A stretch of 64,000 nucleotides of DNA from Humitalea rosea (GTDB lineage: Bacteria > Pseudomonadota > Alphaproteobacteria > Acetobacterales > Acetobacteraceae), in the NCBI RefSeq assembly GCF_003253705.1, contig NZ_QKYU01000023.1, positions 1-64,000 of the forward strand. Direction: 5' to 3'. The notes under the pieces are model-generated. The model saw nothing but the letters and a program-made list of their open reading frames with translations. It did no database searches and was not told the origin of the DNA. Both the position numbers and the translations under genes were made by a program. Shown in pieces: positions 1 to 64,000 of this stretch. Positions within the stretch are counted from its first letter, which is position 1. Every line of letters begins with the position of its first letter.

Positions 1-104
1 AACTGCCGCAGGCTGCATCGCCTGATGCAGCCATGAACCCACCCAGACCCGACCAGGCAACCACATCCATGACGTGAATCCGACAGGCTGCTAGGTTGAC
101 CCCT

Positions 105-872
105 ATGCGAAAACCCGCCCGGAGCGCCCCGGTTCACGACCTTCCCGCCACCACCCTGCCCGGTCCGGGCGATGCCGCCGGGATGGAAGGCACGGTGCGC
201 GCCGTCGATCGGGCGCTGGTGATCCTCAAGGCCTTCCACGAGGAGGATGGCGCGCTCACTTTGGCCGAGGTCGCGCGCCGCGCCGGGCTGCATCTGACGA
301 CGGCGCTGCGGCTGCTCGGGACGCTGGAGGGGCATGGCTTCATCACCCGCCTGCCGGCCGGCGGCTACCTGCTGGGTCCGACCCTGCTGCTGCTTGGCGA
401 TGTCTTCCGCCGCTCGCTGCGGCTGGAGGATCATGTGATGCCGGCACTCGACCGGCTGCGCGCCGAAAGCCGGGAAAGTGCGACCTTCTTCGTGCGCGAG
501 GGCGACCAGCGCCGCTGCCTGTTCCGCCTGGATTCCCCCCAGCTTGTGCGCGACCACGCGCGGGTGGGGGAGGTGCAGCCCCTCGGCCGTGGCGCGCATG
601 GCCGCGCGCTGATCGTGTTCGAGGACACCCCGCCGCCGCGGCTGCCGATCATCAGCCGGGGCGAGCGCCTGCGGGAGATCGCGGCCATCGCCGCCCCGGT
701 GCTGGATGCGACTGGCGCGGTGGTGGGCTCGGTCGGGATCTCGGTGCCGCTCTATCGCTTCGATGCCGCCGCGGAGACGCTCTGCGCGCCGCTGGTGCTG
801 CGCGAGGCGATCGCGATGACCCGCGCCATGGGCGGCGATCCCGCCCCGATCCAGGCGCTGGCTGCGAAGTGA
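105..872 (+). CDS. IclR family transcriptional regulator
   Basis: DNA-binding repressor or activator of the IclR family, about 255 residues, the usual family length. An N-terminal winged helix (about residues 30-95, with VRAVDRALVIL and LAEVARRAGLH followed by a recognition helix TTALRLLGTLE) precedes a shortened effector-binding domain ending in VGISVPLYRF. The frame could also open at a TTG at position 96; ATG 105 is preferred because AGG lies about nine bases upstream. It precedes the RutA-like monooxygenase and amidase genes on the same strand by about 150 bases and is probably their local regulator. The effector is unknown. Family assignment is firm; the regulatory target is inferred from position only. 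Confidence 0.88.
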   Translation: MRKPARSAPVHDLPATTLPGPGDAAGMEGTVRAVDRALVILKAFHEEDGALTLAEVARRAGLHLTTALRLLGTLEGHGFITRLPAGGYLLGPTLLLLGDVFRRSLRLEDHVMPALDRLRAESRESATFFVREGDQRRCLFRLDSPQLVRDHARVGEVQPLGRGAHGRALIVFEDTPPPRLPIISRGERLREIAAIAAPVLDATGAVVGSVGISVPLYRFDAAAETLCAPLVLREAIAMTRAMGGDPAPIQALAAK

Positions 873-1022
873 ACCGGGCTCGGCCGGCCTCGCGCGGCAG
901 CGCCATGGCGGCGGTGTAGCGCAGTTCCAGCGTGGCGGTCATGCGGCTCCGGGAGGGCGGTGACCCATGGCACGGCGTTTGCTGCCCTGCCTTGCTATCT
1001 TCGGTGGCCAGGGAGTTGGGCT

Positions 1023-2102
1023 ATGCAGGTTGGCGTCTTCATTCCGATCAACAACAATGGCTGGCTGACCTCCACCACCTCACCGCAGTACAAGCCAAGC
1101 TTCGCCTTGAACCAGACCATCGTGCAGCGTGCCGAACACTACGGGCTCGATTTTGCTCTCTCGATGATCAAGCTGCATGGCTTCGGTGGCCCCAGCCGCT
1201 TCTGGGATTATGGGCTGGACAGCTTCACCTTGATGGCCGGGCTCGCGGCGGTGACGACGCGGATCAAGCTCTTCGCCTCCATCGCCGTGCTGACCATGCC
1301 GCCGCCGATCGCCGCCCGCATGGCGGTGACCATCGACAGCATCGCCCCCGGCCGCTTCGGCGTGAACATCGTCTCGGGCTGGCAGAAGGCCGAATATGCC
1401 CAGATGGGCATCTGGCCGGGCGAGAAGCATTTCGCCAACCGCTACGGCTTCTGTGCCGAATACGTCACCATCATGCGCGAACTGTGGGAGACCGGGGTGT
1501 CGAACCACAAGGGCGAATTCTTCCAGATGGACGAGTGCCAGCTCCTGCCGCTGCCAAGCGCCGAGATTCCGATCATCTGCGCGGCGCAGAGCGACAAGGG
1601 CACCCGCTTCGCCGCCGAATACGGCGACTACAATTTCTGCGTCGGCTTCGGCGTGAATGAGCCGCAGCGGGTCGCGCCCTCCATCGCCCGGCTGGTCAAG
1701 GCGCGGGAGGAGACGGGGCGCGAGGTCGGCGCGCTGGTGATGCAGATGATCATCGCCGATGAGACCGACGAGGCCGCGATGGCGAAGTGGCAGCTCTATT
1801 GCGACGGCGTGGATCTGGAGGCGCTGGCCTGGCGCAACGAACAGGCGGGTGCGGACAAAAGCGCCGATCCCTTCGCCACCGCCAACCGCATGAAGCAGAA
1901 CAGCGACGTCTTCCCGACCAACCAGGGCGTCTTCGTCGGCTCCTACGCCACCGTCGCGGCGCTGCTGGACGAGATGTCGGAGATCCCCGGCCTCACCGGC
2001 GTGATGCTGACCTTCGATGATTTTGTCATCGGCATGGAGCAGTTCGGCAGCCGCATCCAGCCCTTGATGAAGAGCCGCGCGCGGGCGACCGTGGCTGCAT
2101 GA
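1023..2102 (+). CDS. RutA-like flavin-dependent monooxygenase (LLM class)
   Basis: Flavin-dependent monooxygenase of the luciferase-like superfamily, 359 residues, closely resembling pyrimidine oxygenase RutA, which oxidatively opens the uracil ring using FMNH2 and O2. Recognisable RutA-like stretches include GVFIPINNNGWL, FALSMIKLHGFGG, FTLMAGLAAVTTRIKL, GWQKAEYAQMGIWPG and GVMLTFDDF near the C-terminus. The frame is open from 960, but ATG 1023 matches the family start. Its stop overlaps the start of the amidase (ATGA at 2099-2102), so the two are translationally coupled. The rest of a rut operon (rutB to rutF) is not next to it and a flavin reductase is missing nearby. The substrate is therefore probably a cyclic amide or imide, but not proven to be uracil. 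Confidence 0.85.
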   Translation: MQVGVFIPINNNGWLTSTTSPQYKPSFALNQTIVQRAEHYGLDFALSMIKLHGFGGPSRFWDYGLDSFTLMAGLAAVTTRIKLFASIAVLTMPPPIAARMAVTIDSIAPGRFGVNIVSGWQKAEYAQMGIWPGEKHFANRYGFCAEYVTIMRELWETGVSNHKGEFFQMDECQLLPLPSAEIPIICAAQSDKGTRFAAEYGDYNFCVGFGVNEPQRVAPSIARLVKAREETGREVGALVMQMIIADETDEAAMAKWQLYCDGVDLEALAWRNEQAGADKSADPFATANRMKQNSDVFPTNQGVFVGSYATVAALLDEMSEIPGLTGVMLTFDDFVIGMEQFGSRIQPLMKSRARATVAA

Positions 2103-3724
2103 CCGAATTCCTGACCATTGCCGCGGCCGCCGATCTGATCGCCGCGCGCAGGCTGTCCCCGGTGGAACTGACCGCCGGGCTCGTCGCCCGCGCCGAGGCG
2201 ATCGATCCGCAGATCAACGCCTATCTCCGCCCCTGCTTCGATGCGGCGATGGACCAGGCCCGCGCGGCCGAGGCGGCGATCATGGCCGATGGCCCGCGTG
2301 GCGCACTGCACGGCATCCCTTATGGGCTCAAGGATGTCTATGACGCGGCGGGACTGCCGACCACCGGGCATTCGCGCTGCTACGCCGATTACGTGCCCGA
2401 GGAAGACGCCGCCACCACGGCCAGCCTGGGTGCCGCCGGCGCGGTGCTGCTGGGCAAGCTCTCGACGCATGAGGGCGCGCATGGCGGGCCGAGCTTCGAC
2501 CTCGCCTGGCCCCCGGCGCGCAATCCCTGGAACCGCGAGCATTTCACCGGCGGCTCCTCCTCCGGTTCCGGGGCGGCGGTGGCGGCGGGGCTGATGCCCT
2601 TCGCGCTCGGCACCGACACCGGTGGCTCGATCCGCAACCCCGCCGCGCTCTGCGGGCTGGTTGGGCTGAAGCCCAGCTATGGGCTGGTCAGCCGGCGCGG
2701 GGTGATGCCGAATTCCTTCAGCTATGACCACGCCGGCCCGATGACCTGGACCGTGGAGGATTGCGCCATCGTGTTGCAGGCGATCGCCGGCCACGATCCG
2801 CGCGACCCGGGCAGCGCCAGCCGCCCCATCCCCGATTATCGCGCGGCGCTGACCGGCGACATCAGGGGCCTGCGCATCGGCGTGCTGCGCCATGTGTTCG
2901 AGGAGGACACCAAGCCCGCCCCCGCCACCAAGGCGGCGCTGGAAGCCGCCTTCGACGTGCTGCGCGGCCTCGGCGCCGTGCTGGAGGACGCGCGCATCCG
3001 CCCCATGGGCGAATACTTCGACGTGAAGGTCGTCGCCGCCGAAAGCGAGATCTTCTCCGTCCATGAAAAGGCCCTGCGCGAACGCCCGAATGATTTCGGC
3101 GAGGATTTCCTCGCCCGCATCCTGCCGGCGGTGATGATCCGCGGCACCGATTACGTTGCGGCCCAGCGCCTGCGCCGCGTCATGCTGGCGGAGTTCGAGG
3201 CGCTTTACGCGCGCTACGATGTGCTGGTCACCGCGGCACCCAGCATCGCGCCGCGATTGGACGCCTGGCGGCCGATCCATTTCTGGCGCAGCCATTCCTC
3301 GCTGGTCACCGCCTTCAATGTCTCCGCCGGCCCCGCGCTGGTGCAATGCATCGGCTATGAGCAGGGGCTGCCGATCGCCATGCAGATCGTGGGCCGGCCC
3401 TTCGACGAGACGATGGTGCTGCGCGTCGCCGATGCCTATGAGCGCGCCACGCCCTGGCGCGCGACGCGCCCGATGCTGGACCCCAAGGCGGAATTTTCCA
3501 CCGCGCTGCCGCCGGTGCCGGACCCCGAGCCGGTGACGATCGGCCAGGCGGAGCAGGATGAGCTGCGCCTGCTCTGCGCGCGCGCCGGGGTGACCAAGCT
3601 GAACGACCGCAATTTTCGGCATCTGTGTTCGGCGGCACCGCTGATGCGCGCGATGCTGGACCGGCTGCAGCGCCCGGCGCGCTTTGCCGATGAGCCGGTC
3701 AACGTCTTTCAATATCTCGGATGA
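2099..3724 (+). CDS. Amidase signature family hydrolase
   Basis: Amidase signature enzyme of 541 residues that hydrolyses a C-N amide bond in the cytoplasm. The Ser-cisSer-Lys triad is visible: Lys78 in GIPYGLKDVYD, cis-Ser153 in GGSSSGSGAAVAAG and nucleophile Ser177 in GTDTGGSIRNPA. After the amidase core (about residues 1-465) there is a roughly 70-residue C-terminal extension. The start ATG overlaps the stop of the RutA-like gene by four bases. In this two-enzyme operon the amidase plausibly cleaves the open-chain ureide or amide made by the monooxygenase, replacing the isochorismatase-like RutB. That role is inferred. It is less likely to be GatA, because no gatB or gatC accompanies it. 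Confidence 0.85.
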   Translation: MTEFLTIAAAADLIAARRLSPVELTAGLVARAEAIDPQINAYLRPCFDAAMDQARAAEAAIMADGPRGALHGIPYGLKDVYDAAGLPTTGHSRCYADYVPEEDAATTASLGAAGAVLLGKLSTHEGAHGGPSFDLAWPPARNPWNREHFTGGSSSGSGAAVAAGLMPFALGTDTGGSIRNPAALCGLVGLKPSYGLVSRRGVMPNSFSYDHAGPMTWTVEDCAIVLQAIAGHDPRDPGSASRPIPDYRAALTGDIRGLRIGVLRHVFEEDTKPAPATKAALEAAFDVLRGLGAVLEDARIRPMGEYFDVKVVAAESEIFSVHEKALRERPNDFGEDFLARILPAVMIRGTDYVAAQRLRRVMLAEFEALYARYDVLVTAAPSIAPRLDAWRPIHFWRSHSSLVTAFNVSAGPALVQCIGYEQGLPIAMQIVGRPFDETMVLRVADAYERATPWRATRPMLDPKAEFSTALPPVPDPEPVTIGQAEQDELRLLCARAGVTKLNDRNFRHLCSAAPLMRAMLDRLQRPARFADEPVNVFQYLG

Positions 3725-4027
3725 CGCCGCCTGCCGAGGCGGTGGTGGACATCATCGGCCGTGCGCGGTTCCGTCCGGCGCTGCAAGGCTACCTGCCGCG
3801 CTAGCGCCGCCGACCGCCGATCATCGGAGTAAAGCCTCCCATTCGGGCCCCGGCGGAGGAAAAGGGGTACTCCCAAAACCCCATTAGGCAACCGGCCCCG
3901 ACCTGCCACCATGGCCGCGCCGTTACACGCGCCGCATTCGACCGGATGGTTTGCCGCTGAAACCTTTCCTGCTGGCTGCAGAGGAGATCGGGGCTGTCTG
4001 GCGCCCATGTTCAGGAGAGATGCAGCA
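3725..4027. other. Intergenic region between amidase operon and glycan cluster
   Basis: About 300 bases without a convincing gene. Immediately after the amidase stop there is a short GC hairpin (CCGCCT at 3727-3732, AGGCGG at 3737-3742, four-base loop) that may help end transcription, although no T-run follows. Further on there is a small A-rich segment around 3858-3890 where a promoter for the flippase operon could lie; no clear -35/-10 pair is seen. The flippase frame is open back to 3911, but the ribosome binding site favours a later start. Confidence 0.4.
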
Positions 4028-5299
4028 GTGTGGACCAAGCTTCATCTGGCACGGGCCTCCTGGACGTTGATCGACCAGGGGATCGTCAGCGCCGGCACCT
4101 TCGTCATCAACGTGATCCTGGCGCGATGGCTGTCCCAGCCGGATTACGGGACCTTCGCGCTGGTGTTCAGCGGCATCTTCACCTTGCAGCTGTTCACCAA
4201 TTCGCTGTTGTTCCATCCGCTTCAGGTCAGGCTCGTCATCACCAGGCCGGAAGATCAGGCACGGCTGCTGAGCGCCAGCCTGATCCTGCTCACCATCCTC
4301 TCGCTCGGGCTTGGCGCGGTGCTGTTCGTCAGCCTGTTCTGGATCGGCCGCAGCGACCTTCTGCTGCCCGCGATGATCTGTTTCCTGCTCGGCCAGATCC
4401 AGGAAGCGCTGCGGCGGGGCCTGCATGCGACCTTCCGGCACCGGGCGGCGGTGCTGGGCGACAGCATCAGCGTGGGTGGCAGGACTCTCCTGATCCTCGG
4501 CCTCGCCTTGGCCGATGCGCTGACGCTTGAGGATGCGCTGATCAGCATGGCCGCGGCGTCCGGGATCGCGGCATTGGTGCAGGCGTTCCAGCTCGATCTG
4601 CGGCGCCGCGGACCCTTCCGGCTGGGCACGACCCTGGCGGAGTATTGGTCCTTGGGTGGCCTTTGGTCGCTGGGCAATGCGCTGCTGTCATCGCTGCGCC
4701 TGCAGATCCCGCTCTGGGCCTTGGCGATCGGCGCGGGCTCGGCCGCGGCTGCCTCGTTTCAGGCGGCGATGAATGTGGCGAACCTGTGCAATCCGATCAT
4801 CGTGGGCCTTGCGAATATCATTCCGCAGACGGCGGCGCAGGCCAGGGTGAAGGGCAACGCCCATGCCTGGCGGGCCACGCGGGTCTATGTGGTGCTCACC
4901 ATCCTGCCGCTCGCGCTGTATTCCGGCGCGGTGCTTGTCGCCCCCGAACTGAGCCTGCGGCTGCTGTACGGTGCGCAGTCCGAGTATCTGGGCCTGACCG
5001 AGGCGGTGCGGCTGCTGGTCATCGCGGGCCTCGCGGCGACACTGACCGAAGTCGTGATCGCCTTCCTGCATGGCATCGGCGAGGTGCCATCGGCGCTCGC
5101 GATCAATGCCATTGGTACAGTGGCGACGCTGGTGCTCGCCGTGGTGCTGATCGCCGATCTCGGGCTGACCGGAAGCTGCCTTGCCCTCATCGGGGGGAGT
5201 GCCGCGCGGCTGGTCGCGGCGCATTACGTATTGACCCAGGCCACGGCGGAACTCGGCCGCTACGGCCGGGCCGAACCCGGCCGCGGACATTCGACATGA
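4028..5299 (+). CDS. Oligosaccharide flippase / polysaccharide export membrane protein
   Basis: Integral membrane protein of the MATE-like polysaccharide transporter (Wzx/PST) type, about 423 residues with repeated hydrophobic segments throughout, for example WTLIDQGIVSAGTFVINVILARW at the start, LILLTILSLGLGAVLFVSLF in the first half and the C-terminal LVLAVVLIADLGLTG. It would move a lipid-linked glycan or a similar amphiphile across the inner membrane. GTG 4028 is preferred because AGGAG sits at 4013-4017, ten bases upstream; ATG 4007 and 3911 are in-frame alternatives. Its stop overlaps the next gene, a GT2 glycosyltransferase (ATGA), so the two are coupled and open the glycan cluster. 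The substrate is unknown. Confidence 0.8.
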   Translation: MWTKLHLARASWTLIDQGIVSAGTFVINVILARWLSQPDYGTFALVFSGIFTLQLFTNSLLFHPLQVRLVITRPEDQARLLSASLILLTILSLGLGAVLFVSLFWIGRSDLLLPAMICFLLGQIQEALRRGLHATFRHRAAVLGDSISVGGRTLLILGLALADALTLEDALISMAAASGIAALVQAFQLDLRRRGPFRLGTTLAEYWSLGGLWSLGNALLSSLRLQIPLWALAIGAGSAAAASFQAAMNVANLCNPIIVGLANIIPQTAAQARVKGNAHAWRATRVYVVLTILPLALYSGAVLVAPELSLRLLYGAQSEYLGLTEAVRLLVIAGLAATLTEVVIAFLHGIGEVPSALAINAIGTVATLVLAVVLIADLGLTGSCLALIGGSAARLVAAHYVLTQATAELGRYGRAEPGRGHST

Positions 5300-6108
5300 T
5301 CGTGACCGTGGTGACACCGACGTTGAATGCCGTCGCCTATCTGAAGGAATGCATTGAATCCGTGCGTGGGAACGCCTCCGGCGGGATCGAGGTCGAACAC
5401 ATCATCGCCGATGGCGGCAGCACCGACGGCACGCCGGAACAGGCGGCGGCCTGCGGCGTGCGGGTGCTGAGCCGGCCAGGCAGCGGCCTGTTCGAACGGA
5501 TCAACCAAGCCTCCATGATGGCGTCGGGAGAGTTGATCGGCTACCTGGGCGCCGATGATGTGATGTTGCCCGGCGCCCTGGCCGCGGTCGTTGGCGCCTA
5601 TGCCCGCGGCAGCCGGCGCTGGGTCGTCGGCGGCATCCGCTGGATCGATGAGGAGGGGCGAAGCCTCGGCGGACTCGCGGCACCCCCGAGCTGGATCACG
5701 CCGCGCATGCATGTCAGCCTCGGCTGGAATCCGATCATGCTGATAGGGACTTACTTCTCGCGTGATTTTTTTGCGCAGCTTGGCGGATATGACGTCGATT
5801 ACCAGGTGAGCGGCGATTACGAGATGCTCGCCCGTGCCCTGTCGAGCGCACCCTACACACGGCTCGCCGTACCCGTGGCCTGCTTCCGAAGGACCGGGTT
5901 GAATCTCAGCGCGGTGCGCCATGTCCGGGGCATGCAGGAAAACCAGATGATCCTGTCGCGGTTCCGCCCGAAGTCGGAGCTGGAGCGCCAAGGCTGGCGC
6001 TATGGCATGAAGCTTTGGCTCAACCTGAGCAATCCCGAATGGCTGGCCTGCAAGCTCGCCGAACGCTGCGGCCTGCGTCCGCGCTCCCAACACGTCCTGC
6101 ATTTCTGA
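5296..6108 (+). CDS. Family 2 glycosyltransferase
   Basis: Cytoplasmic or membrane-associated glycosyltransferase with a GT-A fold, 270 residues. It begins with the typical VTVVTPTLNAVAYLKECIES strand-loop, has the nucleotide-binding IIADGGSTDGT motif around residue 45 and GYLGADDVML as the DxD-like metal site near residue 80, then a WNPIMLIGTYFSRDFF acceptor-side segment. It resembles WcaA/RfaG-neighbour GT2 enzymes that add a single sugar to a lipid-linked intermediate. The ATG overlaps the flippase stop, giving a two-gene unit. The donor is probably the nucleotide sugar made by the genes downstream, which is an inference from context. Confidence 0.85.
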   Translation: MIVTVVTPTLNAVAYLKECIESVRGNASGGIEVEHIIADGGSTDGTPEQAAACGVRVLSRPGSGLFERINQASMMASGELIGYLGADDVMLPGALAAVVGAYARGSRRWVVGGIRWIDEEGRSLGGLAAPPSWITPRMHVSLGWNPIMLIGTYFSRDFFAQLGGYDVDYQVSGDYEMLARALSSAPYTRLAVPVACFRRTGLNLSAVRHVRGMQENQMILSRFRPKSELERQGWRYGMKLWLNLSNPEWLACKLAERCGLRPRSQHVLHF

Positions 6109-6297
6109 ACGCCGACGCCCTATTGCCCGCGCGACCCCGATAGTCCCGATCGGCGCGAATGGGCTACCCCCGATGCCGAATTCATCGACGTCCCAGCCAG
6201 CGCATAATGCCCATGGGGCCGAGAGAAGAAGCAGCAACCAGTGTCCCCCGGATACACCTGCTCAACGCCGCCGGGCGTGCGATCAAGGGACATAGGA

Positions 6298-7377
6298 ATG
6301 GACAGCCACATCGCTACGGCACTACCGCGTGACGTCCACACTGCGGAGGTGCGCGGCTCGCCGGGCGCTGGCCGGCTGCGGCCCGGCGACCGCGTCACGC
6401 TGCGTCCGCCGGCGGAGATCCTGGCGGGCCTGGCGACGCGGCAGGACATGCCGTTCATGCCCGAGATGCTGCAGTTCTATGGACGGGCCTTCACCGTCGC
6501 CAAACGGGTCGAGAAGATCTGCGACACCATCTGCCCCGTTGCCAGCCGGCGCATGCAGGGCACCGTCTATCTGGAGGAGCTGCGCTGCGATGGCAGCGCG
6601 CATGGTGGATGCCAGGCCGAGTGCCGCCTCTATTGGCGGGAGGAGTGGCTGGCGCGCCTGAACCCGGACGCATCGCCGCGCAGGCCCGATGATGCGGAGG
6701 TGGCGGCCTTGCGTGCCGCAATCGAGGCCAACATCCATCCGCCCGGCGCGCCTGGCCTGTTCCGTTGCCAGGTGACCGAAGCACGCCGCGCGACGACGGC
6801 GCTTCCCGATTGGGATCTGCGGCAATACCTACGCGAGGTCACCAGCGGCAATACAACGCCCGGCCACGTGCTGCGCGTCGGCTTGCGCGCCATGCCGCAG
6901 GAACTCGTGCGGCTGGCCCGCAGCGCGACCCCGGCCGCGCTGCGCCCGATGGCCCGCGGATTGCGGGCGCGGATGCATCCCTCGGCCGCGCAACGCGAAC
7001 GGCCCGCGCCGCTGGGGCTGCAAGCGGGGGAATGGGTGGAGGTGCGTTCGGCGGCCGAGATCAGGCGGACGCTGGACGCGCGCGGCTTCAACCGCGGCCT
7101 GTCCTTCTCCGGCCCCGAGATGCTGCCCGCCTGTGGCAAACGGTTTCGTGTACGCGCGCGCGTCAACCGCATCATCGATGAGCCGACCGGGCGGATGCTC
7201 GAGATGAAGCATGACTGCATCACGCTGGAAGGGCTGGTCTGCACCGGTGACCGCTCGGCCGGCCGTTGGTTCTGTTCGCGCGAAATCTATCCGTACTGGC
7301 GCGAGGCCTGGCTGAAACGCCCGAATGACCCCGAACCCGGCCCGTCAATGACGCCGCATCCGCCATCAGCGTCATGA
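6298..7377 (+). CDS. Uncharacterised protein with a duplicated Cys-containing YWRE domain
   Basis: A 359-residue soluble protein that I do not recognise. It carries the same roughly 95-residue domain twice, at about residues 28-120 and 242-341. Both copies start with a PGDxVxxRxxxEI-like strand-helix, continue through a GRAFTVAKRV or GKRFRVRARV strand, then LEELRCDG or LEGLVCTG, a later Cys and finally YWREEWL or YWREAWL. The conserved cysteines suggest a metal site or disulfides. The linker between the copies is Arg-rich. The start ATG 6298 follows an AGGGA-like site; the frame is open from a GTG at 6241. The stop overlaps the methyltransferase start, so it belongs to the same operon. No function is claimed. 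Confidence 0.7.
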   Translation: MDSHIATALPRDVHTAEVRGSPGAGRLRPGDRVTLRPPAEILAGLATRQDMPFMPEMLQFYGRAFTVAKRVEKICDTICPVASRRMQGTVYLEELRCDGSAHGGCQAECRLYWREEWLARLNPDASPRRPDDAEVAALRAAIEANIHPPGAPGLFRCQVTEARRATTALPDWDLRQYLREVTSGNTTPGHVLRVGLRAMPQELVRLARSATPAALRPMARGLRARMHPSAAQRERPAPLGLQAGEWVEVRSAAEIRRTLDARGFNRGLSFSGPEMLPACGKRFRVRARVNRIIDEPTGRMLEMKHDCITLEGLVCTGDRSAGRWFCSREIYPYWREAWLKRPNDPEPGPSMTPHPPSAS

Positions 7378-8717
7378 AAGGATTCGACGCCATGCAAGAC
7401 TGGTCCAGCCTGCCCGGCGGGGAGGTGGCCCCTGCGGCCACGAGGCCCGCGCGAAGGCCTGCGGGAACGAGCCGTTGCCGCGCCTGCGGCGGCACGCTGC
7501 ATCCCTGGGTGGACCTCGGCATGTCGCCCTTGTGCGAAAGCTTCCTGAGCGCCGAGCAACGTGACGCCGCCGAGATATTCTATCCGCTGAAGGCGCAGGT
7601 CTGTGACACCTGCTGGCTGGCCCAGCTTGGCGAATATGTTTCGCCAGAAACCATCTTTGATGAATATGCCTACTTCTCCTCCTATTCGGAGGCATGGATG
7701 GCGCATGCCGCGGATTATGTGGGCGCGGTTGTCGCACGCTACGGGTTGGACGCGCAGAGCCAGGTCATCGAGGTCGCCAGCAATGATGGCTACCTGCTGC
7801 GCAACTTCGTGGCGCGTGGCATCCCGTGCCTCGGGATCGAGCCCGCCCGGAATGTCGCGATCGCCGCCGAGGCCGCGGGTGTTCCGACACGCGTCGCCTA
7901 CTTCGGCACGACCCTTGCGGCCAGCCTGGCCGACGAGGGCTTGCGCGCCGATCTGGTGATCGGCAACAATGTGCTGGCGCAGGTGCCGGATCTGAACGAC
8001 TTCACCGCCGGACTGCGCCATGTTCTGAAGCCAGAGGGCGTGCTGACGCTCGAATTCCCGCATCTGGCCAGGCTGATCGAGGGCAACCAGTTCGACACCA
8101 TCTATCACGAGCATTTCTCGTATTTCTCGCTCGCTTCGATCGATCATCTGTTCGCGGCGCATGGTCTGCGCGTCTTCGATGTGGAGGAGGTGTGGACGCA
8201 TGGCGGATCGTTGCGGATTTACGCGGCGCTGGAGGGCAGCGCCCATGTCGAACGTGACGCGGTCGGCAAGCTGCGGGTGCGGGAAGCGGCGGGCGGCGTG
8301 CGCGATCTCGCGAGCTACGCGGCCTTCGCGCGACGGGTCGAGGAGACCAAGGACGCGCTGCTGACCCTGCTGATCGGCTTGAAGCGCCAGGGCGCCCGGG
8401 TGGCGGGGTATGGCGCGCCCGGCAAGGGCAACACGCTTCTCAACTACTGCGGCATACGCGGCGATCTTCTGGCTTTCACCGTCGATCGCAACCCCTACAA
8501 ATGGGGCCGGTTCCTCCCGGGGACGCACATCCCGGTGCTGCCGCCCACGGCCATCCAGGAAGAGCGGCCGGATTACGTGCTGATCCTGCCGTGGAACCTG
8601 AAGGATGAGATCGCGCGGCAACTCGCCCCGATCCGTGAGTGGGGGGGGCAACTCATCGTGCCGATTCCCCACCCGGAGATTCTCCCTTGGCCTGTCGATA
8701 AGGAAGCGATGCTATGA
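7374..8717 (+). CDS. SAM-dependent sugar C-methyltransferase (TylC3/NovU-like)
   Basis: Three-part methyltransferase of 447 residues matching the NDP-hexose C-methyltransferase architecture. An N-terminal zinc-binding module has Cys35/Cys38 (CRACGG) and Cys77/Cys80 (CDTCW), followed by a class I SAM-binding domain with VIEVASNDGYLL at about residues 131-142, and a C-terminal substrate domain containing VAGYGAPGKGNTLLNYCG. Family members methylate C-3 (or a similar carbon) of a 4-keto sugar nucleotide. The start overlaps the preceding stop (ATGA) and the end overlaps the cytidylyltransferase start, so all are coupled. The product is likely a branched-chain sugar; the precise position cannot be read from the sequence. 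Confidence 0.85.
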   Translation: MKGFDAMQDWSSLPGGEVAPAATRPARRPAGTSRCRACGGTLHPWVDLGMSPLCESFLSAEQRDAAEIFYPLKAQVCDTCWLAQLGEYVSPETIFDEYAYFSSYSEAWMAHAADYVGAVVARYGLDAQSQVIEVASNDGYLLRNFVARGIPCLGIEPARNVAIAAEAAGVPTRVAYFGTTLAASLADEGLRADLVIGNNVLAQVPDLNDFTAGLRHVLKPEGVLTLEFPHLARLIEGNQFDTIYHEHFSYFSLASIDHLFAAHGLRVFDVEEVWTHGGSLRIYAALEGSAHVERDAVGKLRVREAAGGVRDLASYAAFARRVEETKDALLTLLIGLKRQGARVAGYGAPGKGNTLLNYCGIRGDLLAFTVDRNPYKWGRFLPGTHIPVLPPTAIQEERPDYVLILPWNLKDEIARQLAPIREWGGQLIVPIPHPEILPWPVDKEAML

Positions 8718-9553
8718 AGGTGGTGCTGTTCTGCGGGGGCCAGGGCCTGCGCATGCGCTCGGACAGCAACGGCAATGACCTGCCCAAGCCGATGGTGCCA
8801 CTCGGTCCACGCCCCATTCTTTGGCACCTGATGAAGTACTACGCGCACTTTGGTCATAAGGATTTTATCCTTTGCCTCGGCTACAAGGGCGCGACCATCA
8901 AAGAGTTCTTCGCGAACTATCAGGAATGGATCTCCAATGACTTCGTCCTGGAGGGGGGAGGTCGCCGGCTCGACCTATTGAAGAGTGATATCGATGACTG
9001 GCGCATCACCCTTGTGGATACCGGCATCGAGTCCAACATCGGCGAGCGGCTGATGGCGGTGCGGCGCTTCCTTCAGGACGAGGAGATGTTCCTCGCCAAC
9101 TACAGCGATGGCCTGTCCGATTGCCCGGTGCAGCCCGTCATCGACCGTCTGATCCAGACGGATGCCGTGGCGGCCTGCATGGTGGCGCGGCCGAACATCT
9201 CGGTGCATCTCGTCGAACATGCCTCCGATGGGCTGGTGCATGCCGTGCTCGATGCGGAGGAGGCGAACATGTGGATCAACGCCGGCTTCTTCGCCTTTCG
9301 TCGTGAGATCTTCGACTACATCCGCCCTGGTGAGGAACTCGTCCTTGAACCGTTCAGGCGGTTGATCGCAACGGGCAAGCTTGCGGCCTACCCGTACAGT
9401 GGATTCTGGCGTTGCTGCGATACCTTCAAGGATCTGCAGAACCTCGCGGCACTGGCGGCCTGCGGTCCGGCGCCCTGGGAGGTCTGGCGGCATCCTGTCC
9501 TGCGCCCGCCGCCGATGGAGGTCTTCACCTTCGACCATGCGGCAGCCAAATAA
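8714..9553 (+). CDS. Glucose-1-phosphate cytidylyltransferase-like nucleotidyltransferase
   Basis: Nucleotidyltransferase of 279 residues similar to RfbF, which makes CDP-glucose from glucose 1-phosphate and CTP. The N-terminal nucleotide loop is CGGQGLRMR, followed by the LPKPMVPLGPRPILWHLMKYYAHFG block with the catalytic Lys, and GYKGATIKEFF, all typical of the RfbF type rather than RfbA. Asp residues in FLANYSDGLSD fit the metal site. It overlaps both neighbours by a few bases. No obvious CDP-glucose 4,6-dehydratase (RfbG) gene lies in the window, so either the dehydratase is elsewhere or the activated sugar is not glucose. Confidence 0.82.
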   Translation: MKVVLFCGGQGLRMRSDSNGNDLPKPMVPLGPRPILWHLMKYYAHFGHKDFILCLGYKGATIKEFFANYQEWISNDFVLEGGGRRLDLLKSDIDDWRITLVDTGIESNIGERLMAVRRFLQDEEMFLANYSDGLSDCPVQPVIDRLIQTDAVAACMVARPNISVHLVEHASDGLVHAVLDAEEANMWINAGFFAFRREIFDYIRPGEELVLEPFRRLIATGKLAAYPYSGFWRCCDTFKDLQNLAALAACGPAPWEVWRHPVLRPPPMEVFTFDHAAAK

Positions 9554-10209
9554 TGTTGCGATTGACGTTTAATCTACCTCCCGGCCAGCCGTTGAACATC
9601 CTGTGCATCGGCGCCCATTCCGATGACATCGAGATCGGGGCGGGCGGCACGATCCTGGCGCTGCTGGCACAGCCGCGGCCGGTGCGGGTGCATTGGATCG
9701 TATTTTCCGCCTCCCCCCAACGAGCGCAGGAGGCGCGGGCGAGCGCCGCGGAATTCCTGACCGGTGCGGATGCCGCGCTGATCGAGGTCGAGGATATGCG
9801 CGACGGATTCTTCCCCGCGGAATTCCTCCGCGTGAAGGAAAGGTTCGAGGTGCTGAAACAGGCGTCGCGTCCCGACCTGATCCTGACCCATACGCGCGAC
9901 GATCATCATCAGGACCACCGTTGCCTGGCTGAACTGACCTGGAATACCTTCCGGAAGCACCTCATCCTGGGCTACGAGATCCCCAAATACGACCCGGATC
10001 TCGGCAATCCCAACCTGTTCATGCCGCTTTCCAGCGAGGTCGCGGAACGGAAGGTTGCCGCCCTCATGCGGCATTTCAAAACCCAGCATGCGCGGGGCTG
10101 GTTCACCCCGGAGACGTTCCACGCCCTGATGCGATTGCGTGGCCTACAGGCGGCGGCGCAATCCGGGATGGCGGAGGCGTTCCATGGTCCGAAGCTTTGG
10201 CTGTGTTGA
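9553..10209 (+). CDS. PIG-L family deacetylase
   Basis: Zinc-dependent N-deacetylase of the PIG-L/LmbE fold, 218 residues. The metal motif AHSDDIE (His22, Asp24, Asp25) and the second motif with clustered histidines (THTRDDHHQDHR) are intact. Enzymes of this family remove an acetyl group from GlcNAc-type sugars or related small molecules. ATG 9553 shares an A with the TAA stop of the cytidylyltransferase, so translation is coupled. Its place in the cluster suggests that an N-acetylated sugar intermediate is deacetylated before or after methylation. Membership is sure; the substrate is inferred only in outline. Confidence 0.85.
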   Translation: MLRLTFNLPPGQPLNILCIGAHSDDIEIGAGGTILALLAQPRPVRVHWIVFSASPQRAQEARASAAEFLTGADAALIEVEDMRDGFFPAEFLRVKERFEVLKQASRPDLILTHTRDDHHQDHRCLAELTWNTFRKHLILGYEIPKYDPDLGNPNLFMPLSSEVAERKVAALMRHFKTQHARGWFTPETFHALMRLRGLQAAAQSGMAEAFHGPKLWLC

Positions 10210-10217
10210 CCCCGCCA

Positions 10218-10763
10218 TCACCCCACCGCACCCGGCGGCCTGAACGGCGGCCAGCTCCGGTCCTTGTCCGATATCACAGTGACCGGGCGCGGCCAGGTGA
10301 TGCCGAGGGCGGGATCGTCGTGGCGAAGGCCATCAGCGAAACCGGGGGCATAGGCGGTGTCCATCTGGTAGAGCACCTCGCAATCATCGACGAGCGTCTG
10401 AAAGCCATGCGCGCATCCCTTCGGGATGTAGAGCGCAAGATCGCCATCCTGACGCAGTTCGAACGCCTGCCATCGGCCCTTGGTCGGGCTGTCGGGGCGC
10501 AGGTCGGCGATGACATCATGGATGGCGCCGCGCACGCAGCGCACGAGCTTTGCCTCGGCATGCGGCGCACGTTGAAAATGCATGCCCCGCAGCGTGCCCG
10601 CCGTGGTGGAGACCGAAAGGCTCGCCTGAACGAAATCCCCCGCAAGGCCCTGCGCGGCGAAGGTCTCGCGGCAGAAGAGGCGGGCGAAGGCGCCACGGGC
10701 ATCGCCATGCCAGTCCAGGCGGAGTCCGAAGAGCCCATCTATCTCCGTCGATTCGAAGCGCAT
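10218..10763 (-). CDS. dTDP-4-dehydrorhamnose 3,5-epimerase-like protein (RmlC family)
   Basis: Cupin-fold sugar-nucleotide epimerase, 181 residues, the normal RmlC length. The catalytic base His62 sits in LRGMHFQ, Tyr132 and Tyr138 in the LYQMDTAY segment, and the conserved Asp before GITWP near the C-terminus is present. The usual NHSRS-type motif is changed to ASLSVS, so substrate handling may differ from true RmlC. It is the only gene of the cluster on the minus strand, convergent with the deacetylase (8 bases apart) and divergent from the DUF4910 gene (37 bases apart). Epimerisation at C-3, C-5 or both of a 4-keto sugar nucleotide is the expected role. Confidence 0.82.
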   Translation of the reverse strand: MRFESTEIDGLFGLRLDWHGDARGAFARLFCRETFAAQGLAGDFVQASLSVSTTAGTLRGMHFQRAPHAEAKLVRCVRGAIHDVIADLRPDSPTKGRWQAFELRQDGDLALYIPKGCAHGFQTLVDDCEVLYQMDTAYAPGFADGLRHDDPALGITWPRPVTVISDKDRSWPPFRPPGAVG

Positions 10764-10800
10764 CCGCGCGACCTCCCGCCTTCACCGCAATGGGGGCAGC

Positions 10801-12171
10801 ATGTCGGATCCCGGTGAAGAACTCCACGCGCATGTGCGGGCGCTGTTCCCGCTGTGCCGCAGCATCACGGGCGCGGGCTTGCGTGACACGCTCGGCTATA
10901 TCGCCCGCCATATCCCGCTGACCGTGACCGAGGTGCCGAGCGGCACCGCGGTATTGGACTGGGTGGTGCCGCCCGAGTGGACCGTGCGCGGCGCCTCGAT
11001 TTTGGCGATGGATGGATCCACGATCATCGATTTCGACCGTCACACTCTTCATCTGCTGAACTACAGCGCGCCCTTCGAGGGGGAGGTCTCGCGCCTGGAC
11101 CTTGAGGCGCATTTGCACAGCCTTCCGGCGCAGCCCGACCTCATCCCCTACGTCACCTCCTACTATCGCCGGGATTGGGGATTCTGCCTCGCGCATCGCG
11201 ATCGCCTGGCACTGGGGGATGCGCGATACCGCGTCCGGATCGACACGGAACTCGCTCCTGGGAGCCTGAGTTACGGCGAATGTGTGCTGCCCGGCGAGGA
11301 GGAGGGCGAGGTGCTGATTTCCGCTCATAGCTGCCATCCCTCGCTGGCCAATGACAACCTCTCATCCATCGCCGTGGCGATCGATCTGGCACGGATCCTG
11401 AGCGCGCGGCGACGGCGCTTCACATGGCGCTTCCTCTTCGCGCCAGGCACCATCGGTGCGATCTGCTGGCTTGCCGCCAACCGTGACGCGGCGGCCCGCA
11501 TCCGCCACGGCCTGGTGCTGACCTGCCTCGGTGATCCGGCGCCTCCAAGCTACAAGCGCAGCCGCCGACAGGATGCACCGATCGACCGCTATGTTGAGCA
11601 TGTGTTGCGGGATGAAGGCTTTGGCGAGCGCATCCTGCCGTTCACCCCCACCGGCTATGATGAGCGCCAATTCTGTTCGCCGGGCTTCGACTTGCCGATG
11701 GGGTGTCTGATGCGATCCCCGGGGGGCAGTTTCCCGGAGTATCACACCTCGGCCGATACCCCCGATTTCGTTCGACCCGCGGCTCTGGCGGATTCGCTGC
11801 GTGTGCTCGACCGCATCGCGACGCTGATCGAGCGGGACGGTATCTTCGCAAGCAAGGCGCCTTATGGCGAACCGCAACTTGGCCGCCGTGGGCTGTATGA
11901 CGGTGCGGCCACAGCGGCGTCGCGGCTGGCGTTGCTGTGGTCCCTCAACCTGGCCGATGGGCGGCATTCGCTGCTGGATGTGGCACAGCGATCGGGGCTG
12001 GCGTTTGCCGAGGTGGCGGATGCGACGGAGCGGCTGGTGGCAGCGGGGCTCGTTGTCCAGGGCTCAGGAACATGCGTGCCGGACGCAGGGTCATCCCTGT
12101 CACACCCATCATCATCGCGCTCTGCCGCGCGCCACCATCAGGAAAGGACCGTTCCGTGCGCATTCTCGTGA
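10801..12171 (+). CDS. DUF4910/DUF2172 aminopeptidase-like protein
   Basis: A 456-residue protein of the DUF4910 type: an M28-like zinc aminopeptidase fold with an inserted DUF2172-type segment and a C-terminal winged helix. The sequence starts with a helix ending in LFPLCRSITGAGLRDTL, the presumed zinc-site motif HSCHPSLANDNLS lies at about residues 176-188, and later GYDERQFCSPGF and PEYHTSADTPDF supply further ligands. The last 100 residues form the winged helix. Homologues repeatedly occur in nucleotide-sugar and glycan clusters, though their function is not established. The last residues (Ser/Arg-rich) overlap the next gene by 16 bases. Confidence 0.8.
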   Translation: MSDPGEELHAHVRALFPLCRSITGAGLRDTLGYIARHIPLTVTEVPSGTAVLDWVVPPEWTVRGASILAMDGSTIIDFDRHTLHLLNYSAPFEGEVSRLDLEAHLHSLPAQPDLIPYVTSYYRRDWGFCLAHRDRLALGDARYRVRIDTELAPGSLSYGECVLPGEEEGEVLISAHSCHPSLANDNLSSIAVAIDLARILSARRRRFTWRFLFAPGTIGAICWLAANRDAAARIRHGLVLTCLGDPAPPSYKRSRRQDAPIDRYVEHVLRDEGFGERILPFTPTGYDERQFCSPGFDLPMGCLMRSPGGSFPEYHTSADTPDFVRPAALADSLRVLDRIATLIERDGIFASKAPYGEPQLGRRGLYDGAATAASRLALLWSLNLADGRHSLLDVAQRSGLAFAEVADATERLVAAGLVVQGSGTCVPDAGSSLSHPSSSRSAARHHQERTVPCAFS

Positions 12172-13202
12172 CTGGCAGCATGGGTTATGTCGGACCCGGC
12201 GTGGTGGCGCATCTGCGCGCCCGCTTCCCGGAGGCCGAGCTGATCGGGCTTGATTCCGGCCTGTTCGCGACCTGCCTGACGACGCCGGGCCGGGCGCCCG
12301 AGACGCGCCTGGACGCACAGCGCTTCGGCGATGTGCGTGATGTGACCGTGGAAGATCTGCGCGAATGCGACGTGGTGATCCATCTCGCCGCCCTTTCGAA
12401 CGATCCCATCGGCACGCGGTTCGAGGAGGTGACCGACGCCGTGAACCGCGCGGCCAGCCTGCATCTGGCAGCCTGCGCGCGTGAGGCCGGCGTCGGGCAC
12501 TTCGTCTTTGCGTCGAGTTGCAGCGTCTATGGCTTCGCCGATGCGCAGGCGCGGCGCGAGACGGATGCGACGGCGCCGCTGACCGCCTATGCCCGCTCCA
12601 AGATCGGCACGGAGGAAGGTCTGCGGCAGATGGACCTCAACGGCATGACCGTGACCTGCCTGCGCTTCGCCACGGCATGCGGTTACAGCGAACGTTTGCG
12701 GCTGGATCTGGTGCTGAATGATTTCGTTGCCTGTGCCCTGGCCTCGGGACGCATCACGGTGCTGAGCGACGGGACGCCCTGGCGCCCGCTGATCGACGTG
12801 CGCGACATGGCGCGCGCCATTGAATGGGCGGCGACCCGCGACCCGGCGCGCGGCGGGCGCATGCTGGTGGTGAATGCGGGCTCGGACGAGCGCAACCACC
12901 AGGTGCGCGACCTCGCCGTGGCCGTGGCGCAGGCCGTGCCCGGGACGACCACGGAGATCAACACCGCGGCCCCCTTCGATCCGCGCTCCTACCGCGTGGA
13001 TTTTGGCCTGTTCCGCGCATTGGCGCCGGAGCACCAACCGCGCTGCGACCTTGGCGAGTCCATTGCCGGCCTCGTCACGGGGCTGCGCGGCATTGGCTTC
13101 GACGACGCCGCGTTTCGCGGCTCGGCCAAGATGATTCGCCTCAACATGGTGTCGGCGCTGCTGGCCGAACAGCGCCTCGGGCCAGACCTGCGCTGGACCT
13201 AG
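12156..13202 (+). CDS. NAD-dependent epimerase/dehydratase
   Basis: Extended short-chain dehydrogenase of 348 residues acting on a nucleotide sugar. The Rossmann motif TGSMGYVG lies at residues 6-13, the catalytic SSCSVYG segment around residue 120 and the YARSK pair (Tyr-xxx-Lys) around residue 145; a DVRDMARAI segment is typical of the family. The start is GTG 12156, seven bases after GGAAAGGA at 12141-12148; the frame upstream is only a shadow of the preceding gene. It closes the glycan cluster. Epimerase, dehydratase or reductase activity cannot be separated from sequence alone. A further 100 bases separate it from the convergent kinase gene. Confidence 0.85.
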   Translation: MRILVTGSMGYVGPGVVAHLRARFPEAELIGLDSGLFATCLTTPGRAPETRLDAQRFGDVRDVTVEDLRECDVVIHLAALSNDPIGTRFEEVTDAVNRAASLHLAACAREAGVGHFVFASSCSVYGFADAQARRETDATAPLTAYARSKIGTEEGLRQMDLNGMTVTCLRFATACGYSERLRLDLVLNDFVACALASGRITVLSDGTPWRPLIDVRDMARAIEWAATRDPARGGRMLVVNAGSDERNHQVRDLAVAVAQAVPGTTTEINTAAPFDPRSYRVDFGLFRALAPEHQPRCDLGESIAGLVTGLRGIGFDDAAFRGSAKMIRLNMVSALLAEQRLGPDLRWT

Positions 13203-13305
13203 GCGCTACGGCGGCGGTCATGCGTTCCTGCGTGCCGTCATCATCGGTGCTGGCCTGGCAGCCGATGAGTTGCTCGCCCTGCCAGCAATTTCTTCACCTG
13301 TGCGG

Positions 13306-16300
13306 TCAATGGGGCGGTTCGTCATCGCCTGCCGGAGCAGCGGCAAACGCCAGCCGCGCCAATGCGGCCAGGGAACTGGAGCCCGTCTTCTTCATGATGG
13401 CGGCGCGATGGTTCTCGACCATGCGTTGGCCGATGCCGAGATCGGCTGCGATCGTCTTGCTCGGATGGCCGGCCAGGATCATCGCCATGATCTGACGCTG
13501 CCGCGGGGTGAGGCTGGTGACGTGGGACGCCGCGGCCTCCTGCCAGGCAACCAGCTTGCTTGAATCCCGTGCCCGCTCGAGCGCGCGCTCGACGCTGGAG
13601 ATCAGGTCCCGGCGATCGACCGGCTTCTCGATGAAGTCCATAGCCCCCGCCTTCATGGCCTGCACCGCCGTCGGCAGGTCGCAGCGTCCGGTGATCATGA
13701 TGGCGGGCAACGGATGCCCCGCGGTGTTCAGCGACTTCAGCAATTCCAGTCCACTCATCCCTCCGGGCAGATGCGCGTCGATGAGGATGCAGCCCTCCCG
13801 ATCCGGATGATACGCCTCCAGGAACGCCTCGCAGGTCGCAAAATCCTCGACGTGCCAGCCGTTGCCCTCAAGCAGCCCACGCAGCCCTTTGCGGATCTCC
13901 AGCTCGCCATCGACGACAAAGATGACCGGCGTGGCAAGCCCGATGGAGGCTGCGGACGTGGCTGGCTGACCGTTGGCGGCTATGTCGTGCGGGACGGCGA
14001 GGAGGCGTTGCACCACCTGCGCGAGTTCTATCGGCTTGACCGGCTTGTTAAGCTGCACACAATCGTAGTGGGCGATCTCACGCAAGGTCATCGTCGAAAT
14101 ATCGCCGGTGAGGATGATGACCGGGATCTGCTCTCGAAGCTTCTCACGCAGCCTCGTCGCGAGCCTTATCCCGTTCGGACCATTGGGAAGATTGTAATCG
14201 GCGAGAATGAGGTCGGGGCTGATCGTGCCTTGTGCGATCAACTCCAGTGCCGCGGTGCCATCGGGCGCGGTCCCGACCACGTGCCCCTCGTCTTCAAGCA
14301 AGCGCTCGAGGAGGTCGCGCACGTCGGGATCGTCCTCCACGACCAATATTGAGCCGGCACGGTGAGGATAGTCACCATGCCCGGGGCGCTGTTGTTCCAG
14401 CAGTGGCGCCGTCACCTGCCTTGAACGCCCGACCTCGATGGCGAAGAGAGAGCCTATGCCCGGCCGGGACCGCACGGCGATCCGATATCCCATCAGATCG
14501 CCCAGGCGCTTCACGATGGCCAGGCCGAGCCCGAAGCCGCGGCTGCGTTCCCGCGCCGCATTGTTGAGCTGATGATACTCCTCGAAGATCGCGTTCAGCT
14601 GCCCCTTCGGGATGCCGATGCCGGTGTCCCAGATCTCGATGCTCAGCATTTCGCTGCGGCGACGACACCCGAGCAACACCTTGCCGCGCTTGGTGTACTT
14701 CAGCGCATTCGAAAGGATGTTCCGGATCATCTGCTCAAGGAGACGCGGATCGCTGTCGATGGACAGGCTGCACGGGACGACGCGCAGGACGAGCCCCCGC
14801 GCCTGCGCCTGATAGGCGAATTCCTGTCGCAACCGCTCGAACATCTCGTTGACGGGAAAGTTGATGATATCGGCGTGGACGGTGCCGGCGTCGATCTGGT
14901 TGATGTCGAGCAGAGCATTCAGCATGCCGGCCATGGTGGCCGAGGTCTGCTCAAGCCGGGAAACCAGTTCCAGCGCCTCGTCGGTCTTCTTGGCGGCGAT
15001 CTTCCGCGCCAGAATGCCTCCCATCAGGCTGAGCGCCTGCAAGGGTTGGCGAAGGTCATGGCTTGCGGCGCTGAGGAAGCGTGACTTCGCGGCCGTCGCC
15101 TGCTCGGCCTGTCGCTTGGCGGAGTCCAGGGCGTCCGCCGTATTCCTGCGCTCGGTGATGTCGGCGAAGGTGATGACGACGCCTTCAATCCCATTGTCAT
15201 GCGTTCGGTACGGCAAGATGCGACGGACATACCAGGCACCGCCCTCGGTTTCGATCTCGCGTTCGAGAGGCGTGTGGCTTGTGAGCACGATCCGCGCATC
15301 GGTAAGAAGCGAGCTGTCCTCGGCCAGGGGATGCAGGTCGGCGAGGGGACGTCCGATGTCGCCGGGGATGATGTTGAAGAGTGACCTCGTCGCCGGCGTG
15401 AAGAGGCGGATGTTGAGGTCGGTGTCGAGGAAGAGGGTCGCCACATCCGTGCTGTTCAGCACATTCTGCAGGTCATTGGAGGTCGTACGCTGGCGCTCCA
15501 AGGTCTCTTGAAGCTGGCTGTTCAGGGCGGTCAGCTCCTCGTTGAGCGACTGCAACTCCTCCTTCGAGGTCAGCAGCTCCTCGTTCGTCGACTGATATTC
15601 CTCGTTGATGGACAAAGCTTCCTCGTTGATCGCCTTCTGCTCTTCGCTCGAGGTCTCGAGGTCGCTGATCGCGCCCTGGAGTTCGGTCCTGGTGGCTTCG
15701 AGTTCCTGCTCGAGCCCCGCAAGCCTTGCGCCATCGGCGGGGACTGCCGCCCGTCCCAGCTCAGGCGCGAGCTTTGGCTCATCAACGAAGCAGACCAGCA
15801 GCAGGTCCTCGCCGTCGCTGCGGACGGGCTGGACCGAGATGCTGAAGGGAAGCGTCCTGCCATCGCGCTTCGTCTGCCCGCCAGCCGCGGCGATGCGTTC
15901 GTTCCCCTGCGAGGCCCGCTGAATGGCCGAGCGGAGCTTGGTGCGCAGGCCTCCTCGCGCCATGGCGAGCAGGTCATGCGAGGGATGTCCCGGCGCCACA
16001 CTCAGGAAACGGTCGGTCGCGCCCAAGTGAAAGAGACACTCGTGTTTGCGGTTGATGAGCACGGCCGCCGGCGCATAGCTCTCCATCACCAGCCGGCGGC
16101 ACAGGTCTGCGAGTGCGGTCTGGCGCGATGGGGCCGGTCCGGCGTCCCGGCGCATGGGGGGGCGCGGACCGTCGCCGGGTGAGGCCCGCAGGAAAGTGAG
16201 ATCGCCCGGTCGGCTGCGTGCGACGTGGCGATAGAGGCGCTCGACCTTCGAGATCACCTCGAAGCGGCCGTCGGCATTGCCGATCGTCTCGGAACTGCCG

Positions 16301-17703
16301 AGCAGCAGGACCCCGCCCTCGCGAAGCGCGAAATGGAACAGCGAGATGACCTTCGCCTGCGCCTCAGGCTGCAGATAGATGAGAAGGTTTCGGCAGGAAA
16401 TCAGGTCGATGCGCGAGAAGGGCGGATCGCTGAGAACATCCTGGACGGTGAAGACGACCATGGCGCGAAGGTCGGCCGAGACCCGGTAGCCATGCTCATC
16501 CTTGGTGAAGAAATGTGCCAGGCGTGCCGTCGACACGTCGGCCTCGATCGTATCGGGGTAGAGCCCATCCCGCGCGCTGGTGACGGCGTCGGCATCAACA
16601 TCCGATGCGAAGACCTGCAGCTTGACGTTGCGCCTGGCGGCGGTGATCTCCTCCTTGAACAGCATGGCGAGGGAATAGGCTTCCTCCCCCGTGCTGCATC
16701 CCGTGATCCAGATGCGCAGCGGGTGATCGGTCGCCTGCTTGCGCACCAGATCGGGAATGATCTGCTCGGCCAGATAGTCGAAGACCTTTGGATCGCGGAA
16801 GAAGCTGGTGATGTTGATCAGCAGGTCCTTGGCGAGAAGCTCCAGTTCATTCGCATCGTCCCGCAGCTTGGCGAGGTATTGGTCCATCCGATCGGTCTCG
16901 ATGCCCGCCATCGCCATGCGCCGCTCGATCCGGCGCTCGAGCGTTCCCTGTTTGTAGAGCCTGAAGTCGTGCGAGGTTCTCGCGCGCAGGAGTTCGATGA
17001 TCCCGGGCACCCCATCGGATGCGCCTTCCTGTGGCAGCAAGCCGGCAGGCGGCGGGGCGACGGCCATGTGGCGGTCGTAGCTGGCGATGGCGGCGGGGAT
17101 CTCGGCGACGTAAAGCACCAGATCGACGGCGCCTGTCATGATCGCGCTGCGCGGCATGCCGTCATACCCCGCCTCGTCGGGATGCTGGACGATGACGAGG
17201 CCGCGTTTTTCCTTGACGGCCTTCAGGCCGAGACTGCCATCGGCGCCGGTTCCGGACAGGATGACGCAGATGGCGCGATCGCCACATTCCTTGGCGAGCG
17301 AATGCAACAGGAAGTCGAACGGCATGCGCGCACCGTGACGGGCCTCCGGCTGCGACAGATGCAGCATGCCGTCGCCGACCGAGAGATAGGTTCCCGGGGG
17401 AATGACATAGATGTGGTCGGGCTCGATTCGCGCGCCGTCGGTCGCCTGCCGCACGGCCATCGACGTATGGCCCGCGAGCAGATCCACCATCATGCTTTCA
17501 TGGGTCGGATCGAGGTGTTGCACCAGGATGTAGGCCATGCCCGTTTCGGCGGGCAAGGCATCGAGCAGTTTCCTGCACGCATCAAGGCCCCCGGCCGAGG
17601 CGCCGATCCCGACGATCTGCAGATCGCTCGGGCCGTGGGACGGGCCGTGAGAGGGGGAGCGCTTGCGCGCGGCACTCGATTTGGGTGAGCAAATTGGTGG
17701 CAT
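13306..17703 (-). CDS. CheB-CheR-PAS-histidine kinase-REC-REC-LuxR fusion protein
   Basis: A 1465-residue signalling protein. Domains in order: CheB methylesterase (28-210, Ser36, His63, Asp155), CheR methyltransferase (232-495, SAM motif GCSTGEEAYSLA), PAS-like (530-640), a Glu/Asn-rich coiled coil (660-745), PAS (750-855), HisKA (His882 in SHDLRQPLQ), HATPase (980-1090, DTGIGIP and GFGLGLAI), receiver 1 (1117-1235, Asp1169), receiver 2 (1258-1375, FixJ-like, Asp1309) and a LuxR/FixJ helix-turn-helix (1393-1455, LTPRQRQIMAMILAG). The start at 17703 has GGGAG upstream; a longer frame reaches 17850. CheB-CheR-kinase proteins are known, but here the DNA-binding output is on the same chain. It is divergent from a single-domain receiver, a likely partner. 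Confidence 0.88.
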   Translation of the reverse strand: MPPICSPKSSAARKRSPSHGPSHGPSDLQIVGIGASAGGLDACRKLLDALPAETGMAYILVQHLDPTHESMMVDLLAGHTSMAVRQATDGARIEPDHIYVIPPGTYLSVGDGMLHLSQPEARHGARMPFDFLLHSLAKECGDRAICVILSGTGADGSLGLKAVKEKRGLVIVQHPDEAGYDGMPRSAIMTGAVDLVLYVAEIPAAIASYDRHMAVAPPPAGLLPQEGASDGVPGIIELLRARTSHDFRLYKQGTLERRIERRMAMAGIETDRMDQYLAKLRDDANELELLAKDLLINITSFFRDPKVFDYLAEQIIPDLVRKQATDHPLRIWITGCSTGEEAYSLAMLFKEEITAARRNVKLQVFASDVDADAVTSARDGLYPDTIEADVSTARLAHFFTKDEHGYRVSADLRAMVVFTVQDVLSDPPFSRIDLISCRNLLIYLQPEAQAKVISLFHFALREGGVLLLGSSETIGNADGRFEVISKVERLYRHVARSRPGDLTFLRASPGDGPRPPMRRDAGPAPSRQTALADLCRRLVMESYAPAAVLINRKHECLFHLGATDRFLSVAPGHPSHDLLAMARGGLRTKLRSAIQRASQGNERIAAAGGQTKRDGRTLPFSISVQPVRSDGEDLLLVCFVDEPKLAPELGRAAVPADGARLAGLEQELEATRTELQGAISDLETSSEEQKAINEEALSINEEYQSTNEELLTSKEELQSLNEELTALNSQLQETLERQRTTSNDLQNVLNSTDVATLFLDTDLNIRLFTPATRSLFNIIPGDIGRPLADLHPLAEDSSLLTDARIVLTSHTPLEREIETEGGAWYVRRILPYRTHDNGIEGVVITFADITERRNTADALDSAKRQAEQATAAKSRFLSAASHDLRQPLQALSLMGGILARKIAAKKTDEALELVSRLEQTSATMAGMLNALLDINQIDAGTVHADIINFPVNEMFERLRQEFAYQAQARGLVLRVVPCSLSIDSDPRLLEQMIRNILSNALKYTKRGKVLLGCRRRSEMLSIEIWDTGIGIPKGQLNAIFEEYHQLNNAARERSRGFGLGLAIVKRLGDLMGYRIAVRSRPGIGSLFAIEVGRSRQVTAPLLEQQRPGHGDYPHRAGSILVVEDDPDVRDLLERLLEDEGHVVGTAPDGTAALELIAQGTISPDLILADYNLPNGPNGIRLATRLREKLREQIPVIILTGDISTMTLREIAHYDCVQLNKPVKPIELAQVVQRLLAVPHDIAANGQPATSAASIGLATPVIFVVDGELEIRKGLRGLLEGNGWHVEDFATCEAFLEAYHPDREGCILIDAHLPGGMSGLELLKSLNTAGHPLPAIMITGRCDLPTAVQAMKAGAMDFIEKPVDRRDLISSVERALERARDSSKLVAWQEAAASHVTSLTPRQRQIMAMILAGHPSKTIAADLGIGQRMVENHRAAIMKKTGSSSLAALARLAFAAAPAGDDEPPH

Positions 17704-18040
17704 TGCCGCATCTGCTCCCGGAGACGACCTCCGCAGACGGGGAGGGAAGGGAATGATACCATAACCTTGGCGGTTGGGTGATTGGGCGTCTACTTGACGC
17801 GCGCCCCCCTGGTTCAGGCCGCACCTCGGCGGCTTGGGGGCTGATTTCATTGAGTATTTATGCGGGTTCTGGCGATCAATTCGACGATCGCCATGAACGT
17901 CCTGGTCAACATGGTCCAGCCGGGCATGTCAGTTCGGGGTGCACGCCGCCGGCCGGGGCCTGGCGATCGGTCTCGCCCCCTGGCCCTTTGCCTCTTCGGG
18001 GTGCTTGTGCTTTGGACGTTGCCGGAAGGAGAGAGGAAGG
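17704..18040. other. Divergent intergenic region with candidate operator
   Basis: A 337-base region between the hybrid kinase (minus) and the single-domain receiver (plus). It must hold promoters for both. A perfect inverted repeat, TGGCGATC at 17870-17877 and GATCGCCA at 17886-17893 with an eight-base spacer, is the only strong symmetrical element. Short AT-rich steps lie around 17846-17861. Frames here (for example from 17860) have no family features and are not called as genes. Confidence 0.5.
17870..17893. promoter_or_regulatory. Inverted repeat, candidate operator
   Basis: Two perfect 8-base arms (TGGCGATC and GATCGCCA) separated by eight bases. It lies about 170 bases upstream of both divergent signalling genes, and the kinase carries a LuxR-type helix-turn-helix, so autoregulation is possible. 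This is a positional inference; the spacing is also compatible with chance in a GC-rich genome. Confidence 0.4.
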
Positions 18041-18406
18041 ATGAAAGCACTGCGCGTTCTGGTCATGGAGGACGAGGTCCTGATCGGGCTGCTGTTTGCC
18101 GAAATCCTCAAGGAGCTGGGTCACGACGTGTATGCGATCGAGTCCACCGAGGCAGGGGGGATCGCCGCCGCGGCTCGGATCAGGCCGGAGCTGGTGATCG
18201 CGGACGGGCGGTTGGGGAAGGGAAGCGGCATCGCGGCGGTCGAGGAGATCCTCCGCGGTGGCTTCGTGCCGCATGTTTTCGTCAGTGGCGATGTTCCAAG
18301 CATCAAGGCGCAGCACCCACATGCCATCGTGCTGCAAAAGCCTTTTCAGGAACCCGACCTTATCCGTGCCATCCACGCCGCGCTCGCCGCACCGCCCATC
18401 CCCTGA
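18041..18406 (+). CDS. Single-domain response regulator
   Basis: Stand-alone receiver domain, 121 residues, without an output domain. The acidic site (MEDE, after VLV), phosphoacceptor Asp in VIADGRLG and the switch Lys in LQKPFQEPD are all present. ATG 18041 is preceded by GGAGAGAGGAAGG; the longer in-frame extension back to 17939 has no domain character. It is transcribed away from the CheB-CheR-kinase fusion gene. Receivers of this kind usually act as phosphate shuttles or sinks, or bind a partner protein. Pairing with the adjacent kinase is the simplest reading but is inferred. Confidence 0.85.
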   Translation: MKALRVLVMEDEVLIGLLFAEILKELGHDVYAIESTEAGGIAAAARIRPELVIADGRLGKGSGIAAVEEILRGGFVPHVFVSGDVPSIKAQHPHAIVLQKPFQEPDLIRAIHAALAAPPIP

Positions 18407-18464
18407 GGGCGTGACGCGAGCCTCCTCCATGCTTCGCGCCACGGCCGGTGACATGTCCCGCCCC

Positions 18465-19349
18465 CTAAGCCTTTCCCTCCCAGGCCTTCGCCCGCTCCAG
18501 CAACCGCCGCGCACGGATCACGATGGGCAGGTCGATCATGCTGCCTTCGAAGGCGACGGCGCCCAGCCCCTTGGCCGCCGCGGCGTCGAAGGCCGCCAGT
18601 AGCCGCCGCGCCTTGTCCAACTCCTCTGCCGAGGTGCCGTATTCCTCGTTGATGATCGGCACATGCGCGGGATGGATGCAGGAGGTCGTGCCGAAGCCTA
18701 GGCCCCGGGCGCGCCGCAGCCCGGCGCGATAGGCGTCGAGGTCGTTCAGCTCGGCGAACTTGCCCATCGAGCCCATCGGCAGGATGCCCGCCGCGCGCGA
18801 CGCGGCTAGCCCCAGCATGGCGAAGGGATACATGGAATCGGCCGAGGGGATGGCGCCGAGCTCGGTGGCCATATCCTCGCCGCCCACCGACATCGCCGCC
18901 ATGCGCGGATCGGCGGCGGCAATGGCGAAAAGATGCGGCAGGGCGGCCGGCGTTTCGACCAAGGCGATGAAGCGGGTGTGCCCCTCCGCCATGCCCTGGG
19001 CCGCCTCGCACCCCGCCACCAGCTCCGACAGCAGGCGGACATGGTCCGCCCCCATCACCTTCGGCAGCATCAGTGCGGCGACCCCCGGCATCACGGCGGC
19101 GGCGATATCGGCGATGGCGAGATCGAGCGGCCGGTTGATGCGCACGACGACATCGGCCCCACCCTGGGCCACGCGCGGCACGGCGGCGGCGACCGCCGCG
19201 CGCGCCTCGGCCTTGTGCTCGGGCAGGATGGCATCCTCCAGGTCCAGGATGATGCCGTCAGCGCCGCGGGTATGCGCCTTGGCGAGGAAGCGTTCCGCCG
19301 TCACGGGGACGAAGAGCAGGGAGCGCCAGGCGGGCTGCGGGCGGCTCAT
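18465..19349 (-). CDS. CitE-like acyl-CoA lyase (HpcH/HpaI family)
   Basis: HpcH/HpaI aldolase/citrate lyase beta-type enzyme, 294 residues, with a TIM-barrel fold. Markers are RSLLFVP at the N-terminus, GADGIILDLEDA with the acidic metal ligands at about residues 29-40, RINRP, ALVETPAAL with the second Glu, and GFGTTSCIHPAHV near residue 225. Such enzymes cleave citramalyl-CoA, malyl-CoA or methylmalyl-CoA. The start overlaps the stop of the CoA transferase (ATGA at 19346-19349). Together with that gene and the hydratase it would complete a C5-dicarboxylate route to acetyl-CoA and pyruvate. The precise substrate is inferred from the operon, not from specific residues. Confidence 0.85.
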   Translation of the reverse strand: MSRPQPAWRSLLFVPVTAERFLAKAHTRGADGIILDLEDAILPEHKAEARAAVAAAVPRVAQGGADVVVRINRPLDLAIADIAAAVMPGVAALMLPKVMGADHVRLLSELVAGCEAAQGMAEGHTRFIALVETPAALPHLFAIAAADPRMAAMSVGGEDMATELGAIPSADSMYPFAMLGLAASRAAGILPMGSMGKFAELNDLDAYRAGLRRARGLGFGTTSCIHPAHVPIINEEYGTSAEELDKARRLLAAFDAAAAKGLGAVAFEGSMIDLPIVIRARRLLERAKAWEGKA

Positions 19350-20569
19350 GCGGCGACCTCCGGTTGGGCCGCGGGTTCGAGGATGGCGCCGGCGGCGACC
19401 AGCCGGTCCAGCTCCGCCTCCCCATAGCCCGCGCCGCGCAGCACCTCGCGCGTGTGTTCGCCCAGGCGCGGGGCATGCAGCGCATCCTCGCGCATGCCGC
19501 CGCTGAAGCGGTTGGGCGTGCGGGTGCGGCGCAGCCGCCCTTCGGAGGGATGCTCCTCCAGGGTGAAAAAGCCGGCATCCTGCAGATGCGGGTCGATCAT
19601 CAGATCCTCCAGCGAGTTGTAGCGGGCGGCGGGCACGTCGCGTTTCCCCAGGATCTCCAGCCATTCGTCGGTCGTGCGCTGCGCCAGCCCCTCGGCGCGC
19701 ACGGAAAAATAGGCGCGCGCATTGGCGGTGCGCATGGCGGCGGAGCAGAAACGCGGGTCGTGGCGCAGCTCGGGCTGGCCGATCGCCTCGAAGAAGGCGA
19801 AGGCCTGGGCGTCGGTGTTGGGGCCGACGGTGATGTAGCCGTCCTTGGTCGCCAGCGGCCGGTAGTCCGGGCTCAGCAGGCGGTTGTCGCCGGTCGGCCC
19901 CACGGGGGGCTCGAAGGTCGCGGCCCCCATGTGCTCGCTCATCACGAAGCTCGCCATATTCTCGAACATCGGCACCTCGATCGCCTCGCCCTTGCCGGTG
20001 CTGGCGCGGCGGAACAGGGCGAAGCCGATGCTCTGGGCGGCGATCAGCCCGCTGATGTGGTCGGTCATCACCATCGGCACGAAACGCGGCTCGCCCACCG
20101 CGCGCTCGAAGGTGGCGGCGACACCCGACAGGCTCTGGATCACCGGGTCATAGGCGGGGCGGTTCGCGTAGCGCCCGTCGCTGCCGAAGGCGAGGATGCC
20201 GCAATGGATCAGCCGGGGGTTGGCCGCCGTCAGGCTCGCGTGGTCCAGCCCCAGCCGCTCCAGCGCCACGGGGCGGACATTGCTGACGAAGACATCGGCG
20301 GTGGCCAGCAGGCGCCGCATCGCCGCCATGCCCTCGGGGTGTTTCAGGTCCAGGCAGGCGGAGCGCTTGTTGCGGTTGAAGTTGATGAACTTGCCCGACA
20401 TGCCGGGCGTGCGGCTGCCCTGCGCCATGAAGCGCAGCAGGTCGCCGCCCGGGGCTTCGACCTTGATGACATCGGCCCCCTGGTCGGCCAGGGTGCGCGT
20501 GCAGATCGGCCCCACGACGATGGAGGTGAGGTCGATGACGCGCACGCCCGCCAGCGGGCCGCCGCTCAT
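19346..20569 (-). CDS. CaiB/BaiF family (type III) CoA transferase
   Basis: Class III CoA transferase, 407 residues. Landmarks are LAGVRVIDLTSIVVGP at the N-terminus, GADVIKVEAPGGD, the NRNKRS segment, and the catalytic Asp in PAYDPVIQSLSG at about residue 141. It moves CoA between a donor acyl-CoA and a dicarboxylate. The start at 20569 overlaps the stop of the upstream hydratase gene; the frame continues to 21274 only as a shadow of that gene. The pattern CoA transferase, HTD2-type hydratase, CitE-type lyase matches mesaconate or itaconate degradation (Mct/Meh/Ccl or Ict/Ich/Ccl); which of these it performs cannot be told here. Confidence 0.87.
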   Translation of the reverse strand: MSGGPLAGVRVIDLTSIVVGPICTRTLADQGADVIKVEAPGGDLLRFMAQGSRTPGMSGKFINFNRNKRSACLDLKHPEGMAAMRRLLATADVFVSNVRPVALERLGLDHASLTAANPRLIHCGILAFGSDGRYANRPAYDPVIQSLSGVAATFERAVGEPRFVPMVMTDHISGLIAAQSIGFALFRRASTGKGEAIEVPMFENMASFVMSEHMGAATFEPPVGPTGDNRLLSPDYRPLATKDGYITVGPNTDAQAFAFFEAIGQPELRHDPRFCSAAMRTANARAYFSVRAEGLAQRTTDEWLEILGKRDVPAARYNSLEDLMIDPHLQDAGFFTLEEHPSEGRLRRTRTPNRFSGGMREDALHAPRLGEHTREVLRGAGYGEAELDRLVAAGAILEPAAQPEVAA

Positions 20570-21441
20570 GCGCCGCAGTCCAGGGTCATCTCGGCCGCCA
20601 GCAGCCCGTCCTTGTCGGCGGCCCAGACGCGCAGGGTCCCGCCCTCGGGCGCGGCCCCGTGGAAGGTGACGCTGTCGCCGACGAACAGCGGGCGGGCGAG
20701 CCGCGCCGAGTAGTGCCGCAGCGGCCCCGGCGCGCGCTTCAGCGCCGCATCCAGCAGCAGATGCATGGTCAGCCCGCCGTTCTGCACCACGCCCGGATAG
20801 CCTTCCTGCCCCCGCGCGTAATCGGCGTCGTAGTGGATGCGATGCGCGTTCCAGGTGATGGCGCCGTAGCGGAAGACCAGCACGGGATCGAGGAAGACCT
20901 CCTCCGCCCAGATGCCATCCGTGGGCGCGCGGGCCGGCTGGGTGCTGGGGCTGGCCGCGCCGGGGGTGACGCCTTCGCGATAGATCGCGTCGAAGTCGTC
21001 CACCGCGATGGTCCTGTCGCCCACCAGGATGGTGTGTCGCATGGTCAGCACCACGATCTGCCCGGTCCGCCCGGACTTCGGCGTGATGGCCGCGACCTCC
21101 ACCTTCTTCGCCGCCGCGTCGCCGACGCGAAGGTTCCCCATGATCTGCACGCGCCGCCCCGCGCCCATGCGGCGCGGCAGCGGGATGGGCGGCAGGAAGG
21201 CGCCCTTCTTCGGATGCCCATCCACGCCGATCACCGATTGCCGCGGCATGTCGCCGAAGAACAGCCCGTACCAATGCGGCGGCAGCACATCGCCGGGCTC
21301 GAAGCCATACGGATCAAGGTCGAAGGTCGAGGCGATGCGGCGCACGGCGCCGAGGGCAATCTCCTCCGGCACCAGGCGCGAACGGCCGATCCAGCCGGAG
21401 AGTTCCGGCATGGCGGCGGCAATGTCCTCGGCGGCGCTCAT
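20566..21441 (-). CDS. FAS1-like/MaoC-type hydratase (HTD2 family)
   Basis: Two hot-dog domains, 291 residues: an N-terminal FAS1-type dehydratase domain and a C-terminal MaoC-like domain. The C-terminal half contains FRYGAITWNAHRIHYDADYA, the typical hydratase-2 signature, and YPGVVQNGGLTMHLLLDA. Similar proteins hydrate mesaconyl-C4-CoA or itaconyl-CoA. Start ATG 21441 overlaps the stop of the Bug receptor gene, so translation is coupled through the operon; an upstream in-frame ATG at 21480 falls inside that gene. The two-domain layout and the neighbours support a C5-CoA hydratase. Confidence 0.82.
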   Translation of the reverse strand: MSAAEDIAAAMPELSGWIGRSRLVPEEIALGAVRRIASTFDLDPYGFEPGDVLPPHWYGLFFGDMPRQSVIGVDGHPKKGAFLPPIPLPRRMGAGRRVQIMGNLRVGDAAAKKVEVAAITPKSGRTGQIVVLTMRHTILVGDRTIAVDDFDAIYREGVTPGAASPSTQPARAPTDGIWAEEVFLDPVLVFRYGAITWNAHRIHYDADYARGQEGYPGVVQNGGLTMHLLLDAALKRAPGPLRHYSARLARPLFVGDSVTFHGAAPEGGTLRVWAADKDGLLAAEMTLDCGA

Positions 21442-22430
21442 TCCGCGGAGAGCCCCAGGCGGCGGATCAGCGTGACCCACACATCGCCACGCTCCCGGAG
21501 GAAGGTGGCCGTGCTTTCGGGGGTATTGGGGGCGGCGGCCTCGGCACCGACACGCGCAAAACCATCCTTCACCGCCTGGCTGCCGAGGGCATCGTTCAAC
21601 GCCTGGTTCAGCCGGGCGATGATCGCGGGCGGCGTGCCGGCGGGGGCGGCGAGGGCGAATTCATTGACGCCGACATAGCCTGGCAGGGTCTCCGCCACGG
21701 TCGGCACATTGGGCCAGTTCGGGTTGCGTTCGACGCTGGTGACGGCCAGCGCGCGGATGCGCGGATCGTCCTTCACCGGCTCGGCCTCCGGCAGGCCCAG
21801 GGTGCGGGCCTGCACGCGGCCGGCCAGCAGGTCGGTCATGCCCTGGGTGCTCTGGCGATAGGGCACGTGCACCATCTGGATATTCGCCTTTTCCAGCAGC
21901 AGCTCCATCGACAGATGCGTGGTGGCGCCGATGCCGGAGGAGGCGAAGTTCAGCACATTCGGCCGGGCGCGGACGAATTCGATGAACTCGGCCAGGGTGC
22001 GGACCGGGATCGTCTCCGAGTTGATCAGCACCACATTGGGCGTGGTGCAGAACAGGCCGATCGCCGCGAAATCCTTCTGCCAATCGTAGCTGAGGTTGCG
22101 GTAGAGCGCCGCATTCACGCCCCCCATCGCGCCGGTGGAGCCGACCATGATGGTATAGCCATCGGGGGCGGCGCGGGCGGTGATATCGGCGGCCAGATTA
22201 CCGGCCGCACCGGGGCGATTGTCCACCAGCATGCCCTGGCCCAGCCGCTGGGCCATGGCCGCGGCGATGATGCGGGAGACGACATCCGTCTGGCCGCCGC
22301 CGCCATAGGGCACGACGAGGCGGATGGGGCGGTCGGGAAATTCGGCGCGGGCGATGCCGGGCGCGGCAAGGCCGAGTGTCGCGATGCCGGTGCCCAAGAC
22401 GGTTCGACGGCCGAATGGCAAGGATTTCAT
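21438..22430 (-). CDS. Bug family tripartite tricarboxylate transporter receptor
   Basis: Periplasmic solute-binding protein of the TctC/Bug family, 330 residues. A signal peptide with a twin-arginine-like FGRRTVLG start ends at ARA before EFPDRPIRLVVPYGGGG, the classical family opening. GAAGNLAADITARAAPDGYT and TTHLSMELL are typical internal motifs. Start ATG 22430 has GGAGGAGG just upstream. It is the first gene of a four-gene operon (receptor, hydratase, CoA transferase, lyase) with overlapping ends, so the ligand is likely the dicarboxylate metabolised downstream. No TctA/TctB membrane genes are next to it, as is common for Bug receptors. A palindromic operator lies 90 bases upstream. Confidence 0.9.
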   Translation of the reverse strand: MKSLPFGRRTVLGTGIATLGLAAPGIARAEFPDRPIRLVVPYGGGGQTDVVSRIIAAAMAQRLGQGMLVDNRPGAAGNLAADITARAAPDGYTIMVGSTGAMGGVNAALYRNLSYDWQKDFAAIGLFCTTPNVVLINSETIPVRTLAEFIEFVRARPNVLNFASSGIGATTHLSMELLLEKANIQMVHVPYRQSTQGMTDLLAGRVQARTLGLPEAEPVKDDPRIRALAVTSVERNPNWPNVPTVAETLPGYVGVNEFALAAPAGTPPAIIARLNQALNDALGSQAVKDGFARVGAEAAAPNTPESTATFLRERGDVWVTLIRRLGLSAE

Positions 22431-22517
22431 GGGGGGACCTCCTCCGAGCGTGGTCCGCGCCTGGTTCCTGCCCGGCGCGCTTGCCCCATGCTTGCCACGA
22501 CAGGCGGATCGGTGTCC

Positions 22518-22533
22518 CTTCACATATGTGAAG
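22518..22533. promoter_or_regulatory. Perfect 16-bp palindrome, candidate IclR operator
   Basis: CTTCACATATGTGAAG is a perfect 16-base palindrome. It lies in the region between the divergent Bug-operon start (22430) and the IclR regulator start (22549), the usual position of an IclR-family autoregulatory site. The site is AT-rich against its surroundings. A GTG within it (22528) is in frame with the regulator, but the later GTG with its own GGAGG is the likelier start. Confidence 0.65.
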
Positions 22534-22548
22534 TCGTCGGAGGGCGAA

Positions 22549-23319
22549 GTGGCGGAGGGCACGGCGGTCAAATCCGCCCAGCGCACCATCGAGGCGCTGG
22601 AATTCTTCGCGGAGACCCATCGCCCGGCGGGGGTGGCGGAGATGGCGCGGCACCTGGGCGCACCGCTGTCCAGCACCTCCGTGCTGCTCGCCGGGCTGGC
22701 GCGCCTCGGCTACCTGGAACAGGACACGATCGACCGCCGCTACCGCCCCACCCTGCGCGTCATGCTGCTGGGCGGCTGGCTGCAGGATCAGCTGCTGGGC
22801 GAGAGCAGCCTGCTGCGGCTGATGAATGATTTGCGCGCCCGCACCGGCATGACGGTGCTGATCGGCCTGCAACGCCAGGCCGCGGTGCAATACATCCTGA
22901 CCCTGCGCGGCCCCGCCGTGGTGGAGCAGGAGAAGATGCGCGCAGGGATGATGCGCCCCATCACCCGCGCGGCGGTCGGCAAGGCGCTGCTGATGCTGAA
23001 GCCACTGGAGGAGGTGGAGCGGCTGCTGCGCCGTGCCAATGCCGAGGAGCCCGACCCCGCCCGGCGGGTGGTTCCCGCCGCGTTCCTGGCCGATCAGCGC
23101 ACCAGCCGGGCGCGCGGATGGACCGAGAGCGGCGGCACCATGGTGACGGGCCAGAGCGTGCTGGCCATGCCGCTGCCGCCGCTGCCGGGCCAGCCGCCGC
23201 TGGCGATCGGCCTGGGCACGACCTGCGAGGCGGTGGCGGCGCGGCGCGAGGAGCTGGTGGCGCGGCTGCGGGAGGTCTGCGGCTTGCTCCAGGTGGCGAA
23301 GTCCGACGATCCAACATAG
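22549..23319 (+). CDS. IclR family transcriptional regulator
   Basis: IclR-type regulator, 256 residues. An N-terminal winged helix (VKSAQRTIEALEFFAETH, then VAEMARHLGAPLSSTSVLLAGLARLGYL) is followed by an effector-binding domain with LRARTGMTVLIGL and the C-terminal GLGTTCEAV. Start GTG 22549 follows GGAGG at 22539-22543 by five bases; the frame upstream is open to 22324 without family similarity. It is divergent from the Bug-hydratase-CoA transferase-lyase operon and almost certainly controls it, responding to a dicarboxylate or one of its CoA products. The target is inferred from the layout and the palindrome. Confidence 0.88.
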   Translation: MAEGTAVKSAQRTIEALEFFAETHRPAGVAEMARHLGAPLSSTSVLLAGLARLGYLEQDTIDRRYRPTLRVMLLGGWLQDQLLGESSLLRLMNDLRARTGMTVLIGLQRQAAVQYILTLRGPAVVEQEKMRAGMMRPITRAAVGKALLMLKPLEEVERLLRRANAEEPDPARRVVPAAFLADQRTSRARGWTESGGTMVTGQSVLAMPLPPLPGQPPLAIGLGTTCEAVAARREELVARLREVCGLLQVAKSDDPT

Positions 23320-23403
23320 CGAAGCTGTTGAGGAAAATCTTGGGGCCATCCGAAAGATGACGTAAGAAAACCAAACGAACTCAATGTGATGAAAGGGTCG
23401 CGG

Positions 23404-23479
23404 TGGTGGAGCTGTGGGGAATCGAACCCCAGACCTCGTCATTGCGAACGACGCGCTCTACCAACTGAGCTACAGCCCC
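23404..23479 (-). tRNA. tRNA-Ala (anticodon CGC)
   Basis: A 76-base tRNA with encoded CCA. On the minus strand the acceptor stem GGGGCTG pairs with CAGCTCC and includes the G3:U70 pair that identifies alanine tRNAs. The D arm GCTC-AGTTGGTAGA-GCGC, the anticodon stem CGTCG/TGACG with loop TTCGCAA, and the T arm TGGGG-TTCGATT-CCCCA all fold. The anticodon CGC reads GCG codons, which are frequent in this GC-rich genome. It stands between the IclR gene and the MmgE/PrpD gene, with no other RNA gene nearby. Confidence 0.95.
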
Positions 23480-23527
23480 ATCCTCTCGGATGCGAGGTCG
23501 GCCTTATCCGCAGCGGCGGGGATCAAG

Positions 23528-24841
23528 TCAACAGGGTCCGGCGAGATTCCCCCCGAACATCTCCGCCCCCGGTCCGGGCGCGCCCGGATCGAGCAGCCCC
23601 GCCACCACCCGCGCCACGCCCGCGGGCCCCAGCGCCGCCCCGGCATAGGCGGCGAACTTCGCCCGCACCGCCGCCTCGCCCATCGGGTGCGCGGCATCGC
23701 CGGGCACGCTGTCGCATCGGGCCTCCAGCACCTGGCCATCGGCCAGGGTCACGACCAGCCGCGCGGCGCGGCCGGGCAGGGCAGGGTCCTCGTGCAGGGT
23801 CACCAGCGCCTCGATTCGCCGCATCCGGGGGTCCGCCAGGGCCGCGGCGGTATAGGCGGCGGGGCCGAGGTCGCCCTGCACCAGCGCCGCCGCCACCGCC
23901 CAGGACAGGCTGAACTGCGCGGCGATGGCAGCCTCGGGCGCGCGGTTGCCGGCGTAGCGCAGCGCCTCGGCATAGGTGTGCAGCGCCACCGCCACCACCG
24001 GCTGGGCGGGCCGCAACCGCAGCGCGGCCGCCGCGGCGTAATGCGCGTGACGCACCCCGGCAAAGGGCTTGATATAGGCCTCGGCCAGCAGCCATTCGCC
24101 GGGCGGCGCGATTTCGGCGGGAGTTTCCAGCCCGAGCGCCAGCGCGCGCGCCGTGGCAAAACCCGATTCGGGCGCATCCATCCCCGCCATCGCGGCGGCG
24201 GCGCAAAGCTGGCCCAGCAGCACCGCATGCGCAGGGTAGCTGTTCCGCCCATCCATCCCCGCCGCGATCGGGGCATAGAGCGCGAAGGGGATCTGGCAGG
24301 CCGCCAGCCGCAGCGCCCGCCCCGCCGCCGCCACATCCCCGCCCGCCAGCCGCACCGCCGCCACGGCGGCGCCCAGGCTGTGCCAGGACCCGTCCACATG
24401 CATCCCCGGCCGCAGCCGCCAGGCCTCGCCGGCGCGGCCGCCGATTTCGTAGCCCAGCGAAAAGGCGCGCACCGCCTCCGCGACCGGCAGCCCGCCCGCG
24501 ATCGCGGCCAGCGCCAGCGGTGCGACGGCAAGCCCGGGCCGGCCATGGGCGCGGGCCAGACCGTCATTCGCCTCATCCCAGCACATCGCCGTGGCCAGCA
24601 CCGCGGCCGCCCCGGCGGGGCCGAGCCCCGGCCCCCCGGCCTGCCGCAGCCCGGCCAGCCGCAGCCCGCCCGGCATGGTCGCCGCAAGGGCGGCCGCCAT
24701 CGCCCTCGGCCGCTCCTGCATGAGCCCCGCCAGGGCGCAGCCCAGGCTGTCCAGCAGCAGCAGCCGGCCTTGGGCCGCGACCGCCGGCGGCGGGCCGCCC
24801 CAGGCGGCCTCCAGCGCGGCGCCGAGGGCCGGCCCGCTCAA
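23528..24841 (-). CDS. MmgE/PrpD family protein
   Basis: Protein of the MmgE/PrpD (2-methylcitrate dehydratase-like) family, 437 residues. Family marks include LLLLDSLGCALAGL near the N-terminus, GYEIGGRAGEAW, WHSLGAAVAAVRLAG, and the central segment AYIKPFAGVRHAH. The start is a TTG at 24841 that overlaps the stop of the Bug receptor gene (TTGA), which fits the family N-terminus; the longer frame is a shadow. Members dehydrate 2-methylcitrate or other hydroxy acids or decarboxylate aconitate; this one is not with prpB or prpC, so propionate metabolism is not supported. It forms a two-gene operon with a Bug receptor. Confidence 0.82.
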   Translation of the reverse strand: MSGPALGAALEAAWGGPPPAVAAQGRLLLLDSLGCALAGLMQERPRAMAAALAATMPGGLRLAGLRQAGGPGLGPAGAAAVLATAMCWDEANDGLARAHGRPGLAVAPLALAAIAGGLPVAEAVRAFSLGYEIGGRAGEAWRLRPGMHVDGSWHSLGAAVAAVRLAGGDVAAAGRALRLAACQIPFALYAPIAAGMDGRNSYPAHAVLLGQLCAAAAMAGMDAPESGFATARALALGLETPAEIAPPGEWLLAEAYIKPFAGVRHAHYAAAAALRLRPAQPVVAVALHTYAEALRYAGNRAPEAAIAAQFSLSWAVAAALVQGDLGPAAYTAAALADPRMRRIEALVTLHEDPALPGRAARLVVTLADGQVLEARCDSVPGDAAHPMGEAAVRAKFAAYAGAALGPAGVARVVAGLLDPGAPGPGAEMFGGNLAGPC

Positions 24842-25854
24842 TCCGCGCGGGCCCCGGTGGTGCGCACGATCGCCCGCCACTGCGCCCGCTCGGCGGCGAT
24901 CTCGGCGGCCAGGGTGGCGCGGTCGCCGGGATAGGCATCGACCTGGCGCGCGGCCAGCACCGCCGCCCAGGCCGGGTCGGCCAGCACGCCCTGCACCGCG
25001 GCCTCCAGCGCCGCCAGCACCGGCGCCGGGGTCCTGGTGGTGCCGAAGACGCCATACCAGGGGGTGGCGGCGAAGCCGGGCAGGCTCTCGGCCACCGCCG
25101 GCAGGTCGGGCAGCGCCGGGCTGCGCGTGGCGGAGGAGACCGCCAGTGCCCGCAACGTCCCCTCCCGCACCTGCGGCGCCGAGGTGCCCAGCGCATCGAA
25201 GGCGCAATCGAGGGTGCCCGCGACCAGATCGGCCAGCATCGGCGCGCTGCCGCGATAGGGCACATGCGTCATCGGCACCCCGGCCATCGAGGCGAAGAGC
25301 GCCATCGACAGATGCGTGAAGGAACCGACCCCGTTGGAGCCATAGGACAGCCCGCCCGGTTTTTGGCGCGCGGCGGCGAGAAGCTCGGGGATGCCGCCCT
25401 CGGGCAGCACCCTGGGTGAGACCACCAGCAGGTTCGGCTGCCGTCCGAGCATGCCGAGCGGCACCAGATCGGCGTCCGGGTCGTAGGGCAGGGCGGAGAA
25501 CAGCGCCGGGTTCATCGCGATGATGCCCTGGGTCGCGATCAGCAGCGCATGGCCATCGGCGGGCGCCTTGACCACGGCATCGGCCGCGAGGTTGCCCGCA
25601 GCCCCGGCGCGGTTCTCGACCACCGCGGTCTGGCCGAGCCGCGCGGCCAGCAGCGGCGCGAGGCTGCGGGTCAGGATGTCGGTCAGCCCGCCGGGGGAGA
25701 AGGGCAGCACCAGCCGCAGCGGCCGGTCCGGCCGCCAGGTCAGGGGCTGGGCCATGGGGGGCTGGGCCACGGGGGGCAGCGCCTGGGCCTGGGCCGGGGC
25801 CGCTGGCAGGGTGGCGAGGGCCGCGAGAAGCTGGCGGCGGGATGGGCCGGGCAT
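24838..25854 (-). CDS. Bug family tripartite tricarboxylate transporter receptor
   Basis: A second TctC/Bug-type periplasmic binding protein, 338 residues. A signal sequence (RRQLLAALATLPAAPAQAQA) precedes PDRPLRLVLPFSPGGLTD, and the internal motifs RAGAAGNLAADAVVKAPADG and GSFTHLSMALFA match the family. Start ATG 25854 fits the signal peptide; the frame upstream to 25968 is not needed. It leads a two-gene operon with the MmgE/PrpD gene, suggesting that the receptor and enzyme act on the same carboxylic acid. It differs clearly from the Bug protein at 21.4-22.4 kb, so the two probably bind different ligands. Confidence 0.88.
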   Translation of the reverse strand: MPGPSRRQLLAALATLPAAPAQAQALPPVAQPPMAQPLTWRPDRPLRLVLPFSPGGLTDILTRSLAPLLAARLGQTAVVENRAGAAGNLAADAVVKAPADGHALLIATQGIIAMNPALFSALPYDPDADLVPLGMLGRQPNLLVVSPRVLPEGGIPELLAAARQKPGGLSYGSNGVGSFTHLSMALFASMAGVPMTHVPYRGSAPMLADLVAGTLDCAFDALGTSAPQVREGTLRALAVSSATRSPALPDLPAVAESLPGFAATPWYGVFGTTRTPAPVLAALEAAVQGVLADPAWAAVLAARQVDAYPGDRATLAAEIAAERAQWRAIVRTTGARAD

Positions 25855-25957
25855 GGGCGATGGCTCCTGCGATGAGCCATGCAGACTGCCAGCCGCGCCC
25901 CGGCGGAAAACCCGCCCCCGGCCGGTCAAATGCGGCCCCGGCGCGGCTTTGGCCTCG

Positions 25958-25993
25958 GATCGGGGCAATCCCGGGGATGGGCCTGCCCCGATC
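25958..25993 (-). terminator. Candidate hairpin terminator downstream of lipoprotein gene
   Basis: A perfect 10-base inverted repeat (GATCGGGGCA at 25958-25967, TGCCCCGATC at 25984-25993) lies 54 bases beyond the stop of the lipoprotein gene, on the minus strand. The loop is 16 bases and no T-run follows, so this is a weak, possibly Rho-assisted terminator. The 11-mer GATCGGGGCAA also occurs again directly at 25990-26000. Confidence 0.4.
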
Positions 25994-26016
25994 GGGGCAA
26001 GAGACCAGACGCCGGG

Positions 26017-26050
26017 GATCAGGCGCGAGTGATCAGGCGCGAGTGATCAG
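26017..26050. repeat. 14-bp direct repeat, 2.4 copies
   Basis: GATCAGGCGCGAGT occurs at 26017-26030 and 26031-26044 and a third partial copy (GATCAG) at 26045-26050. The array overlaps the stop codon of the lipoprotein gene (26047-26049). It is probably a recent slippage duplication; no function is evident. Confidence 0.6.
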
Positions 26051-26667
26051 CCGCCGCGAACCGCCGCCGCCGCCGCCGCCGCGAAGGCACGGGCATCGGC
26101 GATGCTCGGCGTGCGGTCCGGCATGGTGACCTGGATGGTCACGAAGCGGCCGGCCGCGCCGCCGACGCAGACGGTCCGGCGGATCGGGGTGCGGCCGAAG
26201 GTGCCGGCCAGATCGGCGCAGGTCAGGTCCGGCCCGCCGGCCGCGGGCAGCGGCGCGCGGGATTCCTCGGCGAGCGTGCGGCCGGTGGTCCGCGGCGGCA
26301 GCACGGTCGCATCGCGTACCGCGAGGTCGAGCTCCGCGACCTGGGCCGGGTCGGCCGGATTGGCCGGGACCCGGGCATAGCCACGGTCATAGACCGCGAC
26401 GGTCGCGACCGCGCTGCGGCTGGAGGCGGTGTATTCGACGCCCTGGCCGAAGCCCGGGGCGCGGGCCTCGAAGTTGGTCACCGGGCCGCGGCGGAAACCG
26501 GCCAGGGCCGCAGGCAGCCGCGCGATCTGTTCCGGCAGGTCGGGGCGTCCGCCCGGGCTCTCCGCATCCGCCCCCGCCCCGCCTTGCGCCGCGACCCGCG
26601 GCGTATTTGGCAGGCCGCAGCCGGTGAGCAGGAGGAGCAGAAGCCCCGTTCCGATGACAGATCGCAT
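26047..26667 (-). CDS. Putative outer-surface or periplasmic lipoprotein, unknown function
   Basis: A 206-residue exported protein I do not recognise. A short hydrophobic signal (VIGTGLLLLLLTG) ends in a lipobox L-T-G-Cys17, so it is likely a lipid-anchored periplasmic protein. The rest is Ala/Pro/Arg-rich with a Cys pair (TCADLAG and TVCVGG). The frame can begin at a TTG (26679) that overlaps the TerC stop, but ATG 26667 has GAGGA five bases upstream. Its position immediately behind the TerC gene implies cotranscription, though a functional link with metal transport is not shown. Confidence 0.7.
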   Translation of the reverse strand: MRSVIGTGLLLLLLTGCGLPNTPRVAAQGGAGADAESPGGRPDLPEQIARLPAALAGFRRGPVTNFEARAPGFGQGVEYTASSRSAVATVAVYDRGYARVPANPADPAQVAELDLAVRDATVLPPRTTGRTLAEESRAPLPAAGGPDLTCADLAGTFGRTPIRRTVCVGGAAGRFVTIQVTMPDRTPSIADARAFAAAAAAAVRGG

Positions 26668-26675
26668 GGCGTTCC

Positions 26676-27311
26676 TCAATGGTGGGTCACCGCCGGCACC
26701 GGCAGGCCAAGCGCCAGTTCGGCATTGGCGTTGAGCAGCCCTTCCCAGAGCAGCCCCCCGGCAATCCAGATGATGAGCGCGAGCCCGACCCAGGCGATCC
26801 AGCGGAAGCGCTGCAGCAGATTCGCAAGCGCCCCACCCAGAAGCCCCATCATGATGATGGAGATGCCAAGGCCGATGGTGAGCAGGGGAATATTGCCACG
26901 GGCGACCGCGGCAACGGCAAGCACATTGTCGAGGCTCATGGAAACATCGGCGATGACGATCTGGCGCAGCGCCTGCGCCAGCGTCTTGTCGTGCTTCACG
27001 ACCGAGCCGGGTTCACCCGAATCATGGCCGCCCTCGAGCAGTTCCTTGGCGAAGCCATAGGCGATCCAGATCAGCGCCAGGCCGCCGACGAGATCGATCC
27101 ACCACAATTCGAGCAGCTTGGTCGCGAAGATCGAGAAGACGACGCGCAGCACCGCCGCCGCGGCCACGCCGAAAAGCACGGCCTTGCCGCGCTGGGCCGC
27201 GGGCAGCCCCGCCGCCGCAAGGCCGATGACCACGGCATTGTCGCCGGACAGGATGGCGTTGAGCCAGATGATCTGCATGAGGCCAGGCAGGGCGGCCGAT
27301 AGTGCTTCCAT
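26676..27311 (-). CDS. TerC family membrane protein (YjbE/YkoY type)
   Basis: Polytopic membrane protein of the TerC superfamily, 211 residues. The two acidic family motifs LSGDNAVVIG (residues 21-30) and SLDNVLAVAA (about residue 125) lie in membrane segments, as expected for the metal-binding pair in TerC/Alx/YkoY proteins, several of which export Mn2+ or help load Mn2+ onto exported enzymes. ATG 27311 gives the usual N-terminus; the frame upstream is a shadow. The 5-prime leader carries a candidate Mn2+ riboswitch. It is followed by a lipoprotein gene and preceded by a second TerC gene in the same direction. Confidence 0.85.
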   Translation of the reverse strand: MEALSAALPGLMQIIWLNAILSGDNAVVIGLAAAGLPAAQRGKAVLFGVAAAAVLRVVFSIFATKLLELWWIDLVGGLALIWIAYGFAKELLEGGHDSGEPGSVVKHDKTLAQALRQIVIADVSMSLDNVLAVAAVARGNIPLLTIGLGISIIMMGLLGGALANLLQRFRWIAWVGLALIIWIAGGLLWEGLLNANAELALGLPVPAVTHH

Positions 27312-27362
27312 GTACGTCTCCGCGAGTCGGGTCGAGTGTTGCCCGTTGCGGCGCACGCCCCA

Positions 27363-27450
27363 CTTGATTGATGCGCGGCACGCTAGGCGAGCGTGCCGCA
27401 GGATGCAATCTGCCGAGGGCACAAGGCAGGCGCGCGCGGCTCCCCAAGGC
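27363..27450 (-). promoter_or_regulatory. Candidate yybP-ykoY (Mn2+) riboswitch
   Basis: The leader of the TerC gene (minus strand) contains CTTGGGGAG, then CCTTGTG, then a perfect 10-bp hairpin (GCGGCACGCT/AGCGTGCCGC, 27375-27399) directly followed by GCATCAATCAAG. This order, GGGGAG next to a short P1 helix (CTTG with CAAG) and an L3-like CATCAA after a hairpin, resembles the yybP-ykoY Mn2+ aptamer, which often precedes TerC-family genes. The match to the L3 consensus is shortened, so the call is tentative. Confidence 0.5.
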
Positions 27451-27486
27451 CGATGAACCCGCTCGAAGAAAGGGCTGCTGGTGTCC

Positions 27487-27529
27487 TGCCCCCGAGACTC
27501 GCCGCGAAGAGCGGCGAGTCTCGGGGGCA
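27487..27529 (-). terminator. Perfect 19-bp hairpin downstream of the second TerC gene
   Basis: Left arm TGCCCCCGAGACTCGCCGC (27487-27505) and its exact complement at 27511-27529 with a five-base loop (GAAGA). It sits 24 bases past the stop of the TerC gene at 27553, so it should end that transcript and separate it from the next TerC unit. A T-rich patch follows about 15 bases later on the minus strand. Confidence 0.75.
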
Positions 27530-27552
27530 AGCCGGCCACTCAAAACATAAGG

Positions 27553-28344
27553 CTAGTCGTGCCGCGCCGGGGCGCGCATCGCATCCTTCACCGCGGTCGA
27601 GATCGCGGTGCCGAGGGCGGTCAGCACCACGAACTGCGCCAGGGTCGCACCCACCCAGAGCCAGGCCGGAAAGGTTCCGGGGCTGGCCAGGAAGCCGAGC
27701 GGCAGCAGCAGATAGGCATAGGCGCCGGGAACCGCATCGGCGACCTCATGCGTGCCCTCGAAGATCATCGCACCGGCGACGTAGAGGATCACCAGCAACC
27801 CGATCCAGGCGACCCAGCTGAACCTCTCCAGGATGCGCGCGATCAGGCTGGCGGCGACGCCCATCAGCACGACCGAGATGGCGAGGCCGAAGATCAGGAT
27901 ATAGGGGTGGTCCTTGGCCGCCCCGGCCACGGCCAGGACGTTGTCCAGGCTCATGGAGATGTCGGCGACCAGGATCTGCGTCACCGCCTGGCGCATGGTC
28001 TTCCGCGGCGGTTCGGCGATGGTGCCACCGGCCTCGGCGGCATCGGCCTCATGCGCCGATGCGCGCAGCTCGCGGTACATCTTCCAGCAGACCCAGAGCA
28101 GCAGCACACCGCCCGCCAGCGTGATGCCGACGATGGCGAGCAACTGCACGGTGATGGTGGCGAAGCCGATCCGCATGATCGTCGCGGCACCGATGCCCCA
28201 GAGGATGGCCTTGCGGCGCTGATCCGTCGGCAGGCCGGCCGCGGCCATGCCGACGACAATGGCGTTGTCGCCCGCCAGCACGATGTCGATGAGCAGAACC
28301 TGCCCGAGCGCGATCAGCTCAGGCATATAGGCGGCGAGGTCCAT
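27553..28344 (-). CDS. TerC family membrane protein
   Basis: Second TerC-superfamily membrane protein, 263 residues, longer than the neighbour. The motifs LAGDNAIVVG and SLDNVLAVAG are conserved and at least seven hydrophobic segments can be seen. A charged loop (YRELRASAHEADAAEAGG) separates the third and fourth segments. Start ATG 28344 begins MDLAAYMPEL; an extension to 28392 is possible but unlike the family. It is separated from the first TerC gene by a perfect hairpin, so it is a separate transcript. No riboswitch-like element is obvious upstream. Function is probably related to Mn2+ or other metal export; this is known only at family level. Confidence 0.83.
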   Translation of the reverse strand: MDLAAYMPELIALGQVLLIDIVLAGDNAIVVGMAAAGLPTDQRRKAILWGIGAATIMRIGFATITVQLLAIVGITLAGGVLLLWVCWKMYRELRASAHEADAAEAGGTIAEPPRKTMRQAVTQILVADISMSLDNVLAVAGAAKDHPYILIFGLAISVVLMGVAASLIARILERFSWVAWIGLLVILYVAGAMIFEGTHEVADAVPGAYAYLLLPLGFLASPGTFPAWLWVGATLAQFVVLTALGTAISTAVKDAMRAPARHD

Positions 28345-28492
28345 GACGGGCTTCCGGCTGCTGGTGGTGTCCGGCGAATAAGCCGGATGCAATGAAACGG
28401 CAACCCGTAGCCCATCTTCGGGTCACACCGCTTGCCATGGGGGGCCGGGGGCGCGAGAAGCCGCCCGTCTACCGTATCCGGAGCCGCGTGCC

Positions 28493-29830
28493 ATGGTCCC
28501 CCGTTATTCCCGCCCCGAGATGGCCGCGATCTGGTCGCCCGAAACCCGCTTCCGCATCTGGTTCGAGATCGAGGCCGCCGCCGCCGAGGCGATGGCCGAA
28601 CTCGGCACCATCCCCAAGGAGGCCGCCCAGGCGATCCGCGCCAAGGGCGGCGCCCGCGTCGCCGCGATCTCCGCCGCCGACCTGGCCCGGATCGACGAGA
28701 TCGAGCGTGAGACGCGGCATGACGTCATCGCCTTCCTGACCTGGCTCGGTGAGGGAATCGGGCCCGAGGCGCGCTTCATGCACCAGGGCATGACCAGCTC
28801 CGACGTGCTGGACACCTGCCTGAACCTGCAGATGGTCCGCGCCGCCGACCTGCTCATCGCCGATATGGATGCGCTGCTCGCCGCCCTGAAGCGCCGCGCC
28901 GAGGAGCACCGCCACACACCGACCATCGGCCGCAGCCACGGCATCCATGCCGAGCCGACGACTTTTGGGTTGAAGCTCGCCGGGCATTACGCCGAGTTCT
29001 TCCGTGGCCGCGCGCGGCTGGTGGCGGCGCGGGCCGAGATCGCGACCTGCGCGATCTCCGGCCCCGTCGGCACCTTCGCCAGCGTCGATCCCCGCGTGGA
29101 AACCTCGGTCGCCGCCCGCCTGGGCCTGCGGGTCGAGCCGGTGAGCAGCCAGGTGATCCCGCGCGACCGCCATGCGGCCTTCTTCTGCGCGCTCGCCGTG
29201 GTCGCCAGCAGCATCGAGCGCCTGGCGACCGAGGTCCGCCACCTCCAGCGCAGCGAAGTGCGGGAGGCCGAGGAATTCTTCTTCCCCGGCCAGAAGGGCT
29301 CCTCCGCCATGCCGCACAAGCGCAACCCGGTGCTGTCGGAGAACCTGACCGGCCTCGCCCGGCTGGTGCGCGGCTATGTGGTGCCGGCGCTGGAGAATGT
29401 GGCGCTGTGGCATGAGCGCGACATCAGCCATTCCAGCGTGGAGCGGGTGATCGGCCCGGATGCGACCGTGACCCTCGACTTCGCGCTGATGCGGGCGGCG
29501 GGGATGATGGAGCGGCTGACGATCTACCCCGAGCGGATGCGCGCCAACCTCGAATCGCTCGGCGGCGTGGTCCATAGCCAGAAGGTGCTGCTGGCGCTGA
29601 CCCAGGCGGGCATGGCGCGCGAGGATGCCTATCGCGCCGTGCAATCCGCCGCCATGGCGACCTGGCAGGCGCTGGGCACGCCGGGGGCCCGCGATTTCCG
29701 CGCCAATCTCCTGGCCGATGGGCCGGTCTCGGCGGTGCTGGATGCGGCGGCGCTGGATGCGGCGATGGACCCGGCGCGGGACTTCACCCATGTCGATACC
29801 ATCTTCGCGCGGGTCTTCGCCGCGGGGTAG
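28493..29830 (+). CDS. purB: Adenylosuccinate lyase
   Basis: Adenylosuccinate lyase, 445 residues, which cleaves SAICAR to AICAR and fumarate, and adenylosuccinate to AMP and fumarate, in the cytoplasm. The fumarase/aspartase superfamily signature GSSAMPHKRNPVLSENL is at about residues 265-281, TSSDVLDT and IGRSHGIHAEPTTFG carry catalytic residues, and RYSRPEMAAIW is the usual N-terminus. ATG 28493 is the only sensible start. It stands at the head of the purine gene block, 1.2 kb upstream of purC, with two unrelated small genes between. Confidence 0.96.
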   Translation: MVPRYSRPEMAAIWSPETRFRIWFEIEAAAAEAMAELGTIPKEAAQAIRAKGGARVAAISAADLARIDEIERETRHDVIAFLTWLGEGIGPEARFMHQGMTSSDVLDTCLNLQMVRAADLLIADMDALLAALKRRAEEHRHTPTIGRSHGIHAEPTTFGLKLAGHYAEFFRGRARLVAARAEIATCAISGPVGTFASVDPRVETSVAARLGLRVEPVSSQVIPRDRHAAFFCALAVVASSIERLATEVRHLQRSEVREAEEFFFPGQKGSSAMPHKRNPVLSENLTGLARLVRGYVVPALENVALWHERDISHSSVERVIGPDATVTLDFALMRAAGMMERLTIYPERMRANLESLGGVVHSQKVLLALTQAGMAREDAYRAVQSAAMATWQALGTPGARDFRANLLADGPVSAVLDAAALDAAMDPARDFTHVDTIFARVFAAG

Positions 29831-29913
29831 CCTCCCGGGTTCGTGATCGGGCGCGCCGCGTTTCAGCCTGATTGCGGGCGTTTCCTATGCAGATGGAAGA
29901 TGAGGAATTCCAA

Positions 29914-30216
29914 ATGCATAGCCTTCGCATCCTGGGTATCGCGGCGGTCCTGGCCCTGGTGGGATTCGGTCCGGCCGAGGCGCGTGGCGACCGCGACCGC
30001 GACTATGGCTATCGCGGCGGCCATTACCGCCATGGCCCGCCGCCCGGCTATTGGCGCGGCCCGCCGCCGCTGCGTTACGCGCCGCCACCGATGTATTACG
30101 CGCCACCGCGGGCACAGGTGTATGTGGCGCCGTACTATTACGCGCCGCCGCCGCGCTACTACGCGCCGCCGCCGCGCTACTACGCCCCACCGCCGGGATA
30201 TTATCGCCCGTACTGA
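29914..30216 (+). CDS. Small secreted Tyr/Pro-rich repeat protein
   Basis: A 100-residue protein with an N-terminal signal peptide (LRILGIAAVLALVGFGPAEA) and a mature part of low complexity, rich in Tyr, Pro, Arg and Gly. The last third repeats YYAPPPR-type units (three nearly identical copies). The ATG at 29914 follows GAGGA by a few bases; the frame is open from 29872. Similar Tyr/Pro-rich exported peptides occur in alphaproteobacteria without known function; a role in the cell envelope or surface matrix is only a guess. The gene lies between purB and the NRDE gene on the same strand. Confidence 0.6.
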   Translation: MHSLRILGIAAVLALVGFGPAEARGDRDRDYGYRGGHYRHGPPPGYWRGPPPLRYAPPPMYYAPPRAQVYVAPYYYAPPPRYYAPPPRYYAPPPGYYRPY

Positions 30217-30253
30217 TATTGCCGACCGGCGCCGGGGGCCGCAGTTTTGGGCG

Positions 30254-30979
30254 GTGTGCACCGTCCTGATTCTGCGCCGGCCCGGCGCCCCCTGGCCCCT
30301 CCTGCTCGCCGCCAATCGCGACGAGCGCATCGACCGCATCGCCGACCCGCCCGGCCCCTGGTGGGCGGACCGCCCCGGCGTCATCGGCGGGCGTGACCGC
30401 AGCGCCGGCGGCTCCTGGATGGCGATCGGGCCCGCCGGCGTGGTCGCGGCGGTGCTGAACCGGCCGGGCAGCCTTGGCCCCGCGCCGGGCAAGGCGAGCC
30501 GGGGCGGGCTGCCGCTGCTGGCCGCTGATGTGGACAGCGCGGAGGCAGGTGCGGCGGCGCTGGCCGCGCTGGATGCGGGCGCCTACCGCCCCTTCAACGC
30601 GCTGGTCGCCGATCGCATGCGGGCCTTCTTCGTCGCCGGCCTCGGCCACGGCCACCCGGTCGTCACCGAACTGGCGGAGGGGCTGACCATGGTCACCAGC
30701 GCCGGGCCCAATGACACCACCAACCCGCGCATCGCCCGGCATCTGCCCCGCTTCACCACCGCCGCCCCGCCCGAGCCGCCCGACTGGGGCGCCTGGCCTC
30801 GCCTGCTGGCCGATTCGAGGGGCGCGCCGGGCGCACAGCTTCACGTCCTGCCGCGGGAGGGCTTCGGCACCGTCTCCTCCAGCCTGCTCGCCCTTGGCGC
30901 CGAGGGCGGCCGGGCCTGGCGCTTCCACAAGACCGGCGAGCCCTGGGCCGAGGTCCCGCTGCCGCCATCCCAGCCCTGA
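30254..30979 (+). CDS. NRDE (TANGO2-like) family protein
   Basis: Protein of the NRDE/TANGO2 family, 241 residues. The name-giving motif AANRDER appears near residue 21, the first residues are Met-Cys-Thr as in relatives with an N-terminal nucleophile-like fold, and GGRDRSAGGSWMAI and NDTTNPR are further conserved stretches. GTG 30254 gives exactly this N-terminus and is preferred to the open frame from 29843. The family is linked to heme or acyl-chain handling in other organisms, but the biochemical role in bacteria is not settled. It is located between purB and purC. Confidence 0.8.
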   Translation: MCTVLILRRPGAPWPLLLAANRDERIDRIADPPGPWWADRPGVIGGRDRSAGGSWMAIGPAGVVAAVLNRPGSLGPAPGKASRGGLPLLAADVDSAEAGAAALAALDAGAYRPFNALVADRMRAFFVAGLGHGHPVVTELAEGLTMVTSAGPNDTTNPRIARHLPRFTTAAPPEPPDWGAWPRLLADSRGAPGAQLHVLPREGFGTVSSSLLALGAEGGRAWRFHKTGEPWAEVPLPPSQP

Positions 30980-31072
30980 TGAGTCCACGTGTGGCGGTAT
31001 CGCGGCACGGCTGCTATAGGCGCCCGGCTGGCTGAGGGGTCCTCCTTCGGCGCGGTCAAGGATTCGCGCGCT

Positions 31073-31837
31073 ATGGCACGCCGCCGCCAAGTCTATGAAG
31101 GCAAGGCCAAGATTTTGTTCGAGGGGCCGGAACCCGGCACCCTGGTGCAGTATTTCAAGGACGACGCCACCGCTTTCAATGCCCAGAAGAAGGGCACGAT
31201 CACCGGCAAGGGTGTTCTGAACAATCGCATCAGCGAATATCTGATGGTGCGCCTCGCCGAGATCGGCATACCGACGCATTTCATCCGCCGGCTGAACATG
31301 CGCGAGCAGCTGATCCGGGAAGTCGAGATCATCCCGCTGGAAATCGTCGTCCGCAATGTCGCGGCCGGCAGCCTGGCCACGCGGCTCGGCATCCAGGAAG
31401 GCACGCGCCTGCCGCGCAGCATCGTCGAATATTACTACAAGAACGACGCGCTGAGCGACCCGATGGTCTCGGAGGAGCACGTCACCTGCTTCGGCTGGGC
31501 CAGCACCCAGGATCTGGACGACATCGTCGCCCTGACCTTGCGCATCAACGACTTCCTGACCGGGCTGTTCCTCGGCGTCGGCATCGTGCTGGTGGACTTC
31601 AAGGTGGAGTTCGGCCGGCTCTATGAGAATGAGGAGATGCGCATCGTCCTGGCCGATGAGATCAGCCCGGACAATTGCCGCCTCTGGGATTCCAAGACCG
31701 GCGAGAAGATGGACAAGGACCGTTTTCGGCGCGATCTCGGCAAGGTCGAGGAAGGCTACCAGGAAGTCGCGCGCCGCCTCGGCATCCTGCCCGAAGCCGG
31801 CGTCCGCGACCTCAAGGGGCCGGAGCTGATGCAATGA
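31073..31837 (+). CDS. purC: Phosphoribosylaminoimidazole-succinocarboxamide synthase
   Basis: SAICAR synthetase, 254 residues, which couples CAIR with aspartate using ATP. It starts [18 protein letters not shown] and has the typical [22 protein letters not shown]-like ([16 protein letters not shown]) and [14 protein letters not shown] motifs that bind ATP and substrate. ATG 31073 matches the family N-terminus; an in-frame extension begins at 30989. purS follows after 49 bases. The order purC, purS, purQ, purL is a common alphaproteobacterial purine operon. Confidence 0.97.
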
Positions 31838-31886
31838 CGACCTCCCGCCGCGCGCTTGCGCGGAAAAAGCTGAATCGGTGGGCGCC

Positions 31887-32126
31887 ATGAAGGTGCGGGT
31901 GACCGTCATGCCCAAGACGGGCGTGCTGGACCCGCAGGGCAAGGCCATCTCCCACGCGCTCGGCGAACTCGGGTTCTCCGGGGTGGGGGAGGTGCTGACC
32001 GGCAAGGTGATCGAGCTGGACCTGGCCGAGACCGACCCCGAGGCCGCGCGCAGTGCCGCCGAGGCGATGGCGCGCCGGCTGCTGGCCAATACCGTCATCG
32101 AGGCCTTCCGCGTCGAACTGGTCTGA
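31887..32126 (+). CDS. purS: Phosphoribosylformylglycinamidine synthase subunit PurS
   Basis: Small subunit of FGAM synthase, 79 residues, that bridges PurQ and PurL. MKVRVTVMPKTGVLDPQGKAI and GEVLTGKVIELDLAETD are typical, as is VIEAFRVEL at the C-terminus. ATG 31887 is the natural start; a GTG nine bases earlier is also in frame. It lies between purC and purQ with a small membrane-protein gene inserted before purQ. Confidence 0.93.
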   Translation: MKVRVTVMPKTGVLDPQGKAISHALGELGFSGVGEVLTGKVIELDLAETDPEAARSAAEAMARRLLANTVIEAFRVELV

Positions 32127-32129
32127 GGC

Positions 32130-32363
32130 GTGATCAAGACCTCCGTTCTTGTCATGCTGGTGCTGACGGTCCTGATCTCGACCGGGCTGCGCTGGCGGGA
32201 CGAACGGATGGCGCGCATGGCGCCGCGCCGGCCGGCGCGGCTCGGCCTGGTGGCCGGGGTGAAGGCCAAGGCCAATCGCTGGGTGACGGCGGCGGCGCTG
32301 GCCGTCATCCTGACCCTGGCCATCCTGGGCGGGCTGCACTGGATCAATGTCTGGGCCGAGTGA
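32130..32363 (+). CDS. Small predicted membrane protein between purS and purQ
   Basis: A 77-residue peptide beginning at GTG 32130, three bases after the purS stop, with GAGG overlapping that stop. It shows two hydrophobic segments, IKTSVLVMLVLTVLIST at the N-terminus and VTAAALAVILTLAILGGLHW near the end, separated by a basic Arg-rich stretch (RWRDERMARMAPRRPAR). I do not recognise a family. The tight spacing in a purine operon and the membrane-like composition support a real gene, but an unusual shadow cannot be fully excluded. Confidence 0.55.
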   Translation: MIKTSVLVMLVLTVLISTGLRWRDERMARMAPRRPARLGLVAGVKAKANRWVTAAALAVILTLAILGGLHWINVWAE

Positions 32364-32411
32364 GCGCCCTTTCTTTTCTCGGGCCCTTCTTTTTTCGGGA
32401 ATGCACCGCGC

Positions 32412-33086
32412 ATGAACGCCGCCATCATCGTCTTCCCCGGCACCAATCGCGAACGCGACATGGCGCTGGCCCTGACCCGCGTGACGGGGCGCAAGCCCGC
32501 CATGGTCTTCCACCGCGAGACGGCGCTGCCGGCGGGGACGGATCTGGTGGTGCTGCCGGGCGGCTTCAGCCATGGCGACTATTTGCGCTGCGGCGCGATG
32601 GCCGCGCTCTCCCCCATCATGGCCGCGGTGCGGGAATTCGCGATGGGCGGCGGGCATGTGCTGGGCGTGTGCAACGGCTTCCAGATCCTGTGCGAGGCCG
32701 GGCTGCTGCCGGGGGTGCTGCTGCGCAATGCCGGGCTGCGCTTCCTCTCCATGGACTGCGTGCTGCGGGTGGAACGGGCGGGGACCGCCTTCACCAGCCA
32801 TTGGCAGAAGGGCGCGACCTTCCGCGCGCCGATGGCGCATGGGGATGGGAACTACTTTGCGGATGAGGCGACGCTGGACCGGCTGGAAGGCGAGGGGCTG
32901 GTCGCTTTTCGGTACGCCGACGCCAATCGGAATGGGGCCGCCCGCGACATCGCCGGCATCCTGTCGCCGAACCTGCGGGTGCTGGGGCTGATGCCGCATC
33001 CGGAAGATCTGGTGGACCCGCTGATGGGCGGGGTGGATGGGTTGCCACTGTTTACGAGCATGGCGGAAGCGTTGGTGGGGGTTTGA
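32412..33086 (+). CDS. purQ: Phosphoribosylformylglycinamidine synthase subunit PurQ
   Basis: Glutaminase subunit of FGAM synthase, 224 residues. The class I amidotransferase nucleophile Cys is in [13 protein letters not shown], and the His-Glu pair is in MPHPEDL near the C-terminus. [16 protein letters not shown] is a further family motif. It would release ammonia for PurL in complex with PurS. Normally purL follows directly; here an AT-rich islet of about 900 bases with a minus-strand gene separates the two. Confidence 0.96.
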
Positions 33087-33200
33087 GGAGGGGTTAAAGA
33101 GCTGCACCTGCACCCCGGCAGGAATCTCTGAATTCGCTCCCTGCAACACCTTCGCTGAGCGGCTCCATCTCGCCTCGCGGACCCTCGAAGTGACAAAGCG

Positions 33201-33917
33201 TCATGATCGAGGTGAAAAAGCTTGCTTAGGATAGATGCGTTCCAGATTTCTTTGCATTCGACCTCGACTTAAATACTTCAGCATATGAAAATGAGTGAGT
33301 AATTCGGAAAAATCTCTAGATACCGGGGCCAGGCCATTTACAGCCATTAAAATAATCTCGTAACTTGTTAGTTGACCTCTGAACAGATTGGCATATTCTA
33401 TTCTTTCCTCGTCATTGAGTGCCGAGCTGTATTTTATTCGATTCAAAATAATATACGCAGTTCGAAAATATGGCGACAGGCGGCTTTCGTGGCGCCGCAA
33501 AATTTTAGTGCTATAGATTTCGCGAAGGGTTTCTTCTGGATTTTCCCGTAAATGTTGAAGGTCTCGATTTTCCCAGAATTTTATTTCAAGAACTGCCGCC
33601 TGAATTGCATCAATTCCATTGCTATATCTAGAAACAGAACGTGGGCTATCGGGCAGAGATGCCTGATACTCCGGTGTATGCATAAATCGTACATCTTCAC
33701 GAATTCTCTGAAAAATTGCCAGAAGCTCGAAGAATTTTCTTTCGAAATTTTCTCTATTCTGTTCGTCTTGTTGCGCTTTGATTGCTCGTCCCTGCACTAA
33801 TAAAGTCGCAAAAATTGCAGCGAAACCTAAAGCTCCAAATAAGGCGTTGAAGGCCCCAAAAGAATCCCCCCATGTACCAGCGTCTGAAATGCCACTCCCA
33901 GCAATAAACCACCCCAC
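33201..33917 (-). CDS. Putative phage abortive infection protein (putAbiC-like)
   Basis: A 238-codon open frame that resembles the putative phage abortive infection family. A membrane segment (FNALFGALGFAAIFATLLVQ) is followed by a helix ENFERKFFELLAIFQRIRED, and later RTAYIILNRI and RGQLTSYEIILMAVNGLA, all typical of these proteins. The DNA is AT-rich, unlike the surrounding purine genes, indicating transfer. The open frame begins with GTG 33917, but the same frame continues upstream through a TAG to an ATG at 34001 with a good GAGGA and a first membrane segment (see next entry). So the gene may be a nonsense-disrupted or truncated defence gene. Family assignment is moderately sure. Confidence 0.72.
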   Translation of the reverse strand: MGWFIAGSGISDAGTWGDSFGAFNALFGALGFAAIFATLLVQGRAIKAQQDEQNRENFERKFFELLAIFQRIREDVRFMHTPEYQASLPDSPRSVSRYSNGIDAIQAAVLEIKFWENRDLQHLRENPEETLREIYSTKILRRHESRLSPYFRTAYIILNRIKYSSALNDEERIEYANLFRGQLTSYEIILMAVNGLAPVSRDFSELLTHFHMLKYLSRGRMQRNLERIYPKQAFSPRS

Positions 33918-34001
33918 GGCATTTACAGAATATTTTGCCCAAGCGATCTATGACGAAACAATAACAATGAGTACAGCAACAGATGAAATAAAAAACCTCA
34001 T
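33918..34001 (-). other. In-frame upstream part of the abortive-infection gene with amber codon
   Basis: Reading the minus strand from ATG 34001 (GAGGA at 34010-34006) gives 17 residues, MRFFISSVAVLIVIVSS, then a TAG (33950-33948), then IAWAKYSVNAV running in the same frame into the open frame at 33917. The two parts together make the two-membrane-segment N-terminus usual for this family. This is best explained as one gene of 267 codons with an amber mutation (or a sequencing error), not two genes. Confidence 0.65.
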
Positions 34002-34238
34002 TGAATCCTCACTAGAGCAGAATTTTAGCAGATTATGCGCTAAAATCCGTCCTGTCATTACGAGAATAAAAGGCAACTGACCTGCCGGAATTTTCCCCTC
34101 TGCGCTCTGGCCACGCTCCACCGCCGGCCCGGCTCGCCGCCCCGTGAAAGCCAACGCCAGGCCATGCTGCATGCCCCTCTGCCCACCATGACCAATCCCG
34201 CACTGGACAATCCCGGCAACCCTGCCGACAAGGCGGGC

Positions 34239-36443
34239 ATGTCCACACTCACCCTGCTGCCCCCCGATCGCGCCCTGCAACTGGCCGCGCAATTCGGCCT
34301 GAAGCCCGATGAATACGACCGCGTGCTCGGCATCCTCGGCCGTTCGCCGTCGATGACCGAACTCGGCATCTTCTCCGTGATGTGGTCGGAGCATTGCTCC
34401 TACAAATCCTCGCGCATCTGGCTCAAGACGCTGCCGACCTCTGCCCCCTGGGTCATCCAGGGCCCGGGCGAGAATGCCGGCGTCATCGACATCGGCGATG
34501 GGCTGGCCGCCGTCTTCAAGATGGAATCCCACAACCACCCGAGCTTCATCGAGCCCTACCAGGGTGCCGCCACCGGCGTCGGCGGCATTTTACGCGATGT
34601 CTTCACCATGGGGGCGCGGCCCATCGCCAACCTCAACGCGCTGCGCTTCGGTGCCGCGGACCATCCCGGCACCAGGCGCATCGTCGATGGCGTGGTCCGC
34701 GGCATCGGTGGCTATGGCAATTGCGTCGGCGTGCCGACCGTGGGCGGCGAGGTGAATTTCCACCCCGCCTACAATGGCAATCCGCTGGTCAATGCCATGA
34801 CCGTGGGCATCGCCCGCGCCGACCGCATCTTCTATGCCGCCGCCGCCGGCGTCGGGAATTCCGTCGTCTATGTCGGCAGCAAGACGGGGCGGGACGGCAT
34901 CCATGGCGCCACCATGGCCTCGGCCGAATTCTCGGCCGAGAATGAGGACAAGCGCCCCACCGTCCAGATCGGCGACCCCTACGCCGAAAAACTGCTGATC
35001 GAGGCCTGCATGGAGCTGATGGCGACCGAGGCCATCGTCGCCATCCAGGACATGGGGGCCGCCGGCCTGACCAGCAGCAGCGTCGAGATGGCGGGCAAGG
35101 GGGGCGTTGGCATCTCGCTCAACCTGGACGCCGTGCCGCAGCGCGAAACCGGCATGTCCGCCTATGAGATGATGCTGTCCGAGAGCCAGGAGCGGATGCT
35201 CATGGTGCTCCAGCCCGGGCAGGAGGGCGTCGCCGAGGCGATCTTCCACAAATGGGACCTGGACTTCGCCGTCATCGGCCATCTGACCAATACCGGCCGG
35301 ATCGAGATCTTCCACAACGGCGCGCTTGAGGCGGACATCCCCTTGGCCCCGCTGGAATCCGAAGCCCCCCTCTACCGTCGCCCGACCACCGAGACGCCCA
35401 AGCTGCCCCCCCTGGGCGAGGTGCCCGACCCGATGGGCCTCGCGCCCGCGCTCCAGAAACTGGTGGCCTGTCCGGATCTGTGTTCGCGCCGCTGGATCTG
35501 GGACCAGTATGACGCGCTGGTCGGCGGGCTGACCTCCAAGCGCCCCGGCCAGGCGGATGCCGCCATCGTCGGCATCGAGGGCACCGCGCGCGCCTTGGCG
35601 CTGACCACCGACTGCACCCCGCGCTATTGCCTCGCGGACCCCGAGGCGGGTGGTGCCCAGGCCGTGGCCGAGGCCTGGCGCAACATCACCGCGACCGGGG
35701 CGACCCCGCTCGCGATCACCGACAACATGAACTTCGGCAATCCGGAAAAGCCCGAGATCATGGGCCAGTTCGCCGCCGCCGTGCGCGGGATGGCGGCGGC
35801 CTGCATCGCGCTGGATTTCCCGGTCGTGAGCGGCAATGTGAGCCTCTACAACGAGACCGACGGCCAGGCGATCCTGCCGACGCCGGCGATCGGCGGGGTG
35901 GGGGTGATCGCCGATGCGCATCTGGCCATGGGCCTCGCCATGCCGGCCGCGGCCGATCTGGTGCTGATCGGCGCCACGCGGGGTTGGCTCGGCCAGAGCC
36001 TGTGGCTGCGCGAGATCGCGGGCCAGGAGGCCGGCCCGCCGCCGCCCGTGGACCTCGCGGCCGAACGCGCCAATGGCGATTTCATCCGGGCGCGGATTCT
36101 GGCGGGCGAGGTGCTGGCCTGCCACGACTGCGCCGATGGCGGCGTGCTGGTCGCGGTCGCCGAGATGGCGATGGCCAGCGGGCAGGGGGCGGCGCTGTTG
36201 CCGGTGCCCGCGGGCATCGCGCCCCACGCCTTCTGCTTCGGTGAGGATCAGGCGCGCTACGTCGTCGCCGTGCGCGATGCCGTGGCAATCCTGGCCGCCG
36301 CCGCGGCGGCGGGGGTGCCGGCCGCGCGGCTGGGTGTTGCGAACGGGCAGGGGGTCTTGGTTTGCCCCGATGGCGCGGCCATATCCCTGGCCGAGTTGAC
36401 CGCCGCCCATGAGGCGACGCTGCCTGCCCTGATGGCCGGCTGA
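34239..36443 (+). CDS. purL: Phosphoribosylformylglycinamidine synthase subunit PurL
   Basis: Large synthetase subunit of FGAM synthase, small-type PurL, about 734 residues. Characteristic motifs are [17 protein letters not shown] near the start, [20 protein letters not shown] with the ATP-binding site, and [15 protein letters not shown], followed by SESQERML and the C-terminal AIRS-like domains with [10 protein letters not shown]. The start is chosen at ATG 34239, which has an AAGG upstream and gives the usual length; ATG 34188 and 34164 are in-frame alternatives. It follows an AT-rich islet instead of purQ directly, so it may have its own promoter there. Confidence 0.95.
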
Positions 36444-36454
36444 GAGGACAGACG

Positions 36455-36685
36455 ATGGCGATGCAATCCGAGGCGATCGAAGCCCTCATCCAGGCAGCCC
36501 TGCCCGATGCGAAGGTCACGATCACCGACCTTGCCGGCGATGGCGACCATTATGCCGCGACGGTGGTGTCAGAGGCCTTTCGCGGCCTGCCCCGGGTGAG
36601 GCAGCATCAGATCGTCTATGCCGCGTTGCAGGGGCGCATGGGCGGCGAGTTGCATGCCCTGGCCCTCACCACTGCCGCTCCCTGA
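36455..36685 (+). CDS. BolA family protein
   Basis: BolA-like protein of 76 residues, of the short IbaG/YrbA type. [30 protein letters not shown] matches the first half, and [18 protein letters not shown] the helix-turn-helix-like second half. Such proteins pair with monothiol glutaredoxins through a shared [2Fe-2S] cluster. This fits its position between purL (11 bases upstream) and the CGFS glutaredoxin gene. The start ATG has GAGAGGA upstream. Confidence 0.9.
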
Positions 36686-36713
36686 CCAGTTGCTCCAAGA
36701 AAGGAGACTGACC

Positions 36714-37049
36714 ATGTCCGACCCCGTCCACGCCACCATCCAGGCCGAGATCGACGCCAACCCCGTCGTGCTGTTCATGAAGGGCACGCCGGTCTTCCCG
36801 CAATGCGGGTTTTCCGCCCGCGTCGTCCAGATCCTGTCGCATCTCCAGGTGCCGTTCAAAGGCGTGAACGTGCTGGAAGACCCCGAGATCCGCGACGGGA
36901 TCAAGAGCTTCTCCAACTGGCCGACGATCCCGCAGCTTTACGTGCAGGGCGAGTTCATCGGCGGCTGCGACATCGTGATGGAGATGTTCCAGGCCGGCGA
37001 ACTGGCCGGCCTGCTGGAAGAGAAGGGCGTGCCCCACACCGCCGCTTAG
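36714..37049 (+). CDS. grxD: Monothiol glutaredoxin (Grx4 family)
   Basis: CGFS-type monothiol glutaredoxin of 111 residues. The active site is CGFS (in [14 protein letters not shown]), preceded by [12 protein letters not shown], with [11 protein letters not shown] and GGCDI contacting glutathione. These proteins carry and transfer [2Fe-2S] clusters together with BolA. ATG 36714 follows AAGGAG at 36701-36706. It lies 28 bases after the bolA gene and its end overlaps by four bases the convergent cupin gene. Confidence 0.94.
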
Positions 37050-37534
37050 GCTTTGTGCGTCGGGTCGATCCAGAGCACGTTTTCCGGCTTCTCGATCGGC
37101 TCGATATCCAGGTTCACGACGACGGCCTCATTGTCGCTGCGGACCAGGACGCATTCCAAGGTCTCGTCGGTCGAGGCGTTGATCTCCTGGTGCGGCACAT
37201 AGGGGGGCACGAAGATGAAGTCGCCGGGGCCTGCCTCGGCGACATATTCCAGCTTCTCGCCCCAACGCAGCCGGGCGCGGCCCTTCACGACATAGATCAC
37301 GCTTTCCAGCGCGCCATGGTGATGCACCCCGGTCTTGGCATCGGGGTGGATATGCACGGTGCCGGCCCAGATTTTTTGGGCGCCGACGCGGGCGAAATTG
37401 ATCGCCGCGGCGCGGTTCATGCCCGGGGTCTGGGCGGTGTTCACATCCAGGCTGCCGCCGGGGATGACGCGGACGCCGGTGTATTTCCAGCCATCGGGCG
37501 GGATTTCGTGGCTGTGGTGGCCGTCATGCGGCAT
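37046..37534 (-). CDS. Cupin domain-containing protein
   Basis: Single cupin-domain protein of 162 residues. The first cupin motif is visible as [18 protein letters not shown], with a His-rich metal site, and the second as [18 protein letters not shown]. The N-terminus is His-rich ([13 protein letters not shown]). It is the last gene of the NMT1 receptor, amidohydrolase, SDR, acyl-CoA dehydrogenase operon and may be a small dioxygenase, isomerase or sensor; nothing fixes its substrate. ATG 37534 has GGGAG nearby upstream. Confidence 0.8.
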
Positions 37535-37548
37535 GGGTGGGTACTCCC

Positions 37549-38706
37549 TCAGTAGGATCGCGGCAGGCCCAGGGCCTTTTCCGCGACATGGCAGAGAATC
37601 AAATTCGGGCTGACCGGCGCCAGCCAGGGGATCATCGCCTCCCGCAGATAGCGTTCGACATGATACTCCCGGGCATAGCCCATGCCGCCATGGGTCGCGA
37701 TGGCATCGCGGCAGGTCTTGGTCGCGGCCTCGGCGGCCAGATACTTCGCGGCATTCGCCTCGACCCCGCAGGGCCGCCCCGCGTCGTAGAGGCGCGCGGC
37801 ATGCAGCACCATGAGCCAGGCGGCCTCCAGCGCCATCCAATCCTCTGCGAGCGGGTGCTGGATGCTCTGGTTCATCCCGATCGGGCGGCCGAAGACCACA
37901 CGCTCCTTGGCATAGGCGGTGGCCCGGCGCAGCGCGGCGCGGCCAAGCCCCACCGCCTCGGCGGCGATCAGGATGCGCTCGGGGTTCAGCCCGTGCAGAA
38001 TTTGACGAAAACCCTGGCCTTCCGCGCCGACCAGATCCTCGGCGGGAATCGCGTAGCCATCGAAGAAGATCTCGTTCGAATCCACCGCGGCGCGGCCCAT
38101 CTTCTCGATCTCCCGCACCGAGCAGCGGCTCCGGTCCAGCGCGGTGTAGAACAGCGACAGGCCGTGGGTGGGCTTGCCCTCGTCCCGCGGGGCGGTGCGG
38201 GCCAGTAGCAAGATGCGATCGGCGACCTGCGCCGTGCTGATCCAGATCTTTTGGCCGGTGACGCTCCAGCCGCCCTCGACCCGCTCGGCGCGGGTGGTCA
38301 GGCGCGTGGTGTCGAGCCCGCTGCCCGGTTCCGTCACGCCGAAACACGCCTTCTCCCGCCCCGCCACCAGCGGCGGCAAGGCGCGTTCCTTCTGGGCCTG
38401 GTTCCCGAAGACGATCACCGGGTTCAGGCCAAAGATGTTCATATGGATGGCCGAGGCGCCCGAAAGCCCGGCGCCGGAGCCCGAGATCGCCTCCATCATC
38501 ACCGCCGCTTCAGTGATGCCGAGGCCGCTGCCGCCAAACTCTTCCGGCACGCAGATGCCGAGGAACCCCGCCTTGGCGATCGCATCATAAAACAAGTGCG
38601 GGAATTTATGTGCGGAATCCTGCGCCTGCCACCATTCATCCGGGAAGTCGGCGCAGAGTGCGGCGATGCCCTCGCGGATCGCCAGCAGGTCCTCGGTCAG
38701 CTCCAT
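37549..38706 (-). CDS. Acyl-CoA dehydrogenase
   Basis: FAD-dependent acyl-CoA dehydrogenase of 385 residues. The N-terminal helical domain is followed by CFGVTEPGSGLDTTRLTTRA and ITGQKIWIS-like VTGQKIWIS, with a middle beta domain, and a C-terminal QSIQHPLAEDWMALEAAW helix and GGMGYAREYHVERYLREA with the FAD/substrate contacts. The operon position after an SDR gene suggests oxidation of a small carboxylic acid CoA ester rather than fatty acid beta-oxidation; this is an inference. The gap to the SDR stop is one base. Confidence 0.9.
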   Translation of the reverse strand: MELTEDLLAIREGIAALCADFPDEWWQAQDSAHKFPHLFYDAIAKAGFLGICVPEEFGGSGLGITEAAVMMEAISGSGAGLSGASAIHMNIFGLNPVIVFGNQAQKERALPPLVAGREKACFGVTEPGSGLDTTRLTTRAERVEGGWSVTGQKIWISTAQVADRILLLARTAPRDEGKPTHGLSLFYTALDRSRCSVREIEKMGRAAVDSNEIFFDGYAIPAEDLVGAEGQGFRQILHGLNPERILIAAEAVGLGRAALRRATAYAKERVVFGRPIGMNQSIQHPLAEDWMALEAAWLMVLHAARLYDAGRPCGVEANAAKYLAAEAATKTCRDAIATHGGMGYAREYHVERYLREAMIPWLAPVSPNLILCHVAEKALGLPRSY

Positions 38707-38707
38707 C

Positions 38708-39493
38708 TCAGATCACCCAGCCGCCATCCACCGCCAGATCCTGCCCGGTGGTCTGGCGCGAGAGGTCGGTCGCCAGGAACAGCACGCCATTGGCCACATC
38801 CTGATCCGTGCTGATCCGCTTCAGCGCGTATTCGGAGGCATGTTTGCGCCGCGCCTCCTCGGCGCTGATGCCGTCCTTCGCGGCCATGGTGGCGCGGACC
38901 TGCTCGAAGCGCGGCCCCTCGACCATGCCGGGGCAGAGGCAGTTCACGTTGATGTCGTGCGGCCCGAGTTCCAGTGCGGCGGATTTCGTGATCCCGCGCA
39001 GGCCCCATTTGCTGGCCGAATAGGCCGCCCGCCCCGCCCGCCCGCGCAGCCCGAAGGTGCCGCCGACATTGACGATCTTGCCCGAGCCTTGCGCGATCAT
39101 CCCCGGCGCGAAGGCGCGCATGGTCAGGAAGCAGCCGGTGACGTTCAGCCGCAGGATTTCGTCGAATTCCTCCGGCGTGGTCTCCCAGAAGGATTTTCCC
39201 AAGGGGCCGCGGCCGCCGGCGATGTTCACCAGCACGTCGCAGCGCCCGAAGCTCGCCAGCACCGCGCGGGCCATGCGGTCCACCGATCCCGCATCCATCA
39301 GATCGACCGGGAAGATCTCCGCCCGCCGCCCCTTGGCGCGGGCCTCGGCCGCGACCGGCTCGATCGCCGCGATGTCGCGCCCGACCAGCGCCAGATCCGC
39401 CCCCTGTTCCGCCAGCAGCAGCGTGCAGGCCGCGCCCATGCCTTTGGCCGGCCCGGTGACGACAACGACTTTCCCGTTGAGCAGACCGTTCAT
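38708..39493 (-). CDS. SDR family oxidoreductase with altered catalytic Ser
   Basis: Classical short-chain dehydrogenase of 261 residues. The NAD(P) motif is TGPAKGMG (residues 13-20), the structural NIAGG is present, and Tyr158 with Lys162 form YSASK. The normal Ser that lies about 13 residues before the Tyr falls at the segment NVGGTFG (residues 142-148), where Gly replaces Ser. Thr146 next to it might substitute, or the enzyme may be inactive. ATG 39493 is chosen; the frame upstream has no SDR character. It sits between the amidohydrolase and the acyl-CoA dehydrogenase in an operon. Confidence 0.87.
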   Translation of the reverse strand: MNGLLNGKVVVVTGPAKGMGAACTLLLAEQGADLALVGRDIAAIEPVAAEARAKGRRAEIFPVDLMDAGSVDRMARAVLASFGRCDVLVNIAGGRGPLGKSFWETTPEEFDEILRLNVTGCFLTMRAFAPGMIAQGSGKIVNVGGTFGLRGRAGRAAYSASKWGLRGITKSAALELGPHDINVNCLCPGMVEGPRFEQVRATMAAKDGISAEEARRKHASEYALKRISTDQDVANGVLFLATDLSRQTTGQDLAVDGGWVI

Positions 39494-39572
39494 TGCTTGG
39501 CGTTTCCCAAAGTTCGGCGGGGTCCGGGGCCAGGCTCTGGCCCCGGCGGGGGTGACGGGGGCAGCGCCCCTG

Positions 39573-41060
39573 TCAGTGCGCCGGCAAAAGCCTGGTGGCA
39601 CCCGTGAATTTCTTCGCCAGCCCGCGGCAATGGCAGGCCACATGCGGCGCCACCGCCTCGCACCAGGCCCGCGTCGCGGCATTCGTGGACCAGAGCCGGT
39701 CCGCCGCCGCCTGGGCGTCCTGGTAGAGCTTCGCCTCATCCACCCCCAGCACGCGGCCGTCGCGCAGCTTCCAGTCGCCGCCGATCATGACGTCGCGCAC
39801 GGCGCTGCCATCCTCGGTCCAGACCATCTGGTTGGCGGCGTTGTTGAAGGGCATCCAGTTGATGTGCCCGAGATCCAGGAACACCAGATCGGCCGAGGCT
39901 CCCGCCTCGATCCGCCCGGAGCCGCCGAGCCCCATCAGCCGCGAGGAGCCCGCCGTGCCCAGCAGCACCGTCTCGGCGGTGCCGAGCCAGTCCTCCTCGC
40001 TCTCGCTCTCGATCAGGCGGGAGGCGAAGGCGGCCAGCCGCATCGCCTCGAACATGTTCTGGTTGTCGCTGGAGCCGCTGCCATCGGTGCCGAGCCCCAC
40101 CGTCACCCCGGCCCGCAAGGCGCGGCGGATCGGCGCGATGCCGGAGGCGAGGCGCATGTTGGAGCCGGGGTTATGCGCCAGCGCCGCGCCGCGCTCGGCC
40201 AGCAGGGCGAGGTCGGCATCGGTCAGCCAGACGCCATGGGCGACGCTGAACCAGGGGCCGACGCAGCCCATGGCGTCCATATGGGCGAGCAGGGTCGTGC
40301 CATAGCGTTCCTCGGCGCCGCCGCATTGGAAGCGGCCCTCGGCGACATGGGTCTGCATCGGCAGACCCTGGTCGCGCGCCAGCGCCCGGCAGGCGCGCAA
40401 GAACCCATCGGTGCCGAAGAGCGGGATGGTCGGCGCGATGCCGAGGCGGATGTTGTGGCGGTCATGCGACCAGGATTCGGCCGCGGCCCCGATGGCCGCG
40501 AGCGTCACCTCGCCTGGCTGCGCCCGCAGTGCTGCGGCCTGTTCGCGCATGCCCTCGGGCAGCGCCTCGATCAGCCCCGGCGTCGCCTCGTAGAAGGTGA
40601 GGTTGCCGATCATCGGCGCCAGGATCGCGCGCAGACCCACGGCGATATAGGCCTCGGCCATCGCGTCCAGCCCGTCCGGCGTGGGCCCGGGGATCTCGCT
40701 CGGCAGGTCATAGGCCGCGGTGCAGCCCTTCTTCAGCATCTCCACGGCGGTGAGCGTGGTGGCGAGGCGCTTGTCCTCCAGCCCGCGCCCGCCATTGGCC
40801 CAGGCGCCATGGGCCAGCAGCACCGCGAGGTCCCATTTGTCGCCCAGGCCCTTGGCCAGCCCGCCATGGCCATGGGTATGGGTGTTCACGAGGCCGGGCA
40901 TGATCAGCCGGTCCGGGGCGTCATGCGGCTTCGCATCGGCGACCTCGGTGCCGGGCGGAAGGAGGGCGGTGATCCGCCCCCCCTCGATCAGCACATCCTG
41001 CCGGGGGGCGGAGAGCGCATCGGCCGCGAGCACCCGCCCGCCACGCAGGATCTGGCGCAT
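39573..41060 (-). CDS. Amidohydrolase (cytosine deaminase/TRZ-ATZ type)
   Basis: Metal-dependent hydrolase of 495 residues, of the subtype that deaminates or dechlorinates N-heterocycles. The metal site HxH is in LVNTHTHGHGG (about residue 60), and further ligands are in QTHVAEG, SVAHGVWL and LGTDGSGSSDNQNM. The start ATG shares one base with the stop of the preceding NMT1 receptor (TGATG). Probable substrates are purine-, pyrimidine- or triazine-like amines; guessing a specific one is not justified. Confidence 0.87.
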   Translation of the reverse strand: MRQILRGGRVLAADALSAPRQDVLIEGGRITALLPPGTEVADAKPHDAPDRLIMPGLVNTHTHGHGGLAKGLGDKWDLAVLLAHGAWANGGRGLEDKRLATTLTAVEMLKKGCTAAYDLPSEIPGPTPDGLDAMAEAYIAVGLRAILAPMIGNLTFYEATPGLIEALPEGMREQAAALRAQPGEVTLAAIGAAAESWSHDRHNIRLGIAPTIPLFGTDGFLRACRALARDQGLPMQTHVAEGRFQCGGAEERYGTTLLAHMDAMGCVGPWFSVAHGVWLTDADLALLAERGAALAHNPGSNMRLASGIAPIRRALRAGVTVGLGTDGSGSSDNQNMFEAMRLAAFASRLIESESEEDWLGTAETVLLGTAGSSRLMGLGGSGRIEAGASADLVFLDLGHINWMPFNNAANQMVWTEDGSAVRDVMIGGDWKLRDGRVLGVDEAKLYQDAQAAADRLWSTNAATRAWCEAVAPHVACHCRGLAKKFTGATRLLPAH

Positions 41061-42073
41061 CAGACGGTACGATCTGCCAGGGGCGGCAGATAGGCGTCGG
41101 TCCAGAGGCTGGCCGCGGTCGGCGGGTTGGCGATGCCATAGGCCTCGGCATTGGCCGCGATCAGCGTCTGGGCGCGGGCCAGATCGACCACGCCGAAGCC
41201 GCCGGCGCGGACATTCGGGGTGATGATCGAGCGGTCCCGCGTCATGGCCCAGCGGCGGGCCTCCAACGGCTCGTCGAACAACGCCTCGCGCTTCTTCAGC
41301 GCGGCCATGCCCCCGGTCGGATCGGCGATCAGCAGCCTGAGCCCGCCCATCGAGGCGCGGACGAATTTCTTCGCCGTCTCGCCATTCGCCGCCAGCCAGT
41401 CGGCGCGGGCGACGAGGGCGCTGCCATAGATGTCCAGCCCGTTCTCGGCATAGGGGAAGGAGACGATATCCGCCTCCGGCACGCCGGCGGCGACGAGGTT
41501 GAAGTGGACGGTGAAGAGGAAGCCCGTCACCGCATCCACCCGGCGCTGCGCCAGCATGGTGTCGCGCAGATTGGCGGCCATGCTGGTCCAGCGGATGGCG
41601 CTGGTGTCGATGCCGGCGACCTTGGCGAAGGCGGGGAAGAGCATGCGCGAGCCCTCGCCCTCGGGCGCGCCCAGCGACTTGCCGGCGATATCGGTCGCCT
41701 TCTCGATCCCGCGGCCCTTCATGGTCACGACGGCGGCGGCGGTGCGGTCGAAGACCTGGTAGATCGAGACGAGGCGCTTGTCCGGGTTCTCGGCATTGAA
41801 CTTCACAACGCCGCTGATGTCGGTGAAGCCGATGTCATAGGCGCCGGAGGCGACCTTCACGATGGTGTCGCCCGAGCCGAAGCCGCGATCCATCCGCACG
41901 CCAAGGCCTTCGCGCCCGAACAGGCCACGGTCCTCGGCCAGCGCCCACATCGCGTGGTTGCCTTGCAACGCCCAGTCCAGCGAGAAGCGGAGTGCTGTCT
42001 GCGCGCGGGCATTGTGCAGCGCGGGCAGGCCCAGCGCGGCGGCGGTGAGCAAGGTGCGACGGGTCGTGGTCAT
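41060..42073 (-). CDS. ABC transporter substrate-binding protein, NMT1/THI5-like
   Basis: Periplasmic binding protein of 337 residues. A signal peptide with twin arginines (TTTRRTLLTAAALG) ends at ARAQTALRFSLDW, and LQGNHAMWALAEDRGLF and SGAYDIGFTD are standard for the NMT1/SsuA-type family, which brings in thiamin-precursor-like, nitrate-, taurine- or purine-like ligands. It leads an operon of five genes (amidohydrolase, SDR, acyl-CoA dehydrogenase, cupin). The ABC permease and ATPase are not adjacent. An intergenic region of 136 bases separates it from the divergent panC. Confidence 0.88.
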   Translation of the reverse strand: MTTTRRTLLTAAALGLPALHNARAQTALRFSLDWALQGNHAMWALAEDRGLFGREGLGVRMDRGFGSGDTIVKVASGAYDIGFTDISGVVKFNAENPDKRLVSIYQVFDRTAAAVVTMKGRGIEKATDIAGKSLGAPEGEGSRMLFPAFAKVAGIDTSAIRWTSMAANLRDTMLAQRRVDAVTGFLFTVHFNLVAAGVPEADIVSFPYAENGLDIYGSALVARADWLAANGETAKKFVRASMGGLRLLIADPTGGMAALKKREALFDEPLEARRWAMTRDRSIITPNVRAGGFGVVDLARAQTLIAANAEAYGIANPPTAASLWTDAYLPPLADRTV

Positions 42074-42209
42074 GGCGGGCGCTCCGTGGAGGTTGGAGAG
42101 GATTGCCCAGCAAGCGCCGGGCCGCCAGGGGGGATCAGGCCTGGCGATGCTGGCGCATGGCGCGGCGCCGGTCTAACCCGCCCTGCGATACCGGGGAGAA
42201 AACAGGGCC

Positions 42210-43028
42210 ATGACGCTTCCGATCGCGCGCGACGTCGCCACCTTGCGCGCCACCATCGCCGGCTGGCGGGACGCCGGGCAGAGTGTGGCGCTGGTGCCGA
42301 CCATGGGCGCGCTGCATGCGGGGCATCTGGCGCTGCTGGCGCGGGGGCGGGAGCTGGCGGACCGGGTGGTCACCAGCATCTTCGTCAACCCCACGCAATT
42401 CGCGCCGACCGAGGATCTGGCCCGCTATCCGCGCGACGAGGCGGGGGATGTGGCGGCGCTGGTCGCGGCGGGCTGCGACCTGCTCTACGCGCCGGGGCCG
42501 GAGGCGATCTACCCGCCGGGCTTTTGCACCGCGATCCTGCCCGGGGGGCCGGCGCTGGGGCTGGAGGCGGCGTTCCGCCCGCAGATGTATGGCGGCGTGG
42601 CGCTGGTCTGCACCAAGCTCTTCACCCAATGCGGGCCGGATCTGGCCATCTTCGGGGAGAAGGACTGGCAGCAGGTGCAGGTGGTGCGCCGGGTGGTCGC
42701 CGACCTCGACCTGCCGCTGCGGATCATGACGGTGGCGACGGTGCGCGAGGCGGATGGGCTGGCGATGTCCTCGCGCAACCGCTTCCTCGATGCCCGGGCG
42801 CGGGCGATCGCGCCGGCGCTGTACCGGGTGCTCTCCGGGATCGCCGAGGGCCGCGCGCCGGTGCGGGCCGAGGCGGAATTGCTGGAGGCCGGGTTCGACA
42901 GCGTCGATTACGTGGCGCTGCGCCGGCGGGACCTGTCGCCGGGCGGGGAGGTGGTGCTGGGTGCCGCGCGACTCGGGGCCGTGCGGCTGATCGATGCGGT
43001 GCCGGTCAGCGCGGGCGAGCGGGGCTGA
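42210..43028 (+). CDS. panC: Pantoate--beta-alanine ligase
   Basis: Pantothenate synthetase of 272 residues. It ligates pantoate and beta-alanine using ATP in the cytoplasm. Class I synthetase motifs are visible: PTMGALHAGHLALL with the HxGH adenylate-binding signature, FVNPTQFAPTEDLARYPR, GEKDWQQVQVV, and MSSRNRFLDARAR near the substrate site. The ATG at 42210 is the only good start. The 3-prime end faces a lipoprotein gene on the other strand at six bases distance. Confidence 0.95.
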   Translation: MTLPIARDVATLRATIAGWRDAGQSVALVPTMGALHAGHLALLARGRELADRVVTSIFVNPTQFAPTEDLARYPRDEAGDVAALVAAGCDLLYAPGPEAIYPPGFCTAILPGGPALGLEAAFRPQMYGGVALVCTKLFTQCGPDLAIFGEKDWQQVQVVRRVVADLDLPLRIMTVATVREADGLAMSSRNRFLDARARAIAPALYRVLSGIAEGRAPVRAEAELLEAGFDSVDYVALRRRDLSPGGEVVLGAARLGAVRLIDAVPVSAGERG

Positions 43029-43034
43029 GCGCCC

Positions 43035-43604
43035 TCAGCGCGGCCCGCGCGCCCGGTTCAACGCCAGCTCCGCCTCGGTCAGCTGGAAGCCGATCAGCAC
43101 GCGCCGGTTGCGGACCTCGGCCGGGTTGCCGGGGATGCGGATGGTGATGCGCTCGCTGTCGTCCCGCACGCGGGGCGCGTTGGGCGGGAAGGAGGCGCGG
43201 ATCGGGAAGGCCTCACGCGACTGGATGGCCTGGCCCGAGGCATCCATCACGGCGACGATATAGGTGAACTCCGCCGTGCGGGACTGGGCGGCCGGGCCGC
43301 GCTCGACCTCGAAGATCGGGCTCAGCGTGACATCGATCCCGGAATTGCGCGAGGCGAAGTCGCATTTGGCGTTGAAGCCGGCGATTCGCGCATCCAGCAC
43401 CAGGGTGGTGAGGTCCCGCCCCGGTCCCGCGTGGCGGGTCAGGTCGGCCGCATCCCCGATCAGCCCGATGCGTGGGCAGGGGGCGGTGAGGTTCAGCGGG
43501 TTCTGCGAGGGCTCACCACCGCAGGCGGCGAGCGCCAGCACGGCCGCGGCCAAAGCGGGGCGGGCCAGTCGGCCCATCGGGCGCCCTGCGATGCGCATGC
43601 TCAT
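43035..43604 (-). CDS. Putative lipoprotein, unknown function
   Basis: A 189-residue exported protein. A signal peptide (LARPALAAAVLALAAC) has a lipobox LAAC with Cys28, so it is likely a lipoprotein. The mature part carries CPRIGLIGDAADLT, DARIAGFNAKCDF and a late VLIGFQLTEAELALNRAR segment, which suggests a beta-rich envelope protein. No family is recognised. Start ATG 43604 is chosen because the longer frame to 44153 is a shadow of ispH; ATG 43598 is also possible. It converges with panC. Confidence 0.75.
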   Translation of the reverse strand: MSMRIAGRPMGRLARPALAAAVLALAACGGEPSQNPLNLTAPCPRIGLIGDAADLTRHAGPGRDLTTLVLDARIAGFNAKCDFASRNSGIDVTLSPIFEVERGPAAQSRTAEFTYIVAVMDASGQAIQSREAFPIRASFPPNAPRVRDDSERITIRIPGNPAEVRNRRVLIGFQLTEAELALNRARGPR

Positions 43605-43754
43605 AACCCCGTGCCCCTTTTTCGATCCGGCCTTCCAGGACCCCGCGCGAATGCCTAGTTTCGGGCGGTGCCCCGTGGGTTGCGTCATCGCAGCCGCATC
43701 GCCGTGGGGCAAGGGGGCCGCGCTTCCGGCCGCCCGGCCGCGGCGGGAAATGGA

Positions 43755-44729
43755 GTGATCGTCTTGGACCTGCCGCCGCTGACCGTTCTGCTCGCCGGCC
43801 CGCGCGGCTTCTGCGCCGGGGTGGATCGCGCGATCAAGATCGTCGAGGAAGCGCTGCGCCGCCACGGCCGCCCGGTCTATGTGCGGCATGAGATCGTGCA
43901 CAACCGCTTCGTGGTGGAACGGCTGGAGGCGCTCGGCGCCATCTTCGTCGAGGAGCTGGATGAGGTCCCTGATGATGGCCAGCCGGTGATCTTCTCGGCC
44001 CATGGCGTGCCGAAATCGGTGCCGGAGGCGGCGCGGGAGCGCGCCATGCCCTACCTTGATGCGACCTGCCCGCTGGTCAGCAAGGTGCATCGGGAGACGG
44101 AGCGCCATTTCGCCCGCGGGCTGCATATCCTGATGATCGGCCATGCCGGCCACCCCGAGGTGATCGGCACCATGGGGCAGTTGCCGCAGGGCGCGGTCAC
44201 CCTGGTCGAGAACGCGGCCCAGGCGCGGCTCGTGGCCGTGCCCGGGGGCGTGGGGCTGTCCTACACCACCCAGACGACGCTTTCGGTCGATGACACGGCC
44301 GAGGTGGTGGCGATCCTGCGGGAGCGCTTCCCCGCGATCGAGGCGCCGCAGAAGGAGAACATCTGCTACGCCACCACCAACCGCCAGGCGGCGGTGAAGG
44401 CGGTGGCGGCGCGGGCCGAGCTGGTGGTCGTGGTGGGCGCGCCCAATTCCTCCAACAGCGTGCGGCTGCGCGAGGTCGCGGAGCGCAACGGCTCACCCCG
44501 CGCGGTGCTGGTGCAGCGCGGGGCGGATCTGGACCCGGCGCTGGCCGATGGCTGCCGCGTCATCGGCATCACCGCTGGCGCCAGCGCGCCGGAGATCCTG
44601 GTCGAGGAGGTGGTGGAGCGGCTGCGCGAGCGGTTCAGCGTCACGGTCGAGGAGGTGACGGTGGCGACCGAGGATGTCGTCTTCCAACTCCCCGCCACCC
44701 TGCGCCGGCCGGCGCCTATCGCCGGATAG
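43755..44729 (+). CDS. ispH: 4-hydroxy-3-methylbut-2-enyl diphosphate reductase
   Basis: IspH (LytB), 324 residues, the last step of the MEP isoprenoid pathway, making IPP and DMAPP. The [4Fe-4S] cluster cysteines are in [23 protein letters not shown] and [11 protein letters not shown], and the catalytic Glu is in the HGVPKS/TTLS-flanking region. GTG 43755 matches the family start and has a GGGA/GGAG site; the frame is open from 43668. It precedes thrB and rnhA on the same strand, a typical alphaproteobacterial order. Confidence 0.94.
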
Positions 44730-44793
44730 TGGGGTTGCGGCGCGCGCGCCGACGGCTAGAAGCAGCGCTTCATTCCCCCGATTAGGCACATGC

Positions 44794-45774
44794 ATGGCGG
44801 TCTATACCGACGTCCAGGACGAGGCGCTGCGCGCGTATCTCGCCGATTACGACCTGGGCGAGCTCGTGGCCTTCCGCGGCATCGCCGAGGGGGTCGAGAA
44901 CAGCAACTACGCGCTGAAGACGACCAAGGGCGACTGGATCCTCACGCTCTACGAGAAGCGGGTGGAGCCGGCGGAACTGCCATATTTCCTCGGGCTGATG
45001 CGGCATCTGGCGGGGCGGGGCCTCGCTTGCCCGGAGCCGGTGGCGGGGCGGGATGGCCAGGCGCTGCGGGAATTGGCCGGGCGGCCGGCGGCGATCTGCA
45101 CTTTCCTGCCGGGCGTCTGGCCGCGGCGGGTGCGGCCGGAGCATTGCGCCCCGCTCGGCACCGCGCTGGCGGAACTGCATCTGGCGGGCATGGATTTCGC
45201 GGGATCGCGGCCCAACACCCTCGGCCCCGCCGGCTGGCGGCCGCTGCTGGAGGCCTGCCGCGATTCGGGGGATGAGGTGCGGCCCGGGCTGATCGCCGAG
45301 CTGGATGCGACCCTGGCCGGGATCCTGGCGCAATGGCCGGCGCCGGGGACGCTGCCGGTCGGGCAGATCCATGCCGATCTGTTCCCCGACAATGTCTTCT
45401 TCCTGGATGGGCCGCAGGGGCGGCCGCGGGTGTCGGGGATCATCGATTTCTATTTCGCCTGCTCCGATCTGCTTGCCTATGACGTCGCGGTCTGCCTGAA
45501 CGCCTGGTGCTTCGAGCCGGATTTCTCCTTCAATGCGACCAAGGCGCGGGCGGTGCTGGCCGCCTATGTCGCGCGGCGGCCGATGTCGGCGCAGGAGCGG
45601 GCGGCGCTGCCGGTGCTGTGCCGGGGGGCGGCGATCCGCTTCCTGCTGACCCGGCTGTTCGACTGGACCCATACGCCGCCGGGCGCGCTGGTCACGCGCA
45701 AGGACCCGCTGGACTACCTGCGGCGGCTGCGCTTCTTCGCCGGCATCGAGGGGGATTCGGCACTTGGACTCTGA
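44794..45774 (+). CDS. thrB: Homoserine kinase (type II, APH-like)
   Basis: Homoserine kinase with an aminoglycoside-phosphotransferase-like fold, 326 residues; it makes O-phosphohomoserine for threonine synthesis. The family marks are [22 protein letters not shown] at the N-lobe, the Brenner-type motif [14 protein letters not shown] with catalytic Asp, and [12 protein letters not shown] with the Mg2+-binding Asp. ATG 44794 is the first in-frame ATG after the shadow extension. It overlaps rnhA by 11 bases. Confidence 0.93.
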
Positions 45775-46228
45775 ACAGACGGCCTCTGAACAGCTGGTCG
45801 AGATCTGGACCGATGGCGGCTGCAAGCCCAATCCGGGGCCGGGCGGCTGGGCCGCGGTGCTGCGCTCGGGCACGGTGGTGAAGGAACTGTCCGGCTACCA
45901 CCCCGCCACCACCAACAACCGCATGGAACTGACCGCGGCGGCCGAGGCGCTGGAGGCGCTGAAGAAGCCCTGCCGCGTGGTGCTGCATACCGACAGCGAA
46001 TACGTCCGCAACGGCATCACCCGCTGGATCCAGGGCTGGGTGCGGAACAACTGGCGCAACGCGGCCAAGGCGCCGGTCGCCAATTACGAGATGTGGCAGC
46101 GGCTGCTGGCGGCGGCCAAGCCGCATCAGATCGAGTGGAAATGGGTGCGCGGGCACAATGGCGATGTGATGAACGAGCGGGCGGATGTGTTGGCGACGGT
46201 GGCGCGGGAGCGGGAGCGGAAGGGGTAG
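45764..46228 (+). CDS. rnhA: Ribonuclease HI
   Basis: Ribonuclease HI of 154 residues, which removes RNA from RNA-DNA hybrids. The catalytic acidic residues are seen as Asp17 in [15 protein letters not shown], Glu55 in NNRMELTAA, Asp77 in LHTDSEY and the last Asp in NERADVLA. The start is a TTG at 45764 inside the end of thrB, with no later start compatible with the core. This start is less certain than the identity. Confidence 0.93.
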
Positions 46229-46411
46229 GCTGATTTAAGGAAATTCCAGAGCTCCTTCTGGAGGACGCCGTCTCCGATGATGCCACCGGATTTGCAGATA
46301 AGCACGGATCGCCTTCACTGAACTTTGGCAGACGCCGCCAGTGGTATCCTCGACCGCACCACCTCGCGCCGCCCAAGGATCAAGCGCTCCCTAGGCAGGC
46401 GAGGTCGCTTA

Positions 46412-47683
46412 TCAGGTCCGGCTGCGGGCGAAGCGCCGTGTTGTATCGGTCTTCTGGACCCACGCCGCGGCCCAAGGCGCATGACCAATGCCACTCCTTG
46501 CATCGATCAGCTTCCGGTTCATAAGGTAGGCGAGCGCCGGGTTGAGCCTTCGCGCCGACCAGCCATATCGCTCTGCAATAGCCTCCACGGCGGCAGGAAA
46601 GGCACCATCGTTCACGAGATCAGTGGCGAGCCGGAGCGCATCGTGTGCCGGATTCCACTCTCCAAATTTTCCATCGAACCGCACGAACATCTCTTCCGTC
46701 GGGTAGTAGCTGTCCTGCCCGATGCTGGAAGACTCATTGAGAACCTCACGCAGTTCGTGCGCAGCGTCCACGACATCGTCGCGCGTGAGACCTGTAACAG
46801 CGATCAGTTCCTCAAGGGAAATCTCAGGGTCGGTAAATAGAGCTGTCTCGGACCGCTCCACAAATACCTTTGCCACGGTATTGGCGGCAGCAGAGTATTC
46901 CTCGTGCAACGGCCCCATCTTGGCTGCAGGCGGCTTGCCCAACACGGGCTTCCGCACGATACCATGGATGTCATTGATCAACTGCTGGATATCGCTGGGA
47001 GGATCATCGACTGCAGGCGACATCAACGGGCGCAGAAGTGGAGGCAACTCATCCGCCGGGAGTTTGTGGCGTAGCGGGATGAATCTTGCCTGTGCGGAAA
47101 TCCTGCGCATCAGTCCTGCATCTATCTCGTGCTTTACCCACGGCTTCATGACAGACGTTCGCGTGAGCAACACAACGAAATGTGTGCAGTCGCCTAAACC
47201 CTCGTTGATTTTCTGCGGCAGGCTGTCACCCGCGCCGATTGACCATCCAGCCCACCAAGTATCGATTCCGGCGTCCATCAGCGCTCGGGCGATGCGCTCG
47301 GCAAGCTCGCGATCCTCCCCCCCGTAGCTCAGGAAAACCTTCGGCACTAAGGGCTCCACCTCCGCCTTGCCCGATACGTCCTCCTCCTCCTCCTCCTCCC
47401 CTGCTTTGGCGAGGCGCCGCTCTACCACCGCAAGCACCGTGGGCGAGCCCTCAATGCGGACGACGATGTTCCCCTCCTCGTCGATGCTGGTGACGACGGT
47501 CGGGAACTCGCCGTTGTCCGGGTCGCGGATGGCGCCCACCGACGCCTGGACTTGCGCAGCGACCTTATCGCGTACTGCACGGAGCATGGTTTCCTCGAAG
47601 TCCTTAGGATTGAAGGGTTTGCCGTTGAATGTCAGGCCAGCCACGTCAGGCTCCACCGCAGGGTTGCTCAGGAAAGATATCAT
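46412..47683 (-). CDS. TIR domain-containing protein (candidate NADase effector)
   Basis: A 423-residue protein with a TIR domain at about residues 114-245: KVFLSYGGEDRELAERIARAL, then IDTWWAGWSIGAGDS, then CTHFVVLLTRTSVMKPWVKHEID, with Glu186 as the likely catalytic glutamate. A unique N-terminal domain (residues 1-95) ends in a strongly acidic Glu-rich linker, and the C-terminal 150 residues contain a winged-helix-like segment (LEELIAVTGLTRDDVVDAAHEL). Bacterial TIR proteins of this kind cleave NAD+ when phage is sensed. No sensor gene is adjacent, so a stand-alone or unlinked trigger is possible. Base composition is lower in GC than the flanks. Confidence 0.82.
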   Translation of the reverse strand: MISFLSNPAVEPDVAGLTFNGKPFNPKDFEETMLRAVRDKVAAQVQASVGAIRDPDNGEFPTVVTSIDEEGNIVVRIEGSPTVLAVVERRLAKAGEEEEEEDVSGKAEVEPLVPKVFLSYGGEDRELAERIARALMDAGIDTWWAGWSIGAGDSLPQKINEGLGDCTHFVVLLTRTSVMKPWVKHEIDAGLMRRISAQARFIPLRHKLPADELPPLLRPLMSPAVDDPPSDIQQLINDIHGIVRKPVLGKPPAAKMGPLHEEYSAAANTVAKVFVERSETALFTDPEISLEELIAVTGLTRDDVVDAAHELREVLNESSSIGQDSYYPTEEMFVRFDGKFGEWNPAHDALRLATDLVNDGAFPAAVEAIAERYGWSARRLNPALAYLMNRKLIDARSGIGHAPWAAAWVQKTDTTRRFARSRT

Positions 47684-47972
47684 ACCCCCCGCAGGTGCAG
47701 ATCGAAGGAGCCAAGGAGGCCACGACCGCGCGCGTGGGCCGAGCGTCCTTAAAAGGGGTCAAGAGATCGGCACTTGGCGCTAAGAATTCGGGAAGGGCAC
47801 AGCTCGGCGCTCGGATGAGAGCAAGCTCAAACGACCAATGGTAGGAGAAGATTTCCGGCCTAACTGAGTAAAAATAATCGACAGAAAAATTTTTTCTGTC
47901 GCGGTATTTTTCTGTCGCGGTATTTTTCTGTCGCGGTATTTTTCAGTTGGTAGCTGAAGGCCCGAGCTCCGC
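47684..47972. other. AT-rich intergenic region with tandem repeats
   Basis: About 290 bases between the TIR gene and a small protein gene, both on the minus strand. From about 47860 it becomes strongly AT-rich, in contrast to the chromosome, and contains a palindrome fused to three tandem 16-base repeats. Promoter elements for the TIR gene may lie closer to 47690-47800, but none is clear. Confidence 0.5.
47879..47946. repeat. Palindrome plus three 16-bp tandem repeats (iteron-like)
   Basis: CGACAGAAAAA (47879-47889) and TTTTTCTGTCG (47891-47901) form an 11-base inverted repeat with one central base. The right arm starts a tandem array in which TTTTTCTGTCGCGGTA occurs at 47891-47906, 47907-47922 and 47923-47938, followed by a partial copy (TTTTTC). 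The arrangement is like iterons or a multi-site operator. It lies upstream of the TIR gene. Confidence 0.85.
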
Positions 47973-48221
47973 TCACACCGTGATATCTACCCCGCTCCCC
48001 TGACCTGCCTGCACCTTCGCCTCCGCCTCCGCCTCCGCCTTCTCCGCTGCCGCCGTCGTGGTCTTCACCAACTGCTCGTCGCGCTGGATGGTATCCGCGG
48101 CGGCCTTGGCCTGCTCATCCGTGGCGAGTTGGGCCGTCGCGCGCTTGGCCGCCGCCCGCGCCTCCTTGGCCGCTGCCTGATCCGTGGCCAGGGTGCTGCC
48201 GGCCGATCCGATGCTGTCCAT
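47973..48221 (-). CDS. Small Ala/Glu-rich coiled-coil protein
   Basis: A soluble 82-residue protein, highly enriched in Ala, Lys, Thr and Glu, probably one continuous helix (for example AAKEARAAAKRATAQLATDEQAK). ATG 48221 follows GAGGCA, a reasonable ribosome site; the in-frame extension to 48431 lacks any protein character. No family is recognised. The C-terminal GSGVDITV is distinctive. It may be a small structural or regulatory peptide; nothing further can be supported. Confidence 0.6.
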   Translation of the reverse strand: MDSIGSAGSTLATDQAAAKEARAAAKRATAQLATDEQAKAAADTIQRDEQLVKTTTAAAEKAEAEAEAKVQAGQGSGVDITV

Positions 48222-48519
48222 TGCTGCCTCCGCGCGCGTGCCCAAGGCTTGCAGGAACGGATGACCAAAGCCTGAAGCCCGCGCGAGAAAAAACGCGTGA
48301 GGCGTGACGGCAACGCGCCCCCGGGCGCCTCGCGTCGAACGCGCTGATGGGGGAGGTCGGCTCGGGGCCGCGCTGAGGCGGAGGCATGCGGCCGCGGAAC
48401 ACCCCACGGCCTGACGCTCCCCGCATGGCAAGGCCGGGCGGCGAAGCGATCACGCGGATCGCTTCGCCGGTGCCCTCAGGGATACTCCGGGAGCGGCGCC
48501 CCGGGAGGGCGCCGGTCGG
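48222..48519. other. Intergenic region
   Basis: About 300 bases between two small minus-strand genes. The only clear structure is a perfect 12-base hairpin at 48440-48468. A GC-rich stretch at 48290-48420 has open frames, but none with family character; no promoter is evident. Confidence 0.4.
48440..48468 (-). terminator. Perfect 12-bp hairpin, terminator candidate
   Basis: GGCGAAGCGATC (48440-48451) and GATCGCTTCGCC (48457-48468) are exact complements with a five-base loop (ACGCG). It lies 52 bases beyond the stop of the 54-residue protein gene (48520-48684). No T-run follows on the minus strand, so termination may need Rho. Confidence 0.55.
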
Positions 48520-48684
48520 TCAGGCGTCCTCGCCCTCGGGGCGCGGTGCCGGGGCGGTTTCGCGTTCGGCCGAGGCCGCGGCCTCGGCCTGCTCGGCCTT
48601 CTTCTTCTCAGCCTTGGCCTGGGCCTTGGCGTCCTTGGCGCGCTCGCGTTCCTGCCGCTCGAAGTTGTAGTTTGGTTTCCGCAT
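48520..48684 (-). CDS. Small conserved highly charged protein (54 aa)
   Basis: A 54-residue basic and acidic peptide beginning MRKPNYNFERQERERAKDAK, rich in Lys, Glu and Ala. This N-terminus recurs in small proteins of many alphaproteobacteria whose function is unknown. The start is ATG 48684; the longer frame to 49197 is a shadow of the xanthine dehydrogenase-type gene. The downstream hairpin at 48440-48468 supports a real transcript. Confidence 0.65.
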   Translation of the reverse strand: MRKPNYNFERQERERAKDAKAQAKAEKKKAEQAEAAASAERETAPAPRPEGEDA

Positions 48685-48797
48685 CGAATACCGTCGTTTC
48701 GCTCTGGGCCAGGGAGTTGGCCCACTGCTCCCAGGATTAGCACAGCTGTCACCGAACGGCACGCCCCAAGCCGGTTCAGCCCGGCCTGGGAATTGAC

Positions 48798-51131
48798 CTA
48801 TGCCCGAACAGGGGGCCGAATCAGGGGGCGACTCGGGGACCGACTCGGGGCGGCGATCCAGCCCCTGACCCGCGCCGGCGTGGCCGGCACCATATTGACC
48901 TCCAGCCCCAGTGCCGCGCCGATCGCATTGGCGATGGCGGCGGGGGGCGCGATGGCGCCGCCCTCGCCCATGCCCTTGGCGCCATGCACGGTGCCGAGGG
49001 CGGGCGTCACCAGATGCGCGATGCGGATGGGCGGCAGGTCGGCGGCGCGCGGCATCGCATACTCCGCGAAGGTGGTCGCCAGCGGCTGGCCGGTGGCATC
49101 GAAGACCAGATGCTCGGCCAGCGCCGTGCCGATGCCCTGCACGATCCCACCCCGGACCTGGCCATCGACGATGGTGGGGTTGATGACCGTGCCGCAATCC
49201 TCGGCGACGGCGTAATCGAGCAAGGTCACCGCGCCGGTGTCGCGATCCACATGCACGGTCGCGGCATGGGCGGCATAGGAGAAGACACCGCCGCCCTCGG
49301 GGGGCGCGTAGCTGCTGGTCACGTCCAGCCCCGGCGCCTCGCCGGGGGGCAGGCGTTCGGCGCGCAGATGGGCTGCCTCGGCGATGGCGGCAAACCCGAT
49401 GCTGGCCGCACCGGCATGCACCGCGCCATCGCGGATCACCGTCTCGGCCGCTTGCAGCAGATGCCCGCCGATCCGCCGCAGCTTGGCCCCCAACTCGCGC
49501 GCCGCCGCCTGCGCCGCGCCCCCGGCAAAGACCAGGCTGCGGCTGGCGAAGGTGCCGAAGCCGAAGGGCGACAGCGCGGTATCGCCATGCCGCACGGCAA
49601 TCGCATCCGGGTGCAGGCCCAGCTCTGTCGCCACGATCTGCGCCAGCACCGTCTCCAGCCCCTGGCCATGGCTCTGGATGCCGGTGAGCAGGGTCAGGCT
49701 GCCATCGGGATGCATGCGCAGCGTCGCGGTCTCATGCCCCGGCACCACGCGGGCGCGGCGCCCGGCCCATTCGGCGACGCCATGGCCGGATTGCTCGGTG
49801 TAGATCGCGAAGCCCACCGCCACCGCCTCGCCCGCCGCCTGCCGCGCGGCGATGGCGGGGCGGTCGATCATCGCGGCACAGGCGGCCAAGGCGGCGGGGT
49901 AGTCCCCGGTGTCCAGCCGCATCCCCGCCGCCGTCTCATAGGGCATGGCGCTGGGCGGGATCAGGTTGCGGGCGCGGACCACCAGCGGGTCCAGCCCCAG
50001 CTCGCCCGCCAGCACATCGACCATGCGCTCGATCGCGAAACAGGCCCCGGTGCGCCCGACCCCGCGATACGGCCCCATCGGCGGCTTGTTGGTCGCGACG
50101 GTGTGGTGGCGGATGTCCAGGTGCCGGATGGCATAGGGGCCGGGCAGGTTGCGCGCGGCCATCGCCGCCTCGGCGAAGGCGCCGGTCGGCCAGAGCGCAT
50201 AGGCGCCGGCATCGACCCAAAGCTCCCCGGTCAGCCCGAGGATGGTGCCGTCCCGCGCCGCCAGCACAGTGAGGTCATAGTCATGCTCCCGCGCCTGGGG
50301 GGAGGCGAGGAAATGCTCGCTCCGCTCCTCGATCCAGCGCACCGGCCGGCCGAGGCGGCGGGCGAGGGCGGCGACCACGATCTCCTCCGGCATCAGCCGG
50401 TTCTTGGCGCCGAAGCCGCCGCCGACATCGGGGGCGATGACGCGCAGATCGGCCTCCCGCATCCCCAGAGTCGCGGCCAAGGCGTGGCGCAGCGTATGCG
50501 GCCCCTGGCTGGAGATCCGCACCACCAGCTCCCCGGTGCGATGGTCGGGCCAGGCGATGACCCCGCGCGTCTCCATCGGCGCGACCGACTGCCGGCCGAG
50601 GCGCAGGCGGCGGGTCAGGCGGATGGGGGCGTCCAGCCCGGCGGGGTCGCCGGCCCGTACTTGGCCCTCGGCATAGCGGTTGTCGGCCCAGGCCGGGTGC
50701 AGCAGCGTGGCCCCGGGGGCGAGGGCCGCGCGCGCATCGGTGATGGCGGGCAGCTCCTCGATCTCCAGCGCCAGACTGGCCGCCAGGTCCTGCGCGGCAT
50801 GGCGCGTGGCGCCGAGGCAGGCGGCGATCGGCTGGCCCACGAAGCGCACCCGGTCGGTCGCCAGCGGCGGCAAGGCTGCCTGGCGGAAGCCCGGCATGTC
50901 CGGCCCCGCCGGGGGCAGGGTCAGCGGCGGCAAATCGGCGGCCCGCACCACCCCCGCCGCGCGGGTGACGCCGCGCAGCAGGCCATGCGCGACGGGGCTG
51001 CGGAGGAAGACCACCTCCAGCGTGCCGGGGGGCACGACATCGGCGACGAATTCGCCCTGGCCGCGCAGATGGCGCGCATCCTCGCGCCGCAAGGGGCTGG
51101 CGCCGATCCAACCGGCATGATCCTGCTTCAT
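48798..51131 (-). CDS. Xanthine dehydrogenase family molybdopterin-binding subunit
   Basis: Large (molybdenum cofactor) subunit of the CoxL/XdhB/QorB type, about 777 residues. Visible are the first aldehyde oxidase hammerhead domain with VRFVGQPIAACLG, the active-loop motif GPYRGVGRTGACFAIERMVD, and the C-terminal GAKGMGEGGAI with the catalytic Glu. The medium FAD subunit and small [2Fe-2S] subunit genes normally found beside it are absent in the window, so it either uses distant partners or a separate electron donor. ATG 51131 is preferred; ATG 51146 lies five codons earlier. Divergent from the Old Yellow Enzyme gene. Confidence 0.87.
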   Translation of the reverse strand: MKQDHAGWIGASPLRREDARHLRGQGEFVADVVPPGTLEVVFLRSPVAHGLLRGVTRAAGVVRAADLPPLTLPPAGPDMPGFRQAALPPLATDRVRFVGQPIAACLGATRHAAQDLAASLALEIEELPAITDARAALAPGATLLHPAWADNRYAEGQVRAGDPAGLDAPIRLTRRLRLGRQSVAPMETRGVIAWPDHRTGELVVRISSQGPHTLRHALAATLGMREADLRVIAPDVGGGFGAKNRLMPEEIVVAALARRLGRPVRWIEERSEHFLASPQAREHDYDLTVLAARDGTILGLTGELWVDAGAYALWPTGAFAEAAMAARNLPGPYAIRHLDIRHHTVATNKPPMGPYRGVGRTGACFAIERMVDVLAGELGLDPLVVRARNLIPPSAMPYETAAGMRLDTGDYPAALAACAAMIDRPAIAARQAAGEAVAVGFAIYTEQSGHGVAEWAGRRARVVPGHETATLRMHPDGSLTLLTGIQSHGQGLETVLAQIVATELGLHPDAIAVRHGDTALSPFGFGTFASRSLVFAGGAAQAAARELGAKLRRIGGHLLQAAETVIRDGAVHAGAASIGFAAIAEAAHLRAERLPPGEAPGLDVTSSYAPPEGGGVFSYAAHAATVHVDRDTGAVTLLDYAVAEDCGTVINPTIVDGQVRGGIVQGIGTALAEHLVFDATGQPLATTFAEYAMPRAADLPPIRIAHLVTPALGTVHGAKGMGEGGAIAPPAAIANAIGAALGLEVNMVPATPARVRGWIAAPSRSPSRPLIRPPVRA

Positions 51132-51190
51132 GCACGTATCTTGCATCGCATGCGGCCCGCGCGAAGCCGCCCCCCCCAGGAGAAGCCTCT

Positions 51191-52333
51191 GTGACCGCCA
51201 CGCCGACGCCGCTGTTGTTCACCCCCTATGCATTGCGTGGCGTCACGCTGCGCAACCGGATCGTCGTTTCGCCGATGTCACAATACCGCTCCGACCCCGG
51301 CGGGCTGCCGGGGGACTGGCACCTCGTGCACTTGGGCAAGTTCGCCATGGGCGGGGCGGGGATGGTGTTCTGCGAGGAAACCTCGGTCAGCGAGCGCAGC
51401 CGCAAGACCTATGACTGCCCCGGCATCTGGACCGATGAACAGGCCCGCGCCTGGCGCCGCATCACCGATTTCTGCCACGCCCAGGGCACGGTGATGGCGA
51501 TGCAGATCGGCCATGCGGGCCGCAAGGTCGCGACGCGGGCCCCCTGGGACGGGTTTTCGCCGCTGACCGAGGCCGATGCGGCGATGGGCCGCCCACCGTG
51601 GTCGGGCCTCGCCCCCTCGCCGGTCGCCTTCAAGCCCGGCGCGATGCTGCCGAAGGAGATGGACCAGGACGACATCCGCCACGTCATCCGCCTGCATGCC
51701 GATGCCGCCAAACGTAGCCTGGATGCGGGCTTCGACGTGCTGGAGATCCATGCCGCGCATGGCTACATCATCCAGCAGTTCCTCTCCCCCATCACCAATC
51801 ACCGCACCGATGGCTATGGCGGCGGGCTGGAGGCGCGGATGCGCTTCGGGCTGGAACTGACCGAGGCGGTGCGCGAGGCCTGGCCCGCCGACAAGCCGCT
51901 GCTGCTGCGGCTGTCCTGCACCGACGGCCGCGGCGGCGCCTGGAGCATGGAGGACAGCATCGCCTTCGCCCATGCGCTGAAGCCGCGCGGCATCGACATG
52001 ATCGACTGCTCCTCGGGTGGGATCGAGGGGCCGCTGACGCTCGCGGTGGTGCCGCGCGTGCCCGGCTACCACGTGCCCTATGCCGCGCGGATCAAGGCCG
52101 AGACCGGGGTGCCGACCATGGCCGTGGGGCTGATCACCGAGGCGCAGCAGGCGGAGGGCTACCTCCAGGCCGGCGCCTGCGATCTGGTGGCGCTGGCGCG
52201 GGAGATGATGTGGAACCCGAACTGGCCGGCGCATGCCGCCGCCGCCCTCGGGGCGGACCCGCTGGCGCTGCTGCCGCCCTCCTATGCCTGGTGGCTGGAG
52301 AAGCGGGAGGAGGTGCGGCGGCTCACGGCGTAA
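51191..52333 (+). CDS. NADH:flavin oxidoreductase, Old Yellow Enzyme family (NamA/YqjM-like)
   Basis: FMN-dependent ene-reductase of 380 residues. It begins LLFTPYALRGVTLRNRIVVSPMSQY, and GHLGKFAMGG-like HLGKFAMGGAGMVFCEET, MQIGHAGRK, EIHAAHGYIIQQFLSPITNHRTDGYGG, and LAREMMWNPNW are standard. GTG 51191 follows AGGAG by about ten bases. Such enzymes reduce activated C=C bonds of enals, enones or nitro-esters; the physiological substrate is unknown. It is divergent from the molybdenum enzyme gene and ends before a strong terminator-like hairpin. Confidence 0.88.
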   Translation: MTATPTPLLFTPYALRGVTLRNRIVVSPMSQYRSDPGGLPGDWHLVHLGKFAMGGAGMVFCEETSVSERSRKTYDCPGIWTDEQARAWRRITDFCHAQGTVMAMQIGHAGRKVATRAPWDGFSPLTEADAAMGRPPWSGLAPSPVAFKPGAMLPKEMDQDDIRHVIRLHADAAKRSLDAGFDVLEIHAAHGYIIQQFLSPITNHRTDGYGGGLEARMRFGLELTEAVREAWPADKPLLLRLSCTDGRGGAWSMEDSIAFAHALKPRGIDMIDCSSGGIEGPLTLAVVPRVPGYHVPYAARIKAETGVPTMAVGLITEAQQAEGYLQAGACDLVALAREMMWNPNWPAHAAAALGADPLALLPPSYAWWLEKREEVRRLTA

Positions 52334-52335
52334 CG

Positions 52336-52358
52336 GCGGGAGGGCTCGGCCCTCCCGC
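52336..52358. terminator. Bidirectional terminator hairpin
   Basis: GCGGGAGGGC and GCCCTCCCGC form a perfect 10-base stem with a three-base loop (TCG). It lies right after the stop of the Old Yellow Enzyme gene and in front of the end of the convergent NMT1 gene, so it may serve both. Confidence 0.65.
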
Positions 52359-52430
52359 GCCCTCCATAGGGAGGTGCGGACGCGCCTTGTTTCCGCTGGG
52401 GTGCCCGAGGGCCGACGCCCCTCGGCCGTC

Positions 52431-53441
52431 TCACCCCACCCGGCGTTCCGCGATCGGCGGCAGGAACCGCCCGTCGAAAATCTCCGCCTCGGTCGGCGCG
52501 CGGGGCAGCCCGAAGCCTTCCTTGACCACGGCCAGCCCTTCCCGCAGCCGGGCGAGGTCCATGGTGCCGATCCCCTCCAGCCGGGTGCGCGGCGTCCAGA
52601 TCAGATTGTCGCGCAGGAAGGTGATGCGCTCGGTCTCGATCGCCTCATCCAGCAGCGGCACTTCCTTCTTGATGATGGCGGCGCCGGCGGCGGGATCGGC
52701 CAGGGTCTCGCGCCAGCCGCGGGCGCTGGCGGCGAGGAAGCGGCGCAGCACATCCGGCCGCTCCGCGATCATCGACTGCGAGGCCAGGATCGCATTGCCG
52801 TAGAAATCCATCCCATGATCGCCATAGCGCATGATGCGGATGTCCTCGGGCTTGGTGCCATTGGCCTTGAGGTTGAAAAAGACCGTGTAGTCATAGCCGG
52901 TGACGCCATCCACCTGCTGCGTCAGCAACAGGCTGTCGCGCAGCTGCGATGTCACCTGACGCAGGTTCACCTTGCTGATATCGACGCCGTTGAGCCGGCA
53001 GAAGGCCGGGAACATGCGCGAGGCACCATCCGAGGGGCCCTGGCCGATCACATGCCCGACCAGATCCGACGGCTTGCCGATGCCGGAGCGGGCGAGGCTG
53101 ACCACGGCCTGGGGCGAGCTGTCATGCAGCGGCATCACCGCGCGCGGCGCCGTATCGGGGTTGCGGACCAGGAATTGCGCCAGCGTCGCCATGTCGCCGA
53201 CCCCGACCTGATAGGCGCCCGAGGCCACCCGTGTGATCGCATCGCCCGAACCGGAGGAGCCATCCAGCGTCAGATCAATGCCCGCCTCGCGGTAGTAGCC
53301 ACGCTCCTTGGCGAGGAAGAAGGCAGCGGTGCCGCCATCGGGGTGGAAATTCAGCACGAGGCGCAGCCGCTCCAGGCCTTGCGCGTGCGCGACGAAGGGC
53401 GCGGCCAGCAGGGCCGCGAGGGATCGACGGGCGATATTCAT
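52431..53441 (-). CDS. ABC transporter substrate-binding protein, NMT1/THI5-like
   Basis: Second NMT1-type periplasmic binding protein, 336 residues. A signal sequence (ARRSLAALLAAPFVAHAQG) precedes LERLRLVLNFHPDGGTAAFFLAKERGYY, and GSSGSGDAITRVASGAYQVGVGDMATLAQFL is typical. It differs in sequence from the one at 41-42 kb. It is alone; permease and ATPase genes are not nearby. It is divergent from the CYTH-ureohydrolase gene, with a tandem operator array between. Its ligand is unknown. Confidence 0.88.
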   Translation of the reverse strand: MNIARRSLAALLAAPFVAHAQGLERLRLVLNFHPDGGTAAFFLAKERGYYREAGIDLTLDGSSGSGDAITRVASGAYQVGVGDMATLAQFLVRNPDTAPRAVMPLHDSSPQAVVSLARSGIGKPSDLVGHVIGQGPSDGASRMFPAFCRLNGVDISKVNLRQVTSQLRDSLLLTQQVDGVTGYDYTVFFNLKANGTKPEDIRIMRYGDHGMDFYGNAILASQSMIAERPDVLRRFLAASARGWRETLADPAAGAAIIKKEVPLLDEAIETERITFLRDNLIWTPRTRLEGIGTMDLARLREGLAVVKEGFGLPRAPTEAEIFDGRFLPPIAERRVG

Positions 53442-53480
53442 GAGGGCGTTCTCCGCGAATGTGCGAGGACCCTGGCGAAT

Positions 53481-53531
53481 TTCATGCCGTCAGGCATGAA
53501 CGGGGGCGAATTTCATGCCGTCAGGCATGAA
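53481..53531. repeat. Two tandem 20-bp palindromes, candidate operator array
   Basis: The hyphenated palindrome TTCATGCC-GTCA-GGCATGAA occurs exactly at 53481-53500 and 53512-53531. The period of 31 bases (about three helix turns) puts both on the same face. The repeated unit is 30 bases (53474-53503 and 53505-53534), and a diverged third copy can be traced at 53534-53560. It lies between the NMT1 gene (minus) and the CYTH-ureohydrolase gene (plus). Confidence 0.75.
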
Positions 53532-53588
53532 CGGGCGGATTCCACGCCACGGGGCATGAGCGCGGCAACACGACAAAGGGAGGGCAGC

Positions 53589-54986
53589 TTGGGCGTCGAG
53601 ATCGAACGGAAGTTCCTGGTGCGGGACGACGCCTGGCGCCTGGAGGCCGGCCCCGGCGTCCCGATCCGCCAGGGTTATCTGAGCGGGGCAGAGGATCGCG
53701 CCTCGGCGCGGGTGCGGCGGGAGGGGGATCGCGGCAGCCTGACCGTGAAGGGCCCGGGCGGGCTGACCCGCGCGGAATACGAATATGTGATCCCGGTCGC
53801 CGAGGCGGAGGAGATGCTCGCGACCCTCTGCGGGCCGGTGCTGGGCAAACGGCGCCACGGGCTGCGCCATGCAGGGCTGGAGTGGACTGTCGATGTCTTC
53901 GAGGGCGCCTTGGCCGGGCTGGTGCTGGCCGAGGTAGAGCTGTCCAGCGCCGATCAGCCGGTCGAAATCCCCCCCTGGGCGGGCACCGAGGTCACCGATG
54001 ATCCTGCCTACCGCAACATTGCCTTGGTCCAGCGCGTTGCGATCCCGCCCCGCGTTGAAGGACTGCCGATGACCACGCCGCCGACATTCTCCCTGCCTCC
54101 CAGCTTTCTGGGTGTCTCCCGCCGCGATCAGGCGGGGGCCTTTGCGGTCGCGGGCGTGCCGTTGGACGTGGGGACCACCAATCGCGCCGGGGCCCGGGAT
54201 GCCCCCCGCGCCATCCGCGCCGCCAGCCGCATGCTGGTGGATGGCGCCCATCCCGTGAGCTGGCGCGAGCCCGCCGACATGCCCATCGCCGACCTTGGCG
54301 ATTTCGCCATCGCGCTGGGCGACATCCCCAACACGCATAAGCTGATCGAGCGGCAGGCCGGGGGCATCCAGCACCTGCTGGCGCTGGGCGGCGAGCATGG
54401 CATCACCCTGCCGCTGCTGCGGGCGCTGTCCAAGCGGGTGGGCGGGCCGCTTGGCCTCGTGCAGTTCGATGCGCATCCCGATACCGCGCCCGACAATTTC
54501 GGCCAGGTCTTCGGCCATGGCTGCTTCCTGTTCCACGCCATCGAGGAAGGGCTGGTGGACCCCGCCCGCTGCATCCAGATCGGCATCCGCGCGCCGATGC
54601 AGCGCGACACCTGGGACTGGACGCTGGAGCGGGGGGTGACGATCCTGACCGCGCAGCAGGTCCATGCCATGGGTCCCGAGGCCGTGGCGGAACGGGCGCG
54701 GGCCGTGCTTGGGGAGGTGCCCGCCTACCTCTCCTTCGACATCGACGCGCTGGACCCCGCCTTCGCCCCCGGCACCGGCACGCCCGAGATCGGCGGCCTC
54801 GCAAGCTGGCAGGCGCAGGCGATTCTGCGCGGGCTGGGTGGGCTGGATTTCCGGGGGATGGATGTGGTGGAGGTCTCGCCCGCCTATGACGTCGCCGAAA
54901 TCACCGCCTTGGCCGCGGCGACCGTGGTCTGGGAATATCTGGCGCTGGTGACGGGGCCGCTCGCGCGCCGACGCCATTTGTCTTGA
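53589..54986 (+). CDS. CYTH domain - ureohydrolase (agmatinase-like) fusion
   Basis: One open frame of 465 residues holding two domains. Residues 1-155 form a CYTH (class IV adenylyl cyclase/triphosphatase) domain, starting at GVEIERKFLV, the ExExK motif, with RVRREG and LTVKGPGG. Residues 161-465 form an arginase/agmatinase-type domain with Mn2+ ligands His270 (GGEHGITLP), Asp294/His296/Asp298 (QFDAHPDT), and Asp384/Asp386 (SFDIDALDP), and Glu400. The start is a TTG 53589 after AAAGGGAGGG. A second ATG at 54069, with AAGGA six bases upstream, might allow separate translation of the ureohydrolase. The domains are normally separate proteins. It is followed by homospermidine synthase after one base. 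Confidence 0.82.
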   Translation: MGVEIERKFLVRDDAWRLEAGPGVPIRQGYLSGAEDRASARVRREGDRGSLTVKGPGGLTRAEYEYVIPVAEAEEMLATLCGPVLGKRRHGLRHAGLEWTVDVFEGALAGLVLAEVELSSADQPVEIPPWAGTEVTDDPAYRNIALVQRVAIPPRVEGLPMTTPPTFSLPPSFLGVSRRDQAGAFAVAGVPLDVGTTNRAGARDAPRAIRAASRMLVDGAHPVSWREPADMPIADLGDFAIALGDIPNTHKLIERQAGGIQHLLALGGEHGITLPLLRALSKRVGGPLGLVQFDAHPDTAPDNFGQVFGHGCFLFHAIEEGLVDPARCIQIGIRAPMQRDTWDWTLERGVTILTAQQVHAMGPEAVAERARAVLGEVPAYLSFDIDALDPAFAPGTGTPEIGGLASWQAQAILRGLGGLDFRGMDVVEVSPAYDVAEITALAAATVVWEYLALVTGPLARRRHLS

Positions 54987-55050
54987 TTTGATGGTGGACC
55001 GCGACCGGCCCCGGTGGCAGGCCCGGGCCGCCCCTTGGAGTCCGCGCCGC

Positions 55051-56451
55051 ATGACCTCACAGATCCCCTTCCACGGCCGGCTGGTCATCCTCGGCTTCGG
55101 CAGCATCGGGCAGGGGGTGGTCCCGCTGATCCTGCGCCACATCGACCTGCCGCGCTCGGCGATCACCATCGTCACCGCCGAGCCGCGGGGGCAGGAGGTC
55201 GCGCAGGACTATGGCCTCGCCTTCGTGCAGGAGGCGGTAACGCGGGAGAACCTGGACCGGCTGCTGCGGCCGCTGCTGGGCCCTGGGGATTTCCTGCTGA
55301 ACCTCTCGGTCGATGTGTCCTCGGTGGCGCTGATCCGCCTGGCGCAGGAGCAGGAGGCGCTCTACCTCGACACCTGCATCGAGCCCTGGGCGGGGGGCTA
55401 TACCGACCCCGCGCTCTCGCCCTCGCAACGCTCCAACTACGCGCTGCGGGAGAGCGCGCTGGCGCTGGCCCCCGGCGGGGCGACGGCGGTGCTGACCCAT
55501 GGCGCCAATCCGGGGCTGGTCAGCCATTTCGTGAAGCAGGCGCTGCTGAACCTCGCCGCCGATGCCGGGCTGCCGGTGGCGGTCCCCGAGGCGCGGGAGG
55601 GCTGGGCCGCTTTGGCCGAGACCCTGGGCGTCAAGGCGATCCACATTGCCGAGCGCGACACCCAGTCGGCCGGCTTCCCCAAGCAGCGCGGCGAATTCGT
55701 GAACACCTGGTCGATCGACGGCTTCGTCGGCGAGGGCTGCCAGCCGGCCGAACTCGGCTGGGGCACGCATGAGACGGCCCTGCCCGCCGATGGCCACCGC
55801 CACGACTTCGGCTGCGATGCCGCGATCTATCTGATGCGCCCCGGCGCCGCGACCCGGGTGCGGAGCTGGACGCCGCTGGAGGGCCCGTTCCACGGCTTCC
55901 TGATCACCCACAACGAGGCGATCTCGCTGGCCGATTATTACACTGTGCGGGACGACTCAGGCGCCGTGCGCTACCGCCCGACCGCGCATTACGCCTACCA
56001 CCCCTGCGACGATGCGGTGCTCTCGATCCATGAGCTGGCCGGCAAGACCTGGCGGATGCAGCCGCAGAAGCGGCTGATGATGGCGGAGATCGAAACCGGC
56101 ATGGATGAGCTGGGCGTGCTGCTGCTCGGCCATGCGCGCGGGGCCTATTGGTATGGCTCGCGGCTCACCATCGCCAAGGCCCGCGCACTCGCGCCCCACA
56201 ACAATGCGACGAGCTTGCAGGTCGCGGCGGCGGTGCTGGGCGGCATGGTCTGGGCGATCGAGAATCCGCGCGCCGGGCTGCGCGAGGCCGATGCCCTGGA
56301 TCACGCGCGGGTGCTGGAGGTGGCGGCGCCCTATCTGGGCGAGATGGTCGGCGTCTATTCCGACTGGACGCCACTTGCCGGCCGCGGCGCGCTGTTCCCC
56401 GAGGCGCTGGACGCCGATCCCTGGCAGTTCAGCAACATCCGGGTGGTGTGA
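55051..56451 (+). CDS. Homospermidine synthase
   Basis: NAD-dependent homospermidine synthase of 466 residues, which joins two putrescines or putrescine and spermidine to form sym-homospermidine in the cytoplasm. The sequence closely follows bacterial family members: VILGFGSIGQGV (Rossmann), NLSVDVSS, CIEPWAGGYTDPAL, GANPGLVSHFVKQAL, HIAERDTQ, and PAELGWGTHE are all present. ATG 55051 begins MTSQIPFHGRL; the frame is open from 54988. Coupled with the agmatinase-like domain upstream, it supports a polyamine pathway with homospermidine as end product, common in alphaproteobacteria. Confidence 0.9.
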   Translation: MTSQIPFHGRLVILGFGSIGQGVVPLILRHIDLPRSAITIVTAEPRGQEVAQDYGLAFVQEAVTRENLDRLLRPLLGPGDFLLNLSVDVSSVALIRLAQEQEALYLDTCIEPWAGGYTDPALSPSQRSNYALRESALALAPGGATAVLTHGANPGLVSHFVKQALLNLAADAGLPVAVPEAREGWAALAETLGVKAIHIAERDTQSAGFPKQRGEFVNTWSIDGFVGEGCQPAELGWGTHETALPADGHRHDFGCDAAIYLMRPGAATRVRSWTPLEGPFHGFLITHNEAISLADYYTVRDDSGAVRYRPTAHYAYHPCDDAVLSIHELAGKTWRMQPQKRLMMAEIETGMDELGVLLLGHARGAYWYGSRLTIAKARALAPHNNATSLQVAAAVLGGMVWAIENPRAGLREADALDHARVLEVAAPYLGEMVGVYSDWTPLAGRGALFPEALDADPWQFSNIRVV

Positions 56452-56454
56452 GCG

Positions 56455-56487
56455 GCATCCGGGAGGGCCGCAGCCCTCCCAGATGCG
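56455..56487. terminator. Terminator-like hairpin between convergent genes
   Basis: GGGAGGGC (56461-56468) and GCCCTCCC (56473-56480) form an 8-base stem with a four-base loop, extended by flanking GCATC and GATGC across a single mismatch. It stands between the end of homospermidine synthase and the end of the convergent lipoprotein gene. Confidence 0.6.
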
Positions 56488-56488
56488 A

Positions 56489-57004
56489 TCAGGAGCGGCG
56501 GCGGGGGCGCGTCGGCGCCGCCGGGGCGGCGGCCGGGGGCGGCGGCGGGGTGACCACCGCGGCGGGGCCGGCCTGCACCGTGACCGCGACCTGCACCTGG
56601 CGGCTGTCGGGCATCAGGCGGATGGCGAAGGCGTCATCCCCGATGAAGCCCGGGTCCGGGGTGTAGGAGAGCCGGGTCGCGTCGCCCACGGTATGGACGT
56701 AGACGCGGCCATGCTGCGCCCGCGTCGTGACCAGGCCCAGGCGATAGGGCCGGGGGCCGGGCTGGGCGACCATGATGCCGCACCAGCCGCCATCATTCTG
56801 CAACACCATGCGCGTGGAGACGGGCGCATCGGTCAGCACCAGATCCTGCGGCACGGTGCAGACGCGCGCGCCGCCCTGCACGTCGGCGGCATAGACGGTG
56901 GCACTCGGCCTGCGGACCGTGGGCGGTGTGGAGCACGCGGCCAGGGCGGCAAGGCCACCCAGGCCGAGAGCCAGCTTGGCGATCGTCGCCTTGGATGATG
57001 TCAC
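56489..57004 (-). CDS. Putative lipoprotein, unknown function
   Basis: A 171-residue exported protein with a lipobox LAAC (Cys24) after a hydrophobic signal. Its middle has SYTPDPGFIGDDAFAIRL, similar to the Ig-like/cadherin-type repeats of surface proteins, and the end is Pro/Ala-rich with a basic RPRRRS tail. Start ATG 57004 overlaps the stop of the next gene upstream (57001), so they are coupled. Function unknown, likely envelope. Confidence 0.72.
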   Translation of the reverse strand: MTSSKATIAKLALGLGGLAALAACSTPPTVRRPSATVYAADVQGGARVCTVPQDLVLTDAPVSTRMVLQNDGGWCGIMVAQPGPRPYRLGLVTTRAQHGRVYVHTVGDATRLSYTPDPGFIGDDAFAIRLMPDSRQVQVAVTVQAGPAAVVTPPPPPAAAPAAPTRPRRRS

Positions 57005-57528
57005 CGGTTGTTCCTTGACGCCTGGCGGACCGGGGCGGGGGCGGCGGCGCAGGCACCGAGGGCGGCCGGCACCAGATCCTTGCCGGCGGCATAGCCGGCG
57101 AGGTCGGCGGTGGAGCCGAGCGCTGCCACTTCCTCGAACAGAATGCGGTTGCGCGGGCAGAAGTCGCTGCCGAGCATCTGCGCGCCCTGCTGGCGCGAAT
57201 TCGCCAGCGCGGTCACATAGGCATCGAGCTGGCGGGTGCCGGCGCGGCCGAGGGCGCGGTTGAAATAGGCGGTGAAGCCGCGATCCGTCTCGATCAGCGT
57301 GGGGCGGTAGCGGGTGATGAAGGCGTTGTAGTTGTCGCGTTCCTCACAGATGAGGGCGATGACCATCAGCTCGGTCTTCAGCGCCGTGACCTCGAAATGG
57401 CTCTGCTCGCGCGGATCGGAGCAGCGCATGTCGGCCATGGCGGCCGTCGAGGTCATGACCAGGGACAGGACGAAGGCGCCGGCCCGGGCGAATCGGCGGG
57501 CGGAGGGTGTTTTGGGCATCAGGGGCAT
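57001..57528 (-). CDS. Putative secreted protein, unknown function
   Basis: A 175-residue protein with a signal peptide (FARAGAFVLSLVMTSTAAMA) and a mature helical part with four Cys (MRCSDPRE, ALICEERD, SDFCPRN, ALGACAAA), suggesting two disulfides in the periplasm. ATG 57528 is chosen over 57519; the open frame reaches 57606. It is coupled to the lipoprotein gene by an ATGA overlap, so the two may form a secreted pair. I recognise no family. Confidence 0.7.
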   Translation of the reverse strand: MPLMPKTPSARRFARAGAFVLSLVMTSTAAMADMRCSDPREQSHFEVTALKTELMVIALICEERDNYNAFITRYRPTLIETDRGFTAYFNRALGRAGTRQLDAYVTALANSRQQGAQMLGSDFCPRNRILFEEVAALGSTADLAGYAAGKDLVPAALGACAAAPAPVRQASRNNR

Positions 57529-57778
57529 GGGGGTCGCTCCGACTGCATCGCGGGGTCTTGGTTGTGGAAGGCGGCACGCACAGTCCCGCCCCGGGCATCC
57601 GCCCATTTCGGCTGCAGGTGTCTAGGCCGTCGCGGCATGTCCTGCGCTCTACCCCCGTGGCGGCGGCAGGACAAGGCGCGTCTTCATCCGGCCGGCGTTG
57701 TTCCGCCGCGGTGTGATCGTCGCGTCACAACGGGTTGATGTGACAGTGATCCCGCAGCCGGCTGGTTTGACCAAAAGG

Positions 57779-59236
57779 TTAGCGCCAGCCGGGGGCCGGC
57801 GTCTTCCTGACGCGGGCCATGACGGCCTCGGGGCTGTCGAGCTGGCCTTCCCAGACGTCGTCGATCAGGTCGCGGTTGACCATGGCCCAGGCCGCGACGC
57901 GGTCGAAATCGGATTGGAACAGGCCGCCGCTCACCTGCATCACGATCGGCTCCAGCGCCAGCAGGGTCAGCCGCTCGGGATCGAAGCGGGCGTTGGGCGT
58001 GACGCCGATCAAGACGATCGGCTGGCCATGGCCGCGACGCAGCCAGATCACCTGCGGCAGCCCGGTCAGTTCGGAGCGCAGGCTGACGCTGTCGAAATCC
58101 GCGCCGGTGGCCGGGGCGGGGGGCTCCGGCGGCGGGGCGGCGACCGTCGGCTGCGGCCGGGCCGCCGGCACGGGGCGTGCGGCAGGCCGGGGCGCGGGGC
58201 GCGCGGGGGCCTGGGGTGCCGGGGCCTGGATGGGGGCGGGCGCGACGGGGCGCGCCGCAACCGGCGGGGCGGGCGCTGGCGCCGGAGCAGGGGCCGGCAC
58301 CGGAGCGGCCACGGGGGCGGGGGTTGGCGTGGCCGCCTGGGCGCGGCCCAGAGTCACGCCCTCATCATCGGCGGCAACGGCGATGGAATGATCCGCCTCG
58401 AACACCCGGCGCAGCGCATCCTCGAAGCCCGAGCGGAATTGCGCGCCATCCTGCGAGGCGGTGCCGAAGCAGCGGGCCAGCTCCGGCCAGGGCGTGGTGA
58501 CCGTCTCCTCGCCCTCGGCGCGCTGCAGCACCTGCCTGGTCCAGAAATAGGCATCCAGTGTCGCCGGCGAATCCATCAGCTGGTTCACGAGACCACGATC
58601 CAGCGCGACCTTGGCGGCGAGCAGGCTGGCGCGGAACCGGGCGTTCAGCCGCAGCGTCGTGCGCCACTCGCCCTCGGCGCCGCGCGGGCGGTAGCGGGCA
58701 TCGAACACGCTGATCGCCGCACCGCCATCGAGCGCCACGGTGATCCGCGCGGCCAGGATGCGGTCCATGTGTTCGGCGACATCGCGCGGCCGCGTGGTCT
58801 TCGGGTCGAGCCCGGCGCGGGTGCAGAAGGCGGCGGCATCCGCGCCCATCTCCACGACCAGCCCCTCGGCGCGCACCGCGGCATCGCAGATGTGCAGCAG
58901 CAGCAGGCGCAGCAGCCGCCCGCCCGGCAACGCCTGTTCCGCGGCGCCAGGCTCGATCTGCACGGCGGCGCTGGCGACGCTCCGGGCCCAGGCCGCGCCT
59001 GGGGCGCGGAGGGGCAGGGCGAGCCGGCAGAAGGCAGGGTGGTGCCAGAGCGTGTGGGCGTCGGATGAGGCCTGGGCCTCGTCGCTCACGCCATCGCGCG
59101 CGTCGTCAGATGTCATCGGAGATAGGGCCTGGATCAGTCGGAGATGCACGTCGGCCAGAGATTGCCGTCGATCGTCACCGGGGGGGTAGGCCGGATCGGC
59201 CTCTGGATCAAGGATCAGCGGTGGCGGCGGTGTCAA
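57779..59236 (-). CDS. RepA-like replication initiator protein (RepA_C type)
   Basis: A 485-residue protein. The core resembles plasmid RepA_C-family initiators: FCRLALPLRAPGAAWARS, then LLRLLLLHICDAAVRAEGLVVEMG, then RARFRASL-like LNARFRASLLAAKVALDRGLVNQLMDSPATLDAYFW. A long Pro/Ala linker (about residues 300-375) joins a C-terminal domain (VWEGQLDSPEAVMARVRK) that is not part of known plasmid RepA. The neighbours are chromosomal housekeeping genes, so this would be a chromosomal RepA-like gene. A short cluster of DnaA-box-like sites lies upstream. The assignment is moderate. Confidence 0.6.
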   Translation of the reverse strand: MTPPPPLILDPEADPAYPPGDDRRQSLADVHLRLIQALSPMTSDDARDGVSDEAQASSDAHTLWHHPAFCRLALPLRAPGAAWARSVASAAVQIEPGAAEQALPGGRLLRLLLLHICDAAVRAEGLVVEMGADAAAFCTRAGLDPKTTRPRDVAEHMDRILAARITVALDGGAAISVFDARYRPRGAEGEWRTTLRLNARFRASLLAAKVALDRGLVNQLMDSPATLDAYFWTRQVLQRAEGEETVTTPWPELARCFGTASQDGAQFRSGFEDALRRVFEADHSIAVAADDEGVTLGRAQAATPTPAPVAAPVPAPAPAPAPAPPVAARPVAPAPIQAPAPQAPARPAPRPAARPVPAARPQPTVAAPPPEPPAPATGADFDSVSLRSELTGLPQVIWLRRGHGQPIVLIGVTPNARFDPERLTLLALEPIVMQVSGGLFQSDFDRVAAWAMVNRDLIDDVWEGQLDSPEAVMARVRKTPAPGWR

Positions 59237-59568
59237 CGCGCCCGACGCCGCGGCGTCTCACGCGGTGATCCGCGACGAATTTTCTTTTGTGCCTTTGCCG
59301 CGCAGGGAAGGGGTTGACTGTGTCTTGCCGGTCTCTCCGGAGTATAATATAGGTATTTCAACGACTTAGAAGAATGCCGCAATCATAGGCATTCCGCTGT
59401 AGCCCGCCCGGAGACACTCACTTCCGCCCTCCCGGACCCAGCCATCCACAATGTTTTCCACAGCTACGGTGGAAAAGCCCACAGCGACCTCGCGACGGCT
59501 GGCATCGCGATTGCAGGGGCCGGACCACAGGACCATCCTTCCGCCAGACATGCCCGGGGTTCCCGCCG
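59237..59568. other. Origin-like intergenic region upstream of the RepA-like gene
   Basis: A 332-base gap between the RepA-like gene (minus) and the hydantoinase gene (plus). It contains an AT-rich run at about 59338-59395 (with TATAATAT), and downstream of it a cluster of DnaA-box-like sites at 59442-59476. No clear -35 partner for the TATAAT at 59343-59348 is seen. The combination suggests a regulatory or replication-related region. Confidence 0.45.
59442..59476. promoter_or_regulatory. Cluster of DnaA-box-like sites with inverted repeat
   Basis: TTTTCCACA at 59454-59462 fits the TTWTNCACA DnaA-box consensus. CCATCCACA at 59442-59450 matches the last seven positions, and TTTTCCACC on the other strand (59468-59476) eight of nine. 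TTTTCCAC and GTGGAAAA form an 8-base inverted repeat with a seven-base spacer. All lie within 35 bases upstream of a RepA-like gene. Confidence 0.45.
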
Positions 59569-62500
59569 ATGCCTTCCGATCCCTCAGATGCAACGCATGC
59601 GATGGGGGCGCGCTATCGCCTTGGCTTCGATATCGGCGGCACCTTCACCGATTTCGTGCTGTTCGACCGGGCCACGGGGGCCATCCGCCTGCACAAATGC
59701 CTCACCACCCCGCAGGACCCGGCGGAGGGCGCGCTCGAAGGCATCCGCGCCATCACCGAGGCGGCGGGGCTGCGGCTGAGCGAGATCGGCGAGCTGCTGC
59801 ACGGCACCACCCTCGTGACCAACGCGCTGATCGAACGGCGGGGCGCGACACTCGGGCTGCTGACCACCGCGGGGTTCCGCGACGTGCTGGAGCTTGGCAT
59901 CGAGCAACGTTACGACATCTACGACCTGTTCCTGCGCTTCCCCGAGCCGCTGGTGCCGCGCCGCCGCCGCATCGAGATCGCCGAGCGCATCGCGCATGAT
60001 GGCCGCATCATCACCGCCCTCGATGAGGCCGCGATCCGTGCGGAAGGCGCGCGGCTGGTCGCCGAGGGCTGCACCGCCATCGCCGTGTGCTTCCTGCATG
60101 CCTATGCCAACCCGGTGCATGAGCAGGCCGCGGGGCGCATCCTGCGCGCGGCCTTCCCCGGCATCGCGATCAGCCTGTCGTCGGAGGTGGCACCCGAGAT
60201 CCGCGAATACGACCGCTGCGTCACCACCTGCGCCAATGCCTTCGTGCAGCCGCTGATGGATCGCTACATCGGGCGCCTGCTCAGCGAACTTGCCGATCTG
60301 GGGTTTGCCGGCAGCCTGCGGCTGATGCAGTCCGACGGCGGGCTTTGCGCGCCCGAGGTCGCGCGCGCCTATCCGATCCGGCTGCTGGAATCCGGGCCGG
60401 CGGGCGGTGCTTTGGCGACGGTGCTGTTCGCGCGCGAGGCGGGGCTGCCCGATGCCATCGCCTTCGACATGGGCGGCACCACCGCCAAGGCCTGCCTGAT
60501 CGAGAACGGCCGCGCCGAGATCGCGCCGATGATGGAGGCGGCGCGGGTGCATCGCTTCAAGCGCGGCTCCGGCCTGCCGATCAAGGCGCCGGTCGTGGAC
60601 ATGATCGAGATCGGCGCCGGCGGCGGCTCCATCGCCGGGCTGGACGAGACCGGCTTGCTCAAGGTCGGCCCGCGTTCGGCGGGTGCCGAGCCCGGCCCCG
60701 CCTGCTACGGCCGCGGCGGCACCGAGGCGACGGTGACGGATGCGAATCTTCTGCTTGGCTACTACGATCCCGGGTTTTTCCTCGGCGGCACCATGGATCT
60801 GGACATGGGCGCCTGCGAGGCGGCGCTGGGACGTCTTGGCCAAAAACTTGGCCTTTCGGCGATCGAGGCCGCGGCCGGCATCCATGCCATTGTCTGCGAG
60901 ACCATGGCCGGCGCCGCGCGGGTGCATCTGGTCGAGAAGGGGCGCGATCCGCGCCGCCACGCCATGGCGGCCTTCGGCGGCGCCGGCCCCGCGCATGCCG
61001 CCCGCGTCGCGCGCATCCTGGGGGTCGCGGAGGTGCTGATCCCGCCGGCCTCGGGTGCGGCCTCGGCCCTCGGCTTCCTCGCAGCACCGCTGGCCTTCGA
61101 GGTGTCGCGTTCGGTGGTCACACGCCTGGGCGCCGCCACGGATTGGGCGGCCATCGACGCCGCCTGCACCGCGCTGGAAGAAGAGGCGCGGCAAAAACTC
61201 CGCGCGGCCGGCGTGCCGGAGGCGGCGATGCAGGTCGCGCGCAGCGCCGAGATGCGGCTGGCGGGGCAGTTGCACCAGATCCTGGTGCCGCTGCCGGGCG
61301 GGGTGCTGGACGGGACGCGGCTCGGCGAGATCGAGACCGCCTTCGCCGAAACCTATCGCACGCTCTACACCCGCGCGATCGCGGGCATCGAGATCGAGGC
61401 GCTGTCCCTGCGCGTGCGCGTCGCGGGGCCGGAGCCGAAGATCGTGCTCTCCGGCGCCGTCGCCGGCGGTGCGGAGGGCAAGCCCGCGCTGAAGGGTCAT
61501 CGCCGCGCCTGGTTCGAGGGCGCCTGGCATGAGACGCCGGTCTATGACCGCTACGCGCTGAACCCCGGCGACACGCTGCCCGGCCCCGCGATCATCGAGG
61601 AACGCGAGGCGACCACGGTGATCGCGCCGGGCGACAGCTTGCGGATCGATGCCGCGCGCAACCTGCGCATCGCCATCGGCCAGACCCAGGCGGCGGCGTC
61701 GCTGGTGACGACGGGGATGTCGCTCGCCGATGCCTGCGCGCGGATCGAGGCCGATCCGATCGGGCTGGAGATCATGTGGTCGCGGCTGATCTCGATCGTC
61801 GAGGAGATGTGGCAGACCGTCTGCCGCACCGCCTATTCGCTGATCATCGCCGAGAGCCAGGATTTCGCCAATGAGATACTGGACCCACAAGGCAATCCGC
61901 TGGCGCATTCGCCGCGCTCCATGCCGTTGTTCAATTTGACCCTGACCCGTTGCGTGAAGGCGCTGCTGGCGGAATTCCCGGCCGAGACGCTCAAGCCCGG
62001 CGATGTGCTGGTGACGAACGATCCCTGGCTCTGCGCCGGGCATCTCTTCGATATCGCGCTGGTGACGCCGGTGTTCCACCAGGGCCGCGTCGTCGCCGTC
62101 ATGGGCACCGTTGGCCATGTCAGCGATATCGGCGGCGTGAAGAATCCGCTGTCGGCAACGGAGATCTTCGACGAGGGCGTGCAGATCCCGCCCATGAAGC
62201 TGTTCAATGACGGGGTGCCGGACCGCAGCATCTTCACTTTGCTGCGCGCCAATGTCCGCAACCCGGACCAGGTGCTCGGCGACGTCGAATCCATGATCAC
62301 CGCCAATGCGCTGGGCGCGCAGCGGCTGACGGCCTTCATGACCGAATACGGGCTGGATGATCTGGCCGCGCTGGCCTCGGTGGTGCAGGGCCGCAGCGAG
62401 GCGGCGACGCGGGCCGCGATCCGCGCGGTGCCCGATGGCATCTATGAAAGCGAGATCGAGAACCGACCGCTCGGCGATGTGCTGCGCTACAGCCTGCGCG

Positions 62501-63483
62501 TCCACAAGAGCGGCGACAGCATCTACGTCGAGCATGTCGATGCGCCGAGGCAACTGCCGCGCGGCGGGCTGAACTGCACGATGAATGTCACGGTCGGGCA
62601 TTCCTCCTATCCGCTGAAATGCATGTTGACGCCGAATGTGCGCGGCAATGCCGGCTGCTACGCGCCGATCACCGTGACCGCACCGCTCGGCACCGCGCTG
62701 AACTGCGAACGCCCGGCCGCGGTCGCGCATCGTACCGGGGTGTCCTGGTACATCGGACCAAACCTGTATCGCGCCTTGGCGCCGGCCATTCCCGACCGCG
62801 TGCAGGCTTTTACGGGCATGCCCAAGGCCTTCGGCTTCTACGGCCGCAACACCTCGGGGCGGCTCGCCTCGGATCATTTCTTCATGGGCGGCGGGCAGGG
62901 CGCCTCGCTGCATGCGGATGGGAAATCGGGGCTGCTGTTCCCGACCTCGGCCGCCAATACACCGGTCGAGATGCTGGAAAGCCGGATGCCGGTGCTGGTG
63001 CTGGAAAAGGGCCTCGTCGCCGATACCGGCGGCGCCGGGCGGCAGCGCGGCGGCCTCGGCCAGCGGATGCGCGCGCGGCGGCTGGATGGCGGCACCGAGC
63101 CCATCACCATCGGCCTCTTCCCCGAGGGCTGGGGCATCAAGCAGATGGGCCTGTTCGGCGGCCAGCCCGGCGGGGGCGCCCATGCCGGCGTGCGCGGGCC
63201 GGAGCCCGAGGCCTGGCATGACGTCGGCACCGGCGAGATGGTGAGCCTGTTCGACGCGCAGACCAGCATCGAGGGCCAGATCGCCGGCGGCGCCGGCTTC
63301 GGCGACCCGCGAGCGCGCAGCCTGGAGGCGATCGCCGCCGATCTTGAGGATGGCTACATCACCGCCGCGGGGGCGGCGCGCGACTATGGCTGCGTGCTCG
63401 ATGCCTCAGGCGGCATCGATGCGGCCGCGACCCTGCGCGTGGATGATCCGATGACGACCGAAACCGCCACAGGGAGGGCCTGA
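59569..63483 (+). CDS. Hydantoinase/oxoprolinase (HyuA-HyuB fusion)
   Basis: ATP-dependent cyclic-amide hydrolase of 1304 residues, in which the A and B subunits are fused, as in 5-oxoprolinase. The HyuA half (about 1-700) has the acetate-kinase-like phosphate loop GFDIGGTFTDFVLF, then LLHGTTLVTNALIER, and FDMGGTTAKACLIE. The HyuB half starts at about residue 725 (DPIGLEIMWSRLISIVEEMW) and contains NDPWLCAGHLFDIALVTPVF, and GGGQGASLHADGKSG. Probable substrates are hydantoins, N-methylhydantoin or 5-oxoproline. The start at 59569 is not marked by a strong ribosome site; ATG 59602 is also possible. It precedes a family 5 solute-binding protein by two bases. Confidence 0.9.
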   Translation: MPSDPSDATHAMGARYRLGFDIGGTFTDFVLFDRATGAIRLHKCLTTPQDPAEGALEGIRAITEAAGLRLSEIGELLHGTTLVTNALIERRGATLGLLTTAGFRDVLELGIEQRYDIYDLFLRFPEPLVPRRRRIEIAERIAHDGRIITALDEAAIRAEGARLVAEGCTAIAVCFLHAYANPVHEQAAGRILRAAFPGIAISLSSEVAPEIREYDRCVTTCANAFVQPLMDRYIGRLLSELADLGFAGSLRLMQSDGGLCAPEVARAYPIRLLESGPAGGALATVLFAREAGLPDAIAFDMGGTTAKACLIENGRAEIAPMMEAARVHRFKRGSGLPIKAPVVDMIEIGAGGGSIAGLDETGLLKVGPRSAGAEPGPACYGRGGTEATVTDANLLLGYYDPGFFLGGTMDLDMGACEAALGRLGQKLGLSAIEAAAGIHAIVCETMAGAARVHLVEKGRDPRRHAMAAFGGAGPAHAARVARILGVAEVLIPPASGAASALGFLAAPLAFEVSRSVVTRLGAATDWAAIDAACTALEEEARQKLRAAGVPEAAMQVARSAEMRLAGQLHQILVPLPGGVLDGTRLGEIETAFAETYRTLYTRAIAGIEIEALSLRVRVAGPEPKIVLSGAVAGGAEGKPALKGHRRAWFEGAWHETPVYDRYALNPGDTLPGPAIIEEREATTVIAPGDSLRIDAARNLRIAIGQTQAAASLVTTGMSLADACARIEADPIGLEIMWSRLISIVEEMWQTVCRTAYSLIIAESQDFANEILDPQGNPLAHSPRSMPLFNLTLTRCVKALLAEFPAETLKPGDVLVTNDPWLCAGHLFDIALVTPVFHQGRVVAVMGTVGHVSDIGGVKNPLSATEIFDEGVQIPPMKLFNDGVPDRSIFTLLRANVRNPDQVLGDVESMITANALGAQRLTAFMTEYGLDDLAALASVVQGRSEAATRAAIRAVPDGIYESEIENRPLGDVLRYSLRVHKSGDSIYVEHVDAPRQLPRGGLNCTMNVTVGHSSYPLKCMLTPNVRGNAGCYAPITVTAPLGTALNCERPAAVAHRTGVSWYIGPNLYRALAPAIPDRVQAFTGMPKAFGFYGRNTSGRLASDHFFMGGGQGASLHADGKSGLLFPTSAANTPVEMLESRMPVLVLEKGLVADTGGAGRQRGGLGQRMRARRLDGGTEPITIGLFPEGWGIKQMGLFGGQPGGGAHAGVRGPEPEAWHDVGTGEMVSLFDAQTSIEGQIAGGAGFGDPRARSLEAIAADLEDGYITAAGAARDYGCVLDASGGIDAAATLRVDDPMTTETATGRA

Positions 63484-63485
63484 CC

Positions 63486-64000
63486 ATGCCGCAAACAACC
63501 CGCCGCGCCGTATTGCTGGGGGGCGCTGCCTTGGCGCTCGCGCCCACCGCCGGCTTCACCTTCGAGCGTGATGGCGCAAAGAAGGTCATGGTCTTCTCCG
63601 GCAACCAGGCGGTGCCGGTGCTGGACCCGCATATGCGCTACGACTGGTCCACGCGCATGATCCAGCAGTCGGTCTATGACGGGCTGCTGAAATATGTCGG
63701 CAGCCCGCCGCAGATCGTGCCCTGGCTGGCGGAGAGCTACGACACCTCGCCCGATGGCCTCACCTACACCTTCCACCTCGCCGCCAATGCGAAGTTCCAT
63801 GACGGCAGCCCGGTCGATGCGGAGGCGGTGCGCTTCTCCTTCGAACGCGCCTTGAAGATGAACGCCGGCATCGCCTGGATGCTGAAGGATTTCCTCAAGC
63901 CCGAGAAGATCGTGGCGGTGGATGCGCGCACCGTGCGCTTCACGCTTGAGGCGGCGTTCTCGCCCTTCATCTCCTACGTGCCCTGGTGGTACATCGTGAA
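63486..64000 (+). CDS. ABC transporter substrate-binding protein, family 5 (partial)
   Basis: N-terminal 171 residues of a family 5 (oligopeptide/dipeptide type) periplasmic binding protein; the gene continues past the end of the window. A twin-arginine-like signal peptide (TTRRAVLLGGAALALAP) is followed by VPVLDPHMRYDWSTRMIQQSVYDGLLKYVG and PWLAESYDTSPDGLTYTFHL, the classical family opening, and KFHDGSPVDAEAVRFSFERALK. It begins two bases after the hydantoinase stop, so uptake of a peptide-like or cyclic amide substrate for that enzyme is plausible. Confidence 0.9.
   Translation, partial: MPQTTRRAVLLGGAALALAPTAGFTFERDGAKKVMVFSGNQAVPVLDPHMRYDWSTRMIQQSVYDGLLKYVGSPPQIVPWLAESYDTSPDGLTYTFHLAANAKFHDGSPVDAEAVRFSFERALKMNAGIAWMLKDFLKPEKIVAVDARTVRFTLEAAFSPFISYVPWWYIV

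Follow-up and report, generated by a model that had tools for sequence, protein, structure and literature searches.

The TylC3/TcaB9/NovU pathways for antibiotic deoxysugars work on dTDP-sugars and have a dedicated dehydratase, and CDP-vinelose of Azotobacter vinelandii is a natural CDP-activated 3-C-methyl 6-deoxy sugar. A link between peptidase-like DUF4910 proteins and sugar modification has already been published. Campylobacter needs Cj1295, which contains DUF2172 and belongs to the aminopeptidase-like family PIRSF015244, for the di-O-methylglyceroyl pseudaminic acid on its flagellin (PMC3068675, PMC6321876), and the authors hypothesised amide cleavage (PMC3068675). From gene neighbourhoods and the structure 3k9t, Das et al. 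2014 suggested that such proteins modify sugars (PMC4000134). The sequence-only reading of the DNA analysed here (the window, 64,000 nucleotides from Humitalea rosea) had stated that DUF4910 has no known glycan role, which these studies do not support.

The window contains nine open reading frames at 4028-13202 (Table 1), all found where that reading had placed them. The Pfam families of GT2, the C-methyltransferase, PIG-L, RmlC, the DUF4910+DUF2172+HTH_47 protein, and the epimerase all scored above their cut-offs. The flippase fell below the cut-off in Pfam but is 40% identical to a protein near another cassette (locus L092). GT2 is a locus-specific partner, as is the flippase, which lies outside the conserved cassette described below. 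Overlapping stop and start codons define three coupled runs, i.e., flippase-GT2, dup-CMT-NTase-PIG-L, and DUF4910-EPI. Because RmlC is encoded on the opposite strand, between PIG-L and DUF4910, the nine genes are not the single co-transcribed block that had been supposed; RmlC is also antisense in L019, L021, L022, and S. fredii NGR234.

Table 1 Genes of the Humitalea rosea locus, with window coordinates and the family evidence for each.
Feature	Position	Strand	Evidence and remarks
Wzx-like flippase	4028..5299	+	Polysacc_synt 17.5 bits, under 28.2 cut-off
GT2 glycosyltransferase	5296..6108	+	PF00535 74 bits; 4-base overlap with flippase
dup, duplicated protein	6298..7377	+	No Pfam/NCBIfam match; start 6241 or 6298
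CMT, TylC3/TcaB9-type sugar 3-C-methyltransferase	7374..8717	+	Methyltransf_13, _23, _14
NTase, divergent RfbF-like nucleotidyltransferase without Glu-Lys motif	8714..9553	+	TIGR02623 191 bits, 300 needed (curated cut-off)
PIG-L family N-deacetylase	9553..10209	+	PF02585 50 bits, cut-off 28.2
RmlC-like 3,5/5-epimerase	10218..10763	-	TIGR01221 158.2, cut-off 155.75; dTDP_sugar_isom Pfam
DUF4910+DUF2172+HTH_47 protein	10801..12171	+	Pfam 335/114/78 bits, all above cut-off
EPI, extended SDR epimerase/oxidoreductase	12168..13202	+	PF01370 110 bits; start GTG 12156/12168 or ATG 12180

Comparison of gene neighbourhoods holding DUF4910, PIG-L, and RfbF-like genes revealed their co-occurrence in many genomes and across phyla. 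The conserved cassette consists of six genes (CMT, NTase, PIG-L, RmlC, DUF4910, and EPI), and this association recurs in Proteobacteria, Actinobacteria, Cyanobacteria, Bacteroidetes, and Acidobacteria (86 loci), with gene content, and often gene order too, kept across phyla. Some copies are plasmid-borne, including the complete set of six on pNGR234b of S. fredii NGR234. NTase and PIG-L occurred together in 62/62 NTase loci of the main set and were adjacent in 59, and CMT was found in all 62. In an unbiased sample of 397 genomes drawn from the host's phylum, an NTase of this type was detected in five, four of which had DUF4910 (vs 24/397 overall; Fisher P 5e-5, or 7e-4 without the window). PIG-L, RmlC, and EPI were all within 10 kb of the NTase in 5/5 copies, and three further complete cassettes were recovered. 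The cassettes are surrounded by genes for glycosyltransferases, pyruvyl transferase, Wzz, polysaccharide export, and autokinase. At one locus (L021) the cassette adjoins a MinD gene, and neither a glycosyltransferase nor a flippase could be recognised beside it, so a glycan product is not proven. We estimate at roughly 0.6 the probability that this is a horizontally mobile cassette whose product is an activated sugar with a C-methyl branch and probably nitrogen, destined for an exported glycan that the local GT2 and flippase would assemble and export.

The NTase best matched structure 1tzf (E 7e-45) and retains the nucleotide/metal residues R15, K25, and D131 in 64/64 cassette copies and D236 in 63/64. 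The Glu-Lys(-Pro) sugar-1-phosphate motif (E178/K179 of 1tzf) was lost in 64/64 cassette copies and kept in 8/8 canonical RfbF. Given the sub-cut-off TIGR02623 score and the lost Glu-Lys pair, the RfbF-type CDP activation that had been proposed is not supported, as regards either the sugar or the nucleotide. Judged from its sequence, the NTase is not an ordinary RfbF, and a widespread gene annotated as 'glucose-1-phosphate cytidylyltransferase' is flagged as probably not one. The NTase and dup, as cassette companions of DUF4910, appear to be undescribed so far; a partial literature search for the PIG-L and cytidylyltransferase pair, vinelose, and COG4310 returned no match, which is weak evidence of novelty.

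The AHxDD motif and the second His/Asp/His zinc site of PIG-L were conserved in 63/63 copies. The dup protein is a true duplication, as the sequence-only reading had recognised, with halves that align at 35% identity (E 1e-25) and an invariant Cys. A PDB fold search with dup returned no match at E < 0.001 (Foldseek best E 0.025). The AF2 model of dup has a pLDDT of 79; its C-terminal half aligned with a Mib repeat over 70 residues (Z 8.1, rmsd 2.2), and at least one half is a candidate SH3-barrel-like fold. The dup gene tracks the NTase/PIG-L pair, being present in 3/397 phylum genomes, all three of which also carry the NTase (P 1e-6). CMT has the Methyltransf_13/23/14 architecture, with the catalytic segment YHEH kept in nearly all copies, and its best PDB match was the D-mycarose 3-C-methyltransferase 4rv9 (E 6e-90). 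The active-site Arg, His, Tyr, and Asp of RmlC are conserved. EPI retains YxxxK, with SCS replacing TDE in 62/63 copies, and is therefore without the TDE-type catalytic triad of NDP-sugar 4,6-dehydratases.

The DUF4910 protein best matched 3k9t (E 9e-111). Its single-zinc ligands are conserved (both His in 87/87, Asp in 84/87), and the M28 catalytic Asp and Glu are replaced by Ser (84/87) and Pro (87/87), respectively, as in 3k9t; an M28 peptidase role was rejected on this ground. By our arithmetic, the oxonium shift from 317 to 391 associated with Cj1295 corresponds to dimethylglyceroyl in and acetyl out. We propose that the DUF4910 protein is a sugar N-deacylase or transacylase. A regular-expression search for an acyl donor near the cassettes found no FkbH motif in the 86 loci. 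Most DUF4910 genes of the 397-genome draw lie outside a cassette. Since some loci hold CMT and DUF4910 but no NTase or PIG-L, and one genome (G274) has NTase, PIG-L, RmlC, and EPI without CMT or DUF4910 nearby, the substrate of DUF4910 may be another molecule. The six genes of S. fredii NGR234 offer a genetically tractable setting for DUF4910 function, a question dating from 2010-2014.

Under the reading we favour, the NTase and PIG-L would form the front end, placing a nucleotide onto some phosphorylated compound that is not plain glucose-1-phosphate, with an N-acetyl group removed by PIG-L before or after nucleotide transfer. A 4-keto sugar would then come from EPI itself or from a dehydratase whose gene lies in another part of the genome. 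CMT could add the methyl branch beside the keto group, RmlC could invert C5, and EPI could reduce or epimerise the product, as their families suggest. DUF4910 might finally cleave or exchange the sugar N-acyl group, as hypothesised for Cj1295. The branched surface sugar of the sequence-only reading is retained as the best interpretation, consistent with co-occurrence of the genes across phyla, and its nitrogen is suggested by PIG-L and DUF4910. A more specific version is tentative at best: the NTase, having abandoned the usual sugar-1-phosphate motif, and PIG-L (with dup in some lineages) would be a new activation route for an amino sugar or another phosphate that is N-acylated, and would supply a core for C-methyl sugars whose keto group is made by EPI instead of a 4,6-dehydratase. 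If the keto group does arise without a 4,6-dehydratase, a standard annotation rule for deoxysugars would need revision.

A rival reading is an ordinary pathway to a CDP- or dTDP-3-C-methyl-6-deoxyhexose, with a housekeeping 4,6-dehydratase (here RmlB, on C27) acting in trans, CMT, RmlC, and EPI finishing the sugar, and the NTase being a functional RfbF in spite of its lost motif. Such chemistry suits CMT and RmlC; outside the locus, the host has genes for RmlB, GMD, and a FlaA1-like dehydratase, RmlB is present in 39/42 cassette genomes, and a CDP-glucose dehydratase adjoins CMT/RmlC in two loci. However, there is no 4,6-dehydratase in the block, as had been noted from the letters, and the gap is general among cassette genomes. 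A CDP-glucose 4,6-dehydratase was absent from 40/42 cassette genomes (present in 2/42) and from the host genome (best match 64 bits vs 278 needed), so its action in trans was rejected. RmlB was absent from three of the 42, two of which also had no PF02719 dehydratase, and G372 has no GMD and a sole RmlB-like match that is sub-cut-off with internal stops. Among the four families tested (RmlB, RfbG, PF02719, and GMD), none was common to all genomes examined, which excludes any of them as one shared dehydratase. The ordinary route also leaves PIG-L, DUF4910, and the motif loss unexplained. We consider it unlikely.

The separate occurrence of modules in L041, L044, L051, and G274 would fit two unrelated functions at one locus, with CMT, RmlC, and EPI making a C-methyl sugar, and NTase, PIG-L, and DUF4910 remodelling N-acyl groups on another molecule, e.g., a lipid-linked or secreted metabolite. 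This is doubtful, given CMT in every NTase locus of the main set and the CMT-NTase-PIG-L overlaps at stop/start codons in the window. Glycan loci readily mix genes, and surface-glycan genes with no common pathway might have gathered here by chance. We regard this as extremely improbable: the unbiased 397-genome draw rejects it, dup is confined to NTase genomes, and the same genes recur across phyla, often in the same order. The clustering is not chance.

Among described systems, Cj1295 of the C. jejuni flagellin glycosylation locus belongs to the same protein family as the window protein and is needed to replace a nonulosonic acid's acetamido group (PMC3068675), but its partners are pseudaminic acid genes, whereas those in the window are CMT, RmlC, NTase, and PIG-L. 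CA_C2195 (PDB 3k9t) is the same three-domain protein, with a published link to genes for nucleotidyltransferases, epimerases, and methylases; the example operon there is for nonulosonate, and the NTase-PIG-L pair, lost motif, dup, and dehydratase gap are not described in the accessible text (PMC4000134). The antibiotic pathways of TylC3/TcaB9/NovU share the CMT family and an RmlC-type epimerase with the window and, unlike it, have no PIG-L, DUF4910, or RfbF-like gene. In the heterocyst envelope polysaccharide (HEP) island of Anabaena 7120 (alr2825-alr2831; PMC4390870), the order cytidylyltransferase, epimerase, RmlC, and oxidoreductase matches that of Nostoc/Scytonema loci, which hold a related module of canonical RfbF, EPI, CMT, and RmlC in genomes where CDP-glucose dehydratase is absent; no CMT was seen in the copy from Scytonema. 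The HEP-type RfbF is canonical and 32-36% identical to the window NTase, the island has no PIG-L or DUF4910, and the alr2826 position is taken by an LhgO-like oxidase; the Nostoc HEP island was rejected as this cassette and represents the RfbF variant. In the CMT tree, RfbF-linked copies are nested among NTase-linked ones, indicating that the front ends have been exchanged.

The region between 4028 and 13202 of the window holds nine genes, as determined by ORF listing and start-site inspection. Pfam and NCBIfam matched a GT2 protein, a three-domain sugar 3-C-methyltransferase (CMT), a divergent RfbF-like nucleotidyltransferase without the Glu-Lys motif (hereafter, CDPT), PIG-L, RmlC, a DUF4910+DUF2172+HTH_47 protein and an extended SDR (EPI), and recognised the flippase only weakly. 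The sequence-only reading described one coupled block; its nine genes are present, but RmlC lies on the minus strand, so the region comprises three coupled runs. Next to the six genes from CMT to EPI (hereafter, the cassette), a 1514-aa protein reads as a CheB/CheR/kinase/response-regulator hybrid, and since its relatives (47-54% identity) occur near cassettes in Shinella (L022, L048, L096) and Neorhizobium (L191), it may regulate the locus. Elsewhere in the window, GC content falls from about 70% to 57.5% (32001-34000) and 59.9% (46001-48000), suggesting recent insertions.

The cassette is real, mobile and cross-phylum, and constitutes a predicted sugar pathway; the earlier interpretation of the locus as a whole is supported in part. 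Among 86 loci (80 named, six from genomes of the window's family or class), CMT was present in 75, CDPT, PIG-L and RmlC in 62 each, and EPI in 61. All 62 CDPT loci also contained CMT and PIG-L, the latter neighbouring CDPT in 59. Because relatives of the query are over-represented in these loci, we used an even draw of 397 genomes of the phylum, where CDPT stood apart by a clear identity gap (47% or more versus 42% or less). DUF4910 was above the cut-off in 24 genomes, CDPT in five and both in four (Fisher P = 5e-5; 7e-4 without the window). PIG-L, RmlC and EPI were found in 5/5 CDPT loci, window included, and the remaining DUF4910 genes mostly lacked the cassette. Distribution among the window's own relatives is patchy: DUF4910 occurs in 7/147 genomes, and only one of the six other loci (L011 of G002) has all six genes. 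Hosts include Streptomyces, Streptosporangium, Bradyrhizobium, Shinella, Nostoc, Scytonema, Acidobacteria, Fibrobacteres, Lewinella and Mariniphaga, with annotated examples in Neorhizobium and Streptomyces. CDPT was on plasmids in 29 records; pNGR234b of S. fredii NGR234 carries all six genes, with RmlC antisense.

A class-III aminotransferase (cluster 7, annotated glutamate-1-semialdehyde aminomutase), a possible origin of the sugar amine, adjoins the cassette in 27/86 loci; examples of this arrangement are L041, L042, L068, L152, L191 and L193. In the closest cassette relatives, L021 and L019, minD adjoins in a housekeeping context with no recognisable glycosyltransferase or flippase; L021 warns against taking a polysaccharide product for granted.

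Motifs of the E178-K179 type bind sugar phosphate in this nucleotidyltransferase class. Alignment to the RfbF structure 1tzf showed this motif gone in 64/64 cassette CDPT copies and retained in 8/8 canonical RfbF copies from the same kind of loci. Given that R15, K25 and D131 (64/64) and D236 (63/64) are kept, CDPT is predicted to be an active nucleotidyltransferase with an acceptor other than that of RfbF. Judging from their families, CMT would C-methylate the sugar, RmlC invert C5, EPI reduce or epimerise, and PIG-L N-deacetylate; by analogy, the DUF4910 protein might cleave or exchange an N-acyl group.

The lack of a clear dehydratase, remarked on from sequence, holds: motif searches found RmlB- or RfbG-like enzymes in 4/86 loci and GMD-like ones in 5/86, and CDP-glucose 4,6-dehydratase was absent from the window's genome and from 40/42 cassette genomes. 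RmlB was present in 39/42 (missing from three), and PF02719 and GMD dehydratases were each missing from some cassette genomes examined. The window's genome encodes RmlB (contig C27), GMD (C10) and a FlaA1-like gene (C12). EPI has YxxxK, and SCS where dehydratases have TDE. The keto donor would come either from differing host enzymes or from EPI itself.

The duplicated protein is a tandem duplication (halves 35% identical, E = 1e-25) with invariant Cys. Its AF2 model has a pLDDT of 79, and a possible SH3-like barrel is seen in the C-terminal half, which superposes on a Mib repeat with Z 8.1 (rmsd 2.2 over 70 residues). It occurred in 3/397 genomes, each a CDPT carrier (P = 1e-6; 8e-5 without the window); one of the three, G274, lacks DUF4910. 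An accessory or metal-binding role is our guess.

Nostoc/Scytonema genomes also hold a module of canonical RfbF, LhgO-like oxidase, EPI, CMT (in 2/3 RfbF-module loci) and RmlC, matching the gene order of the heterocyst envelope polysaccharide (HEP) island alr2825-alr2831 (list in PMC4390870). In the CMT tree, RfbF-linked copies, HEP included, nest among CDPT-linked copies, which suggests that CDPT plus PIG-L and RfbF are interchangeable front ends on one C-methyl-sugar core. An alr2831-like oxidoreductase occurs in an HEP-like island and in the G274 cassette without DUF4910. The LhgO-like FAD oxidase of the HEP-like islands (as in L185), encoded between RfbF and EPI, could be a sugar oxidase.

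Coordinates of features in the window and in compared loci
Feature	Location	Strand	Position
Duplicated protein	window:6298-7377 (start possibly 6241)	+	
1514-aa CheB/CheR/kinase/response-regulator hybrid	window:13306-17850	-	adjoining cassette
Cassette region	L021:4325-13012		beside minD
alr2831-like NAD(P) oxidoreductase	L171:5876-7273	-	beside RmlC
alr2831-like NAD(P) oxidoreductase	L185:16612-17982		beside RmlC
LhgO-like FAD oxidase	L185:9542-10876		between RfbF and EPI

The window's DUF4910 protein matched 3k9t (E = 9e-111), the CA_C2195 structure solved by Das et al., in which Ser and Pro replace the M28 Asp and Glu (PMC4000134), and alignment showed the same replacements and zinc ligands. 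The view that DUF4910 proteins have no known glycan role is contradicted by a role in modified surface carbohydrate proposed from gene neighbourhoods by Das et al. (PMC4000134), and by the C. jejuni protein Cj1295, which PMC6321876 lists under DUF2172. Di-O-methylglyceroyl pseudaminic acid requires Cj1295, a member of the aminopeptidase-like family PIRSF015244, and the authors of that work hypothesised that this protein cleaves the acetamido group (PMC3068675); by our arithmetic (+116-42), the mass shift from 317 to 391 is consistent with acyl exchange. Cj1295 and the window's DUF4910 protein belong to the same aminopeptidase-like family.
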